Positions 1 through 64,000 of a stretch of DNA of 64,000 nucleotides are shown here, in pieces. The stretch is from Arcobacter cloacae (GTDB taxonomy: Bacteria > Campylobacterota > Campylobacteria > Campylobacterales > Arcobacteraceae): NCBI RefSeq assembly GCF_013201935.1, contig NZ_CP053833.1, forward strand, positions 1,674,001-1,738,000. Direction: 5' to 3'. The notes beneath the pieces are model-generated. The model was given only the letters and a program-made list of their open reading frames with translations, did not search any database and was not told the origin of the DNA. Both the position numbers and the translations under genes were made by a program. How positions within the stretch are numbered: the stretch's first letter is position 1; each line of letters starts with the position of its first letter.

Positions 1-156
1 TATATTGTTCCACTAGAAAAAGAACTTGACTGGGGATATAGTATTCCATATATGTTAACTGGTCAATTAAATGAACATCCAAGAGCTGCTATGAAAGCTA
101 GAGATGAAAAAGATACAAAATATAGAGAGTTTTATAAATCTTTACTAGTTGATTAA
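1..156 (+). CDS. C-terminal end of an aldolase-like (HMGL/DRE-TIM type) protein, partial
   Basis: Frame 1 is open from the window edge to a TAA at 154-156 and gives 51 residues ending in YREFYKSLLVD. The segment WGYSIPYMLTGQLNEHPRAA resembles the C-terminal region of 4-hydroxy-2-oxovalerate-aldolase-like proteins of the HMG-CoA-lyase superfamily as found in campylobacterotal genomes; this is family recall from a short fragment, so the product name is tentative. The reading frame itself is well supported because it ends immediately before a clear rho-independent terminator. The start and catalytic domain lie outside the window. Confidence 0.55.
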   Translation, partial: YIVPLEKELDWGYSIPYMLTGQLNEHPRAAMKARDEKDTKYREFYKSLLVD

Positions 157-178
157 AAAAGGGCTTTGCCCTTTTTTA
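155..178 (+). terminator. Rho-independent terminator after the aldolase-like gene
   Basis: A perfect stem of AAAAAAGGGC and GCCCTTTTTT with loop TTT follows the stop codon directly and runs into a T tract. The A tract on the left means it can also stop the convergent YdhR-like gene, whose stop codon lies at 176-178. Confidence 0.85.
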
Positions 179-481
179 TAAAAAGTTTGCTTTTGTAATT
201 TTACTTAATTCTTCACTTATTTTAAAAATTTTTCCTCTTATATTTTTATATCCAAAACTCTCAAGTCTAGCTGTATGTTTTTCTAAATATCTTTTTGCAT
301 CAGCTTCATTTGAAAATAGATAAATTCCACCTGCTTCTTTTGTAGTTTCATTTTCAGTCCAAATTTTCCAAAGTAATCCCTCTTCGTTTGATATATCTTT
401 TGCTAAATCAACAAAAGCTTTTGAAAACTCTTCACCAAAAATTCCATCATGAGGGAAATCTACTTGTAAAAGGTATTTCAT
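176..481 (-). CDS. YdhR-like small monooxygenase-family protein
   Basis: This 101-residue cytoplasmic protein begins MKYLLQVDFPHDG and matches the length and pattern of the YdhR family (dimeric alpha-beta barrel, putative monooxygenases), including the conserved region around LLWKIWTENETTKEAGGIYLF and the helix with DAKRYLEKHTARL. No substrate can be deduced. The start is supported by an AGGAG eight bases upstream. It is divergent from a MarR-type regulator; a palindrome between them overlaps this gene's ribosome binding site, so control by that MarR protein is a reasonable inference. Members are often linked to handling of aromatic or electrophilic compounds. Confidence 0.75.
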   Translation of the reverse strand: MKYLLQVDFPHDGIFGEEFSKAFVDLAKDISNEEGLLWKIWTENETTKEAGGIYLFSNEADAKRYLEKHTARLESFGYKNIRGKIFKISEELSKITKANFL

Positions 482-488
482 GTTATAC

Positions 489-507
489 TCCTAAATAATT
501 TTTAGGA
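489..507. promoter_or_regulatory. Palindrome between ydhR-like and marR-like genes, candidate MarR operator
   Basis: TCCTAAA and TTTAGGA form perfect 7-bp arms around TAATT. The left arm, read on the minus strand, contributes the AGGAG ribosome binding site of the YdhR-like gene, and the site is about 40 bases ahead of the MarR-like start. Size and position fit a MarR dimer site controlling both genes; binding is inferred. Confidence 0.5.
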
Positions 508-546
508 ATATACACTAAAATTCACATTTTGTCAACTAGGTTTACA

Positions 547-966
547 ATGTCTTTATGCTTTTTATCGTTAGAAACAAGTAAAATATTCAATAATTTAATT
601 CTAGAAAATCTTGAAAACAATGGATTTGACGGACTAAGTGAATCTTTAATAGTTTTATTTCCTTATATAAATGAAAATAGTAATATTACTTCTTCTCAAC
701 TTGCTCAAAAAGTTGGTTATACAAGACAGGCTATGCATAAAAATATAAAAAAACTTGAAGAGTTGGGATATATAAAACTACTTTCTCAAAATCAAAAAGA
801 AAAAATTATTTGTTTTACTAATAGAGGTGAAAAACTTATTGTTGAAGCAAATAAATTTATATCTTCAATTGAAAAAAGTTTAGAAAATATTTTTGGGAAA
901 GATGAATTTGAAAAACATATAAAAATTCAATTTAAAATTTTTAATTACTTAACAGAATTAAAATAA
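547..966 (+). CDS. MarR-family transcriptional regulator
   Basis: The protein (139 residues from the ATG at 547) contains a winged helix-turn-helix: helices at ITSSQLAQKVGYTRQAMHKN, then IKKLEELGYIKL and a wing, with long flanking helices for dimerisation, the MarR layout and length. A TTG at 529 in frame would add six residues, but the AGG at 537-539 is well placed for the ATG at 547, so that start is preferred. It is divergent from the YdhR-like gene and probably represses it and itself. The ligand is unknown. Confidence 0.75.
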   Translation: MSLCFLSLETSKIFNNLILENLENNGFDGLSESLIVLFPYINENSNITSSQLAQKVGYTRQAMHKNIKKLEELGYIKLLSQNQKEKIICFTNRGEKLIVEANKFISSIEKSLENIFGKDEFEKHIKIQFKIFNYLTELK

Positions 967-2235
967 CTATCTAATCTCAAATCCACTTTTTACAATATCA
1001 ACTCCATATTTTACCCTTAGTTTTTGCATCTGATTTGTAAGATTTCTTTTTTTTAAATCAGATTCATACTCAAAAAGATTATAAGTATATTCATTTACTT
1101 TTGCAAAATTTAAAACTGTAATATTTAATTGTATAACTCCATGGGTTTTATGATTATCTGTTATATCAAAAAGTTTTATCATCTCACTTTTGAAATCCAT
1201 TTCATTAAAAATCCTATTTACATTTATATAGTTTTTTGATTTGATTTTATACTCATATCTTATTTTTATAGCATAAGTCAAAGGATTTACATTTTCTTTT
1301 TTTACTAAAAAACACAAATATCTACAAAGAATCATAACTCTTCTTCTTAACTCATTTCTATCAAAAATCACATCAAAAGTTCTTCCTATTCCTATTGATT
1401 TTTTTTCTCTTTCAACACTTAATTTATTATCTCTAATTCCACAAATACGATTATATAAATCAATTCCAGGTTTTTTCCAAGAGTAAAATAACTTTTGATT
1501 CTTTCTTATATCTCCTAAAGTTTTTATTCCATAACCTTTAAGCCTTTCTTGAAAAGCTTTTCCAATACCAGGAAACTCACCTATTGGAATATTTTTTATA
1601 AAATTTGGAATATCATCTAAACTTACATATTTAACTCCATTTGGTTTTGCATATTCAGTTATTAATTTTGAAAGATATTTTGTATTTGCAATTCCTATAG
1701 AAATGGGTAGATTTAACTCATCTTTTATTTTTTTCTTTAAAAAATATGCAAATTCTACTACTTCATTTTCATTGATAAAACCTGTAACATCTCCAAAAAA
1801 TTCATCTATTGAAAACTGTTCTACTAAAGGTATCTCTTTTATTAAAATATCTTTTAATTTTGATGATAAATCATGATATAAAGGATAATTTGGAGCTAAC
1901 ATTTTTAAATGTGGACACAAAGACAATGCCTCATTTACACTCATGGCTGTTTTAACTCCAAAAGCTCTTGCTTCATATGAAGCTGTGGTTATTATTCCTC
2001 TTATTTTCCCGTTTTCATCGACAAAATACTCTTTAAAACTTTTCATTCCTTCATTTGTAAGAATATTACTAACAAAGGCTCCACTATTAGAGGAAATCTC
2101 TCTAATCTCCTTTTTTGATGAGAAAATATTAAGATTACTGCGTCCTCCAACCGTAACTGGAATATGTAATAAACTCTCATCAATACTTCTATGAGCAGAG
2201 ACAAAAAAACAATCTATATCTAGGTGTAAAAACAT
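967..2235 (-). CDS. Y-family translesion DNA polymerase (DinB/UmuC-like)
   Basis: This 422-residue protein has the Y-family catalytic core: LDIDCFF at residues 5-11 (metal-binding Asp6 and Asp8), TASYEARAFGVKTAMS at about 84-99, and SIDEFF at 142-147 (Asp144, Glu145), followed by the helix-hairpin-helix thumb region IPIGEFPGIGKAFQERL and a little-finger domain ending at the C terminus. It would copy damaged DNA with low fidelity. Between residues 33 and 80, where DinB proteins have a few residues, about 45 extra residues are present; campylobacterotal Y-family enzymes often carry such a segment. No beta-clamp motif was assigned. It stands alone, convergent with the MarR-like gene with no gap between the stops. 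Confidence 0.88.
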   Translation of the reverse strand: MFLHLDIDCFFVSAHRSIDESLLHIPVTVGGRSNLNIFSSKKEIREISSNSGAFVSNILTNEGMKSFKEYFVDENGKIRGIITTASYEARAFGVKTAMSVNEALSLCPHLKMLAPNYPLYHDLSSKLKDILIKEIPLVEQFSIDEFFGDVTGFINENEVVEFAYFLKKKIKDELNLPISIGIANTKYLSKLITEYAKPNGVKYVSLDDIPNFIKNIPIGEFPGIGKAFQERLKGYGIKTLGDIRKNQKLFYSWKKPGIDLYNRICGIRDNKLSVEREKKSIGIGRTFDVIFDRNELRRRVMILCRYLCFLVKKENVNPLTYAIKIRYEYKIKSKNYINVNRIFNEMDFKSEMIKLFDITDNHKTHGVIQLNITVLNFAKVNEYTYNLFEYESDLKKRNLTNQMQKLRVKYGVDIVKSGFEIR

Positions 2236-2376
2236 AATAAAACTTTATCAAAATTATAAGAGAGAACTCAATTTTATTACAATTTGAAATATTTTTGAAA
2301 AAAATAATTTATCTATTTTTAAGATTAATAAATTATTATATTCTTGTTTATACAGGTTATAACTAAAGGAGAGAAA

Positions 2377-2673
2377 ATGAAAAAAATTGCACTGTTAATG
2401 GCGTGTCTATTTGGACTGTCTTATGCTGCTGAATATGATCCAGTAAGAGGAGAGATGTTATCTTTATCTTGCGCTTCTTGTCATGGTACAGATGGAAAAT
2501 CTGAAGCAATTACGCCTTCTATTGCTGGTATGGGTAAAGCTAGCTTACACCAAATTTTATTAGATTATAAAAGTGGAAAAAGAACTGAAACTATGATGCA
2601 AAAACATGCTAAAGGTTTTAGTGATGAAGAATTAGAGCAAATTGCTTATTTCTTTTCAAAAATTGAGAGATAA
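2377..2673 (+). CDS. fccA: Periplasmic c-type cytochrome, flavocytochrome c sulfide dehydrogenase small subunit (FccA-like)
   Basis: This 98-residue protein has a Sec signal peptide (residues 1-17, ending SYA), one haem-binding CASCH at residues 32-36 and a downstream methionine-rich stretch (TMMQKHAKGF) likely to supply the axial ligand. It is a class I single-haem cytochrome of the family that accepts electrons from the flavoprotein subunit of sulfide dehydrogenase. The next gene encodes that flavoprotein 11 bases downstream. The ATG at 2377 follows AAAGGAGAG; an ATG at 2344 lacks a ribosome binding site and would spoil the signal peptide. The upstream AT-rich region has an inverted repeat at 2303-2337 of low information content. 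Confidence 0.85.
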   Translation: MKKIALLMACLFGLSYAAEYDPVRGEMLSLSCASCHGTDGKSEAITPSIAGMGKASLHQILLDYKSGKRTETMMQKHAKGFSDEELEQIAYFFSKIER

Positions 2674-2684
2674 AGGATAATATC

Positions 2685-3971
2685 ATGATAAATAGAAGAA
2701 GTTTTAATAAAATACTTTTTGGAACGACAGCTTTATCTTTAGCTGCTTGTGCTGGTATAGCTGATGTTTCTCTTCCAGCAAATAAAAAAAGAGTTGTAAT
2801 TGTTGGTGGTGGTTTTGGTGGTGCTACTGCTGCTAAATATCTAAAAAGATTTAGTCCTGATACAGAAGTTATTTTAATAGAGCAAAATAAAGAGTATTTT
2901 ACTTGTCCATTTAGTAATACTGTAATTGCAGGTATGAATAAAATTGATTATATTAAACACGATTACAAAACTTTAGAAAAAAAATATAATGTTATAGTAA
3001 TGCATGAAAAAGTAAAAAAAGTTGATGGTGCTACAAGTACAGTTATTTTAGAAAATGGAAAAGTAATTCCTTTTACAAAAGCTATTGTTGCTCCTGGAAT
3101 TGATTTTAAATATGAAAAAGGATATGTTGAAGGTTCTGAAAAATATGCACCTCATGCATATAAAGCAGGAGAGCAAACTCTTCTTTTAACAGAACAACTT
3201 CATAGTATGAAAGATGGAGGAACATTCGTAATGGTTGCTCCAAAAGACCCATTTAGATGTCCTCCTGGACCATACGAAAGAATTTCATTAGTTGCTCATT
3301 ATCTTAAAGAAAATAAACCTAATTCTAAAATAATTATTTTAGACCAAAAAAACAAATTCTCTAAACAAGGATTATTTGAAGAGGGTTGGGATAAACTTTA
3401 TAAAGGTATGATTGATTGGAGAAATGTTGAATTTGGTGGAAAAGTAGTATCTGTTGATCCAAAAAATAAAGTTGTTGAAACAGAAGATGAAGAAGTTAAA
3501 GCTGATGTATTAAACTACATTCCAGATCAAAAAGCTGGAAAATTAGCATTTGATTCAGGATTAACTGAAGGTGATTGGTGTCCTGTAAATACGAAAACAT
3601 TTGAATCTAAACTTGTAAAAAATGTATACGTAATTGGTGATGCAGCTGTTGCTTCTCCTATGCCAAAATCTGGATTCTCAGCAAATTCTCATGCTAAAAT
3701 TGCTGCTTTACAAATTTCAAGAATTTTAGCAAATCAACCAGTTGTTAATCCTCCAAAACTTGCTAATACTTGTTATAGTTTAGTTTCTCCTACTTATGGA
3801 ATCTCTATTGCTGCTATTTATGAAGCACAAGAAGATAAAATAACTGACTTAAAAGATACATTGGGTGCTGGTGGATTAAGTCCTGCTCATGCTGATGAAG
3901 GAATTAGAATGCAAGAAGCTGAATATGCGGTTGGTTGGTATAAAAACCAAATGTCGGATATTTTTAAATAA
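2685..3971 (+). CDS. fccB: Flavocytochrome c sulfide dehydrogenase, flavoprotein subunit (FccB-like)
   Basis: This 428-residue flavoprotein would oxidise sulfide to sulfur or polysulfide in the periplasm and pass electrons to the cytochrome encoded just upstream. It starts with a twin-arginine signal (NRRSFNKI) followed by LSLAAC, so it may be a Tat-exported lipoprotein. The FAD-binding VVIVGGGFGGATAA is at residues 37-50; the redox-active cysteines of the family correspond to Cys74 (YFTCPFSNT) and the cysteine in DPFRCPPGPY (about 205); a second FAD contact YVIGDAAVA is at about 316-324, followed by the FCSD C-terminal domain. Length and domain order are normal. A strong terminator follows. 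Confidence 0.88.
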   Translation: MINRRSFNKILFGTTALSLAACAGIADVSLPANKKRVVIVGGGFGGATAAKYLKRFSPDTEVILIEQNKEYFTCPFSNTVIAGMNKIDYIKHDYKTLEKKYNVIVMHEKVKKVDGATSTVILENGKVIPFTKAIVAPGIDFKYEKGYVEGSEKYAPHAYKAGEQTLLLTEQLHSMKDGGTFVMVAPKDPFRCPPGPYERISLVAHYLKENKPNSKIIILDQKNKFSKQGLFEEGWDKLYKGMIDWRNVEFGGKVVSVDPKNKVVETEDEEVKADVLNYIPDQKAGKLAFDSGLTEGDWCPVNTKTFESKLVKNVYVIGDAAVASPMPKSGFSANSHAKIAALQISRILANQPVVNPPKLANTCYSLVSPTYGISIAAIYEAQEDKITDLKDTLGAGGLSPAHADEGIRMQEAEYAVGWYKNQMSDIFK

Positions 3972-3988
3972 AAACAAAAAAGATAAGA
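3961..3988 (+). repeat. AT-rich direct repeat, copy 1, at the fccB stop and terminator
   Basis: This copy spans the last codons of fccB and the left side of its terminator. It matches 5449-5477 nearly base for base (both contain ACAAAAAAGATAAGA preceded by TTTTTAAATAAA, differing by one A). The two copies flank the orphan gene at 4037-5401. Confidence 0.5.
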
Positions 3989-4008
3989 CACTTTTTAGTG
4001 TCTTATCT
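3981..4008. terminator. Bidirectional terminator between fccB and the orphan gene
   Basis: AGATAAGACACT and AGTGTCTTATCT form a perfect 12-bp stem with a TTTT loop. AATTTTTAT follows on the plus strand, and the AAAACAAAAA on the left gives a U tract on the minus strand, so it can serve both converging genes. Confidence 0.88.
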
Positions 4009-4036
4009 AATTTTTATCTATGATATGTAAATAATT

Positions 4037-5401
4037 TTATTTATTTATACTTTTAACTTTCCATAAGAAATACGAAGGATTTTCTTTTATTTCATTTTGA
4101 TATTCAGTATAAGTTTTATAACCATTAAAGATTGAAATTAATGTTGCAAAAGTTGAAATACCACTTGTAAAAACTGATGCACCTAATCCAGCAAGTCCTA
4201 TTCCTATATCTATTGAAGATTTGTTTTTTATACTCTTTATTTTAGAATTAATTGCAGCAATTTGAACTTCTTCAAGTTCATGTTTTACATCTTCAATTTT
4301 TGATTTTATTTTTAAGACATCTTTTTCAAGCTTCAAATCTCTCAATTGTTTTTCTAATTCTCGTCTAAATAATTCAAATTCTTCCCCATCATCTTTTCGA
4401 ATAGACATTAAATCTCTTATATCAATATCCTCAAAAAAATTTAAATCAAAATTTAGCATTAAATCCGTTACATTACTTTTAATATTAGTTTCTATGTTAA
4501 ATTGACTTTTTAATAACTCACTTACAAAACTAGATGTTGTAATATATTGAGCTTTTAATTTTGTTGATAAACTAATATCCATAGAAATTTTTCTAAAATG
4601 AGCTATGCTACTTTGATTAATTGATTGAGTAACCCAACTATCAAAACTTTCTTTTGAAGGTGGTGTATTTGGTAGTGTCATTGCAAATTCAATCTTTTTT
4701 TCTTTTTTATTAATACTAATTATTTCTTGCTCAAATAAATTGTACATATTCATAAACTCTGTATCATCATTTTTAAATAAAACTTCAATCGTTCTGTCAA
4801 TCTCAAAATTTTTATTTATAGTTAAATATTGTCCATTTTTCTTAAAACTTCTTAGTAGTTTATTTTCATAATATAAATCCATTATATTACGAGGTAATAT
4901 ATTTCCATATTGATTTTCTGAATAAGTAAAAGGTATTTCACTTTTTGGTTCAAAAAAATAACTTGTTGGAAAAAATTTCAAATAAGTTGATTCCACTAAA
5001 ATTTCAGCATTTTTAAATTTTTGTATAATTTCAATTAAGTTTTTTCTGTGAATTAAATTATCTTTTTTAACTCCCAGATATTCATTAAAAGTATTCTGGG
5101 TTGTATTAGTTGGTGTTGATATTTCAAATAATGGATCAGTAATTATTACCTGATCTAAATAAATTGACATTTGTTTTATTTTTGAAAAATTCATTAGAGT
5201 ATTTGTATTAAATATTTTTATTTGATTTGCATAAATAGTAATTTCTTCATAAAGATTATGTATATTTTTTAAAATATAATTTCTATATCTTTCAAATTCT
5301 TTTTCAATTTCTTTTTCTGAAAATTTAGAATAATTATTAATTAAAAATTTATCTTCATATAAAAAACTATTTTTTAAAAAAGTATATATTAATTTACTCA
5401 A
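4037..5401 (-). CDS. Orphan 454-residue protein of unknown function with coiled coil and C-terminal hydrophobic hairpin
   Basis: I do not recognise a family. It starts at a TTG with TAGGA seven bases upstream. The first 330 residues are soluble, rich in Asn, Ile and Phe, with no signal peptide. Residues around 335-350 read IRDLMSIRKDDGEEFELF, and a charged heptad-like coiled coil follows to about 395. It ends with two Gly/Ala/Ser-rich hydrophobic helices (about 398-430, GIGLAGLGASVFTSGIST) and a short polar tail. That layout suggests a protein that associates with membranes or oligomerises through its C terminus. It has its own terminators on both sides, no operon partner, and is flanked by near-identical repeats, suggesting accessory origin. 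Confidence 0.75.
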   Translation of the reverse strand: MSKLIYTFLKNSFLYEDKFLINNYSKFSEKEIEKEFERYRNYILKNIHNLYEEITIYANQIKIFNTNTLMNFSKIKQMSIYLDQVIITDPLFEISTPTNTTQNTFNEYLGVKKDNLIHRKNLIEIIQKFKNAEILVESTYLKFFPTSYFFEPKSEIPFTYSENQYGNILPRNIMDLYYENKLLRSFKKNGQYLTINKNFEIDRTIEVLFKNDDTEFMNMYNLFEQEIISINKKEKKIEFAMTLPNTPPSKESFDSWVTQSINQSSIAHFRKISMDISLSTKLKAQYITTSSFVSELLKSQFNIETNIKSNVTDLMLNFDLNFFEDIDIRDLMSIRKDDGEEFELFRRELEKQLRDLKLEKDVLKIKSKIEDVKHELEEVQIAAINSKIKSIKNKSSIDIGIGLAGLGASVFTSGISTFATLISIFNGYKTYTEYQNEIKENPSYFLWKVKSINK

Positions 5402-5448
5402 ATTTAATTCCTACTAGCATATTTAGGATAGTTTTTAAAAGTATTTGT

Positions 5449-5477
5449 TTTTTAAATAAAAACAAAAAAGATAAGAG
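5449..5477 (+). repeat. AT-rich direct repeat, copy 2, upstream of the orphan gene
   Basis: This is the near-identical partner of 3961-3988. It includes the left part of the terminator of the 64-residue protein gene. Homology ends inside the terminator stems, which then differ in sequence. Confidence 0.5.
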
Positions 5478-5496
5478 ATTTTGTAAATCTCTTATC
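5470..5496 (-). terminator. Terminator of the 64-residue protein gene
   Basis: GATAAGAGATTT and AAATCTCTTATC form a perfect 12-bp stem with loop TGT. Read on the minus strand it lies directly after the stop codon at 5505 and is followed by TTTTTTGTTTT. Confidence 0.88.
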
Positions 5497-5504
5497 GAAA
5501 AAAC

Positions 5505-5699
5505 TTAACTATTAAAAGGTTTAATTAACTCTTCAAACCATTTATTTGCATCTTCAACTGTTTCAAATCTTTTTGATTTTGCAACTTGGTCTTTTCCTTC
5601 ATAAAATCTAACTCTAATTCCATCTTCCACATGGTCAATTTTTGTTCTTGTAATTCTTGATAGGTTTAAATAAACCCTTTCATTTAATCTTACAAACAT
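5505..5699 (-). CDS. Conserved-looking 64-residue protein of unknown function
   Basis: This small soluble protein (MFVRLNERVYLNLSRITRTK...) mixes beta-prone and charged residues, has no cysteine, and ends with a helix EDANKWFEELIKPF. The start is supported by AGGAG in the upstream sequence (TAGGAGAAAAAA before ATG), and a perfect terminator follows its stop, so it is a genuine monocistronic gene. I do not recognise a family. It is separated from the upstream tup block by about 65 bases containing a weak hairpin. Confidence 0.65.
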   Translation of the reverse strand: MFVRLNERVYLNLSRITRTKIDHVEDGIRVRFYEGKDQVAKSKRFETVEDANKWFEELIKPFNS

Positions 5700-5742
5700 T
5701 TTTTTCTCCTACTATTATTTTAAATATTGTACTTCAATCTAC

Positions 5743-5760
5743 TTGTAAGGACTCTTACAA
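5743..5760. terminator. Hairpin after tupC, weak terminator candidate
   Basis: TTGTAAG and CTTACAA form a 7-bp stem with loop GACT just past the tupC stop. There is no T tract on the minus-strand side, so it may instead protect the 3' end of the transcript. Confidence 0.35.
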
Positions 5761-5764
5761 ATTT

Positions 5765-6781
5765 TTATATCCAACAGATTTTACTTAAATCAATGTTGAT
5801 ATTTATTTTATCTCCTGGAAATAACATCTCTTTTTGCATCTCTTCTTTAGTAACTAAAGTATTGAAATTTACCCCTGCAATTGAAAAATCTAATTGAAGA
5901 TTATCTTCCTTATCATCTTGATGAATTGAAGTTATAACACCAAGAAGAGTATTTTCACTTTTTATCTCATTACAATTCTCTTTACAAACTTTTATATCAT
6001 TTGAATTTATCATAATAACTGAATCTCTTTTTTTACTTTGACTATTTGGGATTATTAATCTTTGACCATCTATAAATACTTTTACTAAATATCCCAATTC
6101 ATCTTTTATCCAAGGAGAAAAAAGAAGATTTATATTTCCATTTTCTACTAAATTTCCTTGAAACAGAGCAATTTTTTTATCACTTATATGATTTAACCAA
6201 TTATAATCGTGGCTTGAAATAAATATTGTTGTGTTATATTTTTGTTTTGCAAGCAAAATTGCTTCTTTTATAAGTTGAGCTGAGTTTGTATCAACTCCCG
6301 CTGTTGGTTCATCTAAAATCAAAACCTTTGGTCTTAATATAAGTCTTGCTGCAAGGGCAACCCTTTGGGCTTCACCACCTGAAAGCTGACTCCATTTTCT
6401 TTTTGAAAAATCACTATCAAGTCCTACTAAAGCTAAAGCTTCATCTACTTTTTCTTTTAAATTTTCATTTTCATCTCTTATTTTTAAACCATAAGCAATA
6501 TTTTCAAATACACTTCTTTTTAAAAGGTATGGATTTTGAGGAAGAATTACTATACTTTTTTTTATTTCTGAATCAATTTTATTTGAATTTTCAAAAAGTA
6601 TTTCACCTTTTGTTGGTTTACAAATAAAAGAGAGTAATGAAAAAAGTGTTGATTTTCCACTTCCATTTGGTCCAAAAAATCCAATAATTTGATTTTTATG
6701 TAAAATTAAATTCTCTATATTTAAAACTTTTTTTCCATCATAATAGTGTTCTATATTTTTTAATTCATATAAAATACTCAT
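5765..6781 (-). CDS. tupC: Tungstate ABC transporter, ATP-binding subunit TupC
   Basis: This protein (338 residues from the ATG at 6781) powers tungstate import through TupB. It has Walker A GPNGSGKST at about residues 38-46, Q-loop LPQNPYLL, signature LSGGEAQR, Walker B VLILDEPTAG and the switch histidine in ISSHDYNW. About 100 C-terminal residues form a regulatory domain related to those of molybdate/tungstate importers, which may sense oxyanion. The start at 6781 makes an ATGA overlap with the tupB stop and has AAAGGAA nine bases upstream; an ATG three codons earlier has a badly placed ribosome binding site. It is the last gene of the formate dehydrogenase/cofactor block. Confidence 0.88.
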   Translation of the reverse strand: MSILYELKNIEHYYDGKKVLNIENLILHKNQIIGFFGPNGSGKSTLFSLLSFICKPTKGEILFENSNKIDSEIKKSIVILPQNPYLLKRSVFENIAYGLKIRDENENLKEKVDEALALVGLDSDFSKRKWSQLSGGEAQRVALAARLILRPKVLILDEPTAGVDTNSAQLIKEAILLAKQKYNTTIFISSHDYNWLNHISDKKIALFQGNLVENGNINLLFSPWIKDELGYLVKVFIDGQRLIIPNSQSKKRDSVIMINSNDIKVCKENCNEIKSENTLLGVITSIHQDDKEDNLQLDFSIAGVNFNTLVTKEEMQKEMLFPGDKININIDLSKICWI

Positions 6782-7473
6782 TGAACCCATTTCCTTTTTA
6801 ATATTGTTAAAGAGATATTAACCATCAAAGCAACAGCAAATAAAACTAATCCTAAAGCAATTCCTGTTACAAACTCACCTTTTCCTGTTTCAAGAGAAAT
6901 TGCTGTTGTAATAGTTCTTGTATGATATTTGATATTTCCTCCAACCATCATAGAAATACCAATTTCTGTAATAATTCTTCCATAAGCAGTCATAGCAGCT
7001 GTCATAAGTCCAAATCTAGCTTCAACTAAAGTAGCTTTTAAAATCTGATATGAACTAGCACCTAAACCTTTAAGGGATAAATACAATCTTTTATCAACCA
7101 TCTCAACTTGAGCAGCTGTTAAAGCAATAATTATTGGTAAACCTAAAAAGATTTGTCCAATAATTATTGCTTTTTGAGTAAAGAGTAAATTATATTCACC
7201 AAATACTCCAGCTTGAGATAAAGAGGTATATACAACAAGTCCAATAACAACCGTTGGAATTGCTAAAAAAGTATCAACAATAGTTCTAATAATAGTTTTT
7301 CCAGGAAATTGATAATATCCTAATAAAAAACCTAAAGGAAGCCCTATTAATAAACTAATAAACAATGACCAAGAAGAGACTGTTACTGTTACACTTATTG
7401 CTGAATATACACTTTCATTGCCAGAGACAAGAAGCTGTATAGCTTCTTGAAAACCATCAGTAAATAAATTCAT
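6778..7473 (-). CDS. tupB: Tungstate ABC transporter, permease TupB
   Basis: This 231-residue integral membrane protein has about five or six transmembrane helices and the binding-protein-dependent permease motif (EARFGLMTAAMTAYGRIITEIG, coupling helix to TupC). Its length fits TupB rather than the ModB permeases, and the substrate assignment rests on the adjacent TupA. It overlaps tupC by four bases and follows tupA after 21 bases. Together they deliver tungstate for the formate dehydrogenase encoded upstream in the same block. Confidence 0.88.
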   Translation of the reverse strand: MNLFTDGFQEAIQLLVSGNESVYSAISVTVTVSSWSLFISLLIGLPLGFLLGYYQFPGKTIIRTIVDTFLAIPTVVIGLVVYTSLSQAGVFGEYNLLFTQKAIIIGQIFLGLPIIIALTAAQVEMVDKRLYLSLKGLGASSYQILKATLVEARFGLMTAAMTAYGRIITEIGISMMVGGNIKYHTRTITTAISLETGKGEFVTGIALGLVLFAVALMVNISLTILKRKWVQ

Positions 7474-7494
7474 TCTTTACTCTTACCTTATAAT

Positions 7495-8307
7495 CTATTT
7501 TTTTGCGTTTGGTGTAAAAAGTGGTTTTTCTAAAAGTTTGAAATCACCTATTAGTTTTTGTGTTTCATCTTTTACTATCCAGTTTGTGAAATCTTTTGCT
7601 AATTGTGTTTTAGTTTTTGGACATCTATCTTTATTTACAGTAATTACACTATATTGATTAAATAAAACGTTATCGTTTTCAACAACTATTTTCATATTGT
7701 TTGTTTCACCTTTTTGTGACTCATATTTAATCCAAGTTCCTCTATCTGTTAGTGTATAACCACCTTTTTCTGATGCCATATTAATAGTTGCTATCATTCC
7801 TTGACCTGTTTGAATATACCAAGTATCTTTTTCAGGTACTATTTTGCTTACTTTTTCCCACATACCCAACTCTTTTTGGTGAGTTCCTGAGTTGTCTCCT
7901 CTACTTATAAATTTTGCATTTTTTTCTTTTATAGTTTTAAAAGCTTCTGCTGTAGTTTTTCCTGATATATCTGCTGGGTCACTTACAGGTCCAATAATTA
8001 CAAAATCATTATACATAACTTCATTTCTATCAACACCAAAACCTGCATCAACAAACTTTTTTTCAGCTTCAGGAGCATGAACTAATAAAACATCAACATC
8101 ACAATTTTCACCCATTTTTAAAGCTTTTCCAGTTCCAGTTGAAACCCATTTTAAAGTAGTTCCAGTCTCTTTTTCAAATTGTGGAGCTAAATAATCAAGC
8201 AATCCCGTATCTTCTGTACTTGTTGTTGTTGCCATCATTAATGTATCTGCAAATAAACTACTCGCTATTACTACACTTAATCCTAAACTTGCTAAAACTT
8301 TTTTCAT
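7495..8307 (-). CDS. tupA: Tungstate-binding periplasmic protein TupA
   Basis: This 270-residue protein has a Sec signal peptide (residues 1-20, ending SLFA) and the N-terminal ATTTSTEDTGLLDYL sequence characteristic of TupA proteins; those Thr/Ser residues coordinate the oxyanion. Further family features include WVSTGTGKALKMGENCDVDV and FISRGDNSGTHQKE. TupA proteins typically favour tungstate strongly over molybdate, which would load tungsten into the formate dehydrogenase here, as known for Campylobacter relatives. It sits 21 bases after moeA with an AGGAAGAAAAAT ribosome binding site and no strong terminator in between, so cotranscription with moeA is likely. Confidence 0.9.
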   Translation of the reverse strand: MKKVLASLGLSVVIASSLFADTLMMATTTSTEDTGLLDYLAPQFEKETGTTLKWVSTGTGKALKMGENCDVDVLLVHAPEAEKKFVDAGFGVDRNEVMYNDFVIIGPVSDPADISGKTTAEAFKTIKEKNAKFISRGDNSGTHQKELGMWEKVSKIVPEKDTWYIQTGQGMIATINMASEKGGYTLTDRGTWIKYESQKGETNNMKIVVENDNVLFNQYSVITVNKDRCPKTKTQLAKDFTNWIVKDETQKLIGDFKLLEKPLFTPNAKK

Positions 8308-8328
8308 TTTTCTTCCTTTTTTATAGAT

Positions 8329-9576
8329 TTAATTTAAAATATCAATATTTTCTTCAAAAAATTTACCATTAAATTCAAGAAGTTTTACCTCTTGATTTTG
8401 ATTTATATTTGAAGTTTGTTCATTTGTTACTAAAATTGAATTACTTTCATATAAAACCGTAATCATTCCAGAACCATATTTATTATCTCTCGTTACAAAA
8501 AATTCACCATTTTGAACTCTTCCTAAAACTACATTTACCCTCCCTACTTTGGTTTTAAACTCTTTTTGATTTATTGCTTTTATAAAACCATGATTTATAG
8601 AAGTTTCTCCTTGAAGTTTTTTTAGCATTGGTAAAGCAAATAAATAGATATTTACCATTGCAGTTAGTGGATTTCCAGGTAAACAAATTACCACTGTATT
8701 TTGCATTTTTCCCATCATAATAGGACGACCTGGTTTTATATTTACTCCATGAAAAGCTACTTCTAAACCATTTTGTAAAAACGCTTCTCCTACAAAATCA
8801 GCATCTCCCATAGAGATTCCACCTGTACTTATAATCACATCATAATTTTTTAGATTTTTTATAAAAGCCTTTGATTCTTCCAAATTATCAGGAATTACCC
8901 CACAATATGTGGCATCAAAATCTTTCTCTTTTAGTAGTGAAACTAAAGCATAAGAGTTACAGTTGTAAATCTCTTCTTCATCTGCACTTTCCCATGGCTC
9001 TTTTATCTCATTTCCCGTTGATAAAATAGCTATTGAAATTTTTTTATAAACTTCAACCATTACTAAACCTTGAGAAGCCAATAATGTTATAAATGAAGAG
9101 GTGATTTTTTCACCTTTTTTTAGTATTACACTCCCCTCTTTTTGCTCTTCTCCTTTTAGTCTAAGGTTTGAGCCTTTTTTTATTTCAAGGGGAATTTTTA
9201 CACTATTTTGTGTCACATCAAAACAGTTCTCTATTGGAATAATCGTATCAACATCAGAGGGAACTTTTGCTCCTGTCATGATTTTATAACACTCATTTTC
9301 TTTTAAACTCGGCTCTACTTTTTCACCTTTATCCCCTGCAAAAATCACTTTATTTATACTCAAAGTTTTTCCAGCATCACTGAATTTTATGGCAAAACCA
9401 TCCATTGCAGAGTTATTAAAAGCTGGTAGATTTTTTACACAAATTACATCTTTACTTAAAACTCTTCCTATTGCATCACTAATTGGAATTATCTCTTTAA
9501 ATGTTGTTTGATTCACTAAATCTAAACTTTTTTGTCTTGCTATTTCAAAATCTAAATAGTTTAATTTTCCATGCAT
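8329..9576 (-). CDS. moeA: Molybdopterin molybdenum/tungsten transferase MoeA
   Basis: This 415-residue cytoplasmic enzyme inserts molybdate or tungstate into adenylylated molybdopterin. Landmarks include DAIGRVLSKDV and NNSAMDGFAIK near the N terminus, the loop STGGISMGDADFVG at about 250-263, and CLPGNPLTAMVNIYLFA at about 291-307, with a C-terminal beta domain. Length is normal for MoeA. It starts three bases after the stop of the cysteine-desulfurase-like gene and precedes tupA. Its placement between the sulfuration genes and the tungstate importer suggests a copy serving this formate dehydrogenase, whether or not another moeA exists elsewhere. Confidence 0.9.
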   Translation of the reverse strand: MHGKLNYLDFEIARQKSLDLVNQTTFKEIIPISDAIGRVLSKDVICVKNLPAFNNSAMDGFAIKFSDAGKTLSINKVIFAGDKGEKVEPSLKENECYKIMTGAKVPSDVDTIIPIENCFDVTQNSVKIPLEIKKGSNLRLKGEEQKEGSVILKKGEKITSSFITLLASQGLVMVEVYKKISIAILSTGNEIKEPWESADEEEIYNCNSYALVSLLKEKDFDATYCGVIPDNLEESKAFIKNLKNYDVIISTGGISMGDADFVGEAFLQNGLEVAFHGVNIKPGRPIMMGKMQNTVVICLPGNPLTAMVNIYLFALPMLKKLQGETSINHGFIKAINQKEFKTKVGRVNVVLGRVQNGEFFVTRDNKYGSGMITVLYESNSILVTNEQTSNINQNQEVKLLEFNGKFFEENIDILN

Positions 9577-9579
9577 TTT

Positions 9580-10572
9580 TTAATTTCCTTGATTTAAAAC
9601 TTTTATTTGTAAATATTTTTTAGCTATTTTATTTACTATTTTTTCTATGGTTTGTTCATCATATTTTTCACTAAAACTCAAAGTTATAGCATTTCTACTT
9701 GTAGTTTCATCATATCCCATAACTTGAATAACTCTTGATGGTTTCGATAATCCCAAAGAACAACCCTCACCATTTGAGATATAAATTTCATCTAAAGCTA
9801 AAGTTCGTATAAGTTCCCTTGCTTTTATGTTTTTTAGTGCAAAATGTAGTGTATAAGGTAGAGTTTGATTATTATCTACAAAAAAATAAATATCATCTTT
9901 TAAAACATTTTGAAGTTTTTCTTTAAATATCTCTTTTGTAGTTGTTTCAAATTTTTGATTTTTTAAAACCTCTAAAATATTTTTTAAAGCTATTACATTT
10001 TTTTGTGAAATAACTTGTTCTTCAAATAATTCATCATTAAAAAGTATCAAACTATGTGTAAAAAATCCTGTTAATTTATAAGCATCAAAATAGATTACAT
10101 CACTATTTTTATCAAAAGAGGCACTGGCATTTGAGATGATTTTTGCAGATGTAAGTTTTTTTACCTCGTCTAAAGAAGTTTTTACAAAAGTATCCATAAT
10201 ATAAGAAGATAAAAACAAAAAATCTATATTTTGATTTTGTAATTTTTCTAAATCCACATTTCCATCTTTTAAAAGTTCAAGATAAATAACTTCAAATCCC
10301 AAACTTTCAAAAAGATTTGCTGCATCTATTAGACTTTGTGTTTCACCAAGACTAATAGCGATTTTTCCTTTTTTAGAAAGCTTAAGTAAAAGACCTAAAA
10401 AACCATTTTTACAAAAAGAAAAATAGTTGATATTTTCAAAAGAGTATTTTGATAAAAACTCTTTTTCAAGTTCTAAATATTTTTGATTGTCACTTAGAAT
10501 ATTTAATGACAATTCAGAATTAATATGCAAATTTTGCATATTATTATATTGCAAAAAATTAAATTTATACAT
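9580..10572 (-). CDS. Cysteine-desulfurase-like PLP enzyme of the formate dehydrogenase block
   Basis: This 330-residue protein has the fold-type I layout of NifS/IscS-like proteins but is shorter and divergent. FDAYKLTGFFTHSL at about 168-181 is in the place of the PLP lysine segment, and NGEGCSLGLSKPSRVIQVMG at about 273-292 aligns with the catalytic-cysteine loop and following substrate-binding arginine of cysteine desulfurases. The N-terminal 40 residues are atypical. In E. coli, IscS passes sulfur to FdhD to sulfurate the FDH cofactor; with fdhD in the same operon this protein is a good candidate for a dedicated donor (inference). The ATG at 10572 overlaps the ModE-like stop; a 21-bp palindrome lies within codons 10-17. 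Confidence 0.72.
   Translation of the reverse strand: MYKFNFLQYNNMQNLHINSELSLNILSDNQKYLELEKEFLSKYSFENINYFSFCKNGFLGLLLKLSKKGKIAISLGETQSLIDAANLFESLGFEVIYLELLKDGNVDLEKLQNQNIDFLFLSSYIMDTFVKTSLDEVKKLTSAKIISNASASFDKNSDVIYFDAYKLTGFFTHSLILFNDELFEEQVISQKNVIALKNILEVLKNQKFETTTKEIFKEKLQNVLKDDIYFFVDNNQTLPYTLHFALKNIKARELIRTLALDEIYISNGEGCSLGLSKPSRVIQVMGYDETTSRNAITLSFSEKYDEQTIEKIVNKIAKKYLQIKVLNQGN
10522..10542. promoter_or_regulatory. 21-bp palindrome, copy inside the desulfurase-like gene
   Basis: The core ATATGCAAATTTTGCATAT is a perfect inverted repeat (symmetry extends to 10521-10543) and recurs identically at 12140-12160 ahead of fdhD. It lies about 30-50 bases inside the gene, so it would act as an internal operator or a transcription block. 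The likely binder is the ModE-like protein encoded immediately upstream. Confidence 0.6.
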
Positions 10573-10936
10573 CAATATTTTCCTTTGTTTTTATCAACTC
10601 TTTATCCAAAAAAAGCTCTTTGAATCTTTGTTTTGAATAGTTTTTTATATCTTCATCAAGGGTTTTATACAAAGAGATTAACTCTTTTGCTTTAGAGGTG
10701 AGTTTAGTTCCACTATCCTCACCTCTTCCTTTTTTTGTAATCACTAAATCATCTTCTATATACTCTTCAAGTATTTTTATGTGAGACCAAGCTTTTTTAT
10801 AGTTCATACCTACTTTTTTTGCTGCTTCACTAATAGAGCCTGTTTGCTCAATCTGTCTTAAAATCTCAGTTTTTCCACTTCCAAAGATGAGATTTTTGTG
10901 TTCATCTTCTATCCAAACTTTAACTTTTATTTCCAT
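10565..10936 (-). CDS. ModE-like winged-helix regulator without a molybdate-binding domain
   Basis: This 123-residue protein matches the N-terminal DNA-binding domain of ModE: FGSGKTEILRQIEQTGSISEAAKKVGMNYKKAW with the recognition helix, then a wing around TKKGRGEDSGTKLTSKAKELI. The C-terminal Mop domains that bind molybdate or tungstate are absent; such short ModE-like repressors of mod/tup genes are known in Campylobacter. The ATG at 10936 has AAAAGG nine bases upstream and overlaps the preceding stop by 17 bases; earlier in-frame codons lack a ribosome binding site. The 21-bp palindrome present twice close to this gene is a natural candidate operator. Confidence 0.82.
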   Translation of the reverse strand: MEIKVKVWIEDEHKNLIFGSGKTEILRQIEQTGSISEAAKKVGMNYKKAWSHIKILEEYIEDDLVITKKGRGEDSGTKLTSKAKELISLYKTLDEDIKNYSKQRFKELFLDKELIKTKENIDV

Positions 10937-11348
10937 TCTTATGACCTTTTTTTTCTCTGAAACATCCAAGTTGACAATGAACAACTTCAATATCTGAGTT
11001 CTTTACAGTTGAGCCTACCTTTTTTAAAGTAGAATTTTGAGCTTCATCCCACAAAACTTTGCACTCTAGGGTTTTATGTCCCATATAGTTTTGTTTTAAT
11101 CTATTATAAACCTCTATATTTGGGTCTTGAAATTTTAGTTTTCCAAAAACTCCAAGTTCACAATTTGTGATTTTTATGCCCATACTTTTTGTAATTGCAC
11201 TCATCTCTTTTGGTTCACGACCAATTAATCTTGCTACTTTAAAAGCCTTTAGACAAGAGAGTTTTCCATCTTCATCTAAATTTGTAAGCAATAACTCTTT
11301 TTGAATAGAGTCCAACTCTATTTTTAAATCATCATCAATACTAGACAT
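10920..11348 (-). CDS. Small protein with two copies of a C-x2-A...C-x-L-G-x-F module, unknown function
   Basis: This 142-residue protein shows an internal duplication. Residues around 30-70 (LSCLKAFKVARLIGREPKEM ... ITNCELGVFGK) align with the second half (LECKVLWDEA ... VVHCQLGCFREKK): each half has an early Cys, a predicted helix-turn-helix-like pair, then a beta strand ending C-x-L-G-x-F. Short single-module proteins of this sort occur near molybdenum and formate dehydrogenase genes in other anaerobes, to my recollection, without an assigned role. It lies between fdhD (8-base overlap) and the ModE-like gene (17-base overlap). A metal- or cofactor-linked role is likely; nothing firmer can be said. 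Confidence 0.75.
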   Translation of the reverse strand: MSSIDDDLKIELDSIQKELLLTNLDEDGKLSCLKAFKVARLIGREPKEMSAITKSMGIKITNCELGVFGKLKFQDPNIEVYNRLKQNYMGHKTLECKVLWDEAQNSTLKKVGSTVKNSDIEVVHCQLGCFREKKGHKNGNKS

Positions 11349-12129
11349 CTATTCTTCCACTATGTGTATAAAGATTCATTTTTTTACCTCTAGCAAATCC
11401 TATAAGTGTAAGTCCATGTTTATGGGCTGTTTGAACTCCCAAATATGTTGGTGCTGTTCTTGAAACAACTATTGGGATTCTATGCATTACAGCTTTTGTA
11501 ACCATTTCTGAACTTAACCTTCCACTTACAAATAAAATTGATTTATTTGTATCAAGTCCTTGAAGTTTACACTTTCCAATTGCTTTATCAATGGCATTGT
11601 GTCTTCCAATATCCTCAGCTGTTATGGTTGTTCCATCAAGTAAATAAATCATAGCTTTGTGAACACAACCTGTTAGATTATATAGTTCACTATCTTGATA
11701 AAATTTTTTCACTTCAGTGTAAATAGTTTCTGGTTTGATTTTAAAAGCAGTTTGATTAAATGGGATTTCTAAACTTCCTTCAATATTTCCAGTAACTCCA
11801 CCACCACAACCACTTACTAAAGTTTTTTCTTTATATAAATTTTGTAGTGAATTTTCATCTATTTTTGCTTTTACATCTACTCTTAATCCATCTTCACTAA
11901 TTGTAAGTTCTTCTACGTCAGCAATAGAAGAAATCACATTTTCGCTCATTAAAAAACCAATAGCGTGGGCATCTTGGTCTTTTGGAATAGTCATCATAGA
12001 TATGGCTTTTTCTCCGTTTAAATAAAGGTTCAATCGTGCTTCTTCTATGGTCACATCTTCAACCGTAAGGGCTTCATTTTCTATAAGTTTGTCAATTACT
12101 ACTGTTTTTAAATATTTAGTGTTGGGCAT
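11341..12129 (-). CDS. fdhD: Formate dehydrogenase sulfur-carrier protein FdhD
   Basis: This 262-residue cytoplasmic protein carries sulfur from a cysteine desulfurase to the bis-MGD cofactor of formate dehydrogenase, which is needed for activity. Recognisable parts are DQDAHAIGFLMSENVI (about 52-67), the sulfur-loop LVSGCGGGVTG (about 108-118; one Cys rather than the CxxC of E. coli), TGCVHKAMIYLLDG, the highly conserved AEDIGRHNAIDKAIG and FVSGRLSSEMVTKAVMHRIPIVVSRTAPT. The 21-bp palindrome lies directly upstream of its AAGGAAAAAT ribosome binding site, making this the first gene of a regulated sub-operon that includes the modE-like and desulfurase genes. Confidence 0.93.
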   Translation of the reverse strand: MPNTKYLKTVVIDKLIENEALTVEDVTIEEARLNLYLNGEKAISMMTIPKDQDAHAIGFLMSENVISSIADVEELTISEDGLRVDVKAKIDENSLQNLYKEKTLVSGCGGGVTGNIEGSLEIPFNQTAFKIKPETIYTEVKKFYQDSELYNLTGCVHKAMIYLLDGTTITAEDIGRHNAIDKAIGKCKLQGLDTNKSILFVSGRLSSEMVTKAVMHRIPIVVSRTAPTYLGVQTAHKHGLTLIGFARGKKMNLYTHSGRIDV

Positions 12130-12139
12130 ATTTTTCCTT

Positions 12140-12160
12140 AATATGCAAATTTTGCATATT
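12140..12160. promoter_or_regulatory. 21-bp palindrome ahead of fdhD
   Basis: This copy is identical to 10522-10542, with core ATATGCAAATTTTGCATAT. It lies between fdhC and fdhD, ten bases upstream of the fdhD start, where a bound repressor would stop a promoter or read-through. The sequence differs from the classical E. coli ModE box. Confidence 0.65.
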
Positions 12161-12201
12161 TAAAATCTTTTTAAAAATAGAAAAAGCGCTAAAGGCTTTC
12201 C

Positions 12202-13167
12202 CTATTTTTTTAATAAATCTTTGTCTTCTTCTAAAACATCAGGTCTTAACTGTTCTAGATATTCAACTGGTAATTTTCCTGTTATTACTCCAGGAATATA
12301 ACCTTTTACTGAAACAAAATATGAATATACTGTTTCAAATGTAAAGAACGAAATAATCGCACTTCCCATAAAATGGATAAAAAGAATAAATCTTTTTAAC
12401 TGTATTGTTTGAGCATGTGTTGCTGCATCTGGGAACATAAACCAAATGATAAAACCACTTAATACAAGTAAAAATCCAAAGGCAACATACATATAATAGT
12501 TTATTCTATCCATGTGTTGATATTTTCCTCTTAGGAAAATTTTATTCCATATTTTTGAACTTGGTCTTACAAAATATTTATGGTCTTTAAATGCAATTAT
12601 AGTCATGATAAACCAAACTGGAATCCAACCAACACCAACAATCTCATGTGTTGCTCTCATAAGTCTAGGAATATATCCACCACCTGTCCAGTTTCCAAAT
12701 GTGATTGAAAACCCTGTGATAAATAGATAAATCATAATTACAATATTTAGTAAAATTACTATTCTTTGAAAAAGTGAATAAACTTGCACTTTGTCATTTT
12801 CTCTAGTAATTTTTGCTTGTTTTCTTCCTTTTGCAATAATGAACATTGTTAAAAACAAAAAGAACTCAACAGTAAATACTATTGGTAATAAATGTTGTCT
12901 TTCCTCAAATGCTCTTATAACTTCTGGTGCAATTGCATTATAATTTGGTCCAAAAAGTCCTACTTCCATTTGTTGATAGTGTGTTAAACTCTCAAATGGA
13001 ACCACTTGTCCTGTAAAATTACCTTTTAACATCTGCATTAAAAACTGATATACATAATTTATATCAGCAATTGTTGCTAACCAAAAATACCAATAAGTCA
13101 AAAGGATGAATAAAAAGCCTACTATAAAGTAAGCCTTATATTCACTTAGAAAACTTTTATTTTCCAT
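12202..13167 (-). CDS. fdhC: Formate dehydrogenase cytochrome b (gamma) subunit
   Basis: This 321-residue integral membrane protein (from the ATG at 13167) has five or more hydrophobic helices: one near residues 10-30, a periplasmic loop, then helices near 95-115, 145-165, 180-205 and 250-295, with histidines suited to two b haems (THEIVGVGW, HFMGSA). It passes electrons from the FdhB iron-sulfur chain to the quinone pool. The start at 13167 overlaps the fdhB stop by 11 bases; an upstream in-frame extension would duplicate fdhB coding sequence and lacks a ribosome binding site. It is longer than E. coli FdnI, as usual for campylobacterotal enzymes. Confidence 0.88.
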   Translation of the reverse strand: MENKSFLSEYKAYFIVGFLFILLTYWYFWLATIADINYVYQFLMQMLKGNFTGQVVPFESLTHYQQMEVGLFGPNYNAIAPEVIRAFEERQHLLPIVFTVEFFLFLTMFIIAKGRKQAKITRENDKVQVYSLFQRIVILLNIVIMIYLFITGFSITFGNWTGGGYIPRLMRATHEIVGVGWIPVWFIMTIIAFKDHKYFVRPSSKIWNKIFLRGKYQHMDRINYYMYVAFGFLLVLSGFIIWFMFPDAATHAQTIQLKRFILFIHFMGSAIISFFTFETVYSYFVSVKGYIPGVITGKLPVEYLEQLRPDVLEEDKDLLKK

Positions 13168-13771
13168 ATGCTTTATCCCATCCATAAGGTGCTGATTGTA
13201 CTCCATGCCCAGAAGCCATAACTCTTTGTCTAAATATATTTGATACAGACTCAGAATCTCCAACTAATAAAGCTTTTGTTGAACACATAGCAGCACAAAC
13301 TGGAACTTTACCCTCAGCAATTCTATTTTGCCCATAAAGTTCTCTTTCATGTTCACTATTTGTCTCATCAGGACCACCAGCACACATAGTACATTTATCC
13401 ATTACACCTTTTGTTCCAAATGCACCATTTTTAGGGAACTGTGGAGCTCCAAATGGACAAGCATATAAACAATATGAACAACCAATACATTTATCTTTAT
13501 CATGAAGAACTATTCCATCTTCTCTAATATAAAAACAATCAACTGGACAAACTTGTTCACAAGGAGCATCAGTACAATGCATACAAGCAACAGATAAAGA
13601 AAACTCCATCCCTTGCTTACCTTCATTTACAGTTATTACTTTTCTTCTACTAATTTCTACAGGTAACTCATGTGCTTCGGCACAAGCAACTGAACAACCA
13701 TCACAATGAATACATCTATTTTCATCACAATAGAATCTCATTCTTGCAAAATCTAATTTATTATTACTCAT
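13157..13771 (-). CDS. fdhB: Formate dehydrogenase iron-sulfur (beta) subunit
   Basis: This 204-residue four-cluster ferredoxin-like subunit relays electrons from FdhA to FdhC. Cysteine clusters are visible at CDENRCIHCDGCSVAC, CMHCTDAPCEQVCPVDC, CIGCSYCLYACPFGAP and CTMCAGG...CAAMCSTKAL, the normal pattern for HybA/FdnH-type subunits. It has no signal of its own and should be exported with FdhA. The ATG at 13771 follows TAGGAGAAGTAAC; this start is chosen over one 13 codons upstream that would overlap fdhA. It is translationally coupled to fdhC. Confidence 0.93.
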   Translation of the reverse strand: MSNNKLDFARMRFYCDENRCIHCDGCSVACAEAHELPVEISRRKVITVNEGKQGMEFSLSVACMHCTDAPCEQVCPVDCFYIREDGIVLHDKDKCIGCSYCLYACPFGAPQFPKNGAFGTKGVMDKCTMCAGGPDETNSEHERELYGQNRIAEGKVPVCAAMCSTKALLVGDSESVSNIFRQRVMASGHGVQSAPYGWDKAYGK

Positions 13772-13781
13772 GTTACTTCTC

Positions 13782-16604
13782 CTAAGCTCTTGAAATCTGA
13801 CATAAACCACCTTTTGTTTCAGGTATTTGTGTAACTATGTCATAACCGTAGTTAGTAATAGTATTAGCACTCTCTCCTGTTGCATAAGGCAATGTTCCAT
13901 CTGGATATTTATGGCTTAAATCAACACCTTCCATCACACCAGCAAAGTGTATTGGAATAAATACTCTATCAGGAGTTACAGAATATGAATAATGAGCTTT
14001 AACTTTAATTTTAGTTCCTTGAGGTGAATGAATCCACATCATAGCTCCATCTCTTATTCCATATCTTCCTGCTAAATCAGGGTTAATATCACAGAACATT
14101 TCAGGAGTTAATTTTGCTAAATATTTACTAGCTCTATTTTCAACACCTGCACCATTCATATTTACAAGTCTTCCCGTTACTAAATTTATTGGGAAATCTT
14201 TTGCCCAATCTTGTTTAGTTTGTTCACTAACATACCTTGTATCAACTCTCCAGTGATCTTTTTTATCTGCAAAACTTGGATAATCTTTTACTAAATCTGT
14301 TCTTGGTGAATGTAATGGTTCTCTATGTTTTGGAATAGGGTCTGCCCATGTCCAAACTTTTGCTCTTGCTTTTGCATTTCCATAAGGAGCGATTCCAGCT
14401 TCAAGGCATTTTTCAACAATCAAATTAGATTTATCAACTTTCCAGTTTGCACCCATTTTTGCTTTTTCATCTTCAGTTAAAGTGATTTTTAAAACAGCTT
14501 CAATGTTCTCTTTTGTAATTTCTGGATATCCACCATCTTGAACTCCACCAACTGGTGCTGAACCTTTAGGTGTTAATAAAGAAACTCCCTCATGCTCTAA
14601 TCCAAAATTTTGTCTAAATCCCATACCACCAAATTTAACTGGTTTTGAAATATCATAAAGATTTGGACTTCCTGAATGTTTTGTTGTCCAACAAGGCCAC
14701 GGTAAACCATAATATTCACCTGTCATTTCACCATAACCAGCAAGTGAAATTTCATCAAACATATGCCAATTATCTGTATGCTTTTTAAGTCTATCAGCTG
14801 TCCATCCAGTTAAACCAATAGTCTTGATAACTCTTGATATTTCATTTGTTGCATCTTCTGGCCAAACAAAATCTTTACCTTTACCCATACCAGCTATTAA
14901 TTGCTCATAAAACCCTAATCTTTTTGCCAATTCAAACATAATTTCTTGGTCAGGTTTTGATTCATACATAGGCTTAATAACCTCATATCTCCATTGACCA
15001 CTTCTGTTTGTAGCAGTCACTGAACCTGCTGTTTCAAATTGTGTTGCTGCTGGTAAAATATAAACATCATTTTGTTTATCAGTAATAATTGCACCCTCAT
15101 TTACAAATGGATCACAAAATACTGCTAAATCAAGTTTATCAAGTGCTTCTTTTACTTTTTTTGTTTGAGCTGTTGAAGTAATTCCATTCCCCATTACAAA
15201 AAGCGCTTTTAGATTTGTTCCAGCATTATGAATAGCATCTTCACCTTCATTTCCAGCTAAAACTCCAGCCCACCAACGTGCTAGTGTAAATCCATTTTTA
15301 CCCATCCATGAAGGATCTTTGAATCTTCCTTGTAACCAGTCAAAATCAACTCCCCAAGAAGAAGCAAAATATTTCCATGAACCCTCAGCTAAACCATAAT
15401 ATCCTGGAAGTGAATCTGATAAACAACCAAAGTCTGTTGCACCTTGAACGTTATCATGACCTCTTAAAATATTAGTTCCACCACCTGCAACTCCCATATT
15501 TCCAAGAGCCAATTGTAAAATTGGAGCCATTCTTGTATTTGAAGTTCCTATTGTATGTTGAGTTAATCCCATAGCCCATACTAAAGTTCCTGGTTTTGCT
15601 GAAGCATATAATTTAGTAATTTGAACTATTAAATCAGCTTTAACACCTGTTACATCAGCAACTCTTTCAATAGGCCAATTTTTAGCTTCTGCCATGATAT
15701 CTTCCATACCATAAACTCTATCATTAATAAAGTTTTTGTCATGCCAACCATTTTCAAAAATAATATTTAACATTCCATACATAAATGGAATATCAGTACC
15801 TGGTCTAATTTGTGCATATAAATCTGCTTTTGCAGCAGTTTTAGTGAATCTTGGATCTATAACAATAATTTTTGCATTATTTCTCTCTTTTGCTTTTAAG
15901 AAATGTTGAAAACCAACTGGATGATTTACAGCAGGATTTGCTCCAAAAATTATAATCGCATTAGAATTTTGAATATCTCCTAAAGAATTTGTCATAGCAC
16001 CATAACCCCATGTATTTGCCACACCGGCAACTGTTGAGCTATGTCAAATTCTAGCTTGATGATCTATGTTATTTGTTCCAAACATTGCAGCAAATTTTCT
16101 ATAATAATATGCTTGCTCGTTATTGAATTTTGCTGAACCTAAAAACATTACTGAATCTGGTCCATCTTTTTGTCTTAAATCTTCAAGTTTTGAAGCAATC
16201 CCATTTAAAGCTTCATCCCAAGAAATTCTTTTCCATTGTCCATCTTTTTTCACCATTGGGTGTTTAACTCTAACTTCTGATCTAACCATATCAATCATAT
16301 CGGCACCTTTACAACAATGCCCTCCAAGTGATACAGGATGATCCTGAGCTACTTCTTGTCTTACCCACACACCATTTTGAACCTCTGCAATTACTCCACA
16401 ACCAACTGAACAAGCTGTACAAATAGATTTAACCATTTTAGACCCAGGGAAAGGATTTTTAATCTCTTCTTCTGTCGCTGCTCTAGTTGCTGGTGTACTT
16501 GCAAAAGACGATGTAACTCCAAATGCCGTTGCAACAGCAGCCATTTTCATAAAAGACCGTCTTCCAACTTTTGCATTCAAAGCTTCATATGTATTTGCTG
16601 ACAT
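13782..16604 (-). CDS. fdhA: Selenocysteine-containing formate dehydrogenase catalytic (alpha) subunit
   Basis: The gene reads through an in-frame TGA at 16044-16046 (codon 187) and encodes 940 residues. It oxidises formate to CO2 at a bis-molybdopterin Mo/W site in the periplasm. A Tat signal (GRRSFMK, residues 14-20) is followed by the [4Fe-4S] ligands CTACSVGC and CCKGAD. The UGA sits in HQARI-U-HSSTVAG, the standard selenocysteine context, and a SECIS hairpin follows. Downstream come NPAVNHPVGFQHFLKAKER, VIDPRFTKTAAKADLY and the C-terminal MGD-binding domain. Without selenocysteine reading it would look like a 186-residue and a 740-residue fragment; there is no frameshift. The start follows TAGGAGAAGCGT. 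Confidence 0.95.
16016..16046 (-). promoter_or_regulatory. fdhA UGA codon and bacterial SECIS hairpin
   Basis: On the minus strand the TGA (16046-16044) is followed 13 bases later by TTGCC, loop GGTGT, GGCAA. The loop begins 18 bases after the UGA, the same distance as in E. coli fdhF, and has the G-U needed for SelB binding. Confidence 0.85.
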
Positions 16605-16622
16605 ACGCTTCTCCTACTTAAT

Positions 16623-16835
16623 TTATTTTGCAGTTCTGTAGAACTCTTCCCACTCTGCAGTTTTTTTGTAAAGAATCTCTTTTTTTCGAGATTTCCCAAC
16701 AACAACACCATTATTACTATCATCTTGACCTGATGAATTACCAGTAGCAGCCAATACAGCAGTTCCTGAAGCTGCAACAGCACCAGCAGCTACGATAGCA
16801 GCTTTTTTAGCAAACTCTCTTCTGCTTTCTTGCAC
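16623..16835 (-). CDS. Small Tat-signal protein of formate dehydrogenase loci
   Basis: This 70-residue protein begins ESRREFAKKAAIVAAGAVAA, a twin-arginine signal with an Ala-rich hydrophobic core, followed by a short polar tail ending EILYKKTAEWEEFYRTAK. It matches the family known only as the formate-dehydrogenase-region Tat target, found immediately upstream of fdhA in many epsilonproteobacteria. Function is unknown; a role in assembly or membrane attachment of the Tat-exported enzyme is plausible. It is preceded by GGAGGT and lies 18 bases before fdhA, so both are cotranscribed. Confidence 0.85.
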   Translation of the reverse strand: MQESRREFAKKAAIVAAGAVAASGTAVLAATGNSSGQDDSNNGVVVGKSRKKEILYKKTAEWEEFYRTAK

Positions 16836-16879
16836 GACTGACCTCCTTATAGAAATTAAGCCCCCTAAATTTAAGAGAC

Positions 16880-16936
16880 TTTGTAAAAAAAGTAAAACTT
16901 TTTTTACAAAATCCCTAAAAAGGAAAACCTTTTTAG
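16880..16936 (-). terminator. Two tandem hairpins between the TorD-like gene and the small Tat gene
   Basis: Arms 16880-16892 and 16898-16910 form a 13-bp A/T-rich stem; 16915-16923 and 16928-16936 form a 9-bp stem (CTAAAAAGG with CCTTTTTAG) covering the TorD-like stop. They could attenuate or process the transcript so that fdhA is made in different amounts from the upstream accessory genes. Confidence 0.5.
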
Positions 16937-17661
16937 TTCTTTGGTCCTAAAGCTTTTAAAGCTCTGTTTCTTTCCCTTCTTTGTCTCTCTTCATCTGAAA
17001 TATCACCCCAATTATCACCTTGTTTTTTTATAATTTTCTCTTTTTTAGGCGGTTTTGAAACTTCAAGATATAATCTTTCAAATTCAACAAATGAGTGTAA
17101 AACAACCATTAATTCTTTGTAAATATTTGATTTATCATGTTCATAAATATCTTTTGCAAATTCATCAATAAAATCATTTAAAATTTGCGCAAAAATACAA
17201 TGAACAGTATTTTCATACTCTTTTTGTCCATTTGCTAATAAATCAGATAATTCAGCCATTAATGAAAAGATAAATCCAACCGAATCTTCATATTCAAAAT
17301 AACTATTTTCATCTCGTCTTAGTTTTGTTTTTGCAACAAAATCTATCATCTCAACTCTTTTTTTACCTGATTCTACACCCTCATCATAAAAAGAGGCTGT
17401 TTGTCTTATTTTTTTATTTAATGGATTATGAAATAAATCATCAAACTCTTTTAATAAAGCAACATTTGAAGAAGAATCTAATAATTTAGAAATATTATTT
17501 AAAGCCTCTGCTGAACTCTCATCTAAAGGATTTTCTTTTAAAATATTTAATAATCTAATCAACTCAAAATAGTTTTGACTTTTAGAACTAAGAACAAAAA
17601 AGTTTGCAAAAAAGTTGTAATATAAAGCCCTTGCTTTGTTTATTGTTTGATTATCTTGCAT
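16933..17661 (-). CDS. TorD/DmsD-family chaperone for formate dehydrogenase maturation
   Basis: This 242-residue all-helical cytoplasmic protein has the TorD-like region LLKEFDDLFHNPLNKKIRQTASFYDEGV, where members carry the E-Y-x-x-L-F-x-G-P type motif, and a charged C-terminal tail (KKQGDNWGDISDEERQRRER). Such chaperones bind the Tat signal of a molybdoenzyme and hold it until the cofactor is inserted. The position between the polyferredoxin and the Tat-exported FdhA genes fits a chaperone for FdhA. It overlaps the upstream gene by 11 bases. Confidence 0.75.
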   Translation of the reverse strand: MQDNQTINKARALYYNFFANFFVLSSKSQNYFELIRLLNILKENPLDESSAEALNNISKLLDSSSNVALLKEFDDLFHNPLNKKIRQTASFYDEGVESGKKRVEMIDFVAKTKLRRDENSYFEYEDSVGFIFSLMAELSDLLANGQKEYENTVHCIFAQILNDFIDEFAKDIYEHDKSNIYKELMVVLHSFVEFERLYLEVSKPPKKEKIIKKQGDNWGDISDEERQRRERNRALKALGPKN

Positions 17662-19348
17662 TGTTTAATCCTTGAGTTTTTTGGTCAAAATAGCTTTGCA
17701 TCATAATTTTTGGTTTACAATCAGCACAGCAATATAAACTTCTCTCTTTTACTGGGTCACTTGAAAAAATTGGTGCCATTATTGAAGCTATTTTTTCTAT
17801 TGATTTAACTGTTGCAAACTCTTTTCCACACTCAACACAAGCAAAAAGTTTATCTTGAGCTAAAATATTTTCTTTAAACCAATTTGGTTCAAGCTCAATC
17901 ACATCTCTTTTTATTGTTAAACAATCTTTTTCAGGACATGAAATTTCACAATAACCACATGAAGTACAAATACTTGGATTTAATCTTAAAGTATTATCTT
18001 TTGCATCGGCAATTAATGCCCCAACATTACAAGCTCCCACACAAACTAAACATAAAGTACAAGTATCTTGATTTACTTGTACTTTTCCATAATGAATATG
18101 CTCACCTGTAATTACTTCACCCAAATTATCATTTCCTACAATTTTTTGAAGTCTGTGTGAGAAGATTTCTCTTTTTTTAAGAGTTTCTTGGTTGAAATTA
18201 AAATATGTATTTTCTACAAAAGATACCTCTTTTATTGCATTTTCTAACTCTTCTTTATTCATAGCTACTAAAATAGCTTTTTTTTCGTATCTTTTTTGAT
18301 AAATATCATTTACAATTCTAATAGCATCATTTGTACCTTTTGATAAAAAATCACTATAAAAAATCACTTGAGAACCTGACATTTGAAGAAGTGTTAAAAA
18401 AGTTGTTTCATCTAAAAATTTTTCACCCTCAATTGCAAAAGGTAAAATATTCTCTTTTAAAGAAAGTTCTAAATCTTGTATATTCATTTTAGATGGAATT
18501 ATCAAAGGATGAGTATCTTTATAAAATTTACTCATCTCAAAAAGTGCTTCTTTATTTGATGGAGCATAATCCAAAGCACCACTTGGACAAACAGAAATAC
18601 AACCACCACAACCGTGACAATCTATTTGTGAAAAAGTTAGCGTTTTTGTTTTATCATCTTTTGTAATAGCAACAGTTGGACAAACCTCTTCACATTTAGA
18701 ACAAATAACTTCTCTTCGTCCGTCATATTGGCAAATTGTTTTATCATAGGTTGTAAATTTTTTATATGAATATGAGTTGATATTTGCTTTTAAAGTCTCT
18801 ATTATTTCATCAATAGATGATTTATTAGGGTCAAAAGTTCCACTTTGTTTTAAGCCCTCTTCTTTTGCATTAAACCAAACTATTTGAGAAACATTTAAAA
18901 CAATATCTTCATCTTCATCATTTACAGTAACTTGAAGATTTCCAATATGTCCACTTATATTTTTTATGATATTTTCATTTATAGAAAATAGTTCAAAATC
19001 ATCTGCTTTTACTTTTGAGATAAAAGAATCGTACTCTTCTTGTGTGTTTGTGATTAATAAAAGTTCTTTTGAAATTTCTTGAGAATATGAAATATCTTTA
19101 GCTAAATCATATTTTGTAACAGCTATTTCATAAAGTTTTGAAACATTTTTGATTTTATTTGAAAGATTATCTTGTGAATTTTTAATATAAAAATCAATCT
19201 CTTTTGCAGTTAATTCACTTGATATTTCATCTGTATTTGAAATAATAAAATTTTTATCTTTGGCATCTTCAATATTTGTTGTAACAAATATCTCATCGCT
19301 AACGGGAAAATCAAGTCCCTTAGGATTATAATATATAAACTCTTGCAT
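17651..19348 (-). CDS. Multi-cluster 4Fe-4S ferredoxin protein of the formate dehydrogenase operon
   Basis: This 565-residue protein has a long N-terminal part (about 200 residues) of unknown fold, then CQYDGRREVICSKCEEVCP with CHGCGGCISVCPSGA (two cluster motifs at about 205-260), a central non-cluster domain, CTLCLVCVGACNVGA and CTSCGYCEISCPEKDC (about 430-485), and a C-terminal pair CVECG and CCADC that may bind zinc or another cluster. No signal peptide is seen, so it is probably cytoplasmic. Similar proteins head fdh operons in Campylobacter. It may supply electrons for cofactor maturation or link formate to ferredoxin; that is inference. Confidence 0.8.
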   Translation of the reverse strand: MQEFIYYNPKGLDFPVSDEIFVTTNIEDAKDKNFIISNTDEISSELTAKEIDFYIKNSQDNLSNKIKNVSKLYEIAVTKYDLAKDISYSQEISKELLLITNTQEEYDSFISKVKADDFELFSINENIIKNISGHIGNLQVTVNDEDEDIVLNVSQIVWFNAKEEGLKQSGTFDPNKSSIDEIIETLKANINSYSYKKFTTYDKTICQYDGRREVICSKCEEVCPTVAITKDDKTKTLTFSQIDCHGCGGCISVCPSGALDYAPSNKEALFEMSKFYKDTHPLIIPSKMNIQDLELSLKENILPFAIEGEKFLDETTFLTLLQMSGSQVIFYSDFLSKGTNDAIRIVNDIYQKRYEKKAILVAMNKEELENAIKEVSFVENTYFNFNQETLKKREIFSHRLQKIVGNDNLGEVITGEHIHYGKVQVNQDTCTLCLVCVGACNVGALIADAKDNTLRLNPSICTSCGYCEISCPEKDCLTIKRDVIELEPNWFKENILAQDKLFACVECGKEFATVKSIEKIASIMAPIFSSDPVKERSLYCCADCKPKIMMQSYFDQKTQGLNNAR

Positions 19349-19365
19349 AAACTATGCCCTTTTTA

Positions 19366-19381
19366 GTAAAAAATATTTTAC
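19366..19381. promoter_or_regulatory. AT-rich inverted-repeat element, copy 1 of 2 in the fdh/two-component intergenic region
   Basis: GTAAAAAATATTTTAC followed by CTATTTT. Arms GTAAAA and TTTTAC are perfect. It lies 18 bases upstream of the first fdh-operon gene. Similar elements occur at 19419-19435 and 34921-34936. Confidence 0.45.
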
Positions 19382-19418
19382 CTATTTTATTTTTTTAAAA
19401 GTTAATTACACCTTAAAA

Positions 19419-19435
19419 GTTAAAAAATATTTTAC
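19419..19435. promoter_or_regulatory. AT-rich inverted-repeat element, copy 2
   Basis: GTTAAAAAATATTTTAC followed by CATTTT, in the same orientation as copy 1 and 53-54 bases away (about five helical turns). It lies about 55 bases ahead of the divergent sensor operon. The spacing suits cooperative binding by the response regulator encoded there. Confidence 0.45.
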
Positions 19436-19487
19436 CATTTTCAAATAGAGTGTTACTTATTTAATCTGTTTTTTTGTACACTTTTGT

Positions 19488-20636
19488 ATGTTAAAAAGAT
19501 TACCTATTATTATTTTTATTTTTATTATTTTTTATATCTATTTTAAAGATGAAGTTTTTAAAGAAAAAACCATTTTAATTGGAACTTCTATCCCAAATAC
19601 TGGAATCATCAAATCTTGGGGTGATGCTGTTTCAAGTGGTGCAAATGCTTATTTTTCTTATGCCAATGAAAACAACATAATCAAAAATAAAAAGATAGAT
19701 TTTTTAGTTTATGATGATAAATACGAACCTGAATTAACCTATGAAAATACTCAAAAACTAATCTATAAAGATAGAGTTTTTGCTCTTTTTGGTTTTGTGG
19801 GAACTCCAACAGTTAAAAGAGTTTTACCTATTTTATATGATGAAAACATTCCATTTTTTTCATCTTTTACAGGAGCTTCTTTTTTAAGGGACGAAAAAAA
19901 TAAGAACTTTATAAATTTTAGAAGCTCTTATGACCAAGAGATAGAGACTTTGATAAATTATTTAAATAGCAGAAAAAAATTAAATAAGATTGCAGTTTTT
20001 TATCAAAATGATGATTATGGTGAAGAGGGTTATATCTCTTTAGTAAATTCTTTAAAACAAAAAAATCTAAAACTTGTAGCAGAGGGTTCATATAAAAGAA
20101 ATACCCTTTCAATAAATCACGCTTTTAATGAAATAAAAGATGCAAAACCTGAAGTTATTTTTATAATAGGAGCATATAAAACAAACTCTTTATTTATAAA
20201 AAGAGCAAAAGAGAATGAAAATCTAAAAGATGTAGTATTTTGTACTATCTCTTTTGGTGATGCAAATTCAATGGTAAAAGAGTTAGAAAAATTAGGTTCA
20301 AATACCCAAAATATAATCTTTTCGCAAGTAGTTCCAAGTTACACAAACAAAAATCTTCCAGTAGTTATTGAGTATCAAGAACTTATGAAAAAATATTATC
20401 CAAATAGTGAACTAGGATTTTTATCTTTTGAAGCTTTTTTATCTTCAAAAATTTTAGTAAATGCAATATCAAGAATAAAAGGTGAAATTACAAGAAGTAA
20501 ATTTTTGTATATGTTAAAAACTACCCCTACAAATCTTCTTGAAGGGATTCCTTTAGCTTATAATAAAACCCAATTGTTAAATAAAACCTATCTTTTTGAG
20601 TATAAAAACAATGAATTTATTGAGATTGAAAAATGA
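19488..20636 (+). CDS. Periplasmic substrate-binding protein (type I, branched-chain amino-acid-like), sensory partner of a kinase
   Basis: This 382-residue protein has an uncleaved N-terminal hydrophobic helix (residues 5-19), then a two-lobed Peripla_BP_6-type domain: ILIGTSIPNTGIIKSWGDAV, ALFGFVGTPTVKRVLPILYD, IAVFYQNDDYGEEGY and EVIFIIGAYKTN. No transporter genes accompany it. Instead the next gene, overlapping by four bases, is a membrane histidine kinase, so it probably presents a ligand to that kinase, as TorT does for TorS. The ligand is unknown. No clear ribosome binding site precedes the ATG. It is divergent from the formate dehydrogenase operon. Confidence 0.78.
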   Translation: MLKRLPIIIFIFIIFYIYFKDEVFKEKTILIGTSIPNTGIIKSWGDAVSSGANAYFSYANENNIIKNKKIDFLVYDDKYEPELTYENTQKLIYKDRVFALFGFVGTPTVKRVLPILYDENIPFFSSFTGASFLRDEKNKNFINFRSSYDQEIETLINYLNSRKKLNKIAVFYQNDDYGEEGYISLVNSLKQKNLKLVAEGSYKRNTLSINHAFNEIKDAKPEVIFIIGAYKTNSLFIKRAKENENLKDVVFCTISFGDANSMVKELEKLGSNTQNIIFSQVVPSYTNKNLPVVIEYQELMKKYYPNSELGFLSFEAFLSSKILVNAISRIKGEITRSKFLYMLKTTPTNLLEGIPLAYNKTQLLNKTYLFEYKNNEFIEIEK

Positions 20637-22222
20637 AAAAATTCTTTAAAAAACTATTCATCTATTTTGATAGATTAAATTTTAATTACAAAACAGCTTT
20701 TTTGGTTTTCATAATCGCAGGTGGGATGATGTGTATAATTATCTTATCACAAATATCAATCTTTACTATGAAACAAGATTTTGATATTTTATTTGATAAA
20801 AGAACAAAAAGTTTAATGCAACTTGAAAATATAAAGGATTCATATAAAGTAAATATTCAAGATACTTTGCTTGATTTTGAAAAAAAACAAATAAGCCATA
20901 CTCAAGCAATAGAAGTGCTATTTTTAGCCCAAGAGATTATAGACAAAAACTGGGATTTATACAAACAACAAATTGAACTAAAAAATAAAGAGTTATTAAC
21001 CACTTTTATAAAAACTTTTATTGTAAAAGAAGAAAATTATTATGAGAATAAAGCATTAAAAAACTCTATTATGGAAAATATAAATAAGAAAAAAGAGCTT
21101 ATAAAAAAAGAGATTGAAGAGATAAATCAACAAATAGATTATGAGAAATTTTCAAATATAAATCTTGAAATAAATGCTATTTCAATCTATCTTACAAGTT
21201 TGATTAATTATGATTTAAATCTTGCAATAAATGAAAAAAGAAACACAGATAAGATTTTTAATGTAATTATTATTTTTTCAATAATCTCTATATTTATAGT
21301 ATTTTTATTTTCTGTTATTTTATCTTTATTAATTATTGATAACTTTAGAAAACTACATAATTCTCTTGAACATAAAGTAGAAGAAAAAACAAAAGAATTA
21401 CAAGAACTAAATAAATATCTTGAAATAAAAATTTCAAAAGAGGTATCTCAAAATAGAAAAAAAGATATCATTATGTTCCAACAAGCAAGATTTGCCTCTT
21501 TAGGTGAAATGCTAAATAACATAGCTCATCAATGGCGTCAACCTTTGGGTTCGATTACTATGATTATTCAAAGTTTTCAAACAAAAATGTCTTTAGGAAA
21601 ACTAACTGCTTCATTTGTAGATGAGAAAGTAAATGATGCCCTACTTTTAGCCTCTAGTATGTCAAATACCCTAGATGATTTTAGAAATTTTTTCTCACCA
21701 AATAAAATAAAAAGTGAATTTCATATCAAAAATTGTTTAGAACACTCTATTGAATTATCAAAATATTTTTTAAATCAAGAGAATATTCAAGTTACATTAA
21801 AAATCCGAAATGATGTGAAAATAAATAGCTATTACAATGAACTTTCCCATGTATTTTTAAATCTTATCTCAAACTCAAAAGATGCTTTAGCTTCTAATGT
21901 TGACAAAAATGATAGAATTATAAAGATTGTTGTAAATAGATTTAAAAATCATCTTGTTATAAATTTTGTTGATAATGGTGGAGGAATTCCAAAAGAGATT
22001 TTGCCAAAAATTTTTGAACCTTATTACACTACAAAATACAAAAGTGCAGGAACTGGAATCGGACTTTATATGTCAAAACAGATAATTGAAAAACATATGA
22101 ATGGTGAAATTTTATGCAAAAATATTTTTCATAAAATAAAAGATGAGAGGGTTTTTTCATGCTCTTTATTTACAATAAAAATACCACTAAATCAAACAAA
22201 TGGAAATGAAAATGAAAAATAG
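20633..22222 (+). CDS. Membrane sensor histidine kinase
   Basis: This 529-residue kinase has a transmembrane helix at about 20-42, a periplasmic helical domain to about 195, a second transmembrane helix at about 200-225, a coiled coil, then the phosphoacceptor region FASLGEMLNNIAHQWRQPLG (His at about 299) and an HATPase domain with NLISNSKDAL, DNGGGIPKEI and GTGIGLYMSK. The HQWRQPL type is common in Campylobacterota. It lies between the binding-protein gene and the response regulator, overlapping both, so it is the middle part of a three-component sensor controlling nearby genes. Confidence 0.88.
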   Translation: MKKFFKKLFIYFDRLNFNYKTAFLVFIIAGGMMCIIILSQISIFTMKQDFDILFDKRTKSLMQLENIKDSYKVNIQDTLLDFEKKQISHTQAIEVLFLAQEIIDKNWDLYKQQIELKNKELLTTFIKTFIVKEENYYENKALKNSIMENINKKKELIKKEIEEINQQIDYEKFSNINLEINAISIYLTSLINYDLNLAINEKRNTDKIFNVIIIFSIISIFIVFLFSVILSLLIIDNFRKLHNSLEHKVEEKTKELQELNKYLEIKISKEVSQNRKKDIIMFQQARFASLGEMLNNIAHQWRQPLGSITMIIQSFQTKMSLGKLTASFVDEKVNDALLLASSMSNTLDDFRNFFSPNKIKSEFHIKNCLEHSIELSKYFLNQENIQVTLKIRNDVKINSYYNELSHVFLNLISNSKDALASNVDKNDRIIKIVVNRFKNHLVINFVDNGGGIPKEILPKIFEPYYTTKYKSAGTGIGLYMSKQIIEKHMNGEILCKNIFHKIKDERVFSCSLFTIKIPLNQTNGNENEK

Positions 22223-22874
22223 AGATTTAAATATCTTACATAATTTTAATGTCCTCTATCTTGAAGATGATGATAGTTTATTAAAACATACAACTGATGT
22301 TTTAGAGGATTTTATAAACCATATCTATACAGCTAAAACCTCAAAAGAGGCTTTAGATATTTTATTAAATAAAAAAATTGATGTGATAATTTCAGATATT
22401 TTACTAAAAGATGAAAATGGAATAGATTTCTTAAAACATATAAAAAGTAAAAATATAAATATTCCAACTATTCTTACAACTGCTCACACAGATACAAACT
22501 ACTTACTTGATGCTATAAAACTAAAAGTTGAAAACTACATAGTAAAACCTATAAATATAAAAGAGTTATTAAACTCTTTACATGATGTACTACTTCCAAT
22601 AATTCAAGAAAAAGAGATAAGAAAAAACAATAATGTAATAAAAACAATTTCAGCAATTACAGATAGTAAACAAGTAGAAATTGTGAAGTTTATTATAAAT
22701 AGTTTAGATAATGAAAATCTATTTGTAGCTTCATATACTGATATTATGGAAAACTTTTCTATTTCAAAACCTACATTAATCAAACTTTTTAAAGATTTAG
22801 CAGAAAAAAATATATTGGTAAAAATTCAGCACAAAACTTATAGATTCAATGAAAAGAGTTTAAATGACAACTAA
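22200..22874 (+). CDS. Response regulator with C-terminal winged-helix domain
   Basis: This 224-residue protein has a receiver domain (LYLEDDDS at 19-26, phosphorylation site Asp66 in IISDILL, TTAHT, and Lys in VKPINIKEL) and a C-terminal helix-turn-helix around DIMENFSISKPTLIKLFKDL followed by a wing. The effector is not an OmpR or NarL type; it resembles Crp/replication-initiator winged helices. Several closely spaced ATGs (22200, 22206, 22212) could start it; all overlap the kinase end. The paired elements at 19366-19435 are its best candidate targets. Confidence 0.82.
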   Translation: MEMKMKNRDLNILHNFNVLYLEDDDSLLKHTTDVLEDFINHIYTAKTSKEALDILLNKKIDVIISDILLKDENGIDFLKHIKSKNINIPTILTTAHTDTNYLLDAIKLKVENYIVKPINIKELLNSLHDVLLPIIQEKEIRKNNNVIKTISAITDSKQVEIVKFIINSLDNENLFVASYTDIMENFSISKPTLIKLFKDLAEKNILVKIQHKTYRFNEKSLNDN

Positions 22875-24117
22875 ATTAAAAAATATTTATAAAATCTTTG
22901 GACCAGGGATTTTGATGGCAACGGCTGCTATTGGTGGTTCTCATTTAGTTGCATCAACACAAGCAGGAGCCTTATTTGGTTGGAGTTTAGCTATTTTTAT
23001 ACTTTTAATAAACATTTTCAAGTACCCTTTTTTCTTAGCAAATGTTCAATATACAATGGCTACAAAAAAGAGTTTAATAGAAGGTTATGCAACTTTAGGA
23101 AATGGTTGGCTTTGGTTGTTTACAGTTTTAGCTGTTATTGCTGCTGTTGTAAATACTGCTGCTGTGTCAATGTTTGCAGCAAGTTTATTAGGATATTTTA
23201 TACCTATTCAATTAACTTTAAATTTACTTAGTTTTATTATAATTTTTGGCTGTTTACTCATACTTATAGCAGGAAAATATCATCTTTTAAATAATGTTTC
23301 TAAAATTATTATGATAACTTTAAGTATCTCTACAATTATAGCTGTTGTTATGGCTGCTACAAAAGAAGTTACTGTAGTAGAAAATTTTATTTCTCCATCA
23401 CCTTGGACACTTGCAAGTTTAGGATTTATCGTTATTATGACAGGTTGGATGCCAGCACCAATAGAGGTTTCAAGTATTAGTTCTCTTTGGCTAAAAAGTC
23501 AGATGAAACAAGAAAGCATAAATTATAAAAATGCTTTGTTAGATTTTAATGTGGGATATTTTATAACTGCATTTTTAGCTCTATTTTTTCTAGCTCTTGG
23601 TGCTTTAGTTTTACATGGAAGTTCTTATGAGTTTAAAGATGGTATTGCATTTTCCCATCAACTTGTGTCTATGTATACCTCTGTAATGGGTGATTGGTCA
23701 AGACTTCTAATAGCATTTATTGCTTTTGCTTGTATGTTTGGAACATCTATAACTGTTATTGATGGTTATGGAAGAGCCGTAGCAGAAGCTTTTTCTTTAA
23801 TAAAACATAAAAAATCAGCAAATAATACAAATGTTATGATGTGGACAATTCTTGTAGGAATTATTGGATTTTTGATAATATTATATTTTACAAGTTCTCT
23901 GCGAGCTATGCTTGATTTTGCAATGATTTTATCATTTACAACAACTCCGATTTTTGCACTTTTAAACTATAAATTAGTAAAAAGTACAACTCTTCCAAAA
24001 GAGTTAAAAAATGGAATATTTTTAAATATCTTATCAATTTGTGGACTAATATTCTTATTTGGATTTCTAATTTTATTTATAGTTTACAGATGGTTCCCAT
24101 CTATTTTAGGAATCTAA
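22864..24117 (+). CDS. NRAMP-related transporter lacking the usual metal-binding residues
   Basis: This 417-residue membrane protein has about eleven helices and belongs to the NRAMP/COG1914 group: it starts GPGILMATAAIGGSHLVAST, where true Mn/Fe transporters have a D-P-G-N motif in the first helix, and has GWMPAPIEVSSI in helix 6 where they have M-P-H. The SHLV subfamily is widespread but its substrate is unknown; calling it a manganese transporter would be unsafe. It overlaps the response regulator gene by 11 bases, so it belongs to the sensor operon, and its substrate may be what that sensor detects. Confidence 0.82.
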   Translation: MTTKLKNIYKIFGPGILMATAAIGGSHLVASTQAGALFGWSLAIFILLINIFKYPFFLANVQYTMATKKSLIEGYATLGNGWLWLFTVLAVIAAVVNTAAVSMFAASLLGYFIPIQLTLNLLSFIIIFGCLLILIAGKYHLLNNVSKIIMITLSISTIIAVVMAATKEVTVVENFISPSPWTLASLGFIVIMTGWMPAPIEVSSISSLWLKSQMKQESINYKNALLDFNVGYFITAFLALFFLALGALVLHGSSYEFKDGIAFSHQLVSMYTSVMGDWSRLLIAFIAFACMFGTSITVIDGYGRAVAEAFSLIKHKKSANNTNVMMWTILVGIIGFLIILYFTSSLRAMLDFAMILSFTTTPIFALLNYKLVKSTTLPKELKNGIFLNILSICGLIFLFGFLILFIVYRWFPSILGI

Positions 24118-24119
24118 AC

Positions 24120-24398
24120 TTACTTTTCATACGGTTTTGTAGAGATTTCTACACCTTCGTATGAAGTTGTTTTTATAGCTTTTAAAATCTCATCTATTTT
24201 TAATTTTTCATCATAAATCACACTTACTTCTTTTGTATTAAGTCTTGCACTTACTTTTTGCACTCCATCAAGCTCTTTTATAGCTTTTTTTACAGCTGTT
24301 GTACAAAGTGGACAATGCATTCCTTCTACTTTAAAAACTGAAATATTTGAAGCAAATATAAAATTTGCCAACATAAAAAATAAAATAAAAATTTTCAT
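24120..24398 (-). CDS. Periplasmic heavy-metal-associated (MerP-like) protein
   Basis: This 92-residue protein has a signal peptide (residues 1-16, ending FAS) and one HMA domain with GMHCPLC (Cys29, Cys32), followed by the usual beta-alpha-beta-beta-alpha-beta pattern. It would bind a soft metal such as Cu(I), Hg(II) or Zn(II) in the periplasm. It lies three bases after the ArsR-type gene on the same strand. A MerT-like protein is encoded at 33365-33691; the two could cooperate although they are nine kilobases apart. Confidence 0.82.
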   Translation of the reverse strand: MKIFILFFMLANFIFASNISVFKVEGMHCPLCTTAVKKAIKELDGVQKVSARLNTKEVSVIYDEKLKIDEILKAIKTTSYEGVEISTKPYEK

Positions 24399-24401
24399 AA
24401 T

Positions 24402-24773
24402 CTAATCCAAAGATTTTGTATTGTCAAACTGTATCATATTATTATAATTATTCACTAAATCTGTAAAACAAGATGATAATTCTTTGATAATTTCAGGATT
24501 TGGTTCGATATAAATTTTATTGCTCTTTTTTGTCATAATTATTATATTTGCATCTTTTAGCTCTTTTAAATGTCTTGAAATTGTTGGTAGTGAGAAGTTA
24601 AAATGTTCTGCTATAGTTGTAACACAAGTAGCTTGAGCGATAATATCATCTTTTGGTTTGCTCTCATCAATTGAACAAGCATATCCACCTGTAAAAATAT
24701 TTTTAAATATCAAAAATCTAGTTTCATTTCCTAAAGCCTTAAATATTTTGATTTTTTCTTCCATTCCTAACAT
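24402..24773 (-). CDS. ArsR/SmtB-family repressor with several cysteines, candidate thiol or persulfide sensor
   Basis: This 123-residue protein has the ArsR winged helix (LGNETRFLIFKNI, then FNFSLPTISRHLKELKDANIII with recognition helix, then the wing). Cysteines occur at 33, 50 and 102. A cysteine near helix 2 plus one in the last helix is the arrangement in SqrR/BigR persulfide sensors; metal-sensing ArsR proteins also use cysteines but usually a CxC motif, not seen here. The neighbouring target genes (rhodanese, DsrE-like) favour a sulfur signal. AAGG lies nine bases before the ATG at 24773. An 11-base half-copy of the operator covers its start region (24774-24784), suggesting autoregulation. 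Confidence 0.82.
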   Translation of the reverse strand: MLGMEEKIKIFKALGNETRFLIFKNIFTGGYACSIDESKPKDDIIAQATCVTTIAEHFNFSLPTISRHLKELKDANIIIMTKKSNKIYIEPNPEIIKELSSCFTDLVNNYNNMIQFDNTKSLD

Positions 24774-24818
24774 TAAATAACTACCTTAACCATTAAATTT
24801 TTTTTATTATATTTAAAC

Positions 24819-24848
24819 TTGACAAATAATTAGCTTTTTTGTTAGTAT
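24819..24848 (+). promoter_or_regulatory. Promoter of the rhodanese operon
   Basis: TTGACA at 24819-24824, 18 bases, then TAGTAT at 24843-24848. The same arrangement, with the same TTTTGTTAGTATT around the -10, recurs at 27593-27622. Confidence 0.6.
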
Positions 24849-24849
24849 T

Positions 24850-24881
24850 GTAGTTATTTAGCTAATTTGCTAAATAACTAC
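24850..24881. promoter_or_regulatory. Long palindrome overlapping the rhodanese-operon start point, candidate ArsR operator
   Basis: Arms GTAGTTATTTAGC and GCTAAATAACTAC are perfect 13-base inverted repeats separated by TAATTT. It begins one base after the -10 hexamer, where a bound repressor would block initiation. The inner part recurs at 27630-27651. Confidence 0.7.
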
Positions 24882-24896
24882 ACTTAAGGAGAAAAA

Positions 24897-25802
24897 ATGA
24901 AAAAAATACTTTTATTACTTTCATCAATCACAATGATTTTTGCTCTTGAAATTCCTAAAAATCATTTAGTTGATTCAAACTGGTTAGAAAAAAATCAAAA
25001 TGAAAAAAATCTTGTGATTATAGATACAAGAGAAAAAGCGGATTATGAAAAAGGGCATATAAAGAATGCAATCAATTTTCCAAAGAATGAGTGGAATAAA
25101 GGAACAACTATTGAAATTCCAAAACTATATAACACACCTGAGCAAATAGAAGAAATTGCTAAAAAAGCAGGAATTTCAAAAGATTCAATAGTTGTTTTTT
25201 ACAGTGCTGGAAAAGAAGATACAGATTTTGAAAATGCAGCAACTGCTATGTGGAGTTTGTGGATATATGGGTTTCAAAATAGTGTTATTTTAGATGGTGG
25301 GTTTGAAAAATGGCTAAGTGAAAAAAGAGTTATTTCAAAAGAAGTACCAAACATAAAAGAAAGCGACTTTGAAATAGAAAAATTTGTAAATGATGTAGCT
25401 TCATTAAATGATGTAGTTAATGCAATTTATGATGAAAATATTCAAATATCAGATGCAAGAGTTGCAAAATTTTTTAAGGGAGAAGATGATAGAAAAGATT
25501 TGTTAAGACATGGTCATATCCCAACTGCAAAATTAACACCAATGATTAGGTATCTAAAAAAAGAGAATAGTTATTATACTTTTGTTTCTCAAGATGAAAC
25601 AAAAACTACATTAAATAATTCAGGATATGGAATAGAGTTAGATAAACCTTTAATTGTTTATTGTAATACAGGGCAAAAAGCTAAAGGTTTATGGTTTATT
25701 GCTAAATTTATGGCAGATATGAAAGATGTTAAAGTATATGATGGTTCAATGGTTGAATATTCTAGAACAAATTTTCCAATAGAAACAAGCGAAGAATTTT
25801 AA
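24897..25802 (+). CDS. Exported two-domain rhodanese (thiosulfate sulfurtransferase-like)
   Basis: This 301-residue protein has a signal peptide (residues 1-16) and two rhodanese domains. The N-terminal one (VIIDTREKADYEKGHIKNAINFP) lacks the catalytic Cys, having VVFYSAG; the C-terminal one has YCNTGQKAKGLW with the catalytic Cys at about 258 and the conserved region LRHGHIPTAKLTP. This is the usual division of labour in tandem rhodaneses. It would transfer sulfane sulfur in the periplasm. AAGGAG precedes the start. It heads an operon with a DsrE-like protein and a methyltransferase under the palindromic operator. Confidence 0.88.
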   Translation: MKKILLLLSSITMIFALEIPKNHLVDSNWLEKNQNEKNLVIIDTREKADYEKGHIKNAINFPKNEWNKGTTIEIPKLYNTPEQIEEIAKKAGISKDSIVVFYSAGKEDTDFENAATAMWSLWIYGFQNSVILDGGFEKWLSEKRVISKEVPNIKESDFEIEKFVNDVASLNDVVNAIYDENIQISDARVAKFFKGEDDRKDLLRHGHIPTAKLTPMIRYLKKENSYYTFVSQDETKTTLNNSGYGIELDKPLIVYCNTGQKAKGLWFIAKFMADMKDVKVYDGSMVEYSRTNFPIETSEEF

Positions 25803-25813
25803 AAGGAGAAAAA

Positions 25814-26167
25814 ATGATACTATTTATTTTAAATAATCAACCTTATGATGGAAGTGATAAAGCATATAATACTTTAAGATTAGCAAAAAATCTTCATAAA
25901 AAAAATGAAGAAGTAAAAATATTTTTAATGAATGATGCAGTTGATTTAGCAAGAGAGGCTACAATGAAACCAGATTATTATGATTATGATTTAGTGCAAA
26001 TGATAAAAGAGTTATATGAAAATGGTGTTGAACTAAAAGTTTGTGGAACTTGTATGGCAAGATGTGGATTAAATAAAAATGAACCTTACTTTAGTGATGA
26101 TGTAAAAGGTACTATGGATATTTTAGGGGATTGGACAATAAAAGCTTCAAAAGTTTTAACTTTTTAG
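25814..26167 (+). CDS. DsrE-family small sulfur-relay-like protein
   Basis: This 117-residue cytoplasmic protein has the DsrE/DsrF/YchN fold pattern: MILFILNNQPYDGSDKAYNTLRLA at the start, EVKIFLMNDAVDLA in the middle and LKVCGTCMARCGL near residues 76-88, where DsrE-type proteins carry their sulfur-accepting cysteines. It follows the rhodanese by 11 bases with an AAAAGGAGAAAAA ribosome binding site. A persulfide relay from the rhodanese or a role in sulfide stress is likely, but the partner is not known. Confidence 0.82.
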   Translation: MILFILNNQPYDGSDKAYNTLRLAKNLHKKNEEVKIFLMNDAVDLAREATMKPDYYDYDLVQMIKELYENGVELKVCGTCMARCGLNKNEPYFSDDVKGTMDILGDWTIKASKVLTF

Positions 26168-26176
26168 GATTTTAAA

Positions 26177-26752
26177 TTGAAAGTTCGTGATAGTGGAATG
26201 CCACAAAAGGATTATTGGAATAGTTTTTTTGATAGTAAAAAGTTAATTGATAGATTATTCTGTAATAAAATTATAGATGAAAATATTACAGAGTTTGGAA
26301 GTGGTTATGGAACTTTTACAATACCAGCTTCCTCTTACACTACAAAAAATTTTTATGCTTTAGATATAGAAGAAGATTTAATAAAAGAGCTTCAAAGTGA
26401 AGCAATAAATCTTAATATTAAAAATATAATTTGTAAAAAAATAGATTTCTTAGAAAACGGTACAAGTTTAGATGATAATTCGCAAGGTCATGTAATGGTT
26501 TATAATCTTTTACATCTTGAAAATCCTCAAAAACTTCTAAAAGAAGCTTTTAGAATTTTAAAAGATGATGGAATTATTTCTATAATTCATTGGAGAAGTG
26601 ATATAAAAACTCCAAGAGGTCCATCTTTAGATATAAGACCAAAACCACAAGATTGTGAAAGATGGTTAAAAGAAATAAGTTTTAAAGAGATAAAACATAT
26701 GGAATTTCAAGATATCGCACCTTATCATTATGGTATTATTGCCAAGAAATAA
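26177..26752 (+). CDS. Class I SAM-dependent methyltransferase
   Basis: This 191-residue protein shows motif I at ITEFGSGYGTFTIPAS (about 38-53), motif II at FYALDIEEDL with the acidic residue that holds the ribose, and motif IV at GHVMVYNLLHLENP, then a GIISIIHWRS strand. It starts at a TTG with TAGGA eight bases upstream; no ATG lies near a ribosome binding site. It is the last gene of the rhodanese operon and could methylate a small thiol, metalloid or metabolite. It has no cysteine triad of the ArsM type, so arsenite methylation is not supported. Confidence 0.78.
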   Translation: MKVRDSGMPQKDYWNSFFDSKKLIDRLFCNKIIDENITEFGSGYGTFTIPASSYTTKNFYALDIEEDLIKELQSEAINLNIKNIICKKIDFLENGTSLDDNSQGHVMVYNLLHLENPQKLLKEAFRILKDDGIISIIHWRSDIKTPRGPSLDIRPKPQDCERWLKEISFKEIKHMEFQDIAPYHYGIIAKK

Positions 26753-26774
26753 AGAGTTTTTTAACTCTTTATTT
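26747..26774. terminator. Bidirectional terminator between the methyltransferase and DUF4395 genes
   Basis: AAATAAAGAGTT and AACTCTTTATTT form a perfect 12-bp stem with a TTTT loop. Both converging stop codons lie inside the stem. Confidence 0.75.
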
Positions 26775-27524
26775 ACAACCATGATGTAGTTTCCATTTTT
26801 CACCATGTCCCATATCAATCGCCCATTGTGGAGGTTGGCAATCCTCTTTTTTGGTTTCAGTAGCATCTGCTGTTTGTTCTTGCATTGTTATTGTTGGTTC
26901 TACTTTTACAATCTCTTTTGGAGTTAAAGCTTGAGATATAAAATAAATCGATAATAAAAATAGTAAAAATATAGTTATTTGAATTAAATTTACTTTTTGA
27001 ATATTTTGGATTTTTGAAACTTCACATTTACCACTTGGACAATCTTCAATTGAATTTTTGTTAAAAAATTTATGTATTTTGCAACCCAAACATATTCCAA
27101 AAGCTGCTTCAAAAAATAGTAAAGTAAGACACAATAAACAAGTAAAAAGATTTATAGGTCCTTTTATATCATTTAAAACTATCAAATAAAACATCATAAT
27201 AGCTAAAACTAAACCTAAACTCCACGCCCATTTTTTCTGAATTGCTCCTGTGTAAAAAGGTTTTTGTTCTCTTGTAATAAGTTTTGCTAATATTAAAGTT
27301 GGGGCATATTTTGGATCTATCAAAACCCTAATAAAAAATTCAATCAAAAAAGCTACAACAAATATTTTTGTGTAAAGAAACTCTCCAAGCAACCACGAGT
27401 TCATAAAAGAGATAATTGCAAATAAAAATAAAATTCCAGCTGCTGCTCTTACTTCATTTTCATTTAAAACTGCTACTTGATAACCTTCAACTATTTCACC
27501 ATTTGAAAATAGACTATTTTTCAT
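26769..27524 (-). CDS. DUF4395-type membrane protein with C-terminal metal-binding-like tail
   Basis: This 251-residue protein has four to five transmembrane helices (about 28-60, 92-112, 117-137, 170-190). The N-terminal domain, with NENEVRAAAGILFLFAI and FFIRVLIDPKYAPTL, matches DUF4395. A cysteine-rich loop GICLGCKIHKFF...CPSGKC lies between helices. The C-terminal periplasmic tail holds CQPPQWAIDMGHGEKWKLHHGCK-like residues rich in Cys and His. DUF4395 proteins are often near rhodanese or thioredoxin genes, as here. Function is unknown; sulfur or metal handling at the membrane is a reasonable guess. Confidence 0.75.
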   Translation of the reverse strand: MKNSLFSNGEIVEGYQVAVLNENEVRAAAGILFLFAIISFMNSWLLGEFLYTKIFVVAFLIEFFIRVLIDPKYAPTLILAKLITREQKPFYTGAIQKKWAWSLGLVLAIMMFYLIVLNDIKGPINLFTCLLCLTLLFFEAAFGICLGCKIHKFFNKNSIEDCPSGKCEVSKIQNIQKVNLIQITIFLLFLLSIYFISQALTPKEIVKVEPTITMQEQTADATETKKEDCQPPQWAIDMGHGEKWKLHHGCK

Positions 27525-27592
27525 AAATAAACCTTTGAATTTTTGAAATAATATATAATTATTGTTTATAGTTTATAAATTAACTTTTATTA

Positions 27593-27651
27593 TTGACATA
27601 AGTATTTGTATTTTGTTAGTATTCAAAACTATTTAGCAAAAAAGCTAAATA
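27593..27651 (+). promoter_or_regulatory. Promoter and palindromic operator of the moxR-bat operon
   Basis: TTGACA at 27593-27598, 18 bases, TAGTAT at 27617-27622, then a palindrome at 27630-27651: TATTTAGC, AAAAAA, GCTAAATA. Promoter spacing, the TTTTGTTAGTATT context and the ATTTAGC-N6-GCTAAAT core are the same as at 24819-24881, implying a shared repressor. Confidence 0.65.
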
Positions 27652-27672
27652 CTTAATTATTTTGGAATAAAA

Positions 27673-28611
27673 ATGTTAGATAAAATTAAACAAGAGATAA
27701 AAAAAGTAATAGTTGGACAAGAAGAGTTAATAGATTCTATGTTAATTGCACTTTTAAGTGAAGGGCATATTTTACTTGAGGGAGTTCCTGGAGTTGCTAA
27801 AACTACAGCTGTTAATTCTTTAGCTCAAACTTTAGGATTAAAATTTAAAAGAGTACAATTTACACCTGATTTATTACCCTCTGATATAACAGGAAATGAA
27901 ATATTAGATTTAAAAAATAACGAATTTACGATTAAGCACGGTCCAATATTTACAAATTTACTTTTAGCAGATGAAATAAACAGAGCAGGAGCAAAAGTTC
28001 AATCAGCACTTCTTGAAGCAATGGCTGAAAAACAAGTAACTATTGGTGAAGATAGTTTTAAATTAGAATCTCCCTTTATGGTTTTAGCAACTTCAAATCC
28101 AATTGATCAAGATGGAACTTATGAACTTCCTGAAGCTTCACTTGATAGATTTATGCTAAAGGTAAAAGTAGATTATAATAGTTTTGATGAAGAGTTTGAA
28201 ATAGCAAAAAGAGCAACAAACAAAGGTTTTGAAACAATAAATCAAGTTTTGAATTTGGAAGATTTAGAAAATTTAAAACAAAAATGTAAAGATGTATTTT
28301 TAGATGATGAAATTTCAAAATATATTTTAAAAATAATTTTTGCAACAAGAGAGCCAAAAAATTATGGATTAGAAGAGTTTAATGAAATCATCTCTTATGG
28401 AGTAAGTCCAAGGGCAACTATTGATTTACATAAAGCTTGTAAAGCAAGGGCATTTTTAAATAATAAAGATTATGTAACACCTTATGATGTTATAGAAGTT
28501 GTTCATCAAGTTTTAGAACATAGAATGATTTTAAATTATAAAGCTGATTCTAAAGGAATTACAACAAAAGATATTATAAATAAAATCATAGAAGTAATCA
28601 AAGCACCATAA
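27673..28611 (+). CDS. MoxR-family AAA+ ATPase
   Basis: This 312-residue ATPase has Walker A EGVPGVAKTTA at about 34-44, Walker B LLLADEINRA at about 97-106, sensor 1 LATSNPIDQDGTYELPEASLDRF (about 140-162) and a C-terminal lid with SPRATIDLHKACKA. MoxR proteins act as chaperones together with VWA-domain proteins. It is the first gene of an unbroken operon (moxR, DUF58, small membrane protein, two VWA proteins, TPR protein, BatD), whose Bacteroides and Francisella counterparts affect oxygen and stress tolerance. No good ribosome binding site other than GGAA is seen. Confidence 0.9.
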   Translation: MLDKIKQEIKKVIVGQEELIDSMLIALLSEGHILLEGVPGVAKTTAVNSLAQTLGLKFKRVQFTPDLLPSDITGNEILDLKNNEFTIKHGPIFTNLLLADEINRAGAKVQSALLEAMAEKQVTIGEDSFKLESPFMVLATSNPIDQDGTYELPEASLDRFMLKVKVDYNSFDEEFEIAKRATNKGFETINQVLNLEDLENLKQKCKDVFLDDEISKYILKIIFATREPKNYGLEEFNEIISYGVSPRATIDLHKACKARAFLNNKDYVTPYDVIEVVHQVLEHRMILNYKADSKGITTKDIINKIIEVIKAP

Positions 28612-29444
28612 TGTTCAGTTCCTTAAAAGATATTATATTTCATACAAAAAGAGCTTTTTTTTCAAATGCACAAGGGGAACATCTATCTATTTTTAATGGA
28701 AGTGGTTTAGAGTTTAATGAAGTTAGAGAATATAATATTGATGATGATATTAGACATATAAACTGGAAAATTACAGCTAGAACAAAAAAGCCAAGTGTAA
28801 ATATATTTTATGAAAATAGACAAATAAATATAGCTTTAGTTTATTTAAATAGTGGCGGTTTACACTTTTATGAAAATAGTAAAAAAAATCTAGCTATCAC
28901 ACTTTTAAGTGCTTTAAGTTTTATAGCTTTAAATAAAAAAGATTCTTTAACTACACTTTTTTTTGATGAAAAAGAAAAAGCTTTTTTCCAAGCTTCGAGA
29001 AATAAAAATATGGTTTATTCATCTTATGATGTGGCAATTGAAATAAATCCATTAAATACAAAAGTAAATTATATAAGTTTAAAAAAATACTTGCTTGAAA
29101 ATATAAAATCAAAAAGTATTATTTTTTTTATTGGTGATTTTTTAGAAATGCCAGATTTTAAAGAGTTAAATAATAAATATGAGATTTATTGTTTGATTAT
29201 TAGAGATAAAAAAGAAGAAAATCTTGAGTTATTTGGTGAATACAATATTAAAAATCCAAATGATTTATCACAAAGAAATATGAATATAGATTTGAAAACT
29301 ATAAACGAATATAACAACTATATGAAAAAATATGATGAAGAACTTATAAACTATTTTAAATATCACAATATAAAATATAAAAAATTTTACACAGAAGAAA
29401 ATCCCTTTAAAAGTTTAAAAGATTTTTTAAAAGAGTTAAGATGA
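28611..29444 (+). CDS. DUF58-domain protein of the bat operon
   Basis: This 277-residue protein has the DUF58 core EFNEVREYNIDDDIRHINWKITARTKKP at about 36-63 followed by a vWA-like domain (IALVYLNSGGL ... IIFFIGDFLEMPDFKEL). It is regularly encoded next to moxR and is thought to be one of its partners. Its ATG overlaps the moxR stop (TAATG). No transmembrane segment is evident. Confidence 0.85.
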   Translation: MFSSLKDIIFHTKRAFFSNAQGEHLSIFNGSGLEFNEVREYNIDDDIRHINWKITARTKKPSVNIFYENRQINIALVYLNSGGLHFYENSKKNLAITLLSALSFIALNKKDSLTTLFFDEKEKAFFQASRNKNMVYSSYDVAIEINPLNTKVNYISLKKYLLENIKSKSIIFFIGDFLEMPDFKELNNKYEIYCLIIRDKKEENLELFGEYNIKNPNDLSQRNMNIDLKTINEYNNYMKKYDEELINYFKYHNIKYKKFYTEENPFKSLKDFLKELR

Positions 29445-29836
29445 TTGATATAAATAATTTACAAGATATTATGCCAAATGAGGCTATTTTTATTGATTAT
29501 TATAAATATATCTATTTAACTATTTTTTTCTTTTTATTTTTTATAGTTTTAATTTTTTTGATAAAAAGATTTAATAAAAAAGAAAAAATAGTATTTACAA
29601 AAGAGCAAATAGCAGTTAAAAACCTAAAGAATATTGACTTTAATACTCCAAACCAAAAACAGCTTTTATATGATTTTACTCTATTTGCAAAAGAGTGTCA
29701 AAATGAAGAAACAAAAGAGAAATTAGATGAAATTTTAAAAGAAATAGAGCCTTTTAAATATCAAAAAGATGAGATAATTTTAGATGAAAATATCAAAAAA
29801 AGATTAAAAGAGTATGTAGATGAATTGGTATTTTGA
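29441..29836 (+). CDS. Small single-pass membrane protein of the bat operon (DUF4381-like)
   Basis: This 131-residue protein has a short N-terminal segment, one transmembrane helix at about 25-45 (YLTIFFFLFFIVLIFLI) and a basic cytoplasmic helical domain. Position between DUF58 and the first VWA protein, and the one-helix layout, fit the small DUF4381-type proteins of bat operons; sequence identity to that family is too weak to be sure by eye. It overlaps both neighbours. Confidence 0.65.
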   Translation: MIDINNLQDIMPNEAIFIDYYKYIYLTIFFFLFFIVLIFLIKRFNKKEKIVFTKEQIAVKNLKNIDFNTPNQKQLLYDFTLFAKECQNEETKEKLDEILKEIEPFKYQKDEIILDENIKKRLKEYVDELVF

Positions 29837-30707
29837 ATATCCTTATGCTTTTATTTTAATCGCTTTATATTTAGTTTGCAAGTTTTTATGCAAAAAAAAT
29901 ATCGAAGAAATCTATTTTTCTAATGCTATAATTTTAGGAAATATTGTTAAAAAAAGAAGAGATTTACAAACGGTTTTAGAGTTTTTAATTTTATTATTTT
30001 TGATTATCGCGCTTGCAAGCCCTATAACAAAAGAGCAAGTTTCAAAAGAGACAGCTTTAGGATATGAGATAGTTTTAAGTATTGATGCAAGTGAAAGTAT
30101 GAGAGCTGATAATAGATTTAATATTACTAAAATTATAGTTGATAAATTTATTGATAAAAGAGCATTTGATAATTTTGCTTTAACACTTTTTGCTCAAGAT
30201 GTTTATGTAGCTGTTCCATTTACTTATGATAAAAAACCTTTAAAAGATATTTTAAGATATATACAAATTGGTGTAGCAGGAAGTGTTGGAACAGCTTTAA
30301 ATGAAGCATTATACGTAAGTTCAAATCTTTTTAAAGAGATTAAAAACCCAAGTAAGATTTTGATACTTTTAACTGATGGAATAAACACAAAAGATAATAT
30401 TCCTTTAGATGTGGCAATTGCAAATGCAAAAAAACAAAATATCAAAGTTTATACAGTTGCTGTTGGAAATGAGGGTGAATATAATAAAGAGGCTTTAGAA
30501 TTAATAGCTAAAGAGACTAATGGAAGGTTTTTTGAAACTTCAAAACCAGCACAGTTATTAGAGATTTATGACTCAATAGATAAATTAGAAAAAAGTAAAA
30601 TAGAGACTTCAACTCTTACAAAAATTAAATACTATTTTCAATATCCACTATTTCTATCTTTGAGTTTATTAGTTATTTTAATTTTTATAAATAGGGAAAA
30701 AAGATGA
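29820..30707 (+). CDS. batA: VWA-domain membrane protein BatA
   Basis: This 295-residue protein has an N-terminal helix pair (about 8-22 and 55-72), a von Willebrand A domain with the MIDAS start ILSIDASESM (about 89-98; the canonical DxSxS appears as DASES), the threonine region GVAGSVGTALNEAL and LILLTDGINTKDN, and a C-terminal transmembrane helix before the tail NREKR. It is anchored in the inner membrane with the VWA domain outside. Its start overlaps the previous gene by 17 bases. Confidence 0.85.
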   Translation: MNWYFEYPYAFILIALYLVCKFLCKKNIEEIYFSNAIILGNIVKKRRDLQTVLEFLILLFLIIALASPITKEQVSKETALGYEIVLSIDASESMRADNRFNITKIIVDKFIDKRAFDNFALTLFAQDVYVAVPFTYDKKPLKDILRYIQIGVAGSVGTALNEALYVSSNLFKEIKNPSKILILLTDGINTKDNIPLDVAIANAKKQNIKVYTVAVGNEGEYNKEALELIAKETNGRFFETSKPAQLLEIYDSIDKLEKSKIETSTLTKIKYYFQYPLFLSLSLLVILIFINREKR

Positions 30708-31582
30708 GCTTTTATAATATAGAGTTTTTATATTTACTTATTTTGGTACCTATTTATATCTATAAATATAGAGTTGATAAAAAAACTATTTTTTTATTGC
30801 TAAGTTTTATATTTATTGTTATTTCTATTTCAAGACCAATAGTTATTTCAAAAAATAGTAATCCAAACTCTTTGGATGTGGAGTTTGTTTTAGCTTTAGA
30901 TATTTCAAAATCTATGTTTGCAAAAGATATAAAACCAAATCGTTTTGAGTTTGCAAAACAAAAAATCCAAAATTTATTAACTAATTTAGACAGTGAAAAA
31001 CTAAGTTTATTGGCATTTTCAAATCAGTCATATATGATTATTCCCTCAACAAATAATTATGAAGTAGTTAAAACTTTAACTAACAATATAAATATAAAAA
31101 ATATAAATCAAAATGGCACAAATTTTTTATCAATACTAAAAGCAACAAATGAAGTTTTAAATCATAGAACAAAAAAAGCTTTAGTTATTTTAACAGATGG
31201 TTCAGATAATGAGAGTTTTGAAGAGGAGATAAGTTTTGCAAAAGAAAAAAATATTAGTGTTTATATTTATGATATCTCAACAAAACAAGGAAGTGTAATA
31301 GAGTTTAATGATGAGTTAATAAAAGATGATAAAGGCAATATAGTAATATCTAAAAGTAACGAATATATAGAAAAATTTGCAAAATCAACATCAGGTATTT
31401 ATCAAAATTACTCTTTAAATAAAAATGACTTTAAAACAATTTTAAATGATATAAAAACTAATTTTGATAATAAACTAAATTTAGATGATATTGAAAATAA
31501 AAAAGAGTTATTCTATTTTACTTTGATTTTTGCTTTTTTGTTTTTTATGTTTGGAAGATTTAATTTTAGAGGTTTAAAATGA
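30704..31582 (+). CDS. batB: VWA-domain membrane protein BatB
   Basis: This 292-residue paralogue of the preceding protein has N-terminal helices at about 5-15 and 27-45, the MIDAS motif LALDISKSMFAKDIKPNR (about 62-79), LTDGSDNESF for the metal-site aspartate, and a C-terminal membrane helix followed by FNFRGLK. It overlaps batA by four bases (ATGA). Together the two VWA proteins probably form a membrane complex assembled by the MoxR ATPase. Confidence 0.85.
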   Translation: MSFYNIEFLYLLILVPIYIYKYRVDKKTIFLLLSFIFIVISISRPIVISKNSNPNSLDVEFVLALDISKSMFAKDIKPNRFEFAKQKIQNLLTNLDSEKLSLLAFSNQSYMIIPSTNNYEVVKTLTNNINIKNINQNGTNFLSILKATNEVLNHRTKKALVILTDGSDNESFEEEISFAKEKNISVYIYDISTKQGSVIEFNDELIKDDKGNIVISKSNEYIEKFAKSTSGIYQNYSLNKNDFKTILNDIKTNFDNKLNLDDIENKKELFYFTLIFAFLFFMFGRFNFRGLK

Positions 31583-32343
31583 AAATTTTTTTAATAATTT
31601 TATTTTTGAGCATATATTTAAAAGCAAATGTTTTTTTAGATGATTTTTATAGTTATCAAGCAAATAAATTTTATGAAAAAAAAGAGTATGAAACTACTTT
31701 AAAATATTTAGAAAAAATAGAAAATAAAAATAGCAAAATTTTTTATAGTATGGGAAATATTTTATACATTCAAGGAAAATATGAAGAGGCTATTGATTAT
31801 TATGAAAAAGTAAAAGATTTAGAATTAAAACATCAAATAAACCATAATATGGCAAATTCTTATGTGAAATTACAAAATTATGAAAAAGCTATAGAGTTTT
31901 ATAAAAAAGCTTTGGAATACAAAAATGATGAAAAAACTAAATACAATTTAGAACTAATTAAACTAAAAAAAGAAGAGATAGATAAAGAAAATCAAAGAAG
32001 TTTAATAAAAGAGACTTGTCCTGTAAAAAGTTTTGGAGCATTAGTAGAATTACATGAAGATACTATTTTTGATAGATTTAATTTTGATGAAGATAAGCCT
32101 ATGTATAAGGCTAAAATAGATGAAACTAAAGAAAATATTGTTTCTAATATAAAATCAGATGATATGCAAAGAGATATTGTTTTAGATGAAAAAGATAACA
32201 ATATTAAATCACAAAAAGCAAAATTTGAACTAAATCCTTATTTTGAACAAAAATGGGATAAAAACATACAAGAAGATTCTTTAAAAACTCTTTTTGTTCC
32301 ACTTGAAAAAGGAGTAATAAGTGATAATAAAAAACCTTGGTAA
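31579..32343 (+). CDS. batC: TPR-repeat protein of the bat operon (BatC-like)
   Basis: This 254-residue protein has an N-terminal signal (residues 1-15, ending LKA) and two to three tetratricopeptide repeats at about 36-118 (SMGNILYIQGKYEEAIDYYE, NMANSYVKLQNYEKAIEFYK), then a long charged low-complexity tail. The order after batB and before batD supports the BatC assignment. The four-base overlap with batB indicates translational coupling. Confidence 0.8.
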   Translation: MKIFLIILFLSIYLKANVFLDDFYSYQANKFYEKKEYETTLKYLEKIENKNSKIFYSMGNILYIQGKYEEAIDYYEKVKDLELKHQINHNMANSYVKLQNYEKAIEFYKKALEYKNDEKTKYNLELIKLKKEEIDKENQRSLIKETCPVKSFGALVELHEDTIFDRFNFDEDKPMYKAKIDETKENIVSNIKSDDMQRDIVLDEKDNNIKSQKAKFELNPYFEQKWDKNIQEDSLKTLFVPLEKGVISDNKKPW

Positions 32344-33388
32344 AATAGTTTTTCTAACATTTTTCCCCATATTTTTATTTGCAGATGTAATATTTAATCA
32401 AAAAGTTGTAAAAAATAAAGCTTATTTAAATGAAACTATTAGAGTGATTTTAGAACTTAGTGTTTCAAATGATTTAGAAATTGAACAAGTAGATTTTCAA
32501 AAATATGAAACTTCTGATTTCTGGATAAAAGAGTTTGTTTCAAAAAAAATTACAAAAATGCAAAATGAAACAATATATAGCTATGAATATTTACTTGATG
32601 CTAAAAATACAGGAGAATTTGTTTTACCAAAACAAACAATAGAAATCACAAGTCAAGAGATAAGAAAATCTAAAAAATGGCAAAAAGTTTATTCAAATGA
32701 AGAAAAAATAACTATTTCACCTTTATATGATAACCAAGCTATTCAGGGTGATTACATCATAAATCTCAATATAGATAGAACAAAAATAAAAGCAAATGAA
32801 GCAATAAATTTAAATCTTGAAATTACTGGAAAAGGAAATATTCAAGATATTAAAGCTTTTGATTTGAGTTTAAATGAACAAATGATTTACAAAGATAAAC
32901 CAATAATTACAAAAGAGTTTATGGATGACTCCTACCAAGGAAAATTTACTCAAAAATTTATGATTATTGCAAATAAGAGTTTTACAATTCCTAGCTTTCA
33001 ATTTGAATATTTTGATTTGAAAAAAAATATAGTAAAAAAAGTATTAACTGAACCTATTTATATTGAAGTAGAAGAGTTACCAATTTTACAAAAAGAGAAT
33101 TCAAATCTTAAATATATTTTTGCTTTTATTGGATTTATAATAGGTCTATTTTCTCTTTTTTTATACAAATATTTAAAAAATTATTATAAGAGATTAAATT
33201 CACCTTTTTTAATAAAAATTAAAAAAGCAAAATCAGATAAAGAGTTATATAACTTGTTGATTAAACACCCTAATAATAGTTATTTTAAAGATACTATAAA
33301 GCTTTTAGAAGAGAATATTTATGAAAATAAAAAGAATAAAATTGATAAAAAATACCTTATTAATCTAATCCATAAAATAAGGTATTAA
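32321..33388 (+). CDS. batD: BatD-like exported protein of the bat operon
   Basis: This 355-residue protein has a signal peptide (ending LFA at about 22), beta-rich BatD-type domains (FNQKVVKNKAYLNETIRVIL; INLNIDRTKIKANEAINLNL; KGNIQDIKAF), one transmembrane helix at about 263-285 and a basic cytoplasmic tail. It starts at GTG with AAAGGAG seven bases upstream and overlaps batC by 23 bases. Its 3' end overlaps the convergent MerT-like gene by 24 bases, so the two stop regions share sequence and no terminator separates them. Confidence 0.82.
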   Translation: MIIKNLGKIVFLTFFPIFLFADVIFNQKVVKNKAYLNETIRVILELSVSNDLEIEQVDFQKYETSDFWIKEFVSKKITKMQNETIYSYEYLLDAKNTGEFVLPKQTIEITSQEIRKSKKWQKVYSNEEKITISPLYDNQAIQGDYIINLNIDRTKIKANEAINLNLEITGKGNIQDIKAFDLSLNEQMIYKDKPIITKEFMDDSYQGKFTQKFMIIANKSFTIPSFQFEYFDLKKNIVKKVLTEPIYIEVEELPILQKENSNLKYIFAFIGFIIGLFSLFLYKYLKNYYKRLNSPFLIKIKKAKSDKELYNLLIKHPNNSYFKDTIKLLEENIYENKKNKIDKKYLINLIHKIRY

Positions 33389-33691
33389 TTCAGGGTAAAA
33401 AAGTAAAGCAATTATAAGTATAAAAAATATTGCGAAAAAAACATATTGTTTAAAAAGCTCTTTTTTCGTACATTTGCAAGAGATTTTTTTTCTAAAATTA
33501 AAAAAAGCGAATAAAAAAAATCCTATTGTTAAAATCGCAAGGGGGATTCTAGTGTATTCTAAAGTTGTAAAGTAAGTTAAAACTCCACTTGAAACTCCAA
33601 AAAACAAAAATAAAAAAGCAGGTAAACAACAAAGAGTTGATAATAGCGCAGTAAAAACTGCACCAATTATCGCAAAGCTATTTTTTTTCAT
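33365..33691 (-). CDS. MerT-like inner-membrane metal transport protein
   Basis: This 108-residue protein has three hydrophobic helices (about 8-30, 48-65, 84-104), the vicinal pair STLCCLPAFLFLFFG at about 18-32 in the first helix and SCKC in the loop after helix 2, the hallmarks of MerT/MerF-type uptake proteins. A mercury reductase is not present in the window, so a role in mercury detoxification is not supported; uptake of another soft metal is possible. It overlaps the upstream transglutaminase gene by four bases and probably forms an operon with it. Confidence 0.78.
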   Translation of the reverse strand: MKKNSFAIIGAVFTALLSTLCCLPAFLFLFFGVSSGVLTYFTTLEYTRIPLAILTIGFFLFAFFNFRKKISCKCTKKELFKQYVFFAIFFILIIALLFYPELIPYFMD

Positions 33692-34782
33692 ATTCTTTCT
33701 TGAGAAGTGTATGTATAAACAAACTCTTTTGGTTTATAGTAATCAAGAGCATCTTCACCAACTTCTGCATAAGGATAACCTAACATATTTAAAGGATATT
33801 GAGCTGGTTTTGGAGTTAAAACAAAATCCCTTGCACTATTAAAGGCAACCCAATTCATCTCCCAAGAACCAAAGAAATACTCTTTTGTATCTTTTAGTTT
33901 TTTATCTTCATTGTTAAGTTTTTCTGCAAGTCTTACTTTTGTAACATCAGCAGGATCTGTTGGAACCCAACCTAATCCATCTACATAAAACTCTGCTCTA
34001 CAATGTTGTGCGCCTGTAATATCTGCAAAACCTTTGTCATCTGCTTTTCCACAAGCATTTGAGATTTTTGATTGCCCTGCTCTTATTCCAAAGATTTCCC
34101 TTGCTGGAATTCCTGCATTTCTTAATAAACACACAAACACTGAACTAATATCTGTACATTTTCCACCATAAATTTTCTCTTCAATTGATTTTTTAGCATC
34201 ACCAATTCCACAACCAACCACGCTTTCATCTCTGTACATAGTAGTAACTGTCCAGGCATAAATAGCTTGTGCTTTTTCTAATGGTGTTTTAGCATTTTTA
34301 GTAATTTCATTTGCATATTTAGTCAAACCTTCTGTAATAGGAATATGTTTTGTTCCTTCTAAATATACTTTTATATCACTTGGATAGTTTGTATTTGATG
34401 TTGCTTTTGAAAAATCCGTTGTTCTTTCTTGCATAATTACATCAAAATTCACTTCTAATTCAGATTTATTATCTGATTTATCCCATTTTACATATAAAAC
34501 TCTTGTGTCATATTCATTTTTCACAATTTTTGCTTCACTAAAATTTCCTTTATAAGAAAAAGCAACTACTTGATGATAACTTTCATCTTTTGGAAGTGGT
34601 ACCCAAAGTTGTGTTATTTCTTGGCTTGGATTAAAAGAGTAATTATTTGTAACACTAAATTTTCTAGGAGTTTTTGTAATTCCAAATGGATTTGTTTCCT
34701 CTTTTGCAAACGCAAAATGTGGAGCTAAAATAGCAGCACTTGATAAAGTAGCCGTTGTTTTTAAGAATGTTCTTCTTTGCAT
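33688..34782 (-). CDS. Tat-exported transglutaminase-like cysteine peptidase-fold protein
   Basis: This 364-residue protein begins MQRRTFLKTTATLSSAAIL, a twin-arginine signal ending near AFA. Residues about 165-275 form a transglutaminase core: YGGKCTDISSVFVCLLRNAG with the catalytic Cys at about 207, AQHCRAEFYVDGLGWVPTDP with the catalytic His and Asp. An N-terminal beta domain precedes it. Export by Tat suggests folding before export. It may process or crosslink periplasmic proteins; its linkage to MerT and to the Bat region is not explained by known biology. Confidence 0.8.
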   Translation of the reverse strand: MQRRTFLKTTATLSSAAILAPHFAFAKEETNPFGITKTPRKFSVTNNYSFNPSQEITQLWVPLPKDESYHQVVAFSYKGNFSEAKIVKNEYDTRVLYVKWDKSDNKSELEVNFDVIMQERTTDFSKATSNTNYPSDIKVYLEGTKHIPITEGLTKYANEITKNAKTPLEKAQAIYAWTVTTMYRDESVVGCGIGDAKKSIEEKIYGGKCTDISSVFVCLLRNAGIPAREIFGIRAGQSKISNACGKADDKGFADITGAQHCRAEFYVDGLGWVPTDPADVTKVRLAEKLNNEDKKLKDTKEYFFGSWEMNWVAFNSARDFVLTPKPAQYPLNMLGYPYAEVGEDALDYYKPKEFVYTYTSQERI

Positions 34783-34844
34783 GAGATAAAACCTCTAATA
34801 GTTTTTTTGTTCTATTAAGAGATAAAGAGAGTAAGCCTTCTTTA

Positions 34845-34865
34845 TGTCAAACCATAACCTATGGT
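34845..34865 (-). promoter_or_regulatory. Candidate promoter with adjacent palindrome ahead of the transglutaminase gene
   Basis: On the minus strand TTGACA (34850-34845) is followed 18 bases later by TTTATC. Directly upstream of the -35 is a perfect palindrome, ACCATA, ACC, TATGGT (34851-34865 on the plus strand), placed where a class II activator would bind. Confidence 0.4.
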
Positions 34866-34920
34866 CTTTGAACTAATTGTGTGAATACTAATATATCATT
34901 TATAAACAAAAGCTTAAAAG

Positions 34921-34936
34921 GTAAAAAAATATTTAC
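34921..34936. promoter_or_regulatory. AT-rich inverted-repeat element ahead of selD
   Basis: GTAAAAAAATATTTAC followed by TCATTTT. It resembles the two elements between the fdh operon and the sensor operon (19366-19381 and 19419-19435). It is 73 bases upstream of the selD ribosome binding site region. Confidence 0.35.
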
Positions 34937-35008
34937 TCATTTTAACTACATTTAATCAAAGATTTGTATAATAAAATTTAAATTTCAAAAAGCTAGGAAA
35001 TGCTTAAA

Positions 35009-36046
35009 ATGAACAATGAATATAGACTAACAAAATTCGTTCAAGCTGCTGGTTGAGCTGCAAAAATGGGTCCGGGTGATCTTAAACAAACTATTTGCGG
35101 TTTAACTCCAAGCGATGAGAGAATTTTAGTAGGATTTGATACAAGTGAAGATGCTAGTGTTTATCAAATAAATGAAAATCAAGCAATAGTTCAAACACTT
35201 GATTTTATAACTCCAGTTGTAGATGACCCATATATTTATGGGCAAATAGCTGCTGCAAATGCACTTAGTGATGTATTTGCAATGGGAGCTGATGTTAAAA
35301 CAGCTATGAATATAGTAGGTTTTGATAAAAAAAATATATCAAAAGAGGCTTTAGGTCTTATATTAAATGGTGGAAATGAAAAAATCAAAGAGTGTGGTGG
35401 AGTTCTTTTAGGTGGTCATACTATTGAATCTCCTGAGATGTATTATGGATTATCAGTAACAGGAATGATTCATCCAAACAAAATTATTAGAAATAACACT
35501 CCAAAAATTGGACATGTCTTAGTTTTAACAAAACCTCTTGGAATGGGTATTTTAACAACAGCCATAAAAAGGGATTTGATTGATATTAGCCTAATAAAAG
35601 AGTGTGCAAAAATAATGTCAAGTTTAAACTATTTGCCATCAAAAATTATGAGAAAGTATGATGTAAGTTCTTGTACAGACATAACAGGTTTTGGGCTTAT
35701 GGGACATGCTTTAGAGTGCGCAAATGATTTAGTAACATTTAGTATTTCATGCAATAATGTTCCAGTAGTAAATGAAGCAATTGAATTAGCAACTAATGAT
35801 GTAATTCCTGGTGGAACAAAAAGAAATATGAAATATACAGAAGATAAAATAACATATTTAAATAATCTTCCAAACCACTGCAAAGCTATACTTTGCGATG
35901 CTCAAACCTCTGGTGGTTTATTAATAGCCATGAAAGAAGATGATGCAAAAGAGTATATAAAAGAACTTGAAGAGTTAAGTTTTGGATATGCAAGTATTAT
36001 AGGAGTTGTAATTCCAAGAGGAATAAGTCCTATAATTATTCATTAA
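35009..36046 (+). CDS. selD: Selenide, water dikinase SelD, itself with an in-frame UGA
   Basis: This protein makes selenophosphate from selenide and ATP. The gene reads through TGA at 35054-35056 (codon 16), giving TKFVQAAG-U-AAKMGPGDL; in E. coli SelD this position is the active-site Cys. The reading frame upstream is continuous from the ATG at 35009 and from one at 35000; AGG at 34995-34997 is better spaced for 35009. The rest (345 residues in all) has FDTSEDASVY, LDFITPVVDDPYIYGQIAAANALSDVFAMGA, GGHTIESPEMYYGLSVTG and CDAQTSGGLL. The gene depends on the selA, selB and selC next to it for its own expression. Confidence 0.92.
35054..35088 (+). promoter_or_regulatory. selD UGA codon with possible SECIS hairpin
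   Basis: After TGA (35054-35056) a short stem GGTC, loop CGGGT, GATC can form starting about 13 bases downstream, with a G-rich, U-ending loop at the expected distance. It is weaker than the fdhA hairpin. Confidence 0.5.
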
Positions 36047-36048
36047 AG

Positions 36049-36065
36049 GAAGAGTAAAACTCTTC
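36049..36065 (+). terminator. Hairpin after selD
   Basis: GAAGAGT, AAA, ACTCTTC followed by TTTGAATAAAAAT, three bases after the selD stop. The T tract is short, so termination may be partial. Confidence 0.45.
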
Positions 36066-36144
36066 TTTGAATAAAAATAATATTTAAAAGTCAAAAATAT
36101 TGGATGATTTTTATTAAGATATAATTTATGATTTAAAAAAAGAA

Positions 36145-36245
36145 TGGCGAGAAGACGAAGGAATCGAACCTCCCACGGCGTATTACACATAAACCGTCAA
36201 TCAGGGTTGAAGCCTGTGGTGCCCACCAGGTACACTTGTCTCCCA
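36145..36245 (-). tRNA. selC: tRNA-Sec (anticodon TCA)
   Basis: The minus strand folds as a tRNA-Sec: anticodon stem CAGG/CCTG around loop CTTCAAC (anticodon TCA), a long variable arm (ACGG...CCGT), a T arm GGAGG TTCGATT CCTTC, and an encoded CCA at 36147-36145. The 3' acceptor strand is GTCTTCTC; the 5' strand TGGGAGAC pairs with seven of eight positions, the first being a T-C mismatch, so the exact 5' end (36244 to 36246) is uncertain. It lies opposite in direction to selD and selA. An apparent N-terminal extension of selA across it is spurious. Confidence 0.88.
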
Positions 36246-36305
36246 CTTTTTTGTAAGAAAGAAATATTACAGCAAACAATTTTAAAAACATCTGAAAGGG
36301 TAAAA

Positions 36306-37652
36306 ATGATTTTACTAAAATCCATTCCAAAGGTTGATAAGTTTATCACACACAAAGCTTTTGAGGGGTTATCAAAAACTTTAGTTACAAAAATCTCAAA
36401 AGAAGTTATAGAAAATCTTAGAAATAATATTTTAAATGAAACTATTAAAGAGATAAATGAACAAAGTTTGATATCTGAAGTTTTACAAAATTATGAAAAC
36501 TTAATATCTCCATCTTTAAAGAGTGTTATAAATGCAACGGGTATTATCGTTCATACAAATTTAGGAAGAAGTTTATTAGATGAAAATTCACTAAAAAAAG
36601 CAATTCAAATAGCTACAACTTACAATAACTTGGAGTATGACCTAAGTGAAGGTAAAAGAGGTGAAAGGTATGCTCACATCACAAAAACATTAAAAGCACT
36701 CACAAATTGTGAAGATGCCATAGTAGTAAACAACAACGCTAGTGCTGTTTTTTTAATTTTAAATACTTTTTGCAAAAATAAAGAAGTAGTTGTAAGTCGT
36801 GGTGAACTTGTGGAAATTGGGGGAAGTTTTAGAGTTCCTGAGGTTATGGTTCAAAGTGGAGCAATTTTAAAAGAGATAGGAACTACTAATAAAACCCATT
36901 TAAAAGATTATGAAAATGCCATAAATGAAAAAACCTCTATGCTTATGAAAGTTCATAAATCAAACTACTCAATTGAGGGCTTTAGTAGTGAAGTTAGCTT
37001 TGAAGAGATTGTAGAAGTAGCCAAAAAAAACAATATCATAGATTATTATGATATGGGAAGTGGGCATATGATTGATTTACCATACAATCTAAACAAAAAC
37101 GAACCCTCAATTTTAGAAATTATGAAATATAATCCAAGTTTACTTAGCTTTTCAGGAGATAAACTTTTAGGAAGTGTACAAGCAGGAATCATAATAGGAA
37201 AAAAAGAGTTAATAGAAAAAATCAAAAAAAATCAACTTTTAAGAATGTTAAGGGTTGATAAAATAACTTTAGCACTTCTTGAAGATACACTAAATTCATA
37301 TCTAAAAAATGACTTAGAACAAATACCAACATTAAAAATGCTTTTTGCATCCACTGAAACCTTAGAGCAAAGAGCAATTAAACTAAAAGAAAAAATAAAA
37401 GATATTTATAGTTGTGAAATTATAAAAACTTCTACGATGGTAGGAGGAGGAACAACTCCAAATAAAAAAATTCCTTCTATTGCTTTATCTTTAGAATATA
37501 AAAATTACAAACCAAATAAATTAGAACAACTATTAAGAAAAAAGTTAATCATAACTAGAATTGAAAACGACAAAGTTTTACTTGATTTTAGAACAATTCA
37601 AGAAAATGAACTTGAAAAATTAGAGAATATTTTGAAAGGTTTATTTAACTAA
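36306..37652 (+). CDS. selA: L-seryl-tRNA(Sec) selenium transferase SelA
   Basis: This 448-residue PLP enzyme converts seryl-tRNA-Sec to selenocysteyl-tRNA using selenophosphate. Recognisable parts are VINATGIIVHTNLGRSLLDE (about 77-96), YNNLEYDLSEGKRGERYAH, NNNASAVFLILNT, the PLP lysine in LSFSGDKLLGSVQAGII (about 284-300) and LRVDKITLALLEDTL. The ATG at 36306 is chosen because GAAAGGG ends five bases upstream and because earlier in-frame codons are antisense to tRNA-Sec. The stop overlaps the selB start (TAATG). Confidence 0.95.
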   Translation: MILLKSIPKVDKFITHKAFEGLSKTLVTKISKEVIENLRNNILNETIKEINEQSLISEVLQNYENLISPSLKSVINATGIIVHTNLGRSLLDENSLKKAIQIATTYNNLEYDLSEGKRGERYAHITKTLKALTNCEDAIVVNNNASAVFLILNTFCKNKEVVVSRGELVEIGGSFRVPEVMVQSGAILKEIGTTNKTHLKDYENAINEKTSMLMKVHKSNYSIEGFSSEVSFEEIVEVAKKNNIIDYYDMGSGHMIDLPYNLNKNEPSILEIMKYNPSLLSFSGDKLLGSVQAGIIIGKKELIEKIKKNQLLRMLRVDKITLALLEDTLNSYLKNDLEQIPTLKMLFASTETLEQRAIKLKEKIKDIYSCEIIKTSTMVGGGTTPNKKIPSIALSLEYKNYKPNKLEQLLRKKLIITRIENDKVLLDFRTIQENELEKLENILKGLFN

Positions 37653-39481
37653 TGTCAAATATTATTATAGGAACAGCAGGTCATATTGACCATGGAAAAA
37701 CTGCTTTAATCCGCGCTTTAAACGGTTTTGAAGGTGATAGTACAAATGAGGAAAAAGAAAGAGGAATTACTATTGATTTATCCTTTTCAAATATGTCTAA
37801 AGGTCAGCAAAATATAGCTTTTATTGATGTTCCAGGACATGAAAAACTTGTAAAAAACATGATTGCAGGTGCTTTTGGATTTGATTATGTGATGCTTGTA
37901 ATTAGTGCAAATGAAGGAATAAAACCCCAAACTGTTGAACATATTGAAATCATAAATTTATTAGGACTAAAAGAGATAATTGTAGTAATTACAAAAAAAG
38001 ATTTAGTAACGATTGAAGAACTTGAACTCAAAATTGAGGAAATTTTAGAGTTTTTAAAAGAGTTTGATTTTGAAATTAAGTTTATTTCTTGTGTATCTAT
38101 TTATGATGAAACTTCAATTGAAAAACTAAGAAGTCAATTATTTAGTATAAAAAACTCAACAAAACAAGAAGAAAATTTCTTTAGATTTTATGTTGATAGA
38201 GTCTTTTCTCCAAAAGGGATAGGAACAGTTGTAACAGGAACAGTTCTTGGGAAAAAATGTCTGCTTGATGAAAAAATTTTTATTTGCCAAAGTCAAAAAG
38301 AGACAAAAATCAAAAATATTCAAGTTCATAATCAAAATGCCCTTGAAGCGAATATCTCTTCTAGGGCTGCTTTAAACTTACAAAATGTAAATATTACCAA
38401 TCTAAAAAAAGGTGATTTAATCACAAAAAAAGGTCATATTAGAGGATTTGATGGAATTGACATCTCTTTTAAATGTTTAAAAAACAAAAAACTGAACCAC
38501 AATCAAACCTATACTTTATTTGTTGGAGCAAAAAAAGTTGATGTAAAAGTTTTACTTTTTGATTGTATTACAAACTTAGAAACTGGATTTGCAACCCTAA
38601 AAGCAAATGAACAACTTTTTACAATATTTGGTGAAAAAATTATCTTAAGAAGTGGAAATGAGACAATTTGTGGGGGAACTATTTTAAACCCAATAATTGA
38701 CCCAATGAAAAAAAATCAAAAGAAAAGATTACTTGAAGCTTTAGATAAAAAAGATTTTACAAGTGCCTATAAAGAACTTTTAGAAGCCCATAAAAAAGGT
38801 TTAGGAATCATCTCTTCAACTCAAAGATTTGCCCTTTCTCATGAAGAAGCTATTAGTTTTGCAAAAAATATGAATGATGTTTTTGTCGATGTTAAAGAGT
38901 TAGTTATTTATCCACTTGATACGAAAAACAAGATAAAAGATTATATAAAAGAAATCTATACAAAAAACTCTTATGCCCTACTTTCAAACTCTTCTATAAA
39001 TTTAAGATTAAAATGGGCAAGTCAAGCTTTTATTCAACTTTGTTTAGATGAACTTGTAAATGAAAACTTTTTAATACAAGAAGCATCTTTATATAAAAAT
39101 GCAAATATTAAAGAGGATTTTGCGAAAGATTTAGAAAATATTGTTTTACAAAGATTAAAAGATGAAGATGTAGAACCAACTGCACCTTATAATATATATG
39201 ATGATTTGGATATTGATAGAAAATTAGGTGATGATATTTTAAAATCATTAACAGCAAAAAAACAAGTAATAAGACTTCAACACAATCTTTTTATTCATTT
39301 TGAGAGTCTAAATAAGATAGTAAAAACCATGAAAGAAATCATCAAAGAAGATGGATATATCGAACTTTCAAACTTTAAACAAAGATTTGATTTAAGTAGA
39401 AAATATTTAATAACCTATCTTGATTATTTAGATAATTATTCAGATATTAAAAAAGTAGATACTAGAAGGATTTTTAATTAA
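37652..39481 (+). CDS. selB: Selenocysteine-specific elongation factor SelB
   Basis: This 609-residue GTPase brings Sec-tRNA to UGA codons followed by a SECIS hairpin. The G motifs are visible: GHIDHGKTALIRAL (G1, about 9-22), ERGITIDLSF (G2), DVPGHEKLVKNM (G3) and ITKKDL (G4). The middle holds EF-Tu-like beta barrels (FSPKGIGTVVTGTVLGKK) and the C terminus the winged-helix repeats that bind SECIS RNA. It is coupled to selA. Its targets in this window are fdhA and selD. Confidence 0.94.
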   Translation: MSNIIIGTAGHIDHGKTALIRALNGFEGDSTNEEKERGITIDLSFSNMSKGQQNIAFIDVPGHEKLVKNMIAGAFGFDYVMLVISANEGIKPQTVEHIEIINLLGLKEIIVVITKKDLVTIEELELKIEEILEFLKEFDFEIKFISCVSIYDETSIEKLRSQLFSIKNSTKQEENFFRFYVDRVFSPKGIGTVVTGTVLGKKCLLDEKIFICQSQKETKIKNIQVHNQNALEANISSRAALNLQNVNITNLKKGDLITKKGHIRGFDGIDISFKCLKNKKLNHNQTYTLFVGAKKVDVKVLLFDCITNLETGFATLKANEQLFTIFGEKIILRSGNETICGGTILNPIIDPMKKNQKKRLLEALDKKDFTSAYKELLEAHKKGLGIISSTQRFALSHEEAISFAKNMNDVFVDVKELVIYPLDTKNKIKDYIKEIYTKNSYALLSNSSINLRLKWASQAFIQLCLDELVNENFLIQEASLYKNANIKEDFAKDLENIVLQRLKDEDVEPTAPYNIYDDLDIDRKLGDDILKSLTAKKQVIRLQHNLFIHFESLNKIVKTMKEIIKEDGYIELSNFKQRFDLSRKYLITYLDYLDNYSDIKKVDTRRIFN

Positions 39482-39559
39482 TTTAAAACTCTTTTTAGTT
39501 AAACAAAACTCGAAGATTTATTTTATAAACAATTTAGAAATGCTCGCTAAAATTACGAA

Positions 39560-41176
39560 ATGAATTTAACCAAAGAACAAGAAGAGATAATAAATAGCTC
39601 AAAACTCTCATTTAAAATAAATGCCGTTGCAGGAAGTGGAAAAACAACAACTTTACTTGAATACGCAAAAAAAAATTCCCATTTAAAGATTTTGTATCTT
39701 GCATATAATAAATCTTTACAAATTTCACTACAAGAAAAACTAAAAGATTATAAACTTCCGTATTTACATGTAAGCACTATTCACTCCCTTGCATATAATA
39801 AAATAGAAGCCTATAACTATCATCTAACAGCCGATTTAAAAAACCATATTGTTGAAAAAGTTATCACAACTTATGAGTTAAGAGAGCATCAAAAAGCATA
39901 TTATCCAATTGCTGAATATATAGCTTTGATAAAAGATTTAGTAAATTTTTATTGTAATTCATCATTGATAGCTCTTGATTCAAAACTTCTTGAAAATTAT
40001 AAAAAACAATCAGATTTAGGTGCTAAAATTTTAGAACTTCTAAATAAAAATGAAAAAAGAGTATTAGAACATCTAAAAATCATCCTTTCAAGTATGAAAA
40101 ACAAAGTTATTGAGGCAACTCATGATTTTTATTTAAAGATGTTTTATCTAAATAAAAAAGTCTCTACAAATCTGCCTTATGATTTGGTTTTAGTTGATGA
40201 AGCTCAAGATATTAGTGATGTAATGATAGGAATTATTGAAAATCTAAATTGTAGGCGAATTTATGTGGGAGACTCATTTCAACAAATTTATACTTTTCGA
40301 TTTGCTACAAATGCCTTAAATAAAATAGATTTACCCTCTTATGATTTAACAAAAAGTTTTAGATTTGGAAATAACTATGCAAAAATTTTACAAAATAATC
40401 TAAATAGCTTATATGAAATAAATGGAAGTAAACTTCTAAAAATTTCAGGGATAGAATCTAATACAAAAATAGGGAAAGAACACATAGATTTTTCAAAACA
40501 GCTTTGTATAATAGCAAGAAGCACTTTTGGACTTGTTCAACAGCTTGTTTATTATATTCATGATAAGAAAAAAATCTATTTTGAAGGTGGCTATAATTCA
40601 TACTCTTTTATGAATCAAACCGTTTATTCTATTTTTTATCTAAAACAGAAAAAAAATGACAAAATCACAATAGATGAAATCAAAGATTTTGAGACTATTG
40701 GTGAACTTGAACAGTTTGCAAAAGATACAAAAAATCAAGATTATTTAAATATCATCAAATTTATAAACACCTATGGAGATAATATTTTTGAAATAAATAA
40801 AAAGATAAAAGAACATTTAGTAACTGACAAAAAAGATGCTGATATTATCTTTACAACTACACATAAATCAAAAGGTTTAGAGTATGACCAAGTTATAATG
40901 GCAGATGATTTTATCTCAAAAAAAGAGCTTGTAAATACAAAAAATAAACTCTCTTTTCAAAGGGCAAATGAAGAGTTAAATATCTATTATGTTGCAGCAA
41001 CTAGAGCTAAAAAAGCTATACAAATGGCTGATTTAAATCTAACATACACTTACAATGAAAATGATGAAACAACATCTTATGTAAAATCAAGATTCATAAG
41101 TAAAAGTGCAAATAATAAAAAAAGTAAAGAACTACAAGAAGAGTGGTTGAAAAAAAATAGGGTTAAAAAAGTATGA
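39560..41176 (+). CDS. UvrD/Rep-family superfamily I helicase
   Basis: This 538-residue helicase has the Q-like start LTKEQEEIINS, Walker A NAVAGSGKTTTLL (about 21-33), motif II LVDEAQDISDVM (about 212-223), motif III YVGDSFQQIYTFR, motif V TTHKSKGLEYDQVIMADDF and motif VI YVAATRAKKAIQ. It is shorter than UvrD and resembles the FBH1-like single-protein helicases. A role in DNA repair or recombination intermediates is likely. It starts 78 bases after selB with a weak ribosome binding site and overlaps the next gene by four bases. Confidence 0.88.
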   Translation: MNLTKEQEEIINSSKLSFKINAVAGSGKTTTLLEYAKKNSHLKILYLAYNKSLQISLQEKLKDYKLPYLHVSTIHSLAYNKIEAYNYHLTADLKNHIVEKVITTYELREHQKAYYPIAEYIALIKDLVNFYCNSSLIALDSKLLENYKKQSDLGAKILELLNKNEKRVLEHLKIILSSMKNKVIEATHDFYLKMFYLNKKVSTNLPYDLVLVDEAQDISDVMIGIIENLNCRRIYVGDSFQQIYTFRFATNALNKIDLPSYDLTKSFRFGNNYAKILQNNLNSLYEINGSKLLKISGIESNTKIGKEHIDFSKQLCIIARSTFGLVQQLVYYIHDKKKIYFEGGYNSYSFMNQTVYSIFYLKQKKNDKITIDEIKDFETIGELEQFAKDTKNQDYLNIIKFINTYGDNIFEINKKIKEHLVTDKKDADIIFTTTHKSKGLEYDQVIMADDFISKKELVNTKNKLSFQRANEELNIYYVAATRAKKAIQMADLNLTYTYNENDETTSYVKSRFISKSANNKKSKELQEEWLKKNRVKKV

Positions 41177-42105
41177 AAAAGATTTTAATTATTTTAGCTA
41201 TTGGTTTTTTAGTAGCTATTTTTATGTTTATAAAAAATCAAAAAAAAGAGAATTTAACTTTTTCTTTTTACCATTGGGAAAATAGTTTTAAAGAAAAAAA
41301 TATAAAAGAGAAACTTTATATAAAAGTTTTAGATATTGCATACTCTACAAAACTTGAAATTGTAAAATCAAACTTACAAGAAAAACCAAAAGATTTTATT
41401 CCTGTTGTTTATATTACAAATGAAACTATGCAAAATGTAGATTTTTCTTTGGTTTCAAATGCGATTATTCAAGGTTTGAAAAATTATGAGTTTGATGAAC
41501 TTCAAATAGATTGCGATTGGTCAGGCTCAAGTCAATCAAACTACTTTAAACTTTTAGAAGATTTAAAAAGCAAGTTAAACAAAACTTTAAGTGCAACGAT
41601 TAGACTTCATCAAATAAAATATTACACAAAAACAGGAGTTCCACCTGTTGATTATGGTGTTTTGATGTACTACAATATGTCAAATATTTCTGATTTTAAT
41701 ACAAAAAATTCTATTTTAGATAATGACATTGCAAAGAAATATCACTATAATTTTGAAAATTATAAATTAAAGCTAAAACTTGCACTTCCTCTTTATTCAC
41801 AAGCTATTCAATTTAGAGAAAATAAAGCTTTGAGTATTTTTGAAGGAGTTGAAGAAAAAGATTTTGATTCAAACTTTACAAAGATTTCTGATAATTTATA
41901 TAAAGTTTTAAACAGTACCTATTTTCAAGGAAGATATGTATATAAAGATGATGTTTTTAGATTTGAAGATATAGATGAAAAAGAGTTAAAAATCGCTTTA
42001 AATGACTTTTTGAAACTTAGTAACAATAGATTTGATGAAGTAATTTTTTATACTTTAAAATATAAAAATAAGTTTGATTTAGAAAAATTAATAAAAGGAA
42101 AATGA
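41173..42105 (+). CDS. Membrane-anchored TIM-barrel-like protein resembling DUF3142
   Basis: This 310-residue protein has an N-terminal hydrophobic anchor (residues 4-20) and a globular part with LTFSFYHWENSF, the acidic strand FDELQIDCDWSGSSQSNYFK (about 112-131), KTLSATIRLHQIKYY and DYGVLMYYNMSNISDF. These resemble DUF3142, a family with a glycosidase-like barrel; the acidic D-C-D-W strand is its most recognisable part. Catalytic activity is not established. It overlaps both neighbours by four bases, so it is in the helicase operon and probably works with the next protein. Confidence 0.65.
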   Translation: MKKILIILAIGFLVAIFMFIKNQKKENLTFSFYHWENSFKEKNIKEKLYIKVLDIAYSTKLEIVKSNLQEKPKDFIPVVYITNETMQNVDFSLVSNAIIQGLKNYEFDELQIDCDWSGSSQSNYFKLLEDLKSKLNKTLSATIRLHQIKYYTKTGVPPVDYGVLMYYNMSNISDFNTKNSILDNDIAKKYHYNFENYKLKLKLALPLYSQAIQFRENKALSIFEGVEEKDFDSNFTKISDNLYKVLNSTYFQGRYVYKDDVFRFEDIDEKELKIALNDFLKLSNNRFDEVIFYTLKYKNKFDLEKLIKGK

Positions 42106-44276
42106 TGATTTTAAGAAGTTTAATTTTAATGCTTTTTATAAAGCTTTCACTTTTTGCTTGTGCTGGTGGTTGGGATTATAATCAAAAAGAGTTTGTTTTT
42201 TTAGAAAATAAAAAAATGCCCTTTTCAAATATTGCTCAAGAGATAAACTCAGCAAATGTTTATAATACAATCCTTTGGGCTTATGAAGAAAAGAACAAAG
42301 AAGAAAATCTAAAAGAGTGGCAAAAAGAACTAAAAAACGCCTATAGTTTAGAAGAAATTGAAAAGTTTGTCTATAAAAGAGAAAATCTTGAAAAATTAAA
42401 AGATAAAGAAATTTTAGATTATATAAAATTTGTAGAAAAACAAGAAAAACATGTAACTTACAACTATTATATGAGTGATGAAGAAAAAGCAAAACTAAAA
42501 GATTATAAACAACTTTTAGATGAAGCTTTAAATAAAATAGAAAATACAAACTCTTCTTGGTTAAAAATCAGATATTTTTATTTGGCTCTTAGATTAGCTC
42601 ATTATAAAAAACAAAATCCTTTGAAAATTTATGAAAAATACAAATATTTACTGCAAGATGATACAAAAACTATCGCAAAAGACTGGATTTTAGCCTTGAA
42701 TGCTGGAGCTTTAGTAAAAAGTGGTGAGGTTGTAAAAGGTGTTTATGAATTCTCAAAACTATTTGATGAAAATAAAATAAATTCACATTTAAGCTACTAT
42801 AATTTTTTTCATATAAAAACAAATGACCAATGGAATGAACTTTTAAATCTCGCAAAAACTCCTGAAGAAAAAACAAAATTTTATGCCCTTAGAGCTTTAA
42901 ATGAAAATAGCAATATTTTAGAAGAATTAAAAAATATCTATGCTTTAGATAAAAATTCAAAATGGTTTGAATTTGTACTTTTTAGAGAACTTTTAAATAC
43001 TCAACACTATTTTGACCAATACAGTGATTATGAAAGAAATTTTGATTTCAAAAAATATATAGAATTTTTAAAAGATGTAAAAAAAGATGATATGTATTTA
43101 GTAAATTTAAGCCTTGCTTATTTAAATCTTTATGAAAAAAACTTTGATGAAAGTTCTAAAATCACCCAAGAACTACTAAAAAACTATTCAAATTCACATG
43201 AAGTTCAAACTTTAGCTTATGTTTTATATTTACAACAATTAAAAGATATTGATATAAAAACTGAAAATGATATTTATGAGAAAATGATAAATCTTACAAA
43301 AAATAAGACAAATTCATATTCAATTCATGATTATACTTTTGTGATTTTAGAAAAACTATATCTTCAAAAAAATGATAAATTAAATGCCTTCTTAGCAAAT
43401 CATATAAACTATTTAGATGAAGCTGTTTTTGATTTAAGTTTATTAGAAAAATTTGAAACATTTATGAAAAATCCTAAAGATTCTAAAATAAAAGAGTATT
43501 TTGCTCAAATTTATGCAAAAAATAATAAATTAACTAAAGAAAATAATAATTTTGTTTTAGGTGAATCATTAATTGATGCAAAAACAAAACTTCTAATCAA
43601 TAATCTAAAATTTAAAGATGCTTTAGATCTTAATGCTTCAATTTTAAGTGAAAAAGTTCAATTCAACCCTTTTAATGGTCTAATAAAAGGAAACAACAGA
43701 AGTGGTAAACAAGATACTATGAGTTTAAAAGAGTTTTTAGAAAAAATTTTGGTTATACAAAATGAACTTCAAAAAAATCCAAAAAGTGTTATGGATAACT
43801 ACCTTTTTGCAAATGCTTTATACAATTTAAGCTATTTTGGGAACTCAAATATTTTAACAACTGTATATAGAAGTGTTTATTCTTTTAATGATTATGATTT
43901 GCAAAAACAAAAAATTGATTTGGCAATAAAACATTATACAATTGCAAAAGATGAAGCAAAAGAGAAAGAGTTTAAAGCAAAAATAACTTATATGTTAGCA
44001 AAAGCTGAACTTGCTTCTTATGATATAAAATATTCTAAAAAAGGACAAGATTACTATAATAAAGAGCTTGATAGATATGATTTAGAAAGATTTTGGTATT
44101 TTGGAAATGAAAAAGTTTATAATGAATATATAAAAAATAATTATGGTAAATACTTTGATATCTTAAAAAAAGATTTTAGTGATACAAAATATTATAATGA
44201 ATTAATTAAAGAGTGTGCTAATCTTAGAGTTTATGAAAAACAAAATATTAAAAAACCTAAGCCAGCTATGCAGTAA
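42102..44276 (+). CDS. Exported helical-repeat (solenoid-like) protein of unknown function
   Basis: This 724-residue protein has an N-terminal signal ending SLFACAGGWDY; the Cys could be lipidated although the lipobox is imperfect. The rest is almost entirely helical, with irregular TPR/HAT-like helix pairs (SWLKIRYFYLALRLAHYKKQ; KFYALRALNENSNILEELKN; KAKITYMLAKAELASYDIKY). No enzyme motif is seen. Similar large CAGG-beginning proteins occur beside DUF3142 proteins in other genomes to my recollection. The ATGA overlap with the upstream gene indicates a functional pair. Confidence 0.7.
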   Translation: MMILRSLILMLFIKLSLFACAGGWDYNQKEFVFLENKKMPFSNIAQEINSANVYNTILWAYEEKNKEENLKEWQKELKNAYSLEEIEKFVYKRENLEKLKDKEILDYIKFVEKQEKHVTYNYYMSDEEKAKLKDYKQLLDEALNKIENTNSSWLKIRYFYLALRLAHYKKQNPLKIYEKYKYLLQDDTKTIAKDWILALNAGALVKSGEVVKGVYEFSKLFDENKINSHLSYYNFFHIKTNDQWNELLNLAKTPEEKTKFYALRALNENSNILEELKNIYALDKNSKWFEFVLFRELLNTQHYFDQYSDYERNFDFKKYIEFLKDVKKDDMYLVNLSLAYLNLYEKNFDESSKITQELLKNYSNSHEVQTLAYVLYLQQLKDIDIKTENDIYEKMINLTKNKTNSYSIHDYTFVILEKLYLQKNDKLNAFLANHINYLDEAVFDLSLLEKFETFMKNPKDSKIKEYFAQIYAKNNKLTKENNNFVLGESLIDAKTKLLINNLKFKDALDLNASILSEKVQFNPFNGLIKGNNRSGKQDTMSLKEFLEKILVIQNELQKNPKSVMDNYLFANALYNLSYFGNSNILTTVYRSVYSFNDYDLQKQKIDLAIKHYTIAKDEAKEKEFKAKITYMLAKAELASYDIKYSKKGQDYYNKELDRYDLERFWYFGNEKVYNEYIKNNYGKYFDILKKDFSDTKYYNELIKECANLRVYEKQNIKKPKPAMQ

Positions 44277-44316
44277 TATTTGATAATATTTTAAAAGAAA
44301 TAAATAAGGAAATTTA

Positions 44317-45063
44317 ATGCAATATTTTGGAGTAATTGAAACTAAATATGAAGAGGTTTTTTTAACACAAAGTTATATGTACTTCAATGAAGAAAATGAA
44401 GAGATAACAGCTAAAGATTTAAAAGATAAAATCAAAACAACAAAAGATAGAAAAAAAAATATAATAGGAACAGTTTTCTTATACAATCCTGTGGTAACGC
44501 CTCTTGGATTTGATTCAAATAAATATTTATTAGAACAAGATTTTGATGAGTTTGATAAAATGATTGAATTAAAAGCTGAAACTTATATTACTGTTTTTAA
44601 ACAAGCAATGAGACAGAGCTGCAAAGGTAAAATTGTAGAGATTAAAAATCTATTTAATCTAATAGAATCTCACATAGATACAGCAAATTTATTAACAAAA
44701 TTTAATGAAGATTTAGAAAAATATAATTCAGCACAAAATACAGAGTTTGATAGAGATATTATGTATGTTGATGCGGCAAATTTTATACCTTCTGGTAAAT
44801 TTGTATTCTTTTGTTGGGGAGATAAAATCAAAGAAAAAGAATTCCCTTACATAAATGAATATGCAAGAACTATCTATGAAAATAGTTTAAAACTTGGTAA
44901 AAAAGTTGCTTATGTTTATAAAAAAGAGAAAAGTGAAGCAGGAGCTATAGAGTATTTACAATTTTCAAATCCAGTGCAAAATCATAAATACAAAAACTCT
45001 ATTTCAAACGCTATAAAAAAAGCATTTGAAGAGTTCCCGCCAACACCAACACCTTATGAATAA
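44317..45063 (+). CDS. Unrecognised 248-residue cytoplasmic protein
   Basis: I do not recognise a family. The protein is soluble and mixed alpha-beta, with the segment NIIGTVFLYNPVVTPLGFDS early, DIMYVDAANFIPSGKFVFFCWGDK at about 146-169 and a C-terminal helix before PPTPTPYE. The ribosome binding site AAGGAAA six bases before the ATG is good. It precedes a response regulator gene by 14 bases and may be part of that signalling operon. Confidence 0.65.
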   Translation: MQYFGVIETKYEEVFLTQSYMYFNEENEEITAKDLKDKIKTTKDRKKNIIGTVFLYNPVVTPLGFDSNKYLLEQDFDEFDKMIELKAETYITVFKQAMRQSCKGKIVEIKNLFNLIESHIDTANLLTKFNEDLEKYNSAQNTEFDRDIMYVDAANFIPSGKFVFFCWGDKIKEKEFPYINEYARTIYENSLKLGKKVAYVYKKEKSEAGAIEYLQFSNPVQNHKYKNSISNAIKKAFEEFPPTPTPYE

Positions 45064-45077
45064 AATGGGAAAATATA

Positions 45078-46331
45078 GTGAATTCAGAATTTTTAAAAGA
45101 GCAAATTGTACTGTTTGTAGAAGATGAAGATTTAGCAAGAGAACAACTAGGAAAGATATTAACTAGGTTATTTAAAAAAGTAATCTTAGCAGCAAATGGT
45201 CAAGAAGGATTTGAAAAATTCAAAGACTCTTTTAATTCAGAAGAAAAAATTGATTTAATAATCTCTGATATAAATATGCCTATATTAAGTGGTTTAGAGA
45301 TGGTAGAAAAAATAAGAGAACTTGATAATGTAGTTCCTCTTATTTATACAACTGCAAGAAGTGAAACAGAAAATATCATAAAAGCTATTGATTTAAATGT
45401 TAGTAGTTATATTTTAAAACCTATTGATACAGCTATATTAATCAAAAAAATGTCTGATGCTTGTGAAAAAAAATATATCCAAAGCCAATTAGATGAAAAA
45501 CAAACGGAATTAAAAAAATATCTTGAAGCTGTTGATGATGTAGCTTTGATTTACAAAATGGATATAAATGGAAACATCTTATTTGCAAATAAAAGTCTAT
45601 TGGAAGCTTCAAAATATACAATAGAAGAGTTAATGCAGATTGGATTTTATGGTCTAATTCATCCTGATATTCCAAAAGAGTATATAGAAAAAACTTGGGC
45701 TATACTAAAAGAGGGAACAAACTGGACAGGAAGCACCAAATTTTTAGCAAAAGATGGTGAAGTTTTTTATCTAAAAAATACAATTTTTAAACTAGATACA
45801 AATCATCACACAGAGTATATAACTATTGGTTTTTCAACAACTAAAGAGAGTATCGAAAAAAGAGAATTCCAAAAAAAAGTTATCAAAACCTTACAAGATT
45901 TTAATAAAAAAGAGTATGCATATAAAAAATCATTTCAAGAACTATCAGATAGAATCAAGCAGTTAGAATCTTATATTCCAAGACTTCAAGAAGAGTTAGA
46001 AGAGCAAAAAGCAAAAACTTTAAGTAGACAAAGACAACTTGACCATTATGAACTACAAATGCATAATGTTGATGAGAAATACTATGGACATATGACTACT
46101 AAAAGTAAAGAAGCAGAAGAGTACTCAAAAAATGTTCTTCATTTAAAACAAGAAAAAAATGCATTAGCCGAAAAAATAAAAAGTCAACAAGAAGAGATAC
46201 TTGCTACAAAAAAAGAGTTAGCTTTATTAACTGAAACTAATGAACAAAAAAATAAAAGAATTTTAGAATTAAAGGATGTAATTAAATCTTTAGAAACAAA
46301 AATAAAAGAGTTAACAGAACCTCAAGAATAA
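45078..46331 (+). CDS. Response regulator with PAS domain and long coiled coil
   Basis: This 417-residue protein has a receiver domain (LFVEDEDLAREQ, phosphorylation site Asp64 in IISDINMP, YTTARSE, LKPID), a PAS domain at about 150-275 (NGNILFANKSLLEASKYT) and about 130 residues of continuous coiled coil (QLESYIPRLQEELEEQKAK onward). There is no DNA-binding or catalytic output, so it is likely a scaffold or phosphate sink in the adjacent signalling set. It starts at GTG with GGGA upstream. Confidence 0.82.
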   Translation: MNSEFLKEQIVLFVEDEDLAREQLGKILTRLFKKVILAANGQEGFEKFKDSFNSEEKIDLIISDINMPILSGLEMVEKIRELDNVVPLIYTTARSETENIIKAIDLNVSSYILKPIDTAILIKKMSDACEKKYIQSQLDEKQTELKKYLEAVDDVALIYKMDINGNILFANKSLLEASKYTIEELMQIGFYGLIHPDIPKEYIEKTWAILKEGTNWTGSTKFLAKDGEVFYLKNTIFKLDTNHHTEYITIGFSTTKESIEKREFQKKVIKTLQDFNKKEYAYKKSFQELSDRIKQLESYIPRLQEELEEQKAKTLSRQRQLDHYELQMHNVDEKYYGHMTTKSKEAEEYSKNVLHLKQEKNALAEKIKSQQEEILATKKELALLTETNEQKNKRILELKDVIKSLETKIKELTEPQE

Positions 46332-46353
46332 AATATTTAACACAAGGCTTATA

Positions 46354-47397
46354 ATGGATTTTAAGAGCATGAGAATAGTATCAATAGATGATAATGAAAA
46401 TAATCTTTTCTTAATTGAATCTATTTGTACAGATATGGAACTACAAGTAAAAAGTTTTAGTGAACCACTTGAAGCACTTATGTATGTACTTCAAAATCAA
46501 ATAGATATGATTTTAATTGATTATATGATGCCTAATTTAAATGGTCTTGAATTCATTGAAGAGTATAGAAAAAAAATAAAAAATGTTCCAATTATTATGA
46601 TTACAGCAGCAGGTGATGATGAAAATATTCACAAAAAAGCTTTTGAATTAGGAGCAAATGATTTTTTAAGTAAACCTGTTAATTCTGTTATATTTAAAGC
46701 AAGAGTTATAAATCTTTTAACAAATTATCAAAATCAGATATTATTAGAAGATAGAGCTAAACTTTTAGAAAAAGAGGTTGAAAAAGCAACGCAAAATTTA
46801 CTAAAAAGAGAACATGAAACACTCACAATTTTGGGTAAAACTGCTGAATATAAAGACCCAGAAACTGCTTCTCACGTTGCAAGAGTTGCTTATTATTCAA
46901 AATTACTTGCAAAAGGTTATGGACTTAGTGAAAAAGAACAAGATATACTTTTTTATGCAGCTCCATTTCACGATTTAGGTAAAATTGGAATTGAAGATAA
47001 AATACTTTTAAAACCTGCTAAATTAACTCCTGAAGAGTTTAAAACAATGAAAAGCCATCCAAAAATTGGTTATGAGATTCTAAAAAACTCACAAAGTGAA
47101 TATTTACAAGCAGGAGCTATAATAGCACTGACGCATCATGAAAAAGTAAATGGTTCTGGTTATCCAAATGGACTAAAAGATGATGATATTCATATTTTTG
47201 GAAGAATTGTTGCTATTGCTGATGTATTTGATGCTTTAACATCTTTTAGACCATACAAACAAGCTTGGAGTTTTGAAGATGCTGTAAAATATCTACAAGA
47301 AAAAAGTGGAAAAGAGTTTGATACAAAATTAGTTGAAATATTTATAAATAATCTTGATGAAGTAGCTATTATTTATAATTCATTCAAAGATGAGTAA
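46354..47397 (+). CDS. Response regulator with HD-GYP cyclic-di-GMP phosphodiesterase domain
   Basis: This 347-residue protein has a receiver domain (SIDDNENNL, Asp56 in LIDYMMP, LSKPVN) and an HD-GYP domain: ASHVARVAYYS, AAPFHDLGKIGIEDKILLKPAKL, HPKIGYEIL, LTHHEKVNGSGYPNGLKDDDI and ADVFDALTSFRPYK. All HD and GYP residues are present, so hydrolysis of cyclic-di-GMP is expected. It precedes the hybrid kinase by three bases and is probably its phosphorylation target. Confidence 0.9.
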   Translation: MDFKSMRIVSIDDNENNLFLIESICTDMELQVKSFSEPLEALMYVLQNQIDMILIDYMMPNLNGLEFIEEYRKKIKNVPIIMITAAGDDENIHKKAFELGANDFLSKPVNSVIFKARVINLLTNYQNQILLEDRAKLLEKEVEKATQNLLKREHETLTILGKTAEYKDPETASHVARVAYYSKLLAKGYGLSEKEQDILFYAAPFHDLGKIGIEDKILLKPAKLTPEEFKTMKSHPKIGYEILKNSQSEYLQAGAIIALTHHEKVNGSGYPNGLKDDDIHIFGRIVAIADVFDALTSFRPYKQAWSFEDAVKYLQEKSGKEFDTKLVEIFINNLDEVAIIYNSFKDE

Positions 47398-47400
47398 ATA

Positions 47401-50049
47401 ATGAAAAAAATATTATCAATTTTTAAAGACCCTTATATTGGACCTATTTTTGTAATTTCTGTAATTCTTCTTGTAATTATGATTTTTATAATTCCAAAAT
47501 ACTCTTATGAAAATCAAAAGATTATTATGGAAAAAAAAGCTGTTGATATTGTAAATAATCTAAAAAAAATAAGAGCTTATTATACAGAACACATAATAAA
47601 AGAGTTAAAAAACCATCCTGATATAACTATAGATTTAGATCATAAAATAAAAGATGGCACTATTCCCTTACCTGCTACTTTGCTTCACGACTTTACAGAA
47701 CTTTTAGCTGAAAAAGATATGGAGATTAAATTATATAGTGAATATCCATTTGAAAATAGAAAAGATAGAGTTTTAAATGATTTTCAAAAAGAGTCTTTAA
47801 GTTATTTAATCAATAATCCAACAAAAATTTACTCAAAAATTGTAAAAACTCCAACAGAAGAAAAATTTGCTGTTGCAATTCCTGATATATTTTTTGACCA
47901 AACTTGTGTAAATTGTCATAATACAAGAATAGATAGTCCAAAAAAAGATTGGAAATTAGGAGATGTAAGAGGAGTAATTAAAGTAAGTGTTCCTGTTAAA
48001 CACGAATTATATTTATCAAGTAATCAAGTTTTAACGTTATTTTTGATTTTAGTAACTCTAATACTAATTTTAGGTATTCACTACACTATTATGTCTATGA
48101 GACGAACTAAAGAGCATGAAGAAATAAGAGTTAATCTTGAAAAAGAGATAAATGAAAGAACAAAAGAGTTACAAAAGAGTATAAAGATTTTAAATCAATA
48201 TAAAAATGCTGTAGATTCAAGTTCTATTGTTTCAAAAACTGATAAATATGGAAAAATAACCTTTGTAAATGATGAATTTTGTAGAGTTTCTAAATATACA
48301 AAAGAAGAATTAATTGGGAAAAACCACAATATCATAAGACATGAAGATATGCCAAAAGAGATTTTCAAAGATTTATGGGAAACTATAAAATCAAAACAAA
48401 TCTGGAAAGGTCAAATAAAAAACAAAGCCAAAGACGGAACTTCTTATTATGTAGCTTCTACAATTGCTCCTATTTTAAATTTAGATGATGAGATTGAAGA
48501 GTATTTAGCTATAAGACTTGATGTCTCTGAGATTGTAGAAGGTCAACTAAAAGCAAAAAGAGCAGATGAAGCAAAATCTACATTTTTAGCAAATATGAGT
48601 CATGAAATAAGAACTCCATTAAATGCGATTATTGGATTTTCTGAACTTTTAGATAAATCACAAAATTTAGACACTCAAAGTAAAAAACAAGCACAGATTA
48701 TAAATTCAAGTGCTGTTTCACTACTTACAATAATAAATGATATTTTAGATGTTTCAAAAATAGATAGTGGAAACTTCACCTTATCTATAGAAGAGTCAAA
48801 TATTATTTTAATTAGTGAAAATGTAGTAGAACTTTTTTCAAAAAGAGCAATGGAAAAACATCTAAAACTTGTATTTAATTTAGACCCAAATGTTCCTATT
48901 TGTATAGAAACAGATGGTGTTAGACTAAAACAAGTTTTATCAAATCTGTTAAGTAATGCTATAAAATTTACTCCTAAAAATGGAGTTGTATCTTTAAATA
49001 TTTCACTAATAGAGAATTTAAACAAAAAAGCAAAAATAAGATTTGAGATTGAAGATACAGGAATTGGAATTGCAAAAGAGAAGTTATTAACAATATTTGA
49101 CCCATTTATTCAAGTTGATAATAAATCAAATAGAGAATATCAAGGAACAGGGTTAGGATTAAGTATATGTTCTCACATTATTAAAGCTTTAAATTCAAAT
49201 ATATTTGTACAAAGTATAGAAAATCAAGGAACAAAATTTTATTTTGAATTAGAAGTTAAAACTTGTATTGATAACTTATGTATAAATAAAAATTATTTAC
49301 ACCATTTAAATTTTAAAATAATAAATAAAAATAGTTCTATTTTTAATCATGCTAAACAATATCTAGAACTATTTGGTGCAATTGAAGATGAAACTAAACC
49401 AATTGATATAATTATTTATTGTTCAGTTGATAATTTTGAAAAAGATTTACAAGAGATTAGAAAAAATCATATTGATACAGCTTTATTAATTTTACATGAA
49501 TATGAAAATGATTTAAAAAATTTAGATTTAAATGAAAATGAATACGCATTAGCTCTTCCTTTTTATGGCTCAAAAATCAATGATGCAATCGAAGAGCTAT
49601 TAAATAAAACAGATAAAAGAAAAATAGTTATAAATGGAATCAAAAAATTTAATGGAAAAGTTCTAGTAGCAGAAGATAATAGTGCAAATCAAGAGCTAAT
49701 CTCTTATATTTTAGAAGAAATGGGCATTGAATTTACCATAAAAAGTAATGGTTTAGAGATTTTAAATGAGTTTAAAAAAGAGTCTTTTGACTTAATTTTG
49801 ATGGATATAAATATGCCTGTTTTAGATGGGGTTGAAACTTTTAAACAAATAAGAATCTATGAAAAAGAGAATAACTTGGAAAAAACACCTATAGTTGCCC
49901 TAACAGCAAATGCTATAAAAGGTGATAAACAAAGATTTTTAGATATCGGTATGGATAACTATCTTACAAAACCTATAAATGTAAAAGAGTTAAAAGATAT
50001 CTTTGATATTTATTTAGCAGATAAAATTTTAAATGAGGAAAGCGAATGA
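47401..50049 (+). CDS. Hybrid sensor kinase with periplasmic haem-type (DUF3365) domain and PAS
   Basis: This 882-residue protein has a transmembrane helix at 13-31, a periplasmic DUF3365-type sensor with CVNCH at 169-173 (a c-type haem motif), a second helix at about 207-227, a PAS domain ([21 protein letters not shown]), the His kinase core [20 protein letters not shown] with HATPase, a degenerate receiver-like segment, and a C-terminal receiver ([19 protein letters not shown], TKPIN). The haem suggests sensing of redox, NO or oxygen. Its kinase and receiver parts closely resemble those of the next protein, with which it overlaps by four bases. Confidence 0.88.
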   Translation: [882 protein letters not shown]

Positions 50050-53000
50050 AAAATATGTCAATTAGAATAAAGTTAATACTACTTTTTGTTGTAATAAAAG
50101 TTCTACCATTACTATTGATAGCTTACATTGCATATAAAGGTGCAATAGAACTTGAAAAATATGTTCAAGATAGCACAAGATTTTTGAATAATCAAAATAA
50201 AGAGATTATTTTAAATACAGCAAATGCTTCAATAGAAGATAGTATAAAAAATCTAGATTTAAAATCACAATTTACTTTAGAAAGATTCTCATTTGAAATT
50301 GCAAATCAAGTTGCTGATTTTTTATATGAAAGGGATAAAGATTTACTTTTTTTATCAAAAATAAATATCAATGAAAATATCTTAAAAGATTTTTATGCGA
50401 ACAAGACTAAAGATATAATAATTCATGAAGATTTTACTTATGATGAAAAAACAAACACTTGGATAAGTACAAAAGCTCCTACTAAAGAAGAAAGAGAGAT
50501 AAAAAAAGCTCAACTAAAAGATAATGAAAGAGAATTTAATTTTACAGACCCTTTAAATTTTGAAAAAAAATCTATTCCCATTTATAAGGAAATTTCATAC
50601 TTTGATTTAAATGGAAAAGAGCTTTATAAAATCTCTTCTATAGATAATAATTTAAAAGATATCTCTAATAAAAAAAATACATATATAAACTCTGAAACTT
50701 ATTTTGATGAAATAAAAGATTTAAAAGAAGGTGAAATTTATGTTTCTGATGTAATTGGAGAGTATGTTAAATCTAAAATAATTGGAACATTTACAAAAGC
50801 AAAAACAGATAAAATTAGTATTGACTTTAATCCGCAAGAGCATGGATATGCTGGAAAAGAGAATCCTGTAGGAAAAAGATTTGAAGGGATTGTAAGATTT
50901 GTAACTCCTATTTATAAAAACAATCAAAAAATAGCCTATATCTCACTTGCACTTGACCATGAACATATTATGCAATTCACAGAAAAGTTTGACCCAACAA
51001 CACCTGAAGCAAAACAAAATATATCAGATGCTTCACTTGGGAATTATGCTTTTATGTGGGATTATGAAGGAAAAAGTATTGCTCATCCAAGACACTACTC
51101 AATTGTAGGTTATGATAAAAACACAGGTAAAAGAGCTATGCCTTGGTTAAGTAGTGAAGTCGCTCAAGAGTTTTATGCCTCAAATAAAGAGATAAATGAT
51201 TTTTTAAAAACTTACCCTACTTTTGTTGAACAAAGCAATGATAAAAAACCAAATATGAAACAAGTTTTAGAAGATGGAAATCTTGGATTAGATTGTAGAT
51301 ATCTAAATTTTGCACCACAATGTCAAGGTTGGATGCAACTTACACAAAATGGTGGTTATGGTTCTTTTATTATTCTATGGAGTAATGTATGGAAATTAAC
51401 AACAGCAGCAGCGATTCCTTATTATACAGGGAAATATGGTGAAACAAAAAGAGGTTTTGGATTTGTTACTATTGGAGCAAATGTTGATGAGTTTCATGCA
51501 GCTGCTAATCAAACAAAAACAAATATCACTAAAATATTAGATGAACAAACAAAACAAATGGAAGAGATAGAAAGGGCAAATAAATATGAAGTTGATAAAT
51601 TTGTTGAATCATTACTTCATGAACTCACCCTTGCTACTATTTTAATGATTATTGCAATAATTGCAATAGCATTATGGATTTCAAGTTATATAACTTCTAA
51701 AATAGAAAAGATTCTAATAGGAACTAAAAAATTTGCAAAAAATGATTTTTCATATAGACTACCAATTACATCAAATGATGAAATTGGAAAACTTGAAGAA
51801 GCATTTAATTATATGGCTAAAAATATAGAAATACTATTAAATAATCAAAATAAAGCTTTGGAAAAAGCCCAAAGAGCAGACCAAGCAAAATCAAGCTTCT
51901 TAGCAAATATGAGTCATGAGATAAGAACTCCATTAAATGCTATTATTGGATTTTCAGAATTACTTAGAAACTCTAAAGATTTAAATACAACAAATAAAAA
52001 ACAAGCTGATATTATTCAATCAAGTGCAAACTCTTTATTATGTATAATAAATGACGTATTAGATATTTCGAAAATAGAAAGTGGTAAATTTCAAATGAGT
52101 TTAGAAAAAACTGATTTATTTATCATTTGTGAAAATGTTGTTGAACTTTTCTCAAAAAAAGCTAGTTCAAAATCTATAAAATTGATATTTGAACTTGACT
52201 ATAAAATTCCACTATGTGTTCTAACTGATGGTATCAGATTAAGACAGGTTTTATCAAATCTATTAAGTAATGCTATTAAATTCACACATGAATATGGTCA
52301 AATAAGTATAAATATAACTTTATTAGAAAAAGTAAATAATAAATCAAAAATCCGATTTGAAGTTATTGATAGTGGTATTGGAATAGAAAAAGATAAACTT
52401 GAAACTATTTTTAGTCCTTTTGTACAGGTTGATAATAAATCAAATAGAGAGTATGAGGGAACAGGATTAGGATTAAGTATATGTAATCATATTGTTAAAT
52501 CTATTGGTTCAAAAATTGAAGTTTCTAGTAGAATTGGCTCTGGAAGTAAATTTTGGTTTGATGTTGAATTTGAAACTTGCGAAGAGAGTGTTGGTAAAAA
52601 AAGAGAAAATTACTACAATGGTTTAAATTTTAAAGTAGATGATATGCAAAGTAATACATTTCACTATGCAAAAAGATATTTATCTATTTTTGGCTCAATT
52701 AATGAACCTAGAGATTTTGACGTTATAATTCATAGTTTTAAAACTTCTAAAGAGTTAGAAATGGTAAGAGAAGAGTATAAGAATACTCCAATTTTGATAC
52801 TTTTAGATGATGAAAATTATATGGAATCAATCAATAAAACACCAAATGAAGAAATTGTTGCGCTACCTTTTTATCCATCAAAAATAAATGATTCATTACA
52901 AGAACTTTTAATGAAAACAAAAAAAAGTGTTGAAAAAATACAAACAAAACAAATAATAAAAAAACAAGATAGATACAAAGCTAAAATATTAGTAGCAGAA

Positions 53001-53690
53001 GATAACTTAGCTAATCAAGAGTTATTAAAACATATTCTTGATACTTTAGAAATTGAATGCACTATGACAAACAATGGGCTAGAGGCTTTTGAAGAGTTTA
53101 AACAAAACTCTTATCCATTGATTTTAACAGATATAAATATGCCTATTATGGATGGAGTTGAAGCTTTCAAACAAATAAGAGCCTATGAAGAAGAACATCA
53201 ATTAGGGAAAACTCCAATCATTGCTGTTACAGCAAATGCAATAAAAGGAGATAAAGAGAGATTTTTAGAGCTTGGTATGGATGATTATATTAGTAAACCA
53301 ATAAATACAACCGATTTAAAAAATATTCTTAATAGATATTTATCAAATACTAAAGAGAATAAAAAAGAAAATGAGCCAAAAGAAAAGAATTTTATAGATT
53401 CTAAAAAAGTAGCAGAAAAAATAGGTATTAGCGAAAATATTGCTACATTAATTATCAATAAATTTAAAAAAGATATTCACAAAGATTTAGCTGAATTAAA
53501 AGAGTTTATAGAAATTAATGATATAGATAAAACCTCTCAAAAAGCTCATTATATTAAAAATTCTTGTTTAAATGTTTTACTAAATGATATTTGTGAATTA
53601 TTAAACAAATTAGAAGATAGAACTCTTTCAAAAGATAAAAAAGAGGAAATTTTCTTTAAAGTTGAAGATATGATAAATCAAAATATCTGA
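50046..53690 (+). CDS. Hybrid sensor kinase with dCache, HAMP, receiver and HPt domains
   Basis: This 1214-residue protein has a helix at about 8-28, a large periplasmic double-Cache region with two cysteines in [15 protein letters not shown], a second helix at about 535-555, HAMP, the kinase core [23 protein letters not shown] (about 620-642) with HATPase, a degenerate receiver segment, a true receiver ([23 protein letters not shown], SKPIN) and an HPt domain with [14 protein letters not shown] carrying the phosphotransfer His. It can thus run a full phosphorelay, possibly also for the paralogue upstream, which has no HPt. Confidence 0.88.
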   Translation: [1214 protein letters not shown]

Positions 53691-53695
53691 AAAAA

Positions 53696-53726
53696 ATCAT
53701 AGCTCTTTTTGAGGAAGAGCTATGAT
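53696..53726 (-). terminator. Terminator overlapping the end of the 53697-54812 gene
   Basis: ATCATAGCTCTT and AAGAGCTATGAT form a perfect 12-bp stem. On the minus strand it is followed by TTTTTT, and its first part contains the stop codon of the kinase gene. It separates two converging signalling operons. Confidence 0.8.
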
Positions 53727-54812
53727 ATATCTTAATCCTTTATTACTATTATTTACTTTTAAATCTCCTTGAAAACTATTTTTAATTACCAGTTTTACCA
53801 TATATAATCCAGTTCCAGTTCCAGTTGCTTTAGTAGTATAGTAAGGATCAAAAAGTTTTTCTAATGTATCTATCTTAACTCCTCCTGCATTATCCTCAAT
53901 AATCAAAATTGTGTATGAATTTTTTGATAAAACAGTAATATCTATCTCTCTATTTTCAATGTTTCTATCTTTAAAAGCATCAATGGCATTGTTTATTATA
54001 TTTAAAATAACTTGTTCTAATTCTGTTTCTATACCAAAAACTTTTTCATCACTTACATCTATATTAAGAGTTATTTTATTTACTTCAAATTGATTTCCCA
54101 ATAATTTAATAGAAGTATCTATTGCTTTTTTTATTTCAAAAACTCTTTTTTGTTTATTTGGATTGAAAAAATCTCTAAAATCATCTATTGTTTCACTTAA
54201 AAAACTTATCTGTTTCTTTGTATTTTTAGAAAAATCATCTATAAACTTATCATTTATCTCTCCAAATTCATAAGAACTTTTTACATCATTACAATACAAA
54301 GATAAAATATTTAATGGTTGTTTTAATTGATGAGCAATAACTCCTATCATCTCTCCCATTGTTGCCATTTTTGATTGATGAATTAATACTCTATCTTTAG
54401 CAGCAATTTGCTCACTATCTGATTTTCTCTTTTCAAAAATATCAATATATACTTTTAGTTTCGAATTTAATAAAACATCATGAATTGGTTTAGTTATGTA
54501 TTCAACTGCTCCTAAATTATAACCTTTAGTTTTATACTCATCTTTATCATAAATTCCTGTTATAAAAATAACAGGTATATCTTTTGTTCTTTCAATATTT
54601 TTTAGATAATCCACAAACTCAAATCCATCAATTTCAGGCATTTGAACATCAGTTAAAATCAAATCTATATCTTCTTTCATTAATATTTCTATACCTTCTT
54701 GAGCACTTAGGGCTGAAAAAAGATTAACATCAAAACTATCTTCAATCATCATTTTTAAAGAATAAATATTCTCAGGAACATCATCTACTAATAAAATATT
54801 AAATCTTTCCAT
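53697..54812 (-). CDS. Receiver-histidine kinase fusion protein
   Basis: This 371-residue cytoplasmic protein has an N-terminal receiver (NILLVDDVPENIYSL, Asp at about 56 in LILTDVQMPEIDGFEF, TKPIHD) joined to a kinase: GEMIGVIAHQLKQPLNILSL (phosphoacceptor His) and HATPase with NIINNAIDAF, EDNAGGVKID and GTGTGLYMVK. Its kinase activity is probably controlled by phosphorylation of its own receiver, by the kinase encoded just upstream (one base gap at 54813). No DNA-binding output. Confidence 0.87.
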   Translation of the reverse strand: MERFNILLVDDVPENIYSLKMMIEDSFDVNLFSALSAQEGIEILMKEDIDLILTDVQMPEIDGFEFVDYLKNIERTKDIPVIFITGIYDKDEYKTKGYNLGAVEYITKPIHDVLLNSKLKVYIDIFEKRKSDSEQIAAKDRVLIHQSKMATMGEMIGVIAHQLKQPLNILSLYCNDVKSSYEFGEINDKFIDDFSKNTKKQISFLSETIDDFRDFFNPNKQKRVFEIKKAIDTSIKLLGNQFEVNKITLNIDVSDEKVFGIETELEQVILNIINNAIDAFKDRNIENREIDITVLSKNSYTILIIEDNAGGVKIDTLEKLFDPYYTTKATGTGTGLYMVKLVIKNSFQGDLKVNNSNKGLRYIIALPQKEL

Positions 54813-54813
54813 A

Positions 54814-56430
54814 TTATTTTCCTAAATAGCTTAAAATTTTTTGCAATAAATCAGTTTTAATTGACTCTTTTTTTATGTAGTGTTCTTTATTTTCTTTTGA
54901 AGAAACAACTATAAACTTTAGATTATTGTTTTTACAATATTCTAAAAAATCATCTATTTCATTTAAAAAATTTTCTTCATAAACAACAACTAATTCATGA
55001 CTTTCATTAAGAAGTATCTCTTTAGCTTCTTCAATATGTTTACAATAATTCAAAATAAAATCATTTTTCTTCAAATAGACAGCGATTGAGAAAAAAGAGC
55101 CATAATCACTATCTATTACAAGAATTTTTTCATTTTTTTGAATAAAACTCTCTTCCTCTTTTATATCTATATCTGAATCAAAAAAAACTATATCTTCAAC
55201 ACTATAATCTTCATCTTTTGAAGAGATTATAACCTTATCATCTGATATATTTTTGATATTTGTTTTTTTAGGTAGAATCAATTCAAAAGTACTTCCTTTA
55301 TCAAGAATACTAAAAGCTTTAATATCAGCCCCAAGCAAAAGTGCTAATTCTTTAGAAATAGCTAATCCAAGACCTGTTCCACCATATTTTCTAGTTGTAC
55401 TACCATCTGCTTGTTTAAATCTCTCAAAAACATACTTTAATTTTTCTTCAGAAATTCCAATACCTTGATCTATAACTTTTATAGTAATATCATTTGCATT
55501 CTCTTCTAAAATTACTTCTATCATACCTTTTTGAGTAAATTTTATTGCATTACTCAATAGATTTTTTAAAATTTGTTTTATTCTATGGGAATCAGTAAGT
55601 AAAATAATATTTTTAGATAAATTATTTGTTTCTAAAACTAGATTTTTTTCAATAGCTAAAGGTTTCATCTCATTGACTAAATTTTCGATTAACTCATTTA
55701 TATCTGTTTTGGATAAATTAAGAGTAAGTTCCCCTGCTTCAATTTTTGAAATATCTAAAATATCATTAATCAAAAAAAGTAAATCATTTCCACAATTGTT
55801 AATAATCTTCATATTTTTAACTTGTTCTTCATCAAGTTTTTGATTTTTATTTTTACTCATTATTGAAGAAATAACAATTATTGAATTTAAAGGGGTTTTT
55901 AATTCATGGCTCATATTTGCTAAAAAATCGGTTTTATATTTATCTGATTCAATCAATTTTTTTTGCTGTTCTTTTAATTCATTAGTTAAATGATTTAATA
56001 TTTTATTTTTATTTTTCATTCTTTGAACATTTAAACAAGCATCTATACTAATGTTTAATTTAACTATCAAATCTTGAAACATAGAAGTTATATATTCAAA
56101 ATTTACATCAAGATTTTCATAAACAATAAATAAAATACCTTTATTTAAAGGTAATATCAATACTTTTTTATTTTCTAAATCAAATGTTTTTACATATTTA
56201 TAATCGGTTATTTTGCTTTTTAAGAACTCTTTATCGTATTCAAAAGAGTTATCATAAGATAAGTATTTATGTAATAAATCATCTTCATCTAATAAATAAA
56301 AAAAACCATTAATAGCATTTGTCTCTTCTACAAAAGTAGAAAGGACTTCTTTCATCATGATTCTTAAATCTAAACTATTACCAATTGAGCTATGACATTT
56401 ATAAGTCAAAGCCAAATGTTCCATGAACAT
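54814..56430 (-). CDS. Cytoplasmic hybrid-type histidine kinase with GAF-like sensor and degenerate receiver
   Basis: This 538-residue protein has an N-terminal GAF-like sensor (about 15-140), a coiled coil, the core [20 protein letters not shown] (about 169-188), an HATPase with [24 protein letters not shown] and [11 protein letters not shown], and a C-terminal receiver-like domain ([19 protein letters not shown]) lacking the usual phosphorylation context, where ELVVVYEEN replaces a D-x-x-M-P motif. It has no transmembrane segment. It is cotranscribed with the receiver-kinase fusion. Confidence 0.85.
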   Translation of the reverse strand: [538 protein letters not shown]

Positions 56431-56618
56431 AACTTACACCTTACAATACTTAAATAAATACCTAATAAGTAAAAATAATACCATAATATTTAGTTCTTAG
56501 TAAAGTAACAGAAGATTAATAATTGTTTAAATTGCAATAAGATTTAATTTATAAACATTTTTTTACTTTTAGCTAACTTTAATTATTAAAAGTATATAAT
56601 TCCGTCCACTTAAATTAA

Positions 56619-56693
56619 TGGGGTATCGCCAAGCGGTAAGGCAACGGTTTTTGGTACCGTCACTCGAAGGTTCGAATCCTTCTACCCCATCCA
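56619..56693 (+). tRNA. tRNA-Gln (anticodon TTG)
   Basis: Acceptor TGGGGTA pairs with TACCCCA; anticodon arm ACGGT TTTTGGT ACCGT gives TTG; T arm GGTTCGAATCC; encoded CCA at 56691-56693. Confidence 0.95.
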
Positions 56694-56718
56694 AATTAGT
56701 TTAGGTATTTTTATTGAT

Positions 56719-56803
56719 GGTGAGGTTGGAGAGTGGTCAAATCCTGCGGACTGTAAATCCGCCGCCTCAGGCTTCGAAGGTTCGAATCCTTCTCTCACCA
56801 CCA
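56719..56803 (+). tRNA. tRNA-Tyr (anticodon GTA)
   Basis: Acceptor GGTGAGG pairs with TCTCACC; anticodon GTA in GGACTGTAAATCC; a long class II variable arm; encoded CCA at 56801-56803. Confidence 0.95.
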
Positions 56804-56825
56804 CTTCTTATTCAAAAGTAACAAG

Positions 56826-56901
56826 GGTTCGATAGCTCAGTCGGTAGAGCAAAGGATTGAAAATCCTTGTGTCGACAGTTCGATTCTGTCTCGAACCACC
56901 A
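56826..56901 (+). tRNA. tRNA-Phe (anticodon GAA)
   Basis: Acceptor GGTTCGA pairs with TCGAACC; anticodon GAA in GGATTGAAAATCC; T arm AGTTCGATTCT; encoded CCA at 56899-56901. Confidence 0.95.
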
Positions 56902-56925
56902 CTTTTGAATTTTTTATACACATGT

Positions 56926-57012
56926 GCGAGTGTGGCGGAATAGGTAGACGCGCGGGACTTAAAATCCCGTTCCGGTTTCGGAGTGTGAGTTCGATTCTCA
57001 CCATTCGCACCA
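56926..57012 (+). tRNA. tRNA-Leu (anticodon TAA)
   Basis: Acceptor GCGAGTG pairs with CATTCGC (one G-T); anticodon TAA in GGGACTTAAAATCCC; long variable arm GTTCCGGTTTCGGAGTG region; encoded CCA at 57010-57012. The four tRNAs are within 400 bases and likely share one transcript. Confidence 0.95.
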
Positions 57013-57203
57013 CTGTAAAACAATCCCTATTTCATGGTATTTTCAATCACAAAATTTTAGAACTTTTCCAAAATTGTACCAATGATATTTTAAGCTATTA
57101 TATTAGCTTTTTAAATATTTTTTCTTTTACTCAATTAATTAAATAAAGTATAGCTTAGATATAATTATAACTTTAGAAATTTTATAAAATATAAGGAAAT
57201 AAT

Positions 57204-57713
57204 ATGCCAAAGATAGGAATATTAGTTGCAAGTTCTAATAATAACTTAAAATTAGGATTAAAATTAAAAGAGTTAGCACTAAGTCAAAATTGTGAAGTTG
57301 AATTTATAAATTTAGTTGATTTAAGATTACCTTTGTATAGTACACTTGAAGAGGAAGAAAATGGTATTCCTGAATCTGTTTTAGATTTAGCTACTAAAAT
57401 TTTAGAACTAAAAGCATTTATTATTGTAGCACCTGAATATAATGGTGTTATGCCACCTGTGTTAAACAATGCTATGTCTTGGACTTCAAGAGCTACAAAA
57501 AGCTGGAGAGATGCCTTTAATGAAAAAATTGTTGGACTAGCTACTCACAGTGGTGGAGGTGGAGCAAAAGGTCTTCAAGCTATGAGATTAATGTATCAAC
57601 ATTTAGGTGCAAATATTCTAGCAAGAGAGTTACTAACAACTTATGAAAAACCTTTAAATGAAGAGAGTGCTATTGCTATGATAAACTCTTTAATTAGATT
57701 ATCAAAAGATTAA
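57204..57713 (+). CDS. NAD(P)H-dependent FMN reductase-family flavoprotein
   Basis: This 169-residue flavodoxin-like protein has the phosphate-binding start ILVASSNNNLKLGLKLKELA, the conserved IIVAPEYNGVMPPVLNNAMSW (about 74-94) that binds the isoalloxazine ring, and ATHSGGGGAKGLQAMRLMYQHLG. The family reduces FMN, quinones, chromate or azo compounds; the substrate here is unknown. The ribosome binding site AAGGAAATAAT is good. It is monocistronic and ends before a hairpin. Confidence 0.85.
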   Translation: MPKIGILVASSNNNLKLGLKLKELALSQNCEVEFINLVDLRLPLYSTLEEEENGIPESVLDLATKILELKAFIIVAPEYNGVMPPVLNNAMSWTSRATKSWRDAFNEKIVGLATHSGGGGAKGLQAMRLMYQHLGANILARELLTTYEKPLNEESAIAMINSLIRLSKD

Positions 57714-57729
57714 AATTTCCTACATTTAA

Positions 57730-57753
57730 CTAAGGTTATGAAAATAACCTTAG
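57730..57753. terminator. Hairpin between the flavin reductase and serine hydrolase genes
   Basis: CTAAGGTTAT, GAAA, ATAACCTTAG: a perfect 10-bp stem with a stable GAAA-type loop between converging genes. Neither flank has a strong T tract. Confidence 0.55.
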
Positions 57754-57766
57754 CTTTGAAAAACCT

Positions 57767-59098
57767 CTATTTCTCTTTTTCCATTAAATATTTTGCAACT
57801 GCTTCAAAAGCTGGTAGTGATGTTGGATCAATTTGTATATTACTTGCTGTTGGAAAAGAAGCAAATCTTACTATTACCATTTCGGCCGTTGGGTCTACAT
57901 AAATCGTTTGTCCATGTACTCCTCTTGCCGCAAAAGCTTTATTTTGATTATGAAAAATCCACCACATACTATGATAACTTCCACCTTCAAGAGTTTTATA
58001 ACCTGCTTTAGCAAAAGCTTTTTTATCACCACCTTTTTTTATCTCTTCAACTACTTCTTTTGGGAACAACTGTTGATTATTAAACTTCCCTTCATTAAGC
58101 ATTAAAAGACCAATTTTTCCTAAATCCCTTAATGAAGCACTAAGTCCACCACCTGCAAAAGGAGTACCTTTTGCATCAACTGTCATATAAGCATCTTGTT
58201 GAGCTCCTATTTTACTCCAAATTCGTTCTGATAAAAGTTGAGTCAAATCCTTATTTGTAACCCTTGATATAATCCAACCAAGAGTATCTGTATTTATAGT
58301 TTTATAACCAAAAGCTTCACCATGAACTCCTTTTTGTTTAACTGTTTGTAAATACTCAAAATAACCATTTGGTCCTTTATAATCTTTAGGTTTTGGTAGA
58401 GGACTTGAAGCTTTTGAGTAAATCCAAATATCAGCATTTGGATTTGAATAATCTTCACTATAATCAAGAGCTGTTGTCATATCCATAACTTCTCTTACTG
58501 TTGCACTACCAAAAGCACTATTTTTAAGTTCAGGAATTATTGAATCAACTCTTAATGTATCATCTAAAACTTTTTCAGCCACCAAAATTTGAGCTAAAAG
58601 TCCTGTAAGAGACTTTGTCATAGACATAGCAGCGTGTTTATTTGTTTCATTTAAACAACCGAAATATTTTTCATAAACAATTTTACCCTTATGAAGAATT
58701 AAAATACCATCTGTGTAATTAGCTAAAAGTGATTCTTCCCAGCTCATTGATTTTTGAGAATTTAAAGGATTAAATTTTATAGAATCAATATTTTTATCAA
58801 TTTCATATTCAAGTGGAATTGATGAACCAATCCTCCTACTCACCTCTTTCGTAGGCATCAATTCTCTAATATGACACACCGTCCATCTTAATTTTGGAAA
58901 ACTAAAAAAATCTGATTCTGGTTGCATAATTAGTTTTTCTACAGAAGGAGGGAAACCTACCATCCAAGCTAATTTATTAGGATCTGATTGGGTAGCATCT
59001 AGAAATTGATTTGATTGGGTATTAGCTTGAATAGATACTAAAATAAAACTAGAAATTGTTACTATTTTTAAAAAAAACTTGCTCATTGAAAAACTCAT
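57767..59098 (-). CDS. Exported serine hydrolase of the class C beta-lactamase/NylB type
   Basis: This 443-residue protein has a signal peptide (residues 1-25, ending IQA). The Ser-x-x-Lys motif is in AMSMTKSLTGLLAQ (about 155-168); a tyrosine motif is in GYKTINTDTLGWI (about 262-274); the third element is near RGVHGQTIYVDPTAEMVIVR (about 394-413). Arrangement and length match 6-aminohexanoate-dimer hydrolase-like esterases/amidases rather than true AmpC, so antibiotic resistance should not be inferred. It is monocistronic with TAAAAAAGGAGAAAA as ribosome binding site. Confidence 0.82.
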   Translation of the reverse strand: MSFSMSKFFLKIVTISSFILVSIQANTQSNQFLDATQSDPNKLAWMVGFPPSVEKLIMQPESDFFSFPKLRWTVCHIRELMPTKEVSRRIGSSIPLEYEIDKNIDSIKFNPLNSQKSMSWEESLLANYTDGILILHKGKIVYEKYFGCLNETNKHAAMSMTKSLTGLLAQILVAEKVLDDTLRVDSIIPELKNSAFGSATVREVMDMTTALDYSEDYSNPNADIWIYSKASSPLPKPKDYKGPNGYFEYLQTVKQKGVHGEAFGYKTINTDTLGWIISRVTNKDLTQLLSERIWSKIGAQQDAYMTVDAKGTPFAGGGLSASLRDLGKIGLLMLNEGKFNNQQLFPKEVVEEIKKGGDKKAFAKAGYKTLEGGSYHSMWWIFHNQNKAFAARGVHGQTIYVDPTAEMVIVRFASFPTASNIQIDPTSLPAFEAVAKYLMEKEK

Positions 59099-59292
59099 TT
59101 TTTTCTCCTTTTTTTATTATTATTTCAAATAAATAAATAAAGACATTATTAATTTATTCTATAAAAAGTATATCATAAAAAGATTTTTTTTAACTATAAA
59201 AATTATTTCTTTTTAAATAAATTACATAAGATAGATAATTTTTTAAGTATTTTGATTATATAATCCCATGTATTCTTAATTAAAGGTCTTTT

Positions 59293-60918
59293 ATGAAATC
59301 TATTCTTCGACCGGAAAATTTTTTAAATCTAATATCAAAACATCTGCCTGATATGTTATGGGCAAAAGATTTAGATGGTAACTACTTATATGCTAATGAA
59401 GCTATTTGCAATAACCTGTTAATGGCAACACCTGATGAAGTTATAGGTAAATGTGATGTTTTTTTTGCAACTAGGGAAAGAAATAAACATCCTGAAAATA
59501 AAAATTGGCATACTTTTGGAGAGTTGTGTTTTAATTCTGATTATGTTGTTTTAGAAAATATGAAACCAATGATATTTGAAGAGTATGGCAATATAAAGGG
59601 TAAACTTGTTTATCTTGAAGTTCATAAAGCGCCACTTCATGACTCTAATGGAAAATTAATTGGAACAATTGGAAGTGGAAGAGATATAACCGCACAAATT
59701 TTACTTGAAAAAAAGAATGAAAAATTAGCATATTATGACCAATTAACAGAATTACCAAATAGACAAAAATTTTTTATTGATATATCAAAAAAAGATCCTA
59801 CAGCTTGTGCTATTTTTAATATAGATGAGTTTAAAGAGATAAATGATTTTTTTGGTTCTGAAAATGGAGACCAAATACTAAAAGATATTGCAGCTTGGTT
59901 TTCAAAGTTGGATTTGCAAACATATAGAATTGATGGTGATGAATTCGCTATTTTATATTATGAAAATATATCATTAGAAACTATAAAACATAATGTAAAA
60001 AATATTCTATCACTTTTTGAAGAAGAATCATTTTACATTCAAAAAGAGAGAGTACAAATCAGTTTTTCTGTTGGAATAGCAAAGGAAAAATATAGACTAT
60101 TTACAAAAGCAGATATTGCTATTCATTATGCAAAAGAGAATAAATTAAAAATAGCTATTTATAAAGAAGACGCAAATATTGAACAAAAATACAAAAAGAA
60201 TATAGCTATAGCCTCTTCTATTAGAGAAGCTTTAGTTGATAATAGAATAGTCTGTCATTATCAAGCTATTTTGGATCTATCAAAAAATGAAATTACAAAA
60301 TATGAAACACTTGTTAGAATGGTTGGGAAAAATAAAGAAATAATTCCTCCTTTAGAGTTTTTAAGTATTTCTAAAAGAACAAAACTCTACTCACATATTA
60401 CTCTTGAAGTTATAAATCAAGCTTGTAATACTTTTAAAAATAGAAAAGAGAGTTTTTCAGTTAATTTATCAATAGATGATATCAAAGATGCTCACACTGT
60501 ACAAGAGATTATTAAAACATTAATAAAAACAAATACTGCATCTAAAATAATTTTTGAAATCTTAGAATCTGAAGGAATTGAAAATTACCAAGATGTAACG
60601 AATTTCATCACCCAAATAAAAGGACTTGGAGCTAGAATTGCAATTGATGATTTTGGAACTGGATATTCTAATTTTGAGCATATTCTAAAACTAAATGTAG
60701 ATTATATAAAAATAGATGGTTCATTAATAAAAGGTATGAAAGAAAATAACAAACATAAAATAATTGTTGAAACTATTATAGATTTTGCAAAAAAAGTTGG
60801 TTCAAAAACTATTGCTGAATTTGTTTATGACCAAGAAATTTTAGATATTACAAAACAAATAGGGATTGATTTTGCACAAGGATTTTATGTTGGAAAACCA
60901 TTTGAAATAGTTGTTTAA
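59293..60918 (+). CDS. PAS-GGDEF-EAL cyclic-di-GMP protein
   Basis: This 541-residue cytoplasmic protein has a PAS domain (KDLDGNYLYANEAICNNL, about 21-130), a GGDEF domain with altered signature RIDGDEFAI (Asp for the first Gly) and an EAL domain: CHYQAILDLSKNEITKYETLVRM (ETL for EAL, catalytic Glu kept), ILESEGIENYQDV, IDDFGTGYSNFEH and DYIKIDGSLI. The intact DDFGTGYS region favours phosphodiesterase activity, while the GGDEF part may be regulatory. AAAGG precedes the start. It follows a 190-base AT-rich promoter region in which I see no other feature. Confidence 0.86.
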   Translation: MKSILRPENFLNLISKHLPDMLWAKDLDGNYLYANEAICNNLLMATPDEVIGKCDVFFATRERNKHPENKNWHTFGELCFNSDYVVLENMKPMIFEEYGNIKGKLVYLEVHKAPLHDSNGKLIGTIGSGRDITAQILLEKKNEKLAYYDQLTELPNRQKFFIDISKKDPTACAIFNIDEFKEINDFFGSENGDQILKDIAAWFSKLDLQTYRIDGDEFAILYYENISLETIKHNVKNILSLFEEESFYIQKERVQISFSVGIAKEKYRLFTKADIAIHYAKENKLKIAIYKEDANIEQKYKKNIAIASSIREALVDNRIVCHYQAILDLSKNEITKYETLVRMVGKNKEIIPPLEFLSISKRTKLYSHITLEVINQACNTFKNRKESFSVNLSIDDIKDAHTVQEIIKTLIKTNTASKIIFEILESEGIENYQDVTNFITQIKGLGARIAIDDFGTGYSNFEHILKLNVDYIKIDGSLIKGMKENNKHKIIVETIIDFAKKVGSKTIAEFVYDQEILDITKQIGIDFAQGFYVGKPFEIVV

Positions 60919-60970
60919 AAAATCAACAATTTTGTAACTCTTTTGTTATTTATTTATATTAAGATTTCTT

Positions 60971-62347
60971 ATGAAAGAAAAAGTATATGTCCTTGACACA
61001 AATATCATTTTACAAAACCTTCAAAATCTCTACAAAATATCAGACAATAAAACCAACCATATTGTTATACCTGAAACTACACTTCTTGAATTAGAGGATA
61101 AAAAGAAGTTAGTTAATGAATTGGGTTATTATTCAAGAGAGTTTGCAAGATTATTAGCAAAAATGAAGATAAAAGAGGTTGATTATAAACTTGGTTTTAA
61201 AGTAGTAAAACTCTACAACGAAGAACTAAATCTTGATATTATTTCAAAAGACAAATACGATACTGTAATTGAGCAAATTCATATCTCTGAATCAAATGAT
61301 AAAAGAATTATTGAAGTAGCTTCAATCGCCCAAGAATACTACAAAGGTTGTCAAACAATCTTTTTATCCCTTGATGTTTATGCAAGAACTTTTGCTTTGT
61401 TTAAAGGTATCAAAACAGAGACTTTACATGATGATAAATCAACTGTTCCAAAATTTAATTTTGTAAAAAATCTACAGCTTGATTCTTCTATGTTTAATAG
61501 TTTAGAAAATAAAGATATAAAATTAGTAGATGAAAATTATGAAATGGAAAACTTTTCATACAGCTTTGAAAGTAGTGATGGAAATATAGAATATGCAATT
61601 ATTACAAATCAAAAAATAGATATTTTAAAAGAGAATGATTTTAAAGCTTTAAATGTAAAACCAGTAAATTTAAAACAAAAACTATTCACAAAAGCGATTT
61701 TATCAAATATGTATGATTTATTAGTGATTGATGCAAAAGCTGGAAGTGGGAAAACTTTGATGTCGATTGTTAGTGCTATGAGACTTATTGATTTAGGTTT
61801 ATATGACAAAATTGTTTATGTTAGAAACTCTATTGAATCCCTTGATAAAGGTGCTGATATTGGATATTTATCAGGAAATGATGAGAAGTTTAGAATCTAT
61901 AATATGGCTTTACAAGACACCTTAGAATTTATTGCAAAAAAACAATTAAAGAAAAGTGAAAATAGAGAAAACCAAGAATCAATAGAATCAAAAATTGATG
62001 AGTTAAAATCAAGATATTGTATAGAAACACTTTGGCCAGGAGAAGCAAGAGGAAGAACTTTATCAGCTTCTATTGTGATAATGGACGAATGGCAAAATTC
62101 AAGTGAAAAAACAACACAACTAATACTTTCAAGACTCGATGAAAGTTGTATGGCAATTGTTATTGGTTCAAATAGACAAATCGATAATTTATATTTAAAT
62201 AAATATAATAACGGCTTAACAACTCTTTTAAAACAAACAAATGAAGCCCATCCTGAGCTTAAAATGTTTGCGATAGAACTTGAAAAAGCAGTTCGTGGTA
62301 AATTTGCCCAATTTACGGAGAGAATTTTTGAAAATAGAAAAGATTAA
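60971..62347 (+). CDS. PIN-PhoH family ATPase/ribonuclease
   Basis: This 458-residue protein has an N-terminal PIN domain (YVLDTNIILQ with acidic Asp8; IPETTLLELEDKK; FLSLDVYARTFA) and a C-terminal PhoH domain with Walker A DAKAGSGKTLMSIVS (about 250-264), GADIGYLSGND, and Walker B IVIMDEWQNSSEKT, where PhoH has D-E-x-Q-N. PIN-PhoH proteins such as the YlaK type unwind and cut RNA. The organisation and length are typical. A 30-base palindrome covers its stop codon. Confidence 0.9.
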   Translation: MKEKVYVLDTNIILQNLQNLYKISDNKTNHIVIPETTLLELEDKKKLVNELGYYSREFARLLAKMKIKEVDYKLGFKVVKLYNEELNLDIISKDKYDTVIEQIHISESNDKRIIEVASIAQEYYKGCQTIFLSLDVYARTFALFKGIKTETLHDDKSTVPKFNFVKNLQLDSSMFNSLENKDIKLVDENYEMENFSYSFESSDGNIEYAIITNQKIDILKENDFKALNVKPVNLKQKLFTKAILSNMYDLLVIDAKAGSGKTLMSIVSAMRLIDLGLYDKIVYVRNSIESLDKGADIGYLSGNDEKFRIYNMALQDTLEFIAKKQLKKSENRENQESIESKIDELKSRYCIETLWPGEARGRTLSASIVIMDEWQNSSEKTTQLILSRLDESCMAIVIGSNRQIDNLYLNKYNNGLTTLLKQTNEAHPELKMFAIELEKAVRGKFAQFTERIFENRKD

Positions 62348-62362
62348 TTAATCTTTTCTATT
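62333..62362. terminator. 30-bp perfect palindrome at the phoH stop, bidirectional terminator
   Basis: Positions 62333-62347 are the exact inverse complement of 62348-62362 (core AAAAGATTAATTAATCTTTT). The phoH TAA lies in it, and it precedes the convergent DUF1826 stop by 24 bases. Confidence 0.65.
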
Positions 62363-62385
62363 ATAAGACAAGCCACAAGATTTAG

Positions 62386-63051
62386 CTAAATAAAATCTAA
62401 AGTTAATATCAAACGCTTTTCATTGGTTATCAATTCTGGTGAACGGTGGACTAATCCTGCATTTTCATTACCTTCCCAAAGCGTACCTTTGATTAATGCA
62501 ACATCACCACAATCTAGTTGTTGGATATCACTTTCACTTTGGTAAAGACCAGATTCACTGTCAGGCAAACCGTTACAACCCCAGCCCAGTTTTGTTTGAT
62601 CAACCAGCTCATGCGGTAGCCATTGCGTAGCTATACCTTGATAGGTTGTCACAAGACGGCAAGGCACTTTGTCCACATGAAACTTAGGGCACATCGCTTT
62701 ATCTAAAACTTTTAAACGCATACCTGCTTGTTTAAGTTCAAACAAATAACAAAACATATCCACAAGCAAAGCTATATCTTCGCTAACTTCTGTCATATTG
62801 TTATTAAAAAATTCACTAACACGCGAAAGCGCATCTTGTGGCGTTAAGATCATTTCTTTTTGAAATGTAGGATTCAATGCTAAAAATTCTTTTATCGAAA
62901 ATTGTTTTTGACGCCGCCAAATGGCTATGTTTATATCTGCTTGATAGATATCGCTTAAAACCGTTGGCTGTTTATCCTGAGACATATGTCGGAACATACC
63001 TTCTGCTTGTCCACATTTAATAGTAAAATTCAGATTCTTTTCATTCATCAT
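62386..63051 (-). CDS. DUF1826 protein, compositionally foreign
   Basis: This 221-residue cytoplasmic protein resembles DUF1826 (NIAIWRRQKQ at the start; CPKFHVDKVPCRLVTTYQG with Cys/His/Asp suited to metal binding; ALIKGTLWEGNENAGLVHRSPEL). DUF1826 genes are reported near zinc-responsive GTPase genes, so a metal-related oxygenase-like role is possible but unproven. Base use is striking: 62581-62700 is about 50 % G+C against roughly 28 % around it, with many CAG, CTG, GCG and GGC codons. The ATG at 63051 follows AAAGGAAAAGATA. It was probably acquired from a gammaproteobacterium. Confidence 0.8.
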   Translation of the reverse strand: MMNEKNLNFTIKCGQAEGMFRHMSQDKQPTVLSDIYQADINIAIWRRQKQFSIKEFLALNPTFQKEMILTPQDALSRVSEFFNNNMTEVSEDIALLVDMFCYLFELKQAGMRLKVLDKAMCPKFHVDKVPCRLVTTYQGIATQWLPHELVDQTKLGWGCNGLPDSESGLYQSESDIQQLDCGDVALIKGTLWEGNENAGLVHRSPELITNEKRLILTLDFI

Positions 63052-63071
63052 TATCTTTTCCTTTAATAGCA

Positions 63072-63335
63072 TTAATGTTTATGTTCATCAATCATATTTC
63101 TAATCTTTTTATACATATCTTTTGCATCTTTATTTGATAATTTCTTTTCTTCAATTAGTTTTAAAATTTGATTTAATTCCTCAATAAAAGAGACAACATC
63201 TTTCTTTGCTTCAATAATCTCTTTTTCTTCATTTCCATTGTTAATCTCTTCATTTAATTCATCTAAAAAAGCTTGTGATTCTGGTAGCATCACATTAAAT
63301 ATTATACTTTCTAATTCTACTTTTATATTTTTCAC
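63072..63335 (-). CDS. Unrecognised 87-residue helical protein
   Basis: This small acidic/lysine-rich protein is predicted to be almost all helix or coiled coil (LDELNEEINNGNEEKEIIEAKKDVV ... IRNMIDEHKH in pieces). Its base composition is native (AT-rich), unlike the gene that follows 20 bases later on the same strand. AAGGAAATAA precedes its ATG. No family is recognised. Confidence 0.6.
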   Translation of the reverse strand: MKNIKVELESIIFNVMLPESQAFLDELNEEINNGNEEKEIIEAKKDVVSFIEELNQILKLIEEKKLSNKDAKDMYKKIRNMIDEHKH

Positions 63336-63349
63336 TTATTTCCTTATTT

Positions 63350-63502
63350 TTAATTATTTTTATAGCCAAATTTAATTGATTCATCCTTTTTTGTTTTTAA
63401 ATAGTTTGCATTAATCTCATTTTTGTTAAGTCTAAGTCTTCTAATATATAAAACTGCACTATAATCTCTTTCATCTTCTTTAAATCCTAGTTTTAAGTTT
63501 GC
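63350..63502 (-). pseudogene. Gene fragment without a start codon between hisI and the 87-residue protein gene
   Basis: On the minus strand 50 codons stay open to a TAA at 63352-63350 and read ...LGFKEDERDYSAVLYIRRLR... FGYKNN, with the composition of a real protein C terminus. No ATG, GTG or TTG occurs at its beginning, and it overlaps the hisI end by ten bases in another frame. It looks like the 3' remnant of a deleted gene; source not recognised. Confidence 0.35.
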
Positions 63503-63825
63503 TTATTATCTTCAAAATATGACCTATAAAAACAAGATTTAGCACCTGTGTGACAAGCTGTGTTGCCAACTTGTTCCACAATTACTAAAAGTGTATCTTC
63601 ATCACAATCAACTCTTAAATCAATAAGTTTTTGAATATGACCACTCTCTTCACCTTTTTTCCAAATTCTGTTTTTACTTCTTGAAAAGTAGTGAACAATT
63701 TTTGTTTCAATAGTCAAATCAAAAGCCTCTTTGTTCATATAACCTAACATTAATATCTCATTTGTTTCGTATTCTTGGGCAATAACTGGAACTAATCCAT
63801 TAGATTTTTTAAAATCAATATTCAT
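63493..63825 (-). CDS. hisI: Phosphoribosyl-AMP cyclohydrolase HisI
   Basis: This 110-residue enzyme opens the adenine ring of phosphoribosyl-AMP in histidine synthesis. The core is complete: LVPVIAQEYETNEILMLGYMN, HYFSRSKNRIWKKGEESGH, DLRVDCDEDTLLVIVEQ (metal-binding aspartates) and GNTACHTGAKSCFY (zinc cysteines). It is the single-domain form without HisE. The last residues NKQT overlap the gene fragment described above. It stands alone, not in a his operon. Confidence 0.93.
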   Translation of the reverse strand: MNIDFKKSNGLVPVIAQEYETNEILMLGYMNKEAFDLTIETKIVHYFSRSKNRIWKKGEESGHIQKLIDLRVDCDEDTLLVIVEQVGNTACHTGAKSCFYRSYFEDNKQT

Positions 63826-63877
63826 AATTTACTCTTTTTTATTTTTTAATTATATTTTGAAATCTTAGCAAACAAGA

Positions 63878-63904
63878 TTTAAATGCAACTTAGTTGCATT
63901 TAAA
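63878..63904. promoter_or_regulatory. Inverted repeat between divergent hisI and pyrC
   Basis: TTTAAATGCAAC and GTTGCATTTAAA are perfect 12-base arms around TTA. It is 44 bases ahead of pyrC and about 53 bases ahead of hisI; it could be an operator or a leader hairpin. Confidence 0.45.
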
Positions 63905-63947
63905 AACTCTTTAGTTAAAATGCGCAAAATTAAAAGGAAAATCTAAT

Positions 63948-64000
63948 ATGGAAAAATTTATTATAAACTCTGCTTTGGACATGCATCTTCATTTAAGAGA
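63948..64000 (+). CDS. pyrC: Dihydroorotase PyrC, N-terminal part only
   Basis: The ATG at 63948 follows AAAAGGAAAATCTAAT and opens MEKFIINSALDMHLHLR, with the D-x-H-x-H zinc motif at the start of the dihydroorotase amidohydrolase domain (pyrimidine synthesis). It runs off the window end. Confidence 0.82.
   Translation, partial: MEKFIINSALDMHLHLR

Follow-up and report, generated by a model that had tools for sequence, protein, structure and literature searches.

What Bat/MoxR-VWA operons do is a matter of dispute in the parts of the literature available to us (PMC3557215, PMC9603813). A locus of Arcobacter cloacae raises the question of whether such an operon can share one repressor with sulfur-transfer genes, as a sequence-only reading had proposed. 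We analysed a stretch of 64,000 nucleotides (the window), in which two promoters lie 2.8 kb apart, one in front of a rhodanese gene (ATG at 24897) and the other in front of moxR (ATG at 27673). The elements are:

24774-24784, no strand: half-site matching 11 contiguous bases of the 13-base palindrome arm, directly adjoining the start codon of the ArsR gene
24819-24848, plus strand: promoter 1, TTGACA at 24819-24824, 18 bases, TAGTAT at 24843-24848
24850-24881, no strand: candidate operator 1, GTAGTTATTTAGC-TAATTT-GCTAAATAACTAC, 13-base perfect arms; core ATTTAGC-N6-GCTAAAT at 24856-24875
27593-27622, plus strand: promoter 2, TTGACA at 27593-27598, 18 bases, TAGTAT at 27617-27622
27630-27651, no strand: candidate operator 2, TATTTAGC-AAAAAA-GCTAAATA, 8-base arms; core at 27631-27650

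The architecture and palindrome claimed to be common to both promoters were indeed found at both, as were the perfect arms of the first palindrome. The promoters share 13 identical bases around the -10, TTTTGTTAGTATT, and the gap between the -10 and the operator is one base longer in promoter 2. Counted from TTGACA, 29 of 57 bases are identical in register and 31 of 57 with a shift of one, while the remaining 19 offsets between -10 and +10 gave 13-26 identical bases. The half-site reported at the start of the ArsR-type gene is also real; elsewhere in the window its 11-mer occurs only in the palindrome. When the equivalent region of the sister genome G010 was read, the half-site was not found there.

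In the genome of 2,810,923 bases the exact 20-mer ATTTAGC-N6-GCTAAAT is present in two copies, each just 5′ of a start codon and behind a promoter, and its reversed control is absent. With up to three mismatches to the 22-mer the excess was modest, since 83 sites were found versus 42 for the control. Among the genomic matches listed there was no site with one mismatch, and 11 of 13 loci with two mismatches lie inside ORFs (script-called, 60 aa or more), the other two being copies 5′ of a small HTH gene. Matches in six other genomes of the genus (G003, G011, G013, G014, G020 and G024) fall within long reading frames and were treated as chance. For the palindromes themselves a chance origin was rejected, on this genome count, on the class sample and on the spacer and shuffle statistics of the ArsR family given below. 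A search of Rfam with positions 12000-40000 gave no match at gathering scores.

Promoter 1 lies between a putative repressor gene and genes of sulfur transfer:

24120-24398, minus strand: HMA domain protein with a leader (by eye), MerP-like; Pfam HMA 59 bits, cut-off 24.8
24402-24773, minus strand: putative ArsR-type repressor, 123 aa; Pfam HTH_5 31 bits, cut-off 22; conserved Cys33, Cys50 and Cys102
24897-25802, plus strand: tandem rhodanese with an N-terminal leader (by eye); Pfam Rhodanese in two stretches, 105.4 bits
25814-26167, plus strand: DsrE-family protein; Pfam DsrE 70.8 bits
26177-26752, plus strand: class I SAM methyltransferase, TTG start; Pfam Methyltransf_11 38.8 bits
26769-27524, minus strand: DUF4395 membrane protein, divergent from moxR; Pfam 82.4 bits

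To place the palindrome, relatives of the ArsR gene were collected across Campylobacterota. Of 104 relatives, 80 were kept, representing 79 distinct loci, and the chosen set of 97 loci consists of these 79, 16 from a class sample, plus L025 and L026. The relatives' loci and the class-sample loci overlap in part (e.g. L053 and L084), and de-duplicated counts are therefore given as well. From the 94 ArsR-family genes (86 distinct proteins) two were dropped for having less than 200 bp upstream. Upstream of the 92 others, 25 carry the exact palindrome, 16 a site with one mismatch and 22 a site with two; 18 have only a three-mismatch site and 11 no recognisable site. With duplicates removed, 57 of 85 genes have a site at two mismatches or fewer. 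At one mismatch or fewer, 41 of the 92 genes match at spacer 6 and none at spacers 0-5 or 7-12; when two mismatches are allowed, other spacers match too (10 genes at spacer 5, five at spacer 4). Over 20 rounds of shuffling the average was 0.25 genes at two mismatches, with none at one or fewer, and the reversed pattern was found upstream of no gene at two mismatches or fewer. In the class sample the ArsR gene is present in 29 genomes, one of which (G354) is counted on a match of only 37% identity. The exact site occurs in 13 of these 29, versus 48 of 368 others, and in nine of the 29 it lies at most 300 bp from the ArsR gene. The consensus of the ArsR neighbourhoods, TATTTAGC-N6-GCTAAATA, has the arms of operator 2. 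The window locus, with its site near an ArsR gene that encodes Cys33, Cys50 and Cys102, belongs to this group, and the sequences support the assignment of the palindrome to one ArsR-type family of Campylobacterota.

The genes that face these sites are mostly of one kind. At one mismatch or fewer, 52 of 59 distinct sites face sulfur, thiol or metalloid genes, a set that was named after the neighbours had been inspected. Rhodanese-type genes are the commonest classes other than ArsR (Rhod157 at 17 and MerT-rhodanese at 16 of 62 sites). Because the loci were retrieved via the ArsR gene, this tally describes ArsR neighbourhoods and not whole genomes, and the names DsbD, Trx, CopA, SHOCT and porin in it were assigned by eye. 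Some related sites have a promoter geometry like that of the window, while its TTGACA is missing, as judged by eye, at many Sulfurimonas-type target promoters. In G010 the ArsR protein is 96% identical and the palindrome is kept, although the target there is another gene, for a methyltransferase.

The window ArsR has the winged-helix HTH_5 domain of the ArsR/SmtB superfamily, its score with NCBIfam HTH_metalloreg is 53.6 (just under the cut-off of 55), and its predicted structure is a winged helix (mean pLDDT 84), for which the top Foldseek matches include structures of the ArsR family. Its cysteines are near-invariant: Cys33 and Cys50 are present in 94 of 94 family genes and Cys102 in 98% of them. 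Cys33 and Cys50 flank an insertion of roughly 15 residues before or at helix 3. In the alignment and the model Cys102 lies in helix 5, and helix 2 (residues 17-29) has no cysteine.

Behind promoter 2 we found moxR, DUF58, two VWA and BatD genes in one run, as in a Bat operon, followed by two genes on the opposite strand:

27673-28611, plus strand: moxR AAA+ ATPase; Pfam AAA_3 208.4 bits
28611-29444, plus strand: DUF58 protein; Pfam DUF58 79.7 bits
29441-29836, plus strand: small membrane protein, named BatX here; an ORF with no Pfam family
29820-30707, plus strand: VWA protein, BatA-like; Pfam VWA 73.4 bits; NF047508 137 bits, below the 380 cut-off
30704-31582, plus strand: VWA protein, BatB-like; Pfam VWA_2 59.5 bits
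31579-32343, plus strand: TPR-like protein in the BatC position; an ORF, repeat type judged by eye
32321-33388, plus strand: BatD-like protein; Pfam BatD 53 bits, cut-off 24.1
33365-33691, minus strand: MerT-like small membrane protein, convergent with the bat operon; Pfam MerT 24.6 bits, below the 32.9 cut-off
33688-34782, minus strand: transglutaminase-like protein with a leader (by eye); Pfam Transglut_core 81.8 bits

How far the Bat link extends was read from other moxR loci. These were given for best matches only, so that upstream DNA was available for 33 of them (L034 with 167 bp), and none carries the palindrome, contrary to the expectation that orthologous bat promoters would. In the class sample no other moxR place among those listed is near an exact palindrome, as compared by eye, and a palindrome directly at a moxR promoter was seen in one genome only. 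The best match of the window bat copy in the other 30 genomes of the genus is about 60% identical (67% for a fragment). On these 33 loci and the matches within the genus we rejected a bat rule that would hold throughout the genus or the family. There is a second placement, in two genomes of another genus: at L118 and L125 the order is ArsR, site and rhodanese-moxR, with moxR directly behind the rhodanese gene and the site, which has one mismatch, lying 5′ of the -35 and not over the start. Both contigs end within moxR, and the single DUF58 gene found in the L118 genome adjoins the canonical moxR, so that a complete second bat operon there is only a possibility. In the moxR tree the window copy groups with G453/G439 and the L118 copy falls within its own genus; the two couplings involve different moxR clades. 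From the idea that Bat and sulfur-transfer genes answer to one repressor, the shared palindrome and its tie to the ArsR family stand, and its generality does not; as far as sequence comparison goes, the Bat link is lineage-specific and concerns an accessory bat copy.

These sequences most likely reflect a thiol-type ArsR repressor that leaves its operator in response to sulfane sulfur or to a thiophilic metal(loid) and that has captured Bat genes twice. At each of the two promoters a dimer of the ArsR protein would occupy ATTTAGC-N6-GCTAAAT, cover the transcription start and block RNA polymerase. Reaction of its conserved cysteines with sulfane sulfur or persulfide, or their binding of a thiophilic metal(loid), As(III) for example, would release it. 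Release would allow joint expression of rhodanese, DsrE and methyltransferase for sulfur trafficking and of the moxR-DUF58-VWA-VWA-TPR-BatD products, which may form a membrane chaperone driven by ATP. Probably the bat operon was acquired as a second copy and put under the ArsR switch. In the related genus a similar coupling may have arisen from an additional moxR, alone or together with the rest of bat, that came to lie behind the ArsR-linked rhodanese. We infer binding, repression, the inducer and the role of Bat under inducing conditions, and consider this switch, with two operons released together, to be probable.

The placements hint that Bat machinery may serve sulfur or thiol stress. CoxD and CoxE are MoxR/VWA-like. 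One report, in its accessible part, gives the AAA+ ATPase CoxD a role in the transfer of sulfane sulfur into CO dehydrogenase (PMC3471820). A bolder and rather doubtful suggestion is that Bat (MoxR/VWA) complexes are ATP-driven sulfur/thiol machines at the membrane, e.g. for sulfane-sulfur loading or for rescue of exported metalloproteins. If this were true, it would explain the capture of Bat by a thiol-sensing ArsR regulon of Campylobacterota at least twice independently, and a function-poor complex would gain an inducible, testable assignment parallel to CoxD.

The strongest alternative, which we regard as quite possible though on balance less probable, is that the ArsR protein is in the strict sense a repressor of arsenic/metal(loid) resistance, that rhodanese, DsrE and Bat are co-regulated damage repair and that the signal is not sulfane sulfur. 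It overlaps with the favoured switch except for the inducer. Consistent with it, 29 loci have genes of a cluster represented by L109, which matches models of ArsM-type methyltransferases, with 175.6 bits for NF008823 (below the 263 cut-off) and the ArsM-like half missing in some members. Beside sites there are also CopA-like ATPases (by eye), an HMA protein and fusions of MerT with rhodanese. In an alignment with a solved ArsR-family protein, Cys50 falls on the first Cys of that protein's alpha-3 CVC motif, and there is a weak sequence match (E 0.0092) to the arsenic-responsive ArsR 6j0e. However, the alpha-3 region reads TCVTTIA with one Cys only, and rhodanese-type classes lead the facing genes. 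Many hosts, moreover, bear the names Sulfurimonas, Sulfurovum, Sulfuricurvum or Arcobacteraceae, genera of sulfur oxidisers.

Operator 2 could also be bound by ArsR mainly for the divergent DUF4395 gene, with bat expression incidental. The intergenic region 27525-27672 is common to both genes, and a DUF4395 homologue (42%) lies beside DsrE and near the ArsR gene of L120. Yet operator 2 ends 22 bp 5′ of the moxR start and more than 100 bp from that of DUF4395, just 3′ of a TTGACA/TAGTAT promoter reading into moxR, as at some related targets; and rhodanese and moxR are coupled in L118 and L125 without an intervening DUF4395 gene. We regard this explanation as unlikely. There is an equally small chance that the promoters resemble each other through a copied cassette whose moxR-side copy has no regulatory meaning, as the shared bases around the -10 and the matches of only about 60% identity to this bat copy in the genus might suggest. 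Against this, the DNA from the -35 to the operator has partly diverged while the arms of both operators stayed perfect, and moxR is coupled to the same regulon in the second genus too. Copying of a cassette is also one possible route to functional recruitment. That the palindromes are RNA hairpins in 5′ leaders (an attenuator or stability element) and not DNA operators is very improbable, because although operator 1 folds strongly (-18.1 kcal/mol, z -6.9) and operator 2 weakly (z -2.5), no U-tract follows the palindromes, pairing across 57 distinct sites drops to 19-51% (33% expected) outside the core, which is fixed by site choice and hence uninformative, their 6-base spacer is nearly all A/T, and the L118 and L125 sites lie 5′ of the -35, outside the transcript that would start from there.

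The favoured thiol-type ArsR switch resembles several known systems in part. With the persulfide-sensing ArsR repressors SqrR, BigR and YgaV the window protein has in common the ArsR fold, rhodanese-type targets, a site over the promoter and conserved cysteines including one in helix 5. SqrR has a cysteine in each of helices 2 and 5, whereas the window ArsR lacks the former and has Cys33 and Cys50 around the insertion instead. The conserved pair of the SqrR-type group is Cys50/Cys116 in sHdrR, as stated in part of PMC12423496. The available text of PMC9774250 places YgaV binding close to the start and the sigma sites of ygaVP and reports the site ATTC-N8-GAAT, in contrast to ATTTAGC-N6-GCTAAAT in the window. 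Membership of the SqrR/BigR group was rejected on the cysteines and the operator.

As(III)/Cd(II)-type ArsR-CadC proteins are alike in the fold, in Cys50 at the first alpha-3 CVC Cys and in ArsM-like and MerT-like neighbours. The window ArsR differs in lacking the second motif Cys, so that the alpha-3 CxC motif is not present, and in the dominance of rhodanese-type targets in its family. NCBIfam has the names TsoR, for an ArsR-type regulator, and TsoB, for a rhodanese/DsbD protein; going by these names, the two presumably form one gene set. Assignment of the window ArsR to TsoR was rejected (NF045707 25.5 bits, cut-off 115). Among the literature matches listed there was no paper on Tso, and for TsoR and for selenoprotein-linked rhodanese operons only a review, seen in part (PMC9312934). 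The matches listed described neither an ArsR-palindrome sulfur/metalloid regulon nor an ArsR repressor that controls bat along with sulfur genes. What emerges from the present comparison is a regulator family with its likely operator and a candidate sulfur/metalloid regulon in genomes named Sulfurimonas, Sulfurovum, Sulfuricurvum and Arcobacteraceae. Two rhodanese genes of Sulfurovum indicum, induced on S0 according to the available text of PMC10045233, may or may not be part of it.

The window operon shares with Bat (Bacteroides aerotolerance) operons the order moxR-DUF58-small membrane protein-VWA-VWA-TPR-BatD. A Leptospira bat deletion had no oxidative-stress phenotype in the portion of PMC3557215 at hand. 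The regulator reported for Riemerella is PhoP in the available part of PMC9603813, whereas in the window it would be the candidate ArsR switch, and a regulator that joins Bat to rhodanese and DsrE genes would provide a testable class of inducer.

Both promoters under study, the one before the rhodanese-DsrE-methyltransferase operon (promoter 1) and the one before the moxR-bat operon (promoter 2), have the same layout: TTGACA, 18 bases, TAGTAT and then the palindrome ATTTAGC-N6-GCTAAAT, the candidate target of the ArsR-type protein. The gap between TAGTAT and the palindrome is 7 bases at promoter 1 and 8 at promoter 2, and the palindrome lies 21 and 22 bases, respectively, from the start codon. 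When searching the 2.81-Mb window genome, the exact 20-mer was found only at these two promoters, and its reversed control had no match across the same 2.81 Mb. The claim of the sequence-only reading that two like promoters share one palindrome was borne out by the sequence. With two mismatches allowed, a 22-mer gave 13 further loci among the matches listed for this genome, 11 of which are within reading frames; the remaining two are copies before a small HTH gene, one on the chromosome and one on the second contig. The stretch TATTTAACTTATATACTAAATA is present at both places (G000:C1:1178347 and C2:175875; loci L014 and L024), upstream of near-identical 70-aa HTH genes.

The sulfur/Bat block is located between formate dehydrogenase and sel genes:
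13782-16604, minus strand: formate dehydrogenase large subunit; an in-frame TGA at residue 187 of the translated piece is taken as a selenocysteine codon
35010-36046, plus strand: SelD, also with an in-frame TGA (..FVQAAG-U-AAKMGPGD.., by eye); selA- and selB-like genes (by eye) come after it
36149-36244, minus strand: tRNA-Sec, likewise after selD

Among the 31 genus genomes searched, a high-scoring match to this ArsR gene was found only in the window genome and in the sister genome G010; three further genomes gave weak matches (E 3.7e-4 to 9.7e-4). The G010 protein is 96% identical to that of the window, and G010 keeps the palindrome at a TTGACA promoter, there followed by a methyltransferase gene. 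The gene was found in 5 of 104 family genomes (E 1e-20 or better). Of 397 class genomes, an even draw from a larger group, 29 have it (E 1e-8 or better; one of the 29 at just 37% identity). A scan of named genomes yielded 79 loci from the best 80 of 104 relatives, titled mostly Sulfurimonas, Sulfurovum, Sulfuricurvum, Arcobacter(aceae) and unplaced Campylobacteraceae, Helicobacteraceae or Campylobacterales bacteria. One of them, L118 (titled Arcobacteraceae), matches a locus of G417, a genome of the window's family list, without a single difference over 3,339 bp and thus belongs to that family.

The palindrome accompanies this ArsR gene. Its best match was sought in the 300 bp upstream of each of 92 ArsR genes. 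The number of mismatches was 0 in 25 genes, 1 in 16, 2 in 22, 3 in 18, 4 in 3 and 5 in 8. After shuffling, the same upstream DNA gave a mean of 0.25 genes at two mismatches and none below two, and the reversed pattern was found upstream of none of the 92 genes with up to two mismatches. A spacer of 6 is specific: with up to one mismatch it gave 41 genes, compared to 0 for each of the spacers 0-5 and 7-12, and with up to two mismatches 63 genes, compared to at most 10 (at spacer 5). After removal of duplicates, 57 of 85 genes had a site with up to two mismatches. An exact site was present in 13 of the 29 class genomes with the ArsR gene, compared to 48 of the 368 without it; nine of the 29 have it no more than 300 bp from the gene.

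The site consensus is TATTTAGC-(A/T)6-GCTAAATA; since a good core was the criterion for choosing these sites, information comes only from the A/T spacer and from the drop in pairing beyond the core. As RNA, operator 1 would fold well, but a hairpin fits less well with the A/T spacer and with base pairing beyond the core of 19-51%, compared to 33% expected. These features suit a DNA operator better.

In 97 studied loci we counted 62 sites with up to one mismatch, 61 of them outside called ORFs. The genes facing them within 300 bp encode ArsR (45), Rhod157 (17), MerT-rhodanese (16), ArsM/methyltransferase (6), DUF302 (6), tandem rhodanese (5), DsrE (4) and others. Counting each distinct site once leaves 59, of which 52 face a gene of the sulfur/thiol/metalloid set and 42 an ArsR gene, a tally that describes ArsR neighbourhoods because the loci were retrieved through ArsR. 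The window's promoter geometry recurs at targets in L026, L053, L062, L077, L085 and L138 (by eye); many Sulfurimonas-type target promoters are without TTGACA but have another conserved stretch upstream (by eye). In Sulfurimonas/Sulfurovum-type loci (e.g. L103, L106 and L114), a second conserved stretch, CTATTTAGCAATTTAGACAATTAACTTTATATTAAG with close variants, is found repeatedly some 60 bp ahead of the operator at the start site; this stretch may be a degenerate operator plus the site of another regulator. Paired sites 60-64 bp apart occur in five loci (L083, L087, L088, L107 and L121), and in the first three one site is directly before TTGACA and the other at the start. A fusion of a MerT-like membrane domain and a rhodanese domain (L106:6936-7853 and relatives) is frequently the first gene after the operator. 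In many loci, a fusion of an ArsM-like methyltransferase with another methyltransferase domain (L109:4642-5994 and relatives) lies close to the ArsR gene.

MoxR matches were found in 14 of 31 genus genomes (E 0.001 or better; only weak in G018 and G025) and in 73 of 104 family genomes (E 1e-100 or better); the window genome has two copies. The palindrome search upstream of related bat operons, as the sequence-only reading had proposed, found no site with up to two mismatches upstream of moxR at the 33 other moxR loci examined, and the six matches of that quality at these loci all fall within moxR itself. The bat operon closest by identity (82%, G453) has no site and adjoins ilvA-like and ATP-synthase-subunit-like genes (by eye). 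L118, on the other hand, carries ArsR, a site with one mismatch, tandem rhodanese and, 27 bp after the rhodanese gene, moxR up to the contig end. L125, from a second genome of L118's genus (DNA 85% identical), has the same order as far as the first moxR codons. Two contigs of L125's genome (L208 and L211) open with an identical stretch, the final 21 residues of MoxR, and run on into different DUF58 genes. This would be expected of an assembly interrupted at a duplicated moxR and suggests two bat operons there; a full moxR was not found in this genome. The single DUF58 gene found in L118's genome adjoins the canonical moxR, which counts against a second bat operon.

The two moxR copies of L118's genome are 86% identical in DNA. 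In the moxR tree, the L118 copy sits among those of its own genus, in a clade of six rows (100/100), and shares a four-row clade with its canonical copy (97/98); the window copy groups with G453 and G439 (100/100). The simplest reading is two separate moxR recruitments into the regulon, although a single one with later transfer or gene conversion may also account for the data. The idea of one repressor for both operons is well supported for the rhodanese operon, and for bat it is supported as a lineage-specific, apparently repeated recruitment; conservation of the link across bat operons is not supported.

A bat deletion in Leptospira showed no oxidative-stress phenotype (PMC3557215), and PhoP of Riemerella binds the moxR promoter (PMC9603813). 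The proposed mechanism rests on regulon logic: we infer that the ArsR-type protein binds both operators, that an inducer releases it and that Bat acts under the same conditions. Among the matches listed from open-licence literature, no description of this ArsR regulator, its operator or Bat-sulfur co-regulation was found. All 94 family genes encode Cys33 and Cys50, and 98% of them Cys102 (86 distinct proteins). The AlphaFold model (mean pLDDT 84) places Cys33 just past helix 2, Cys50 in helix 3 and Cys102 in helix 5. Foldseek matches include SrnR, CzrA, HlyU, As(III)-ArsR and SqrR, none of them decisive. Cys50 aligns to the first Cys of the Lmo1102 CVC motif. Judged by its cysteines, the protein looks like a thiol-type sensor, but it fits neither the pattern of SqrR nor that of the classical As(III) ArsR.
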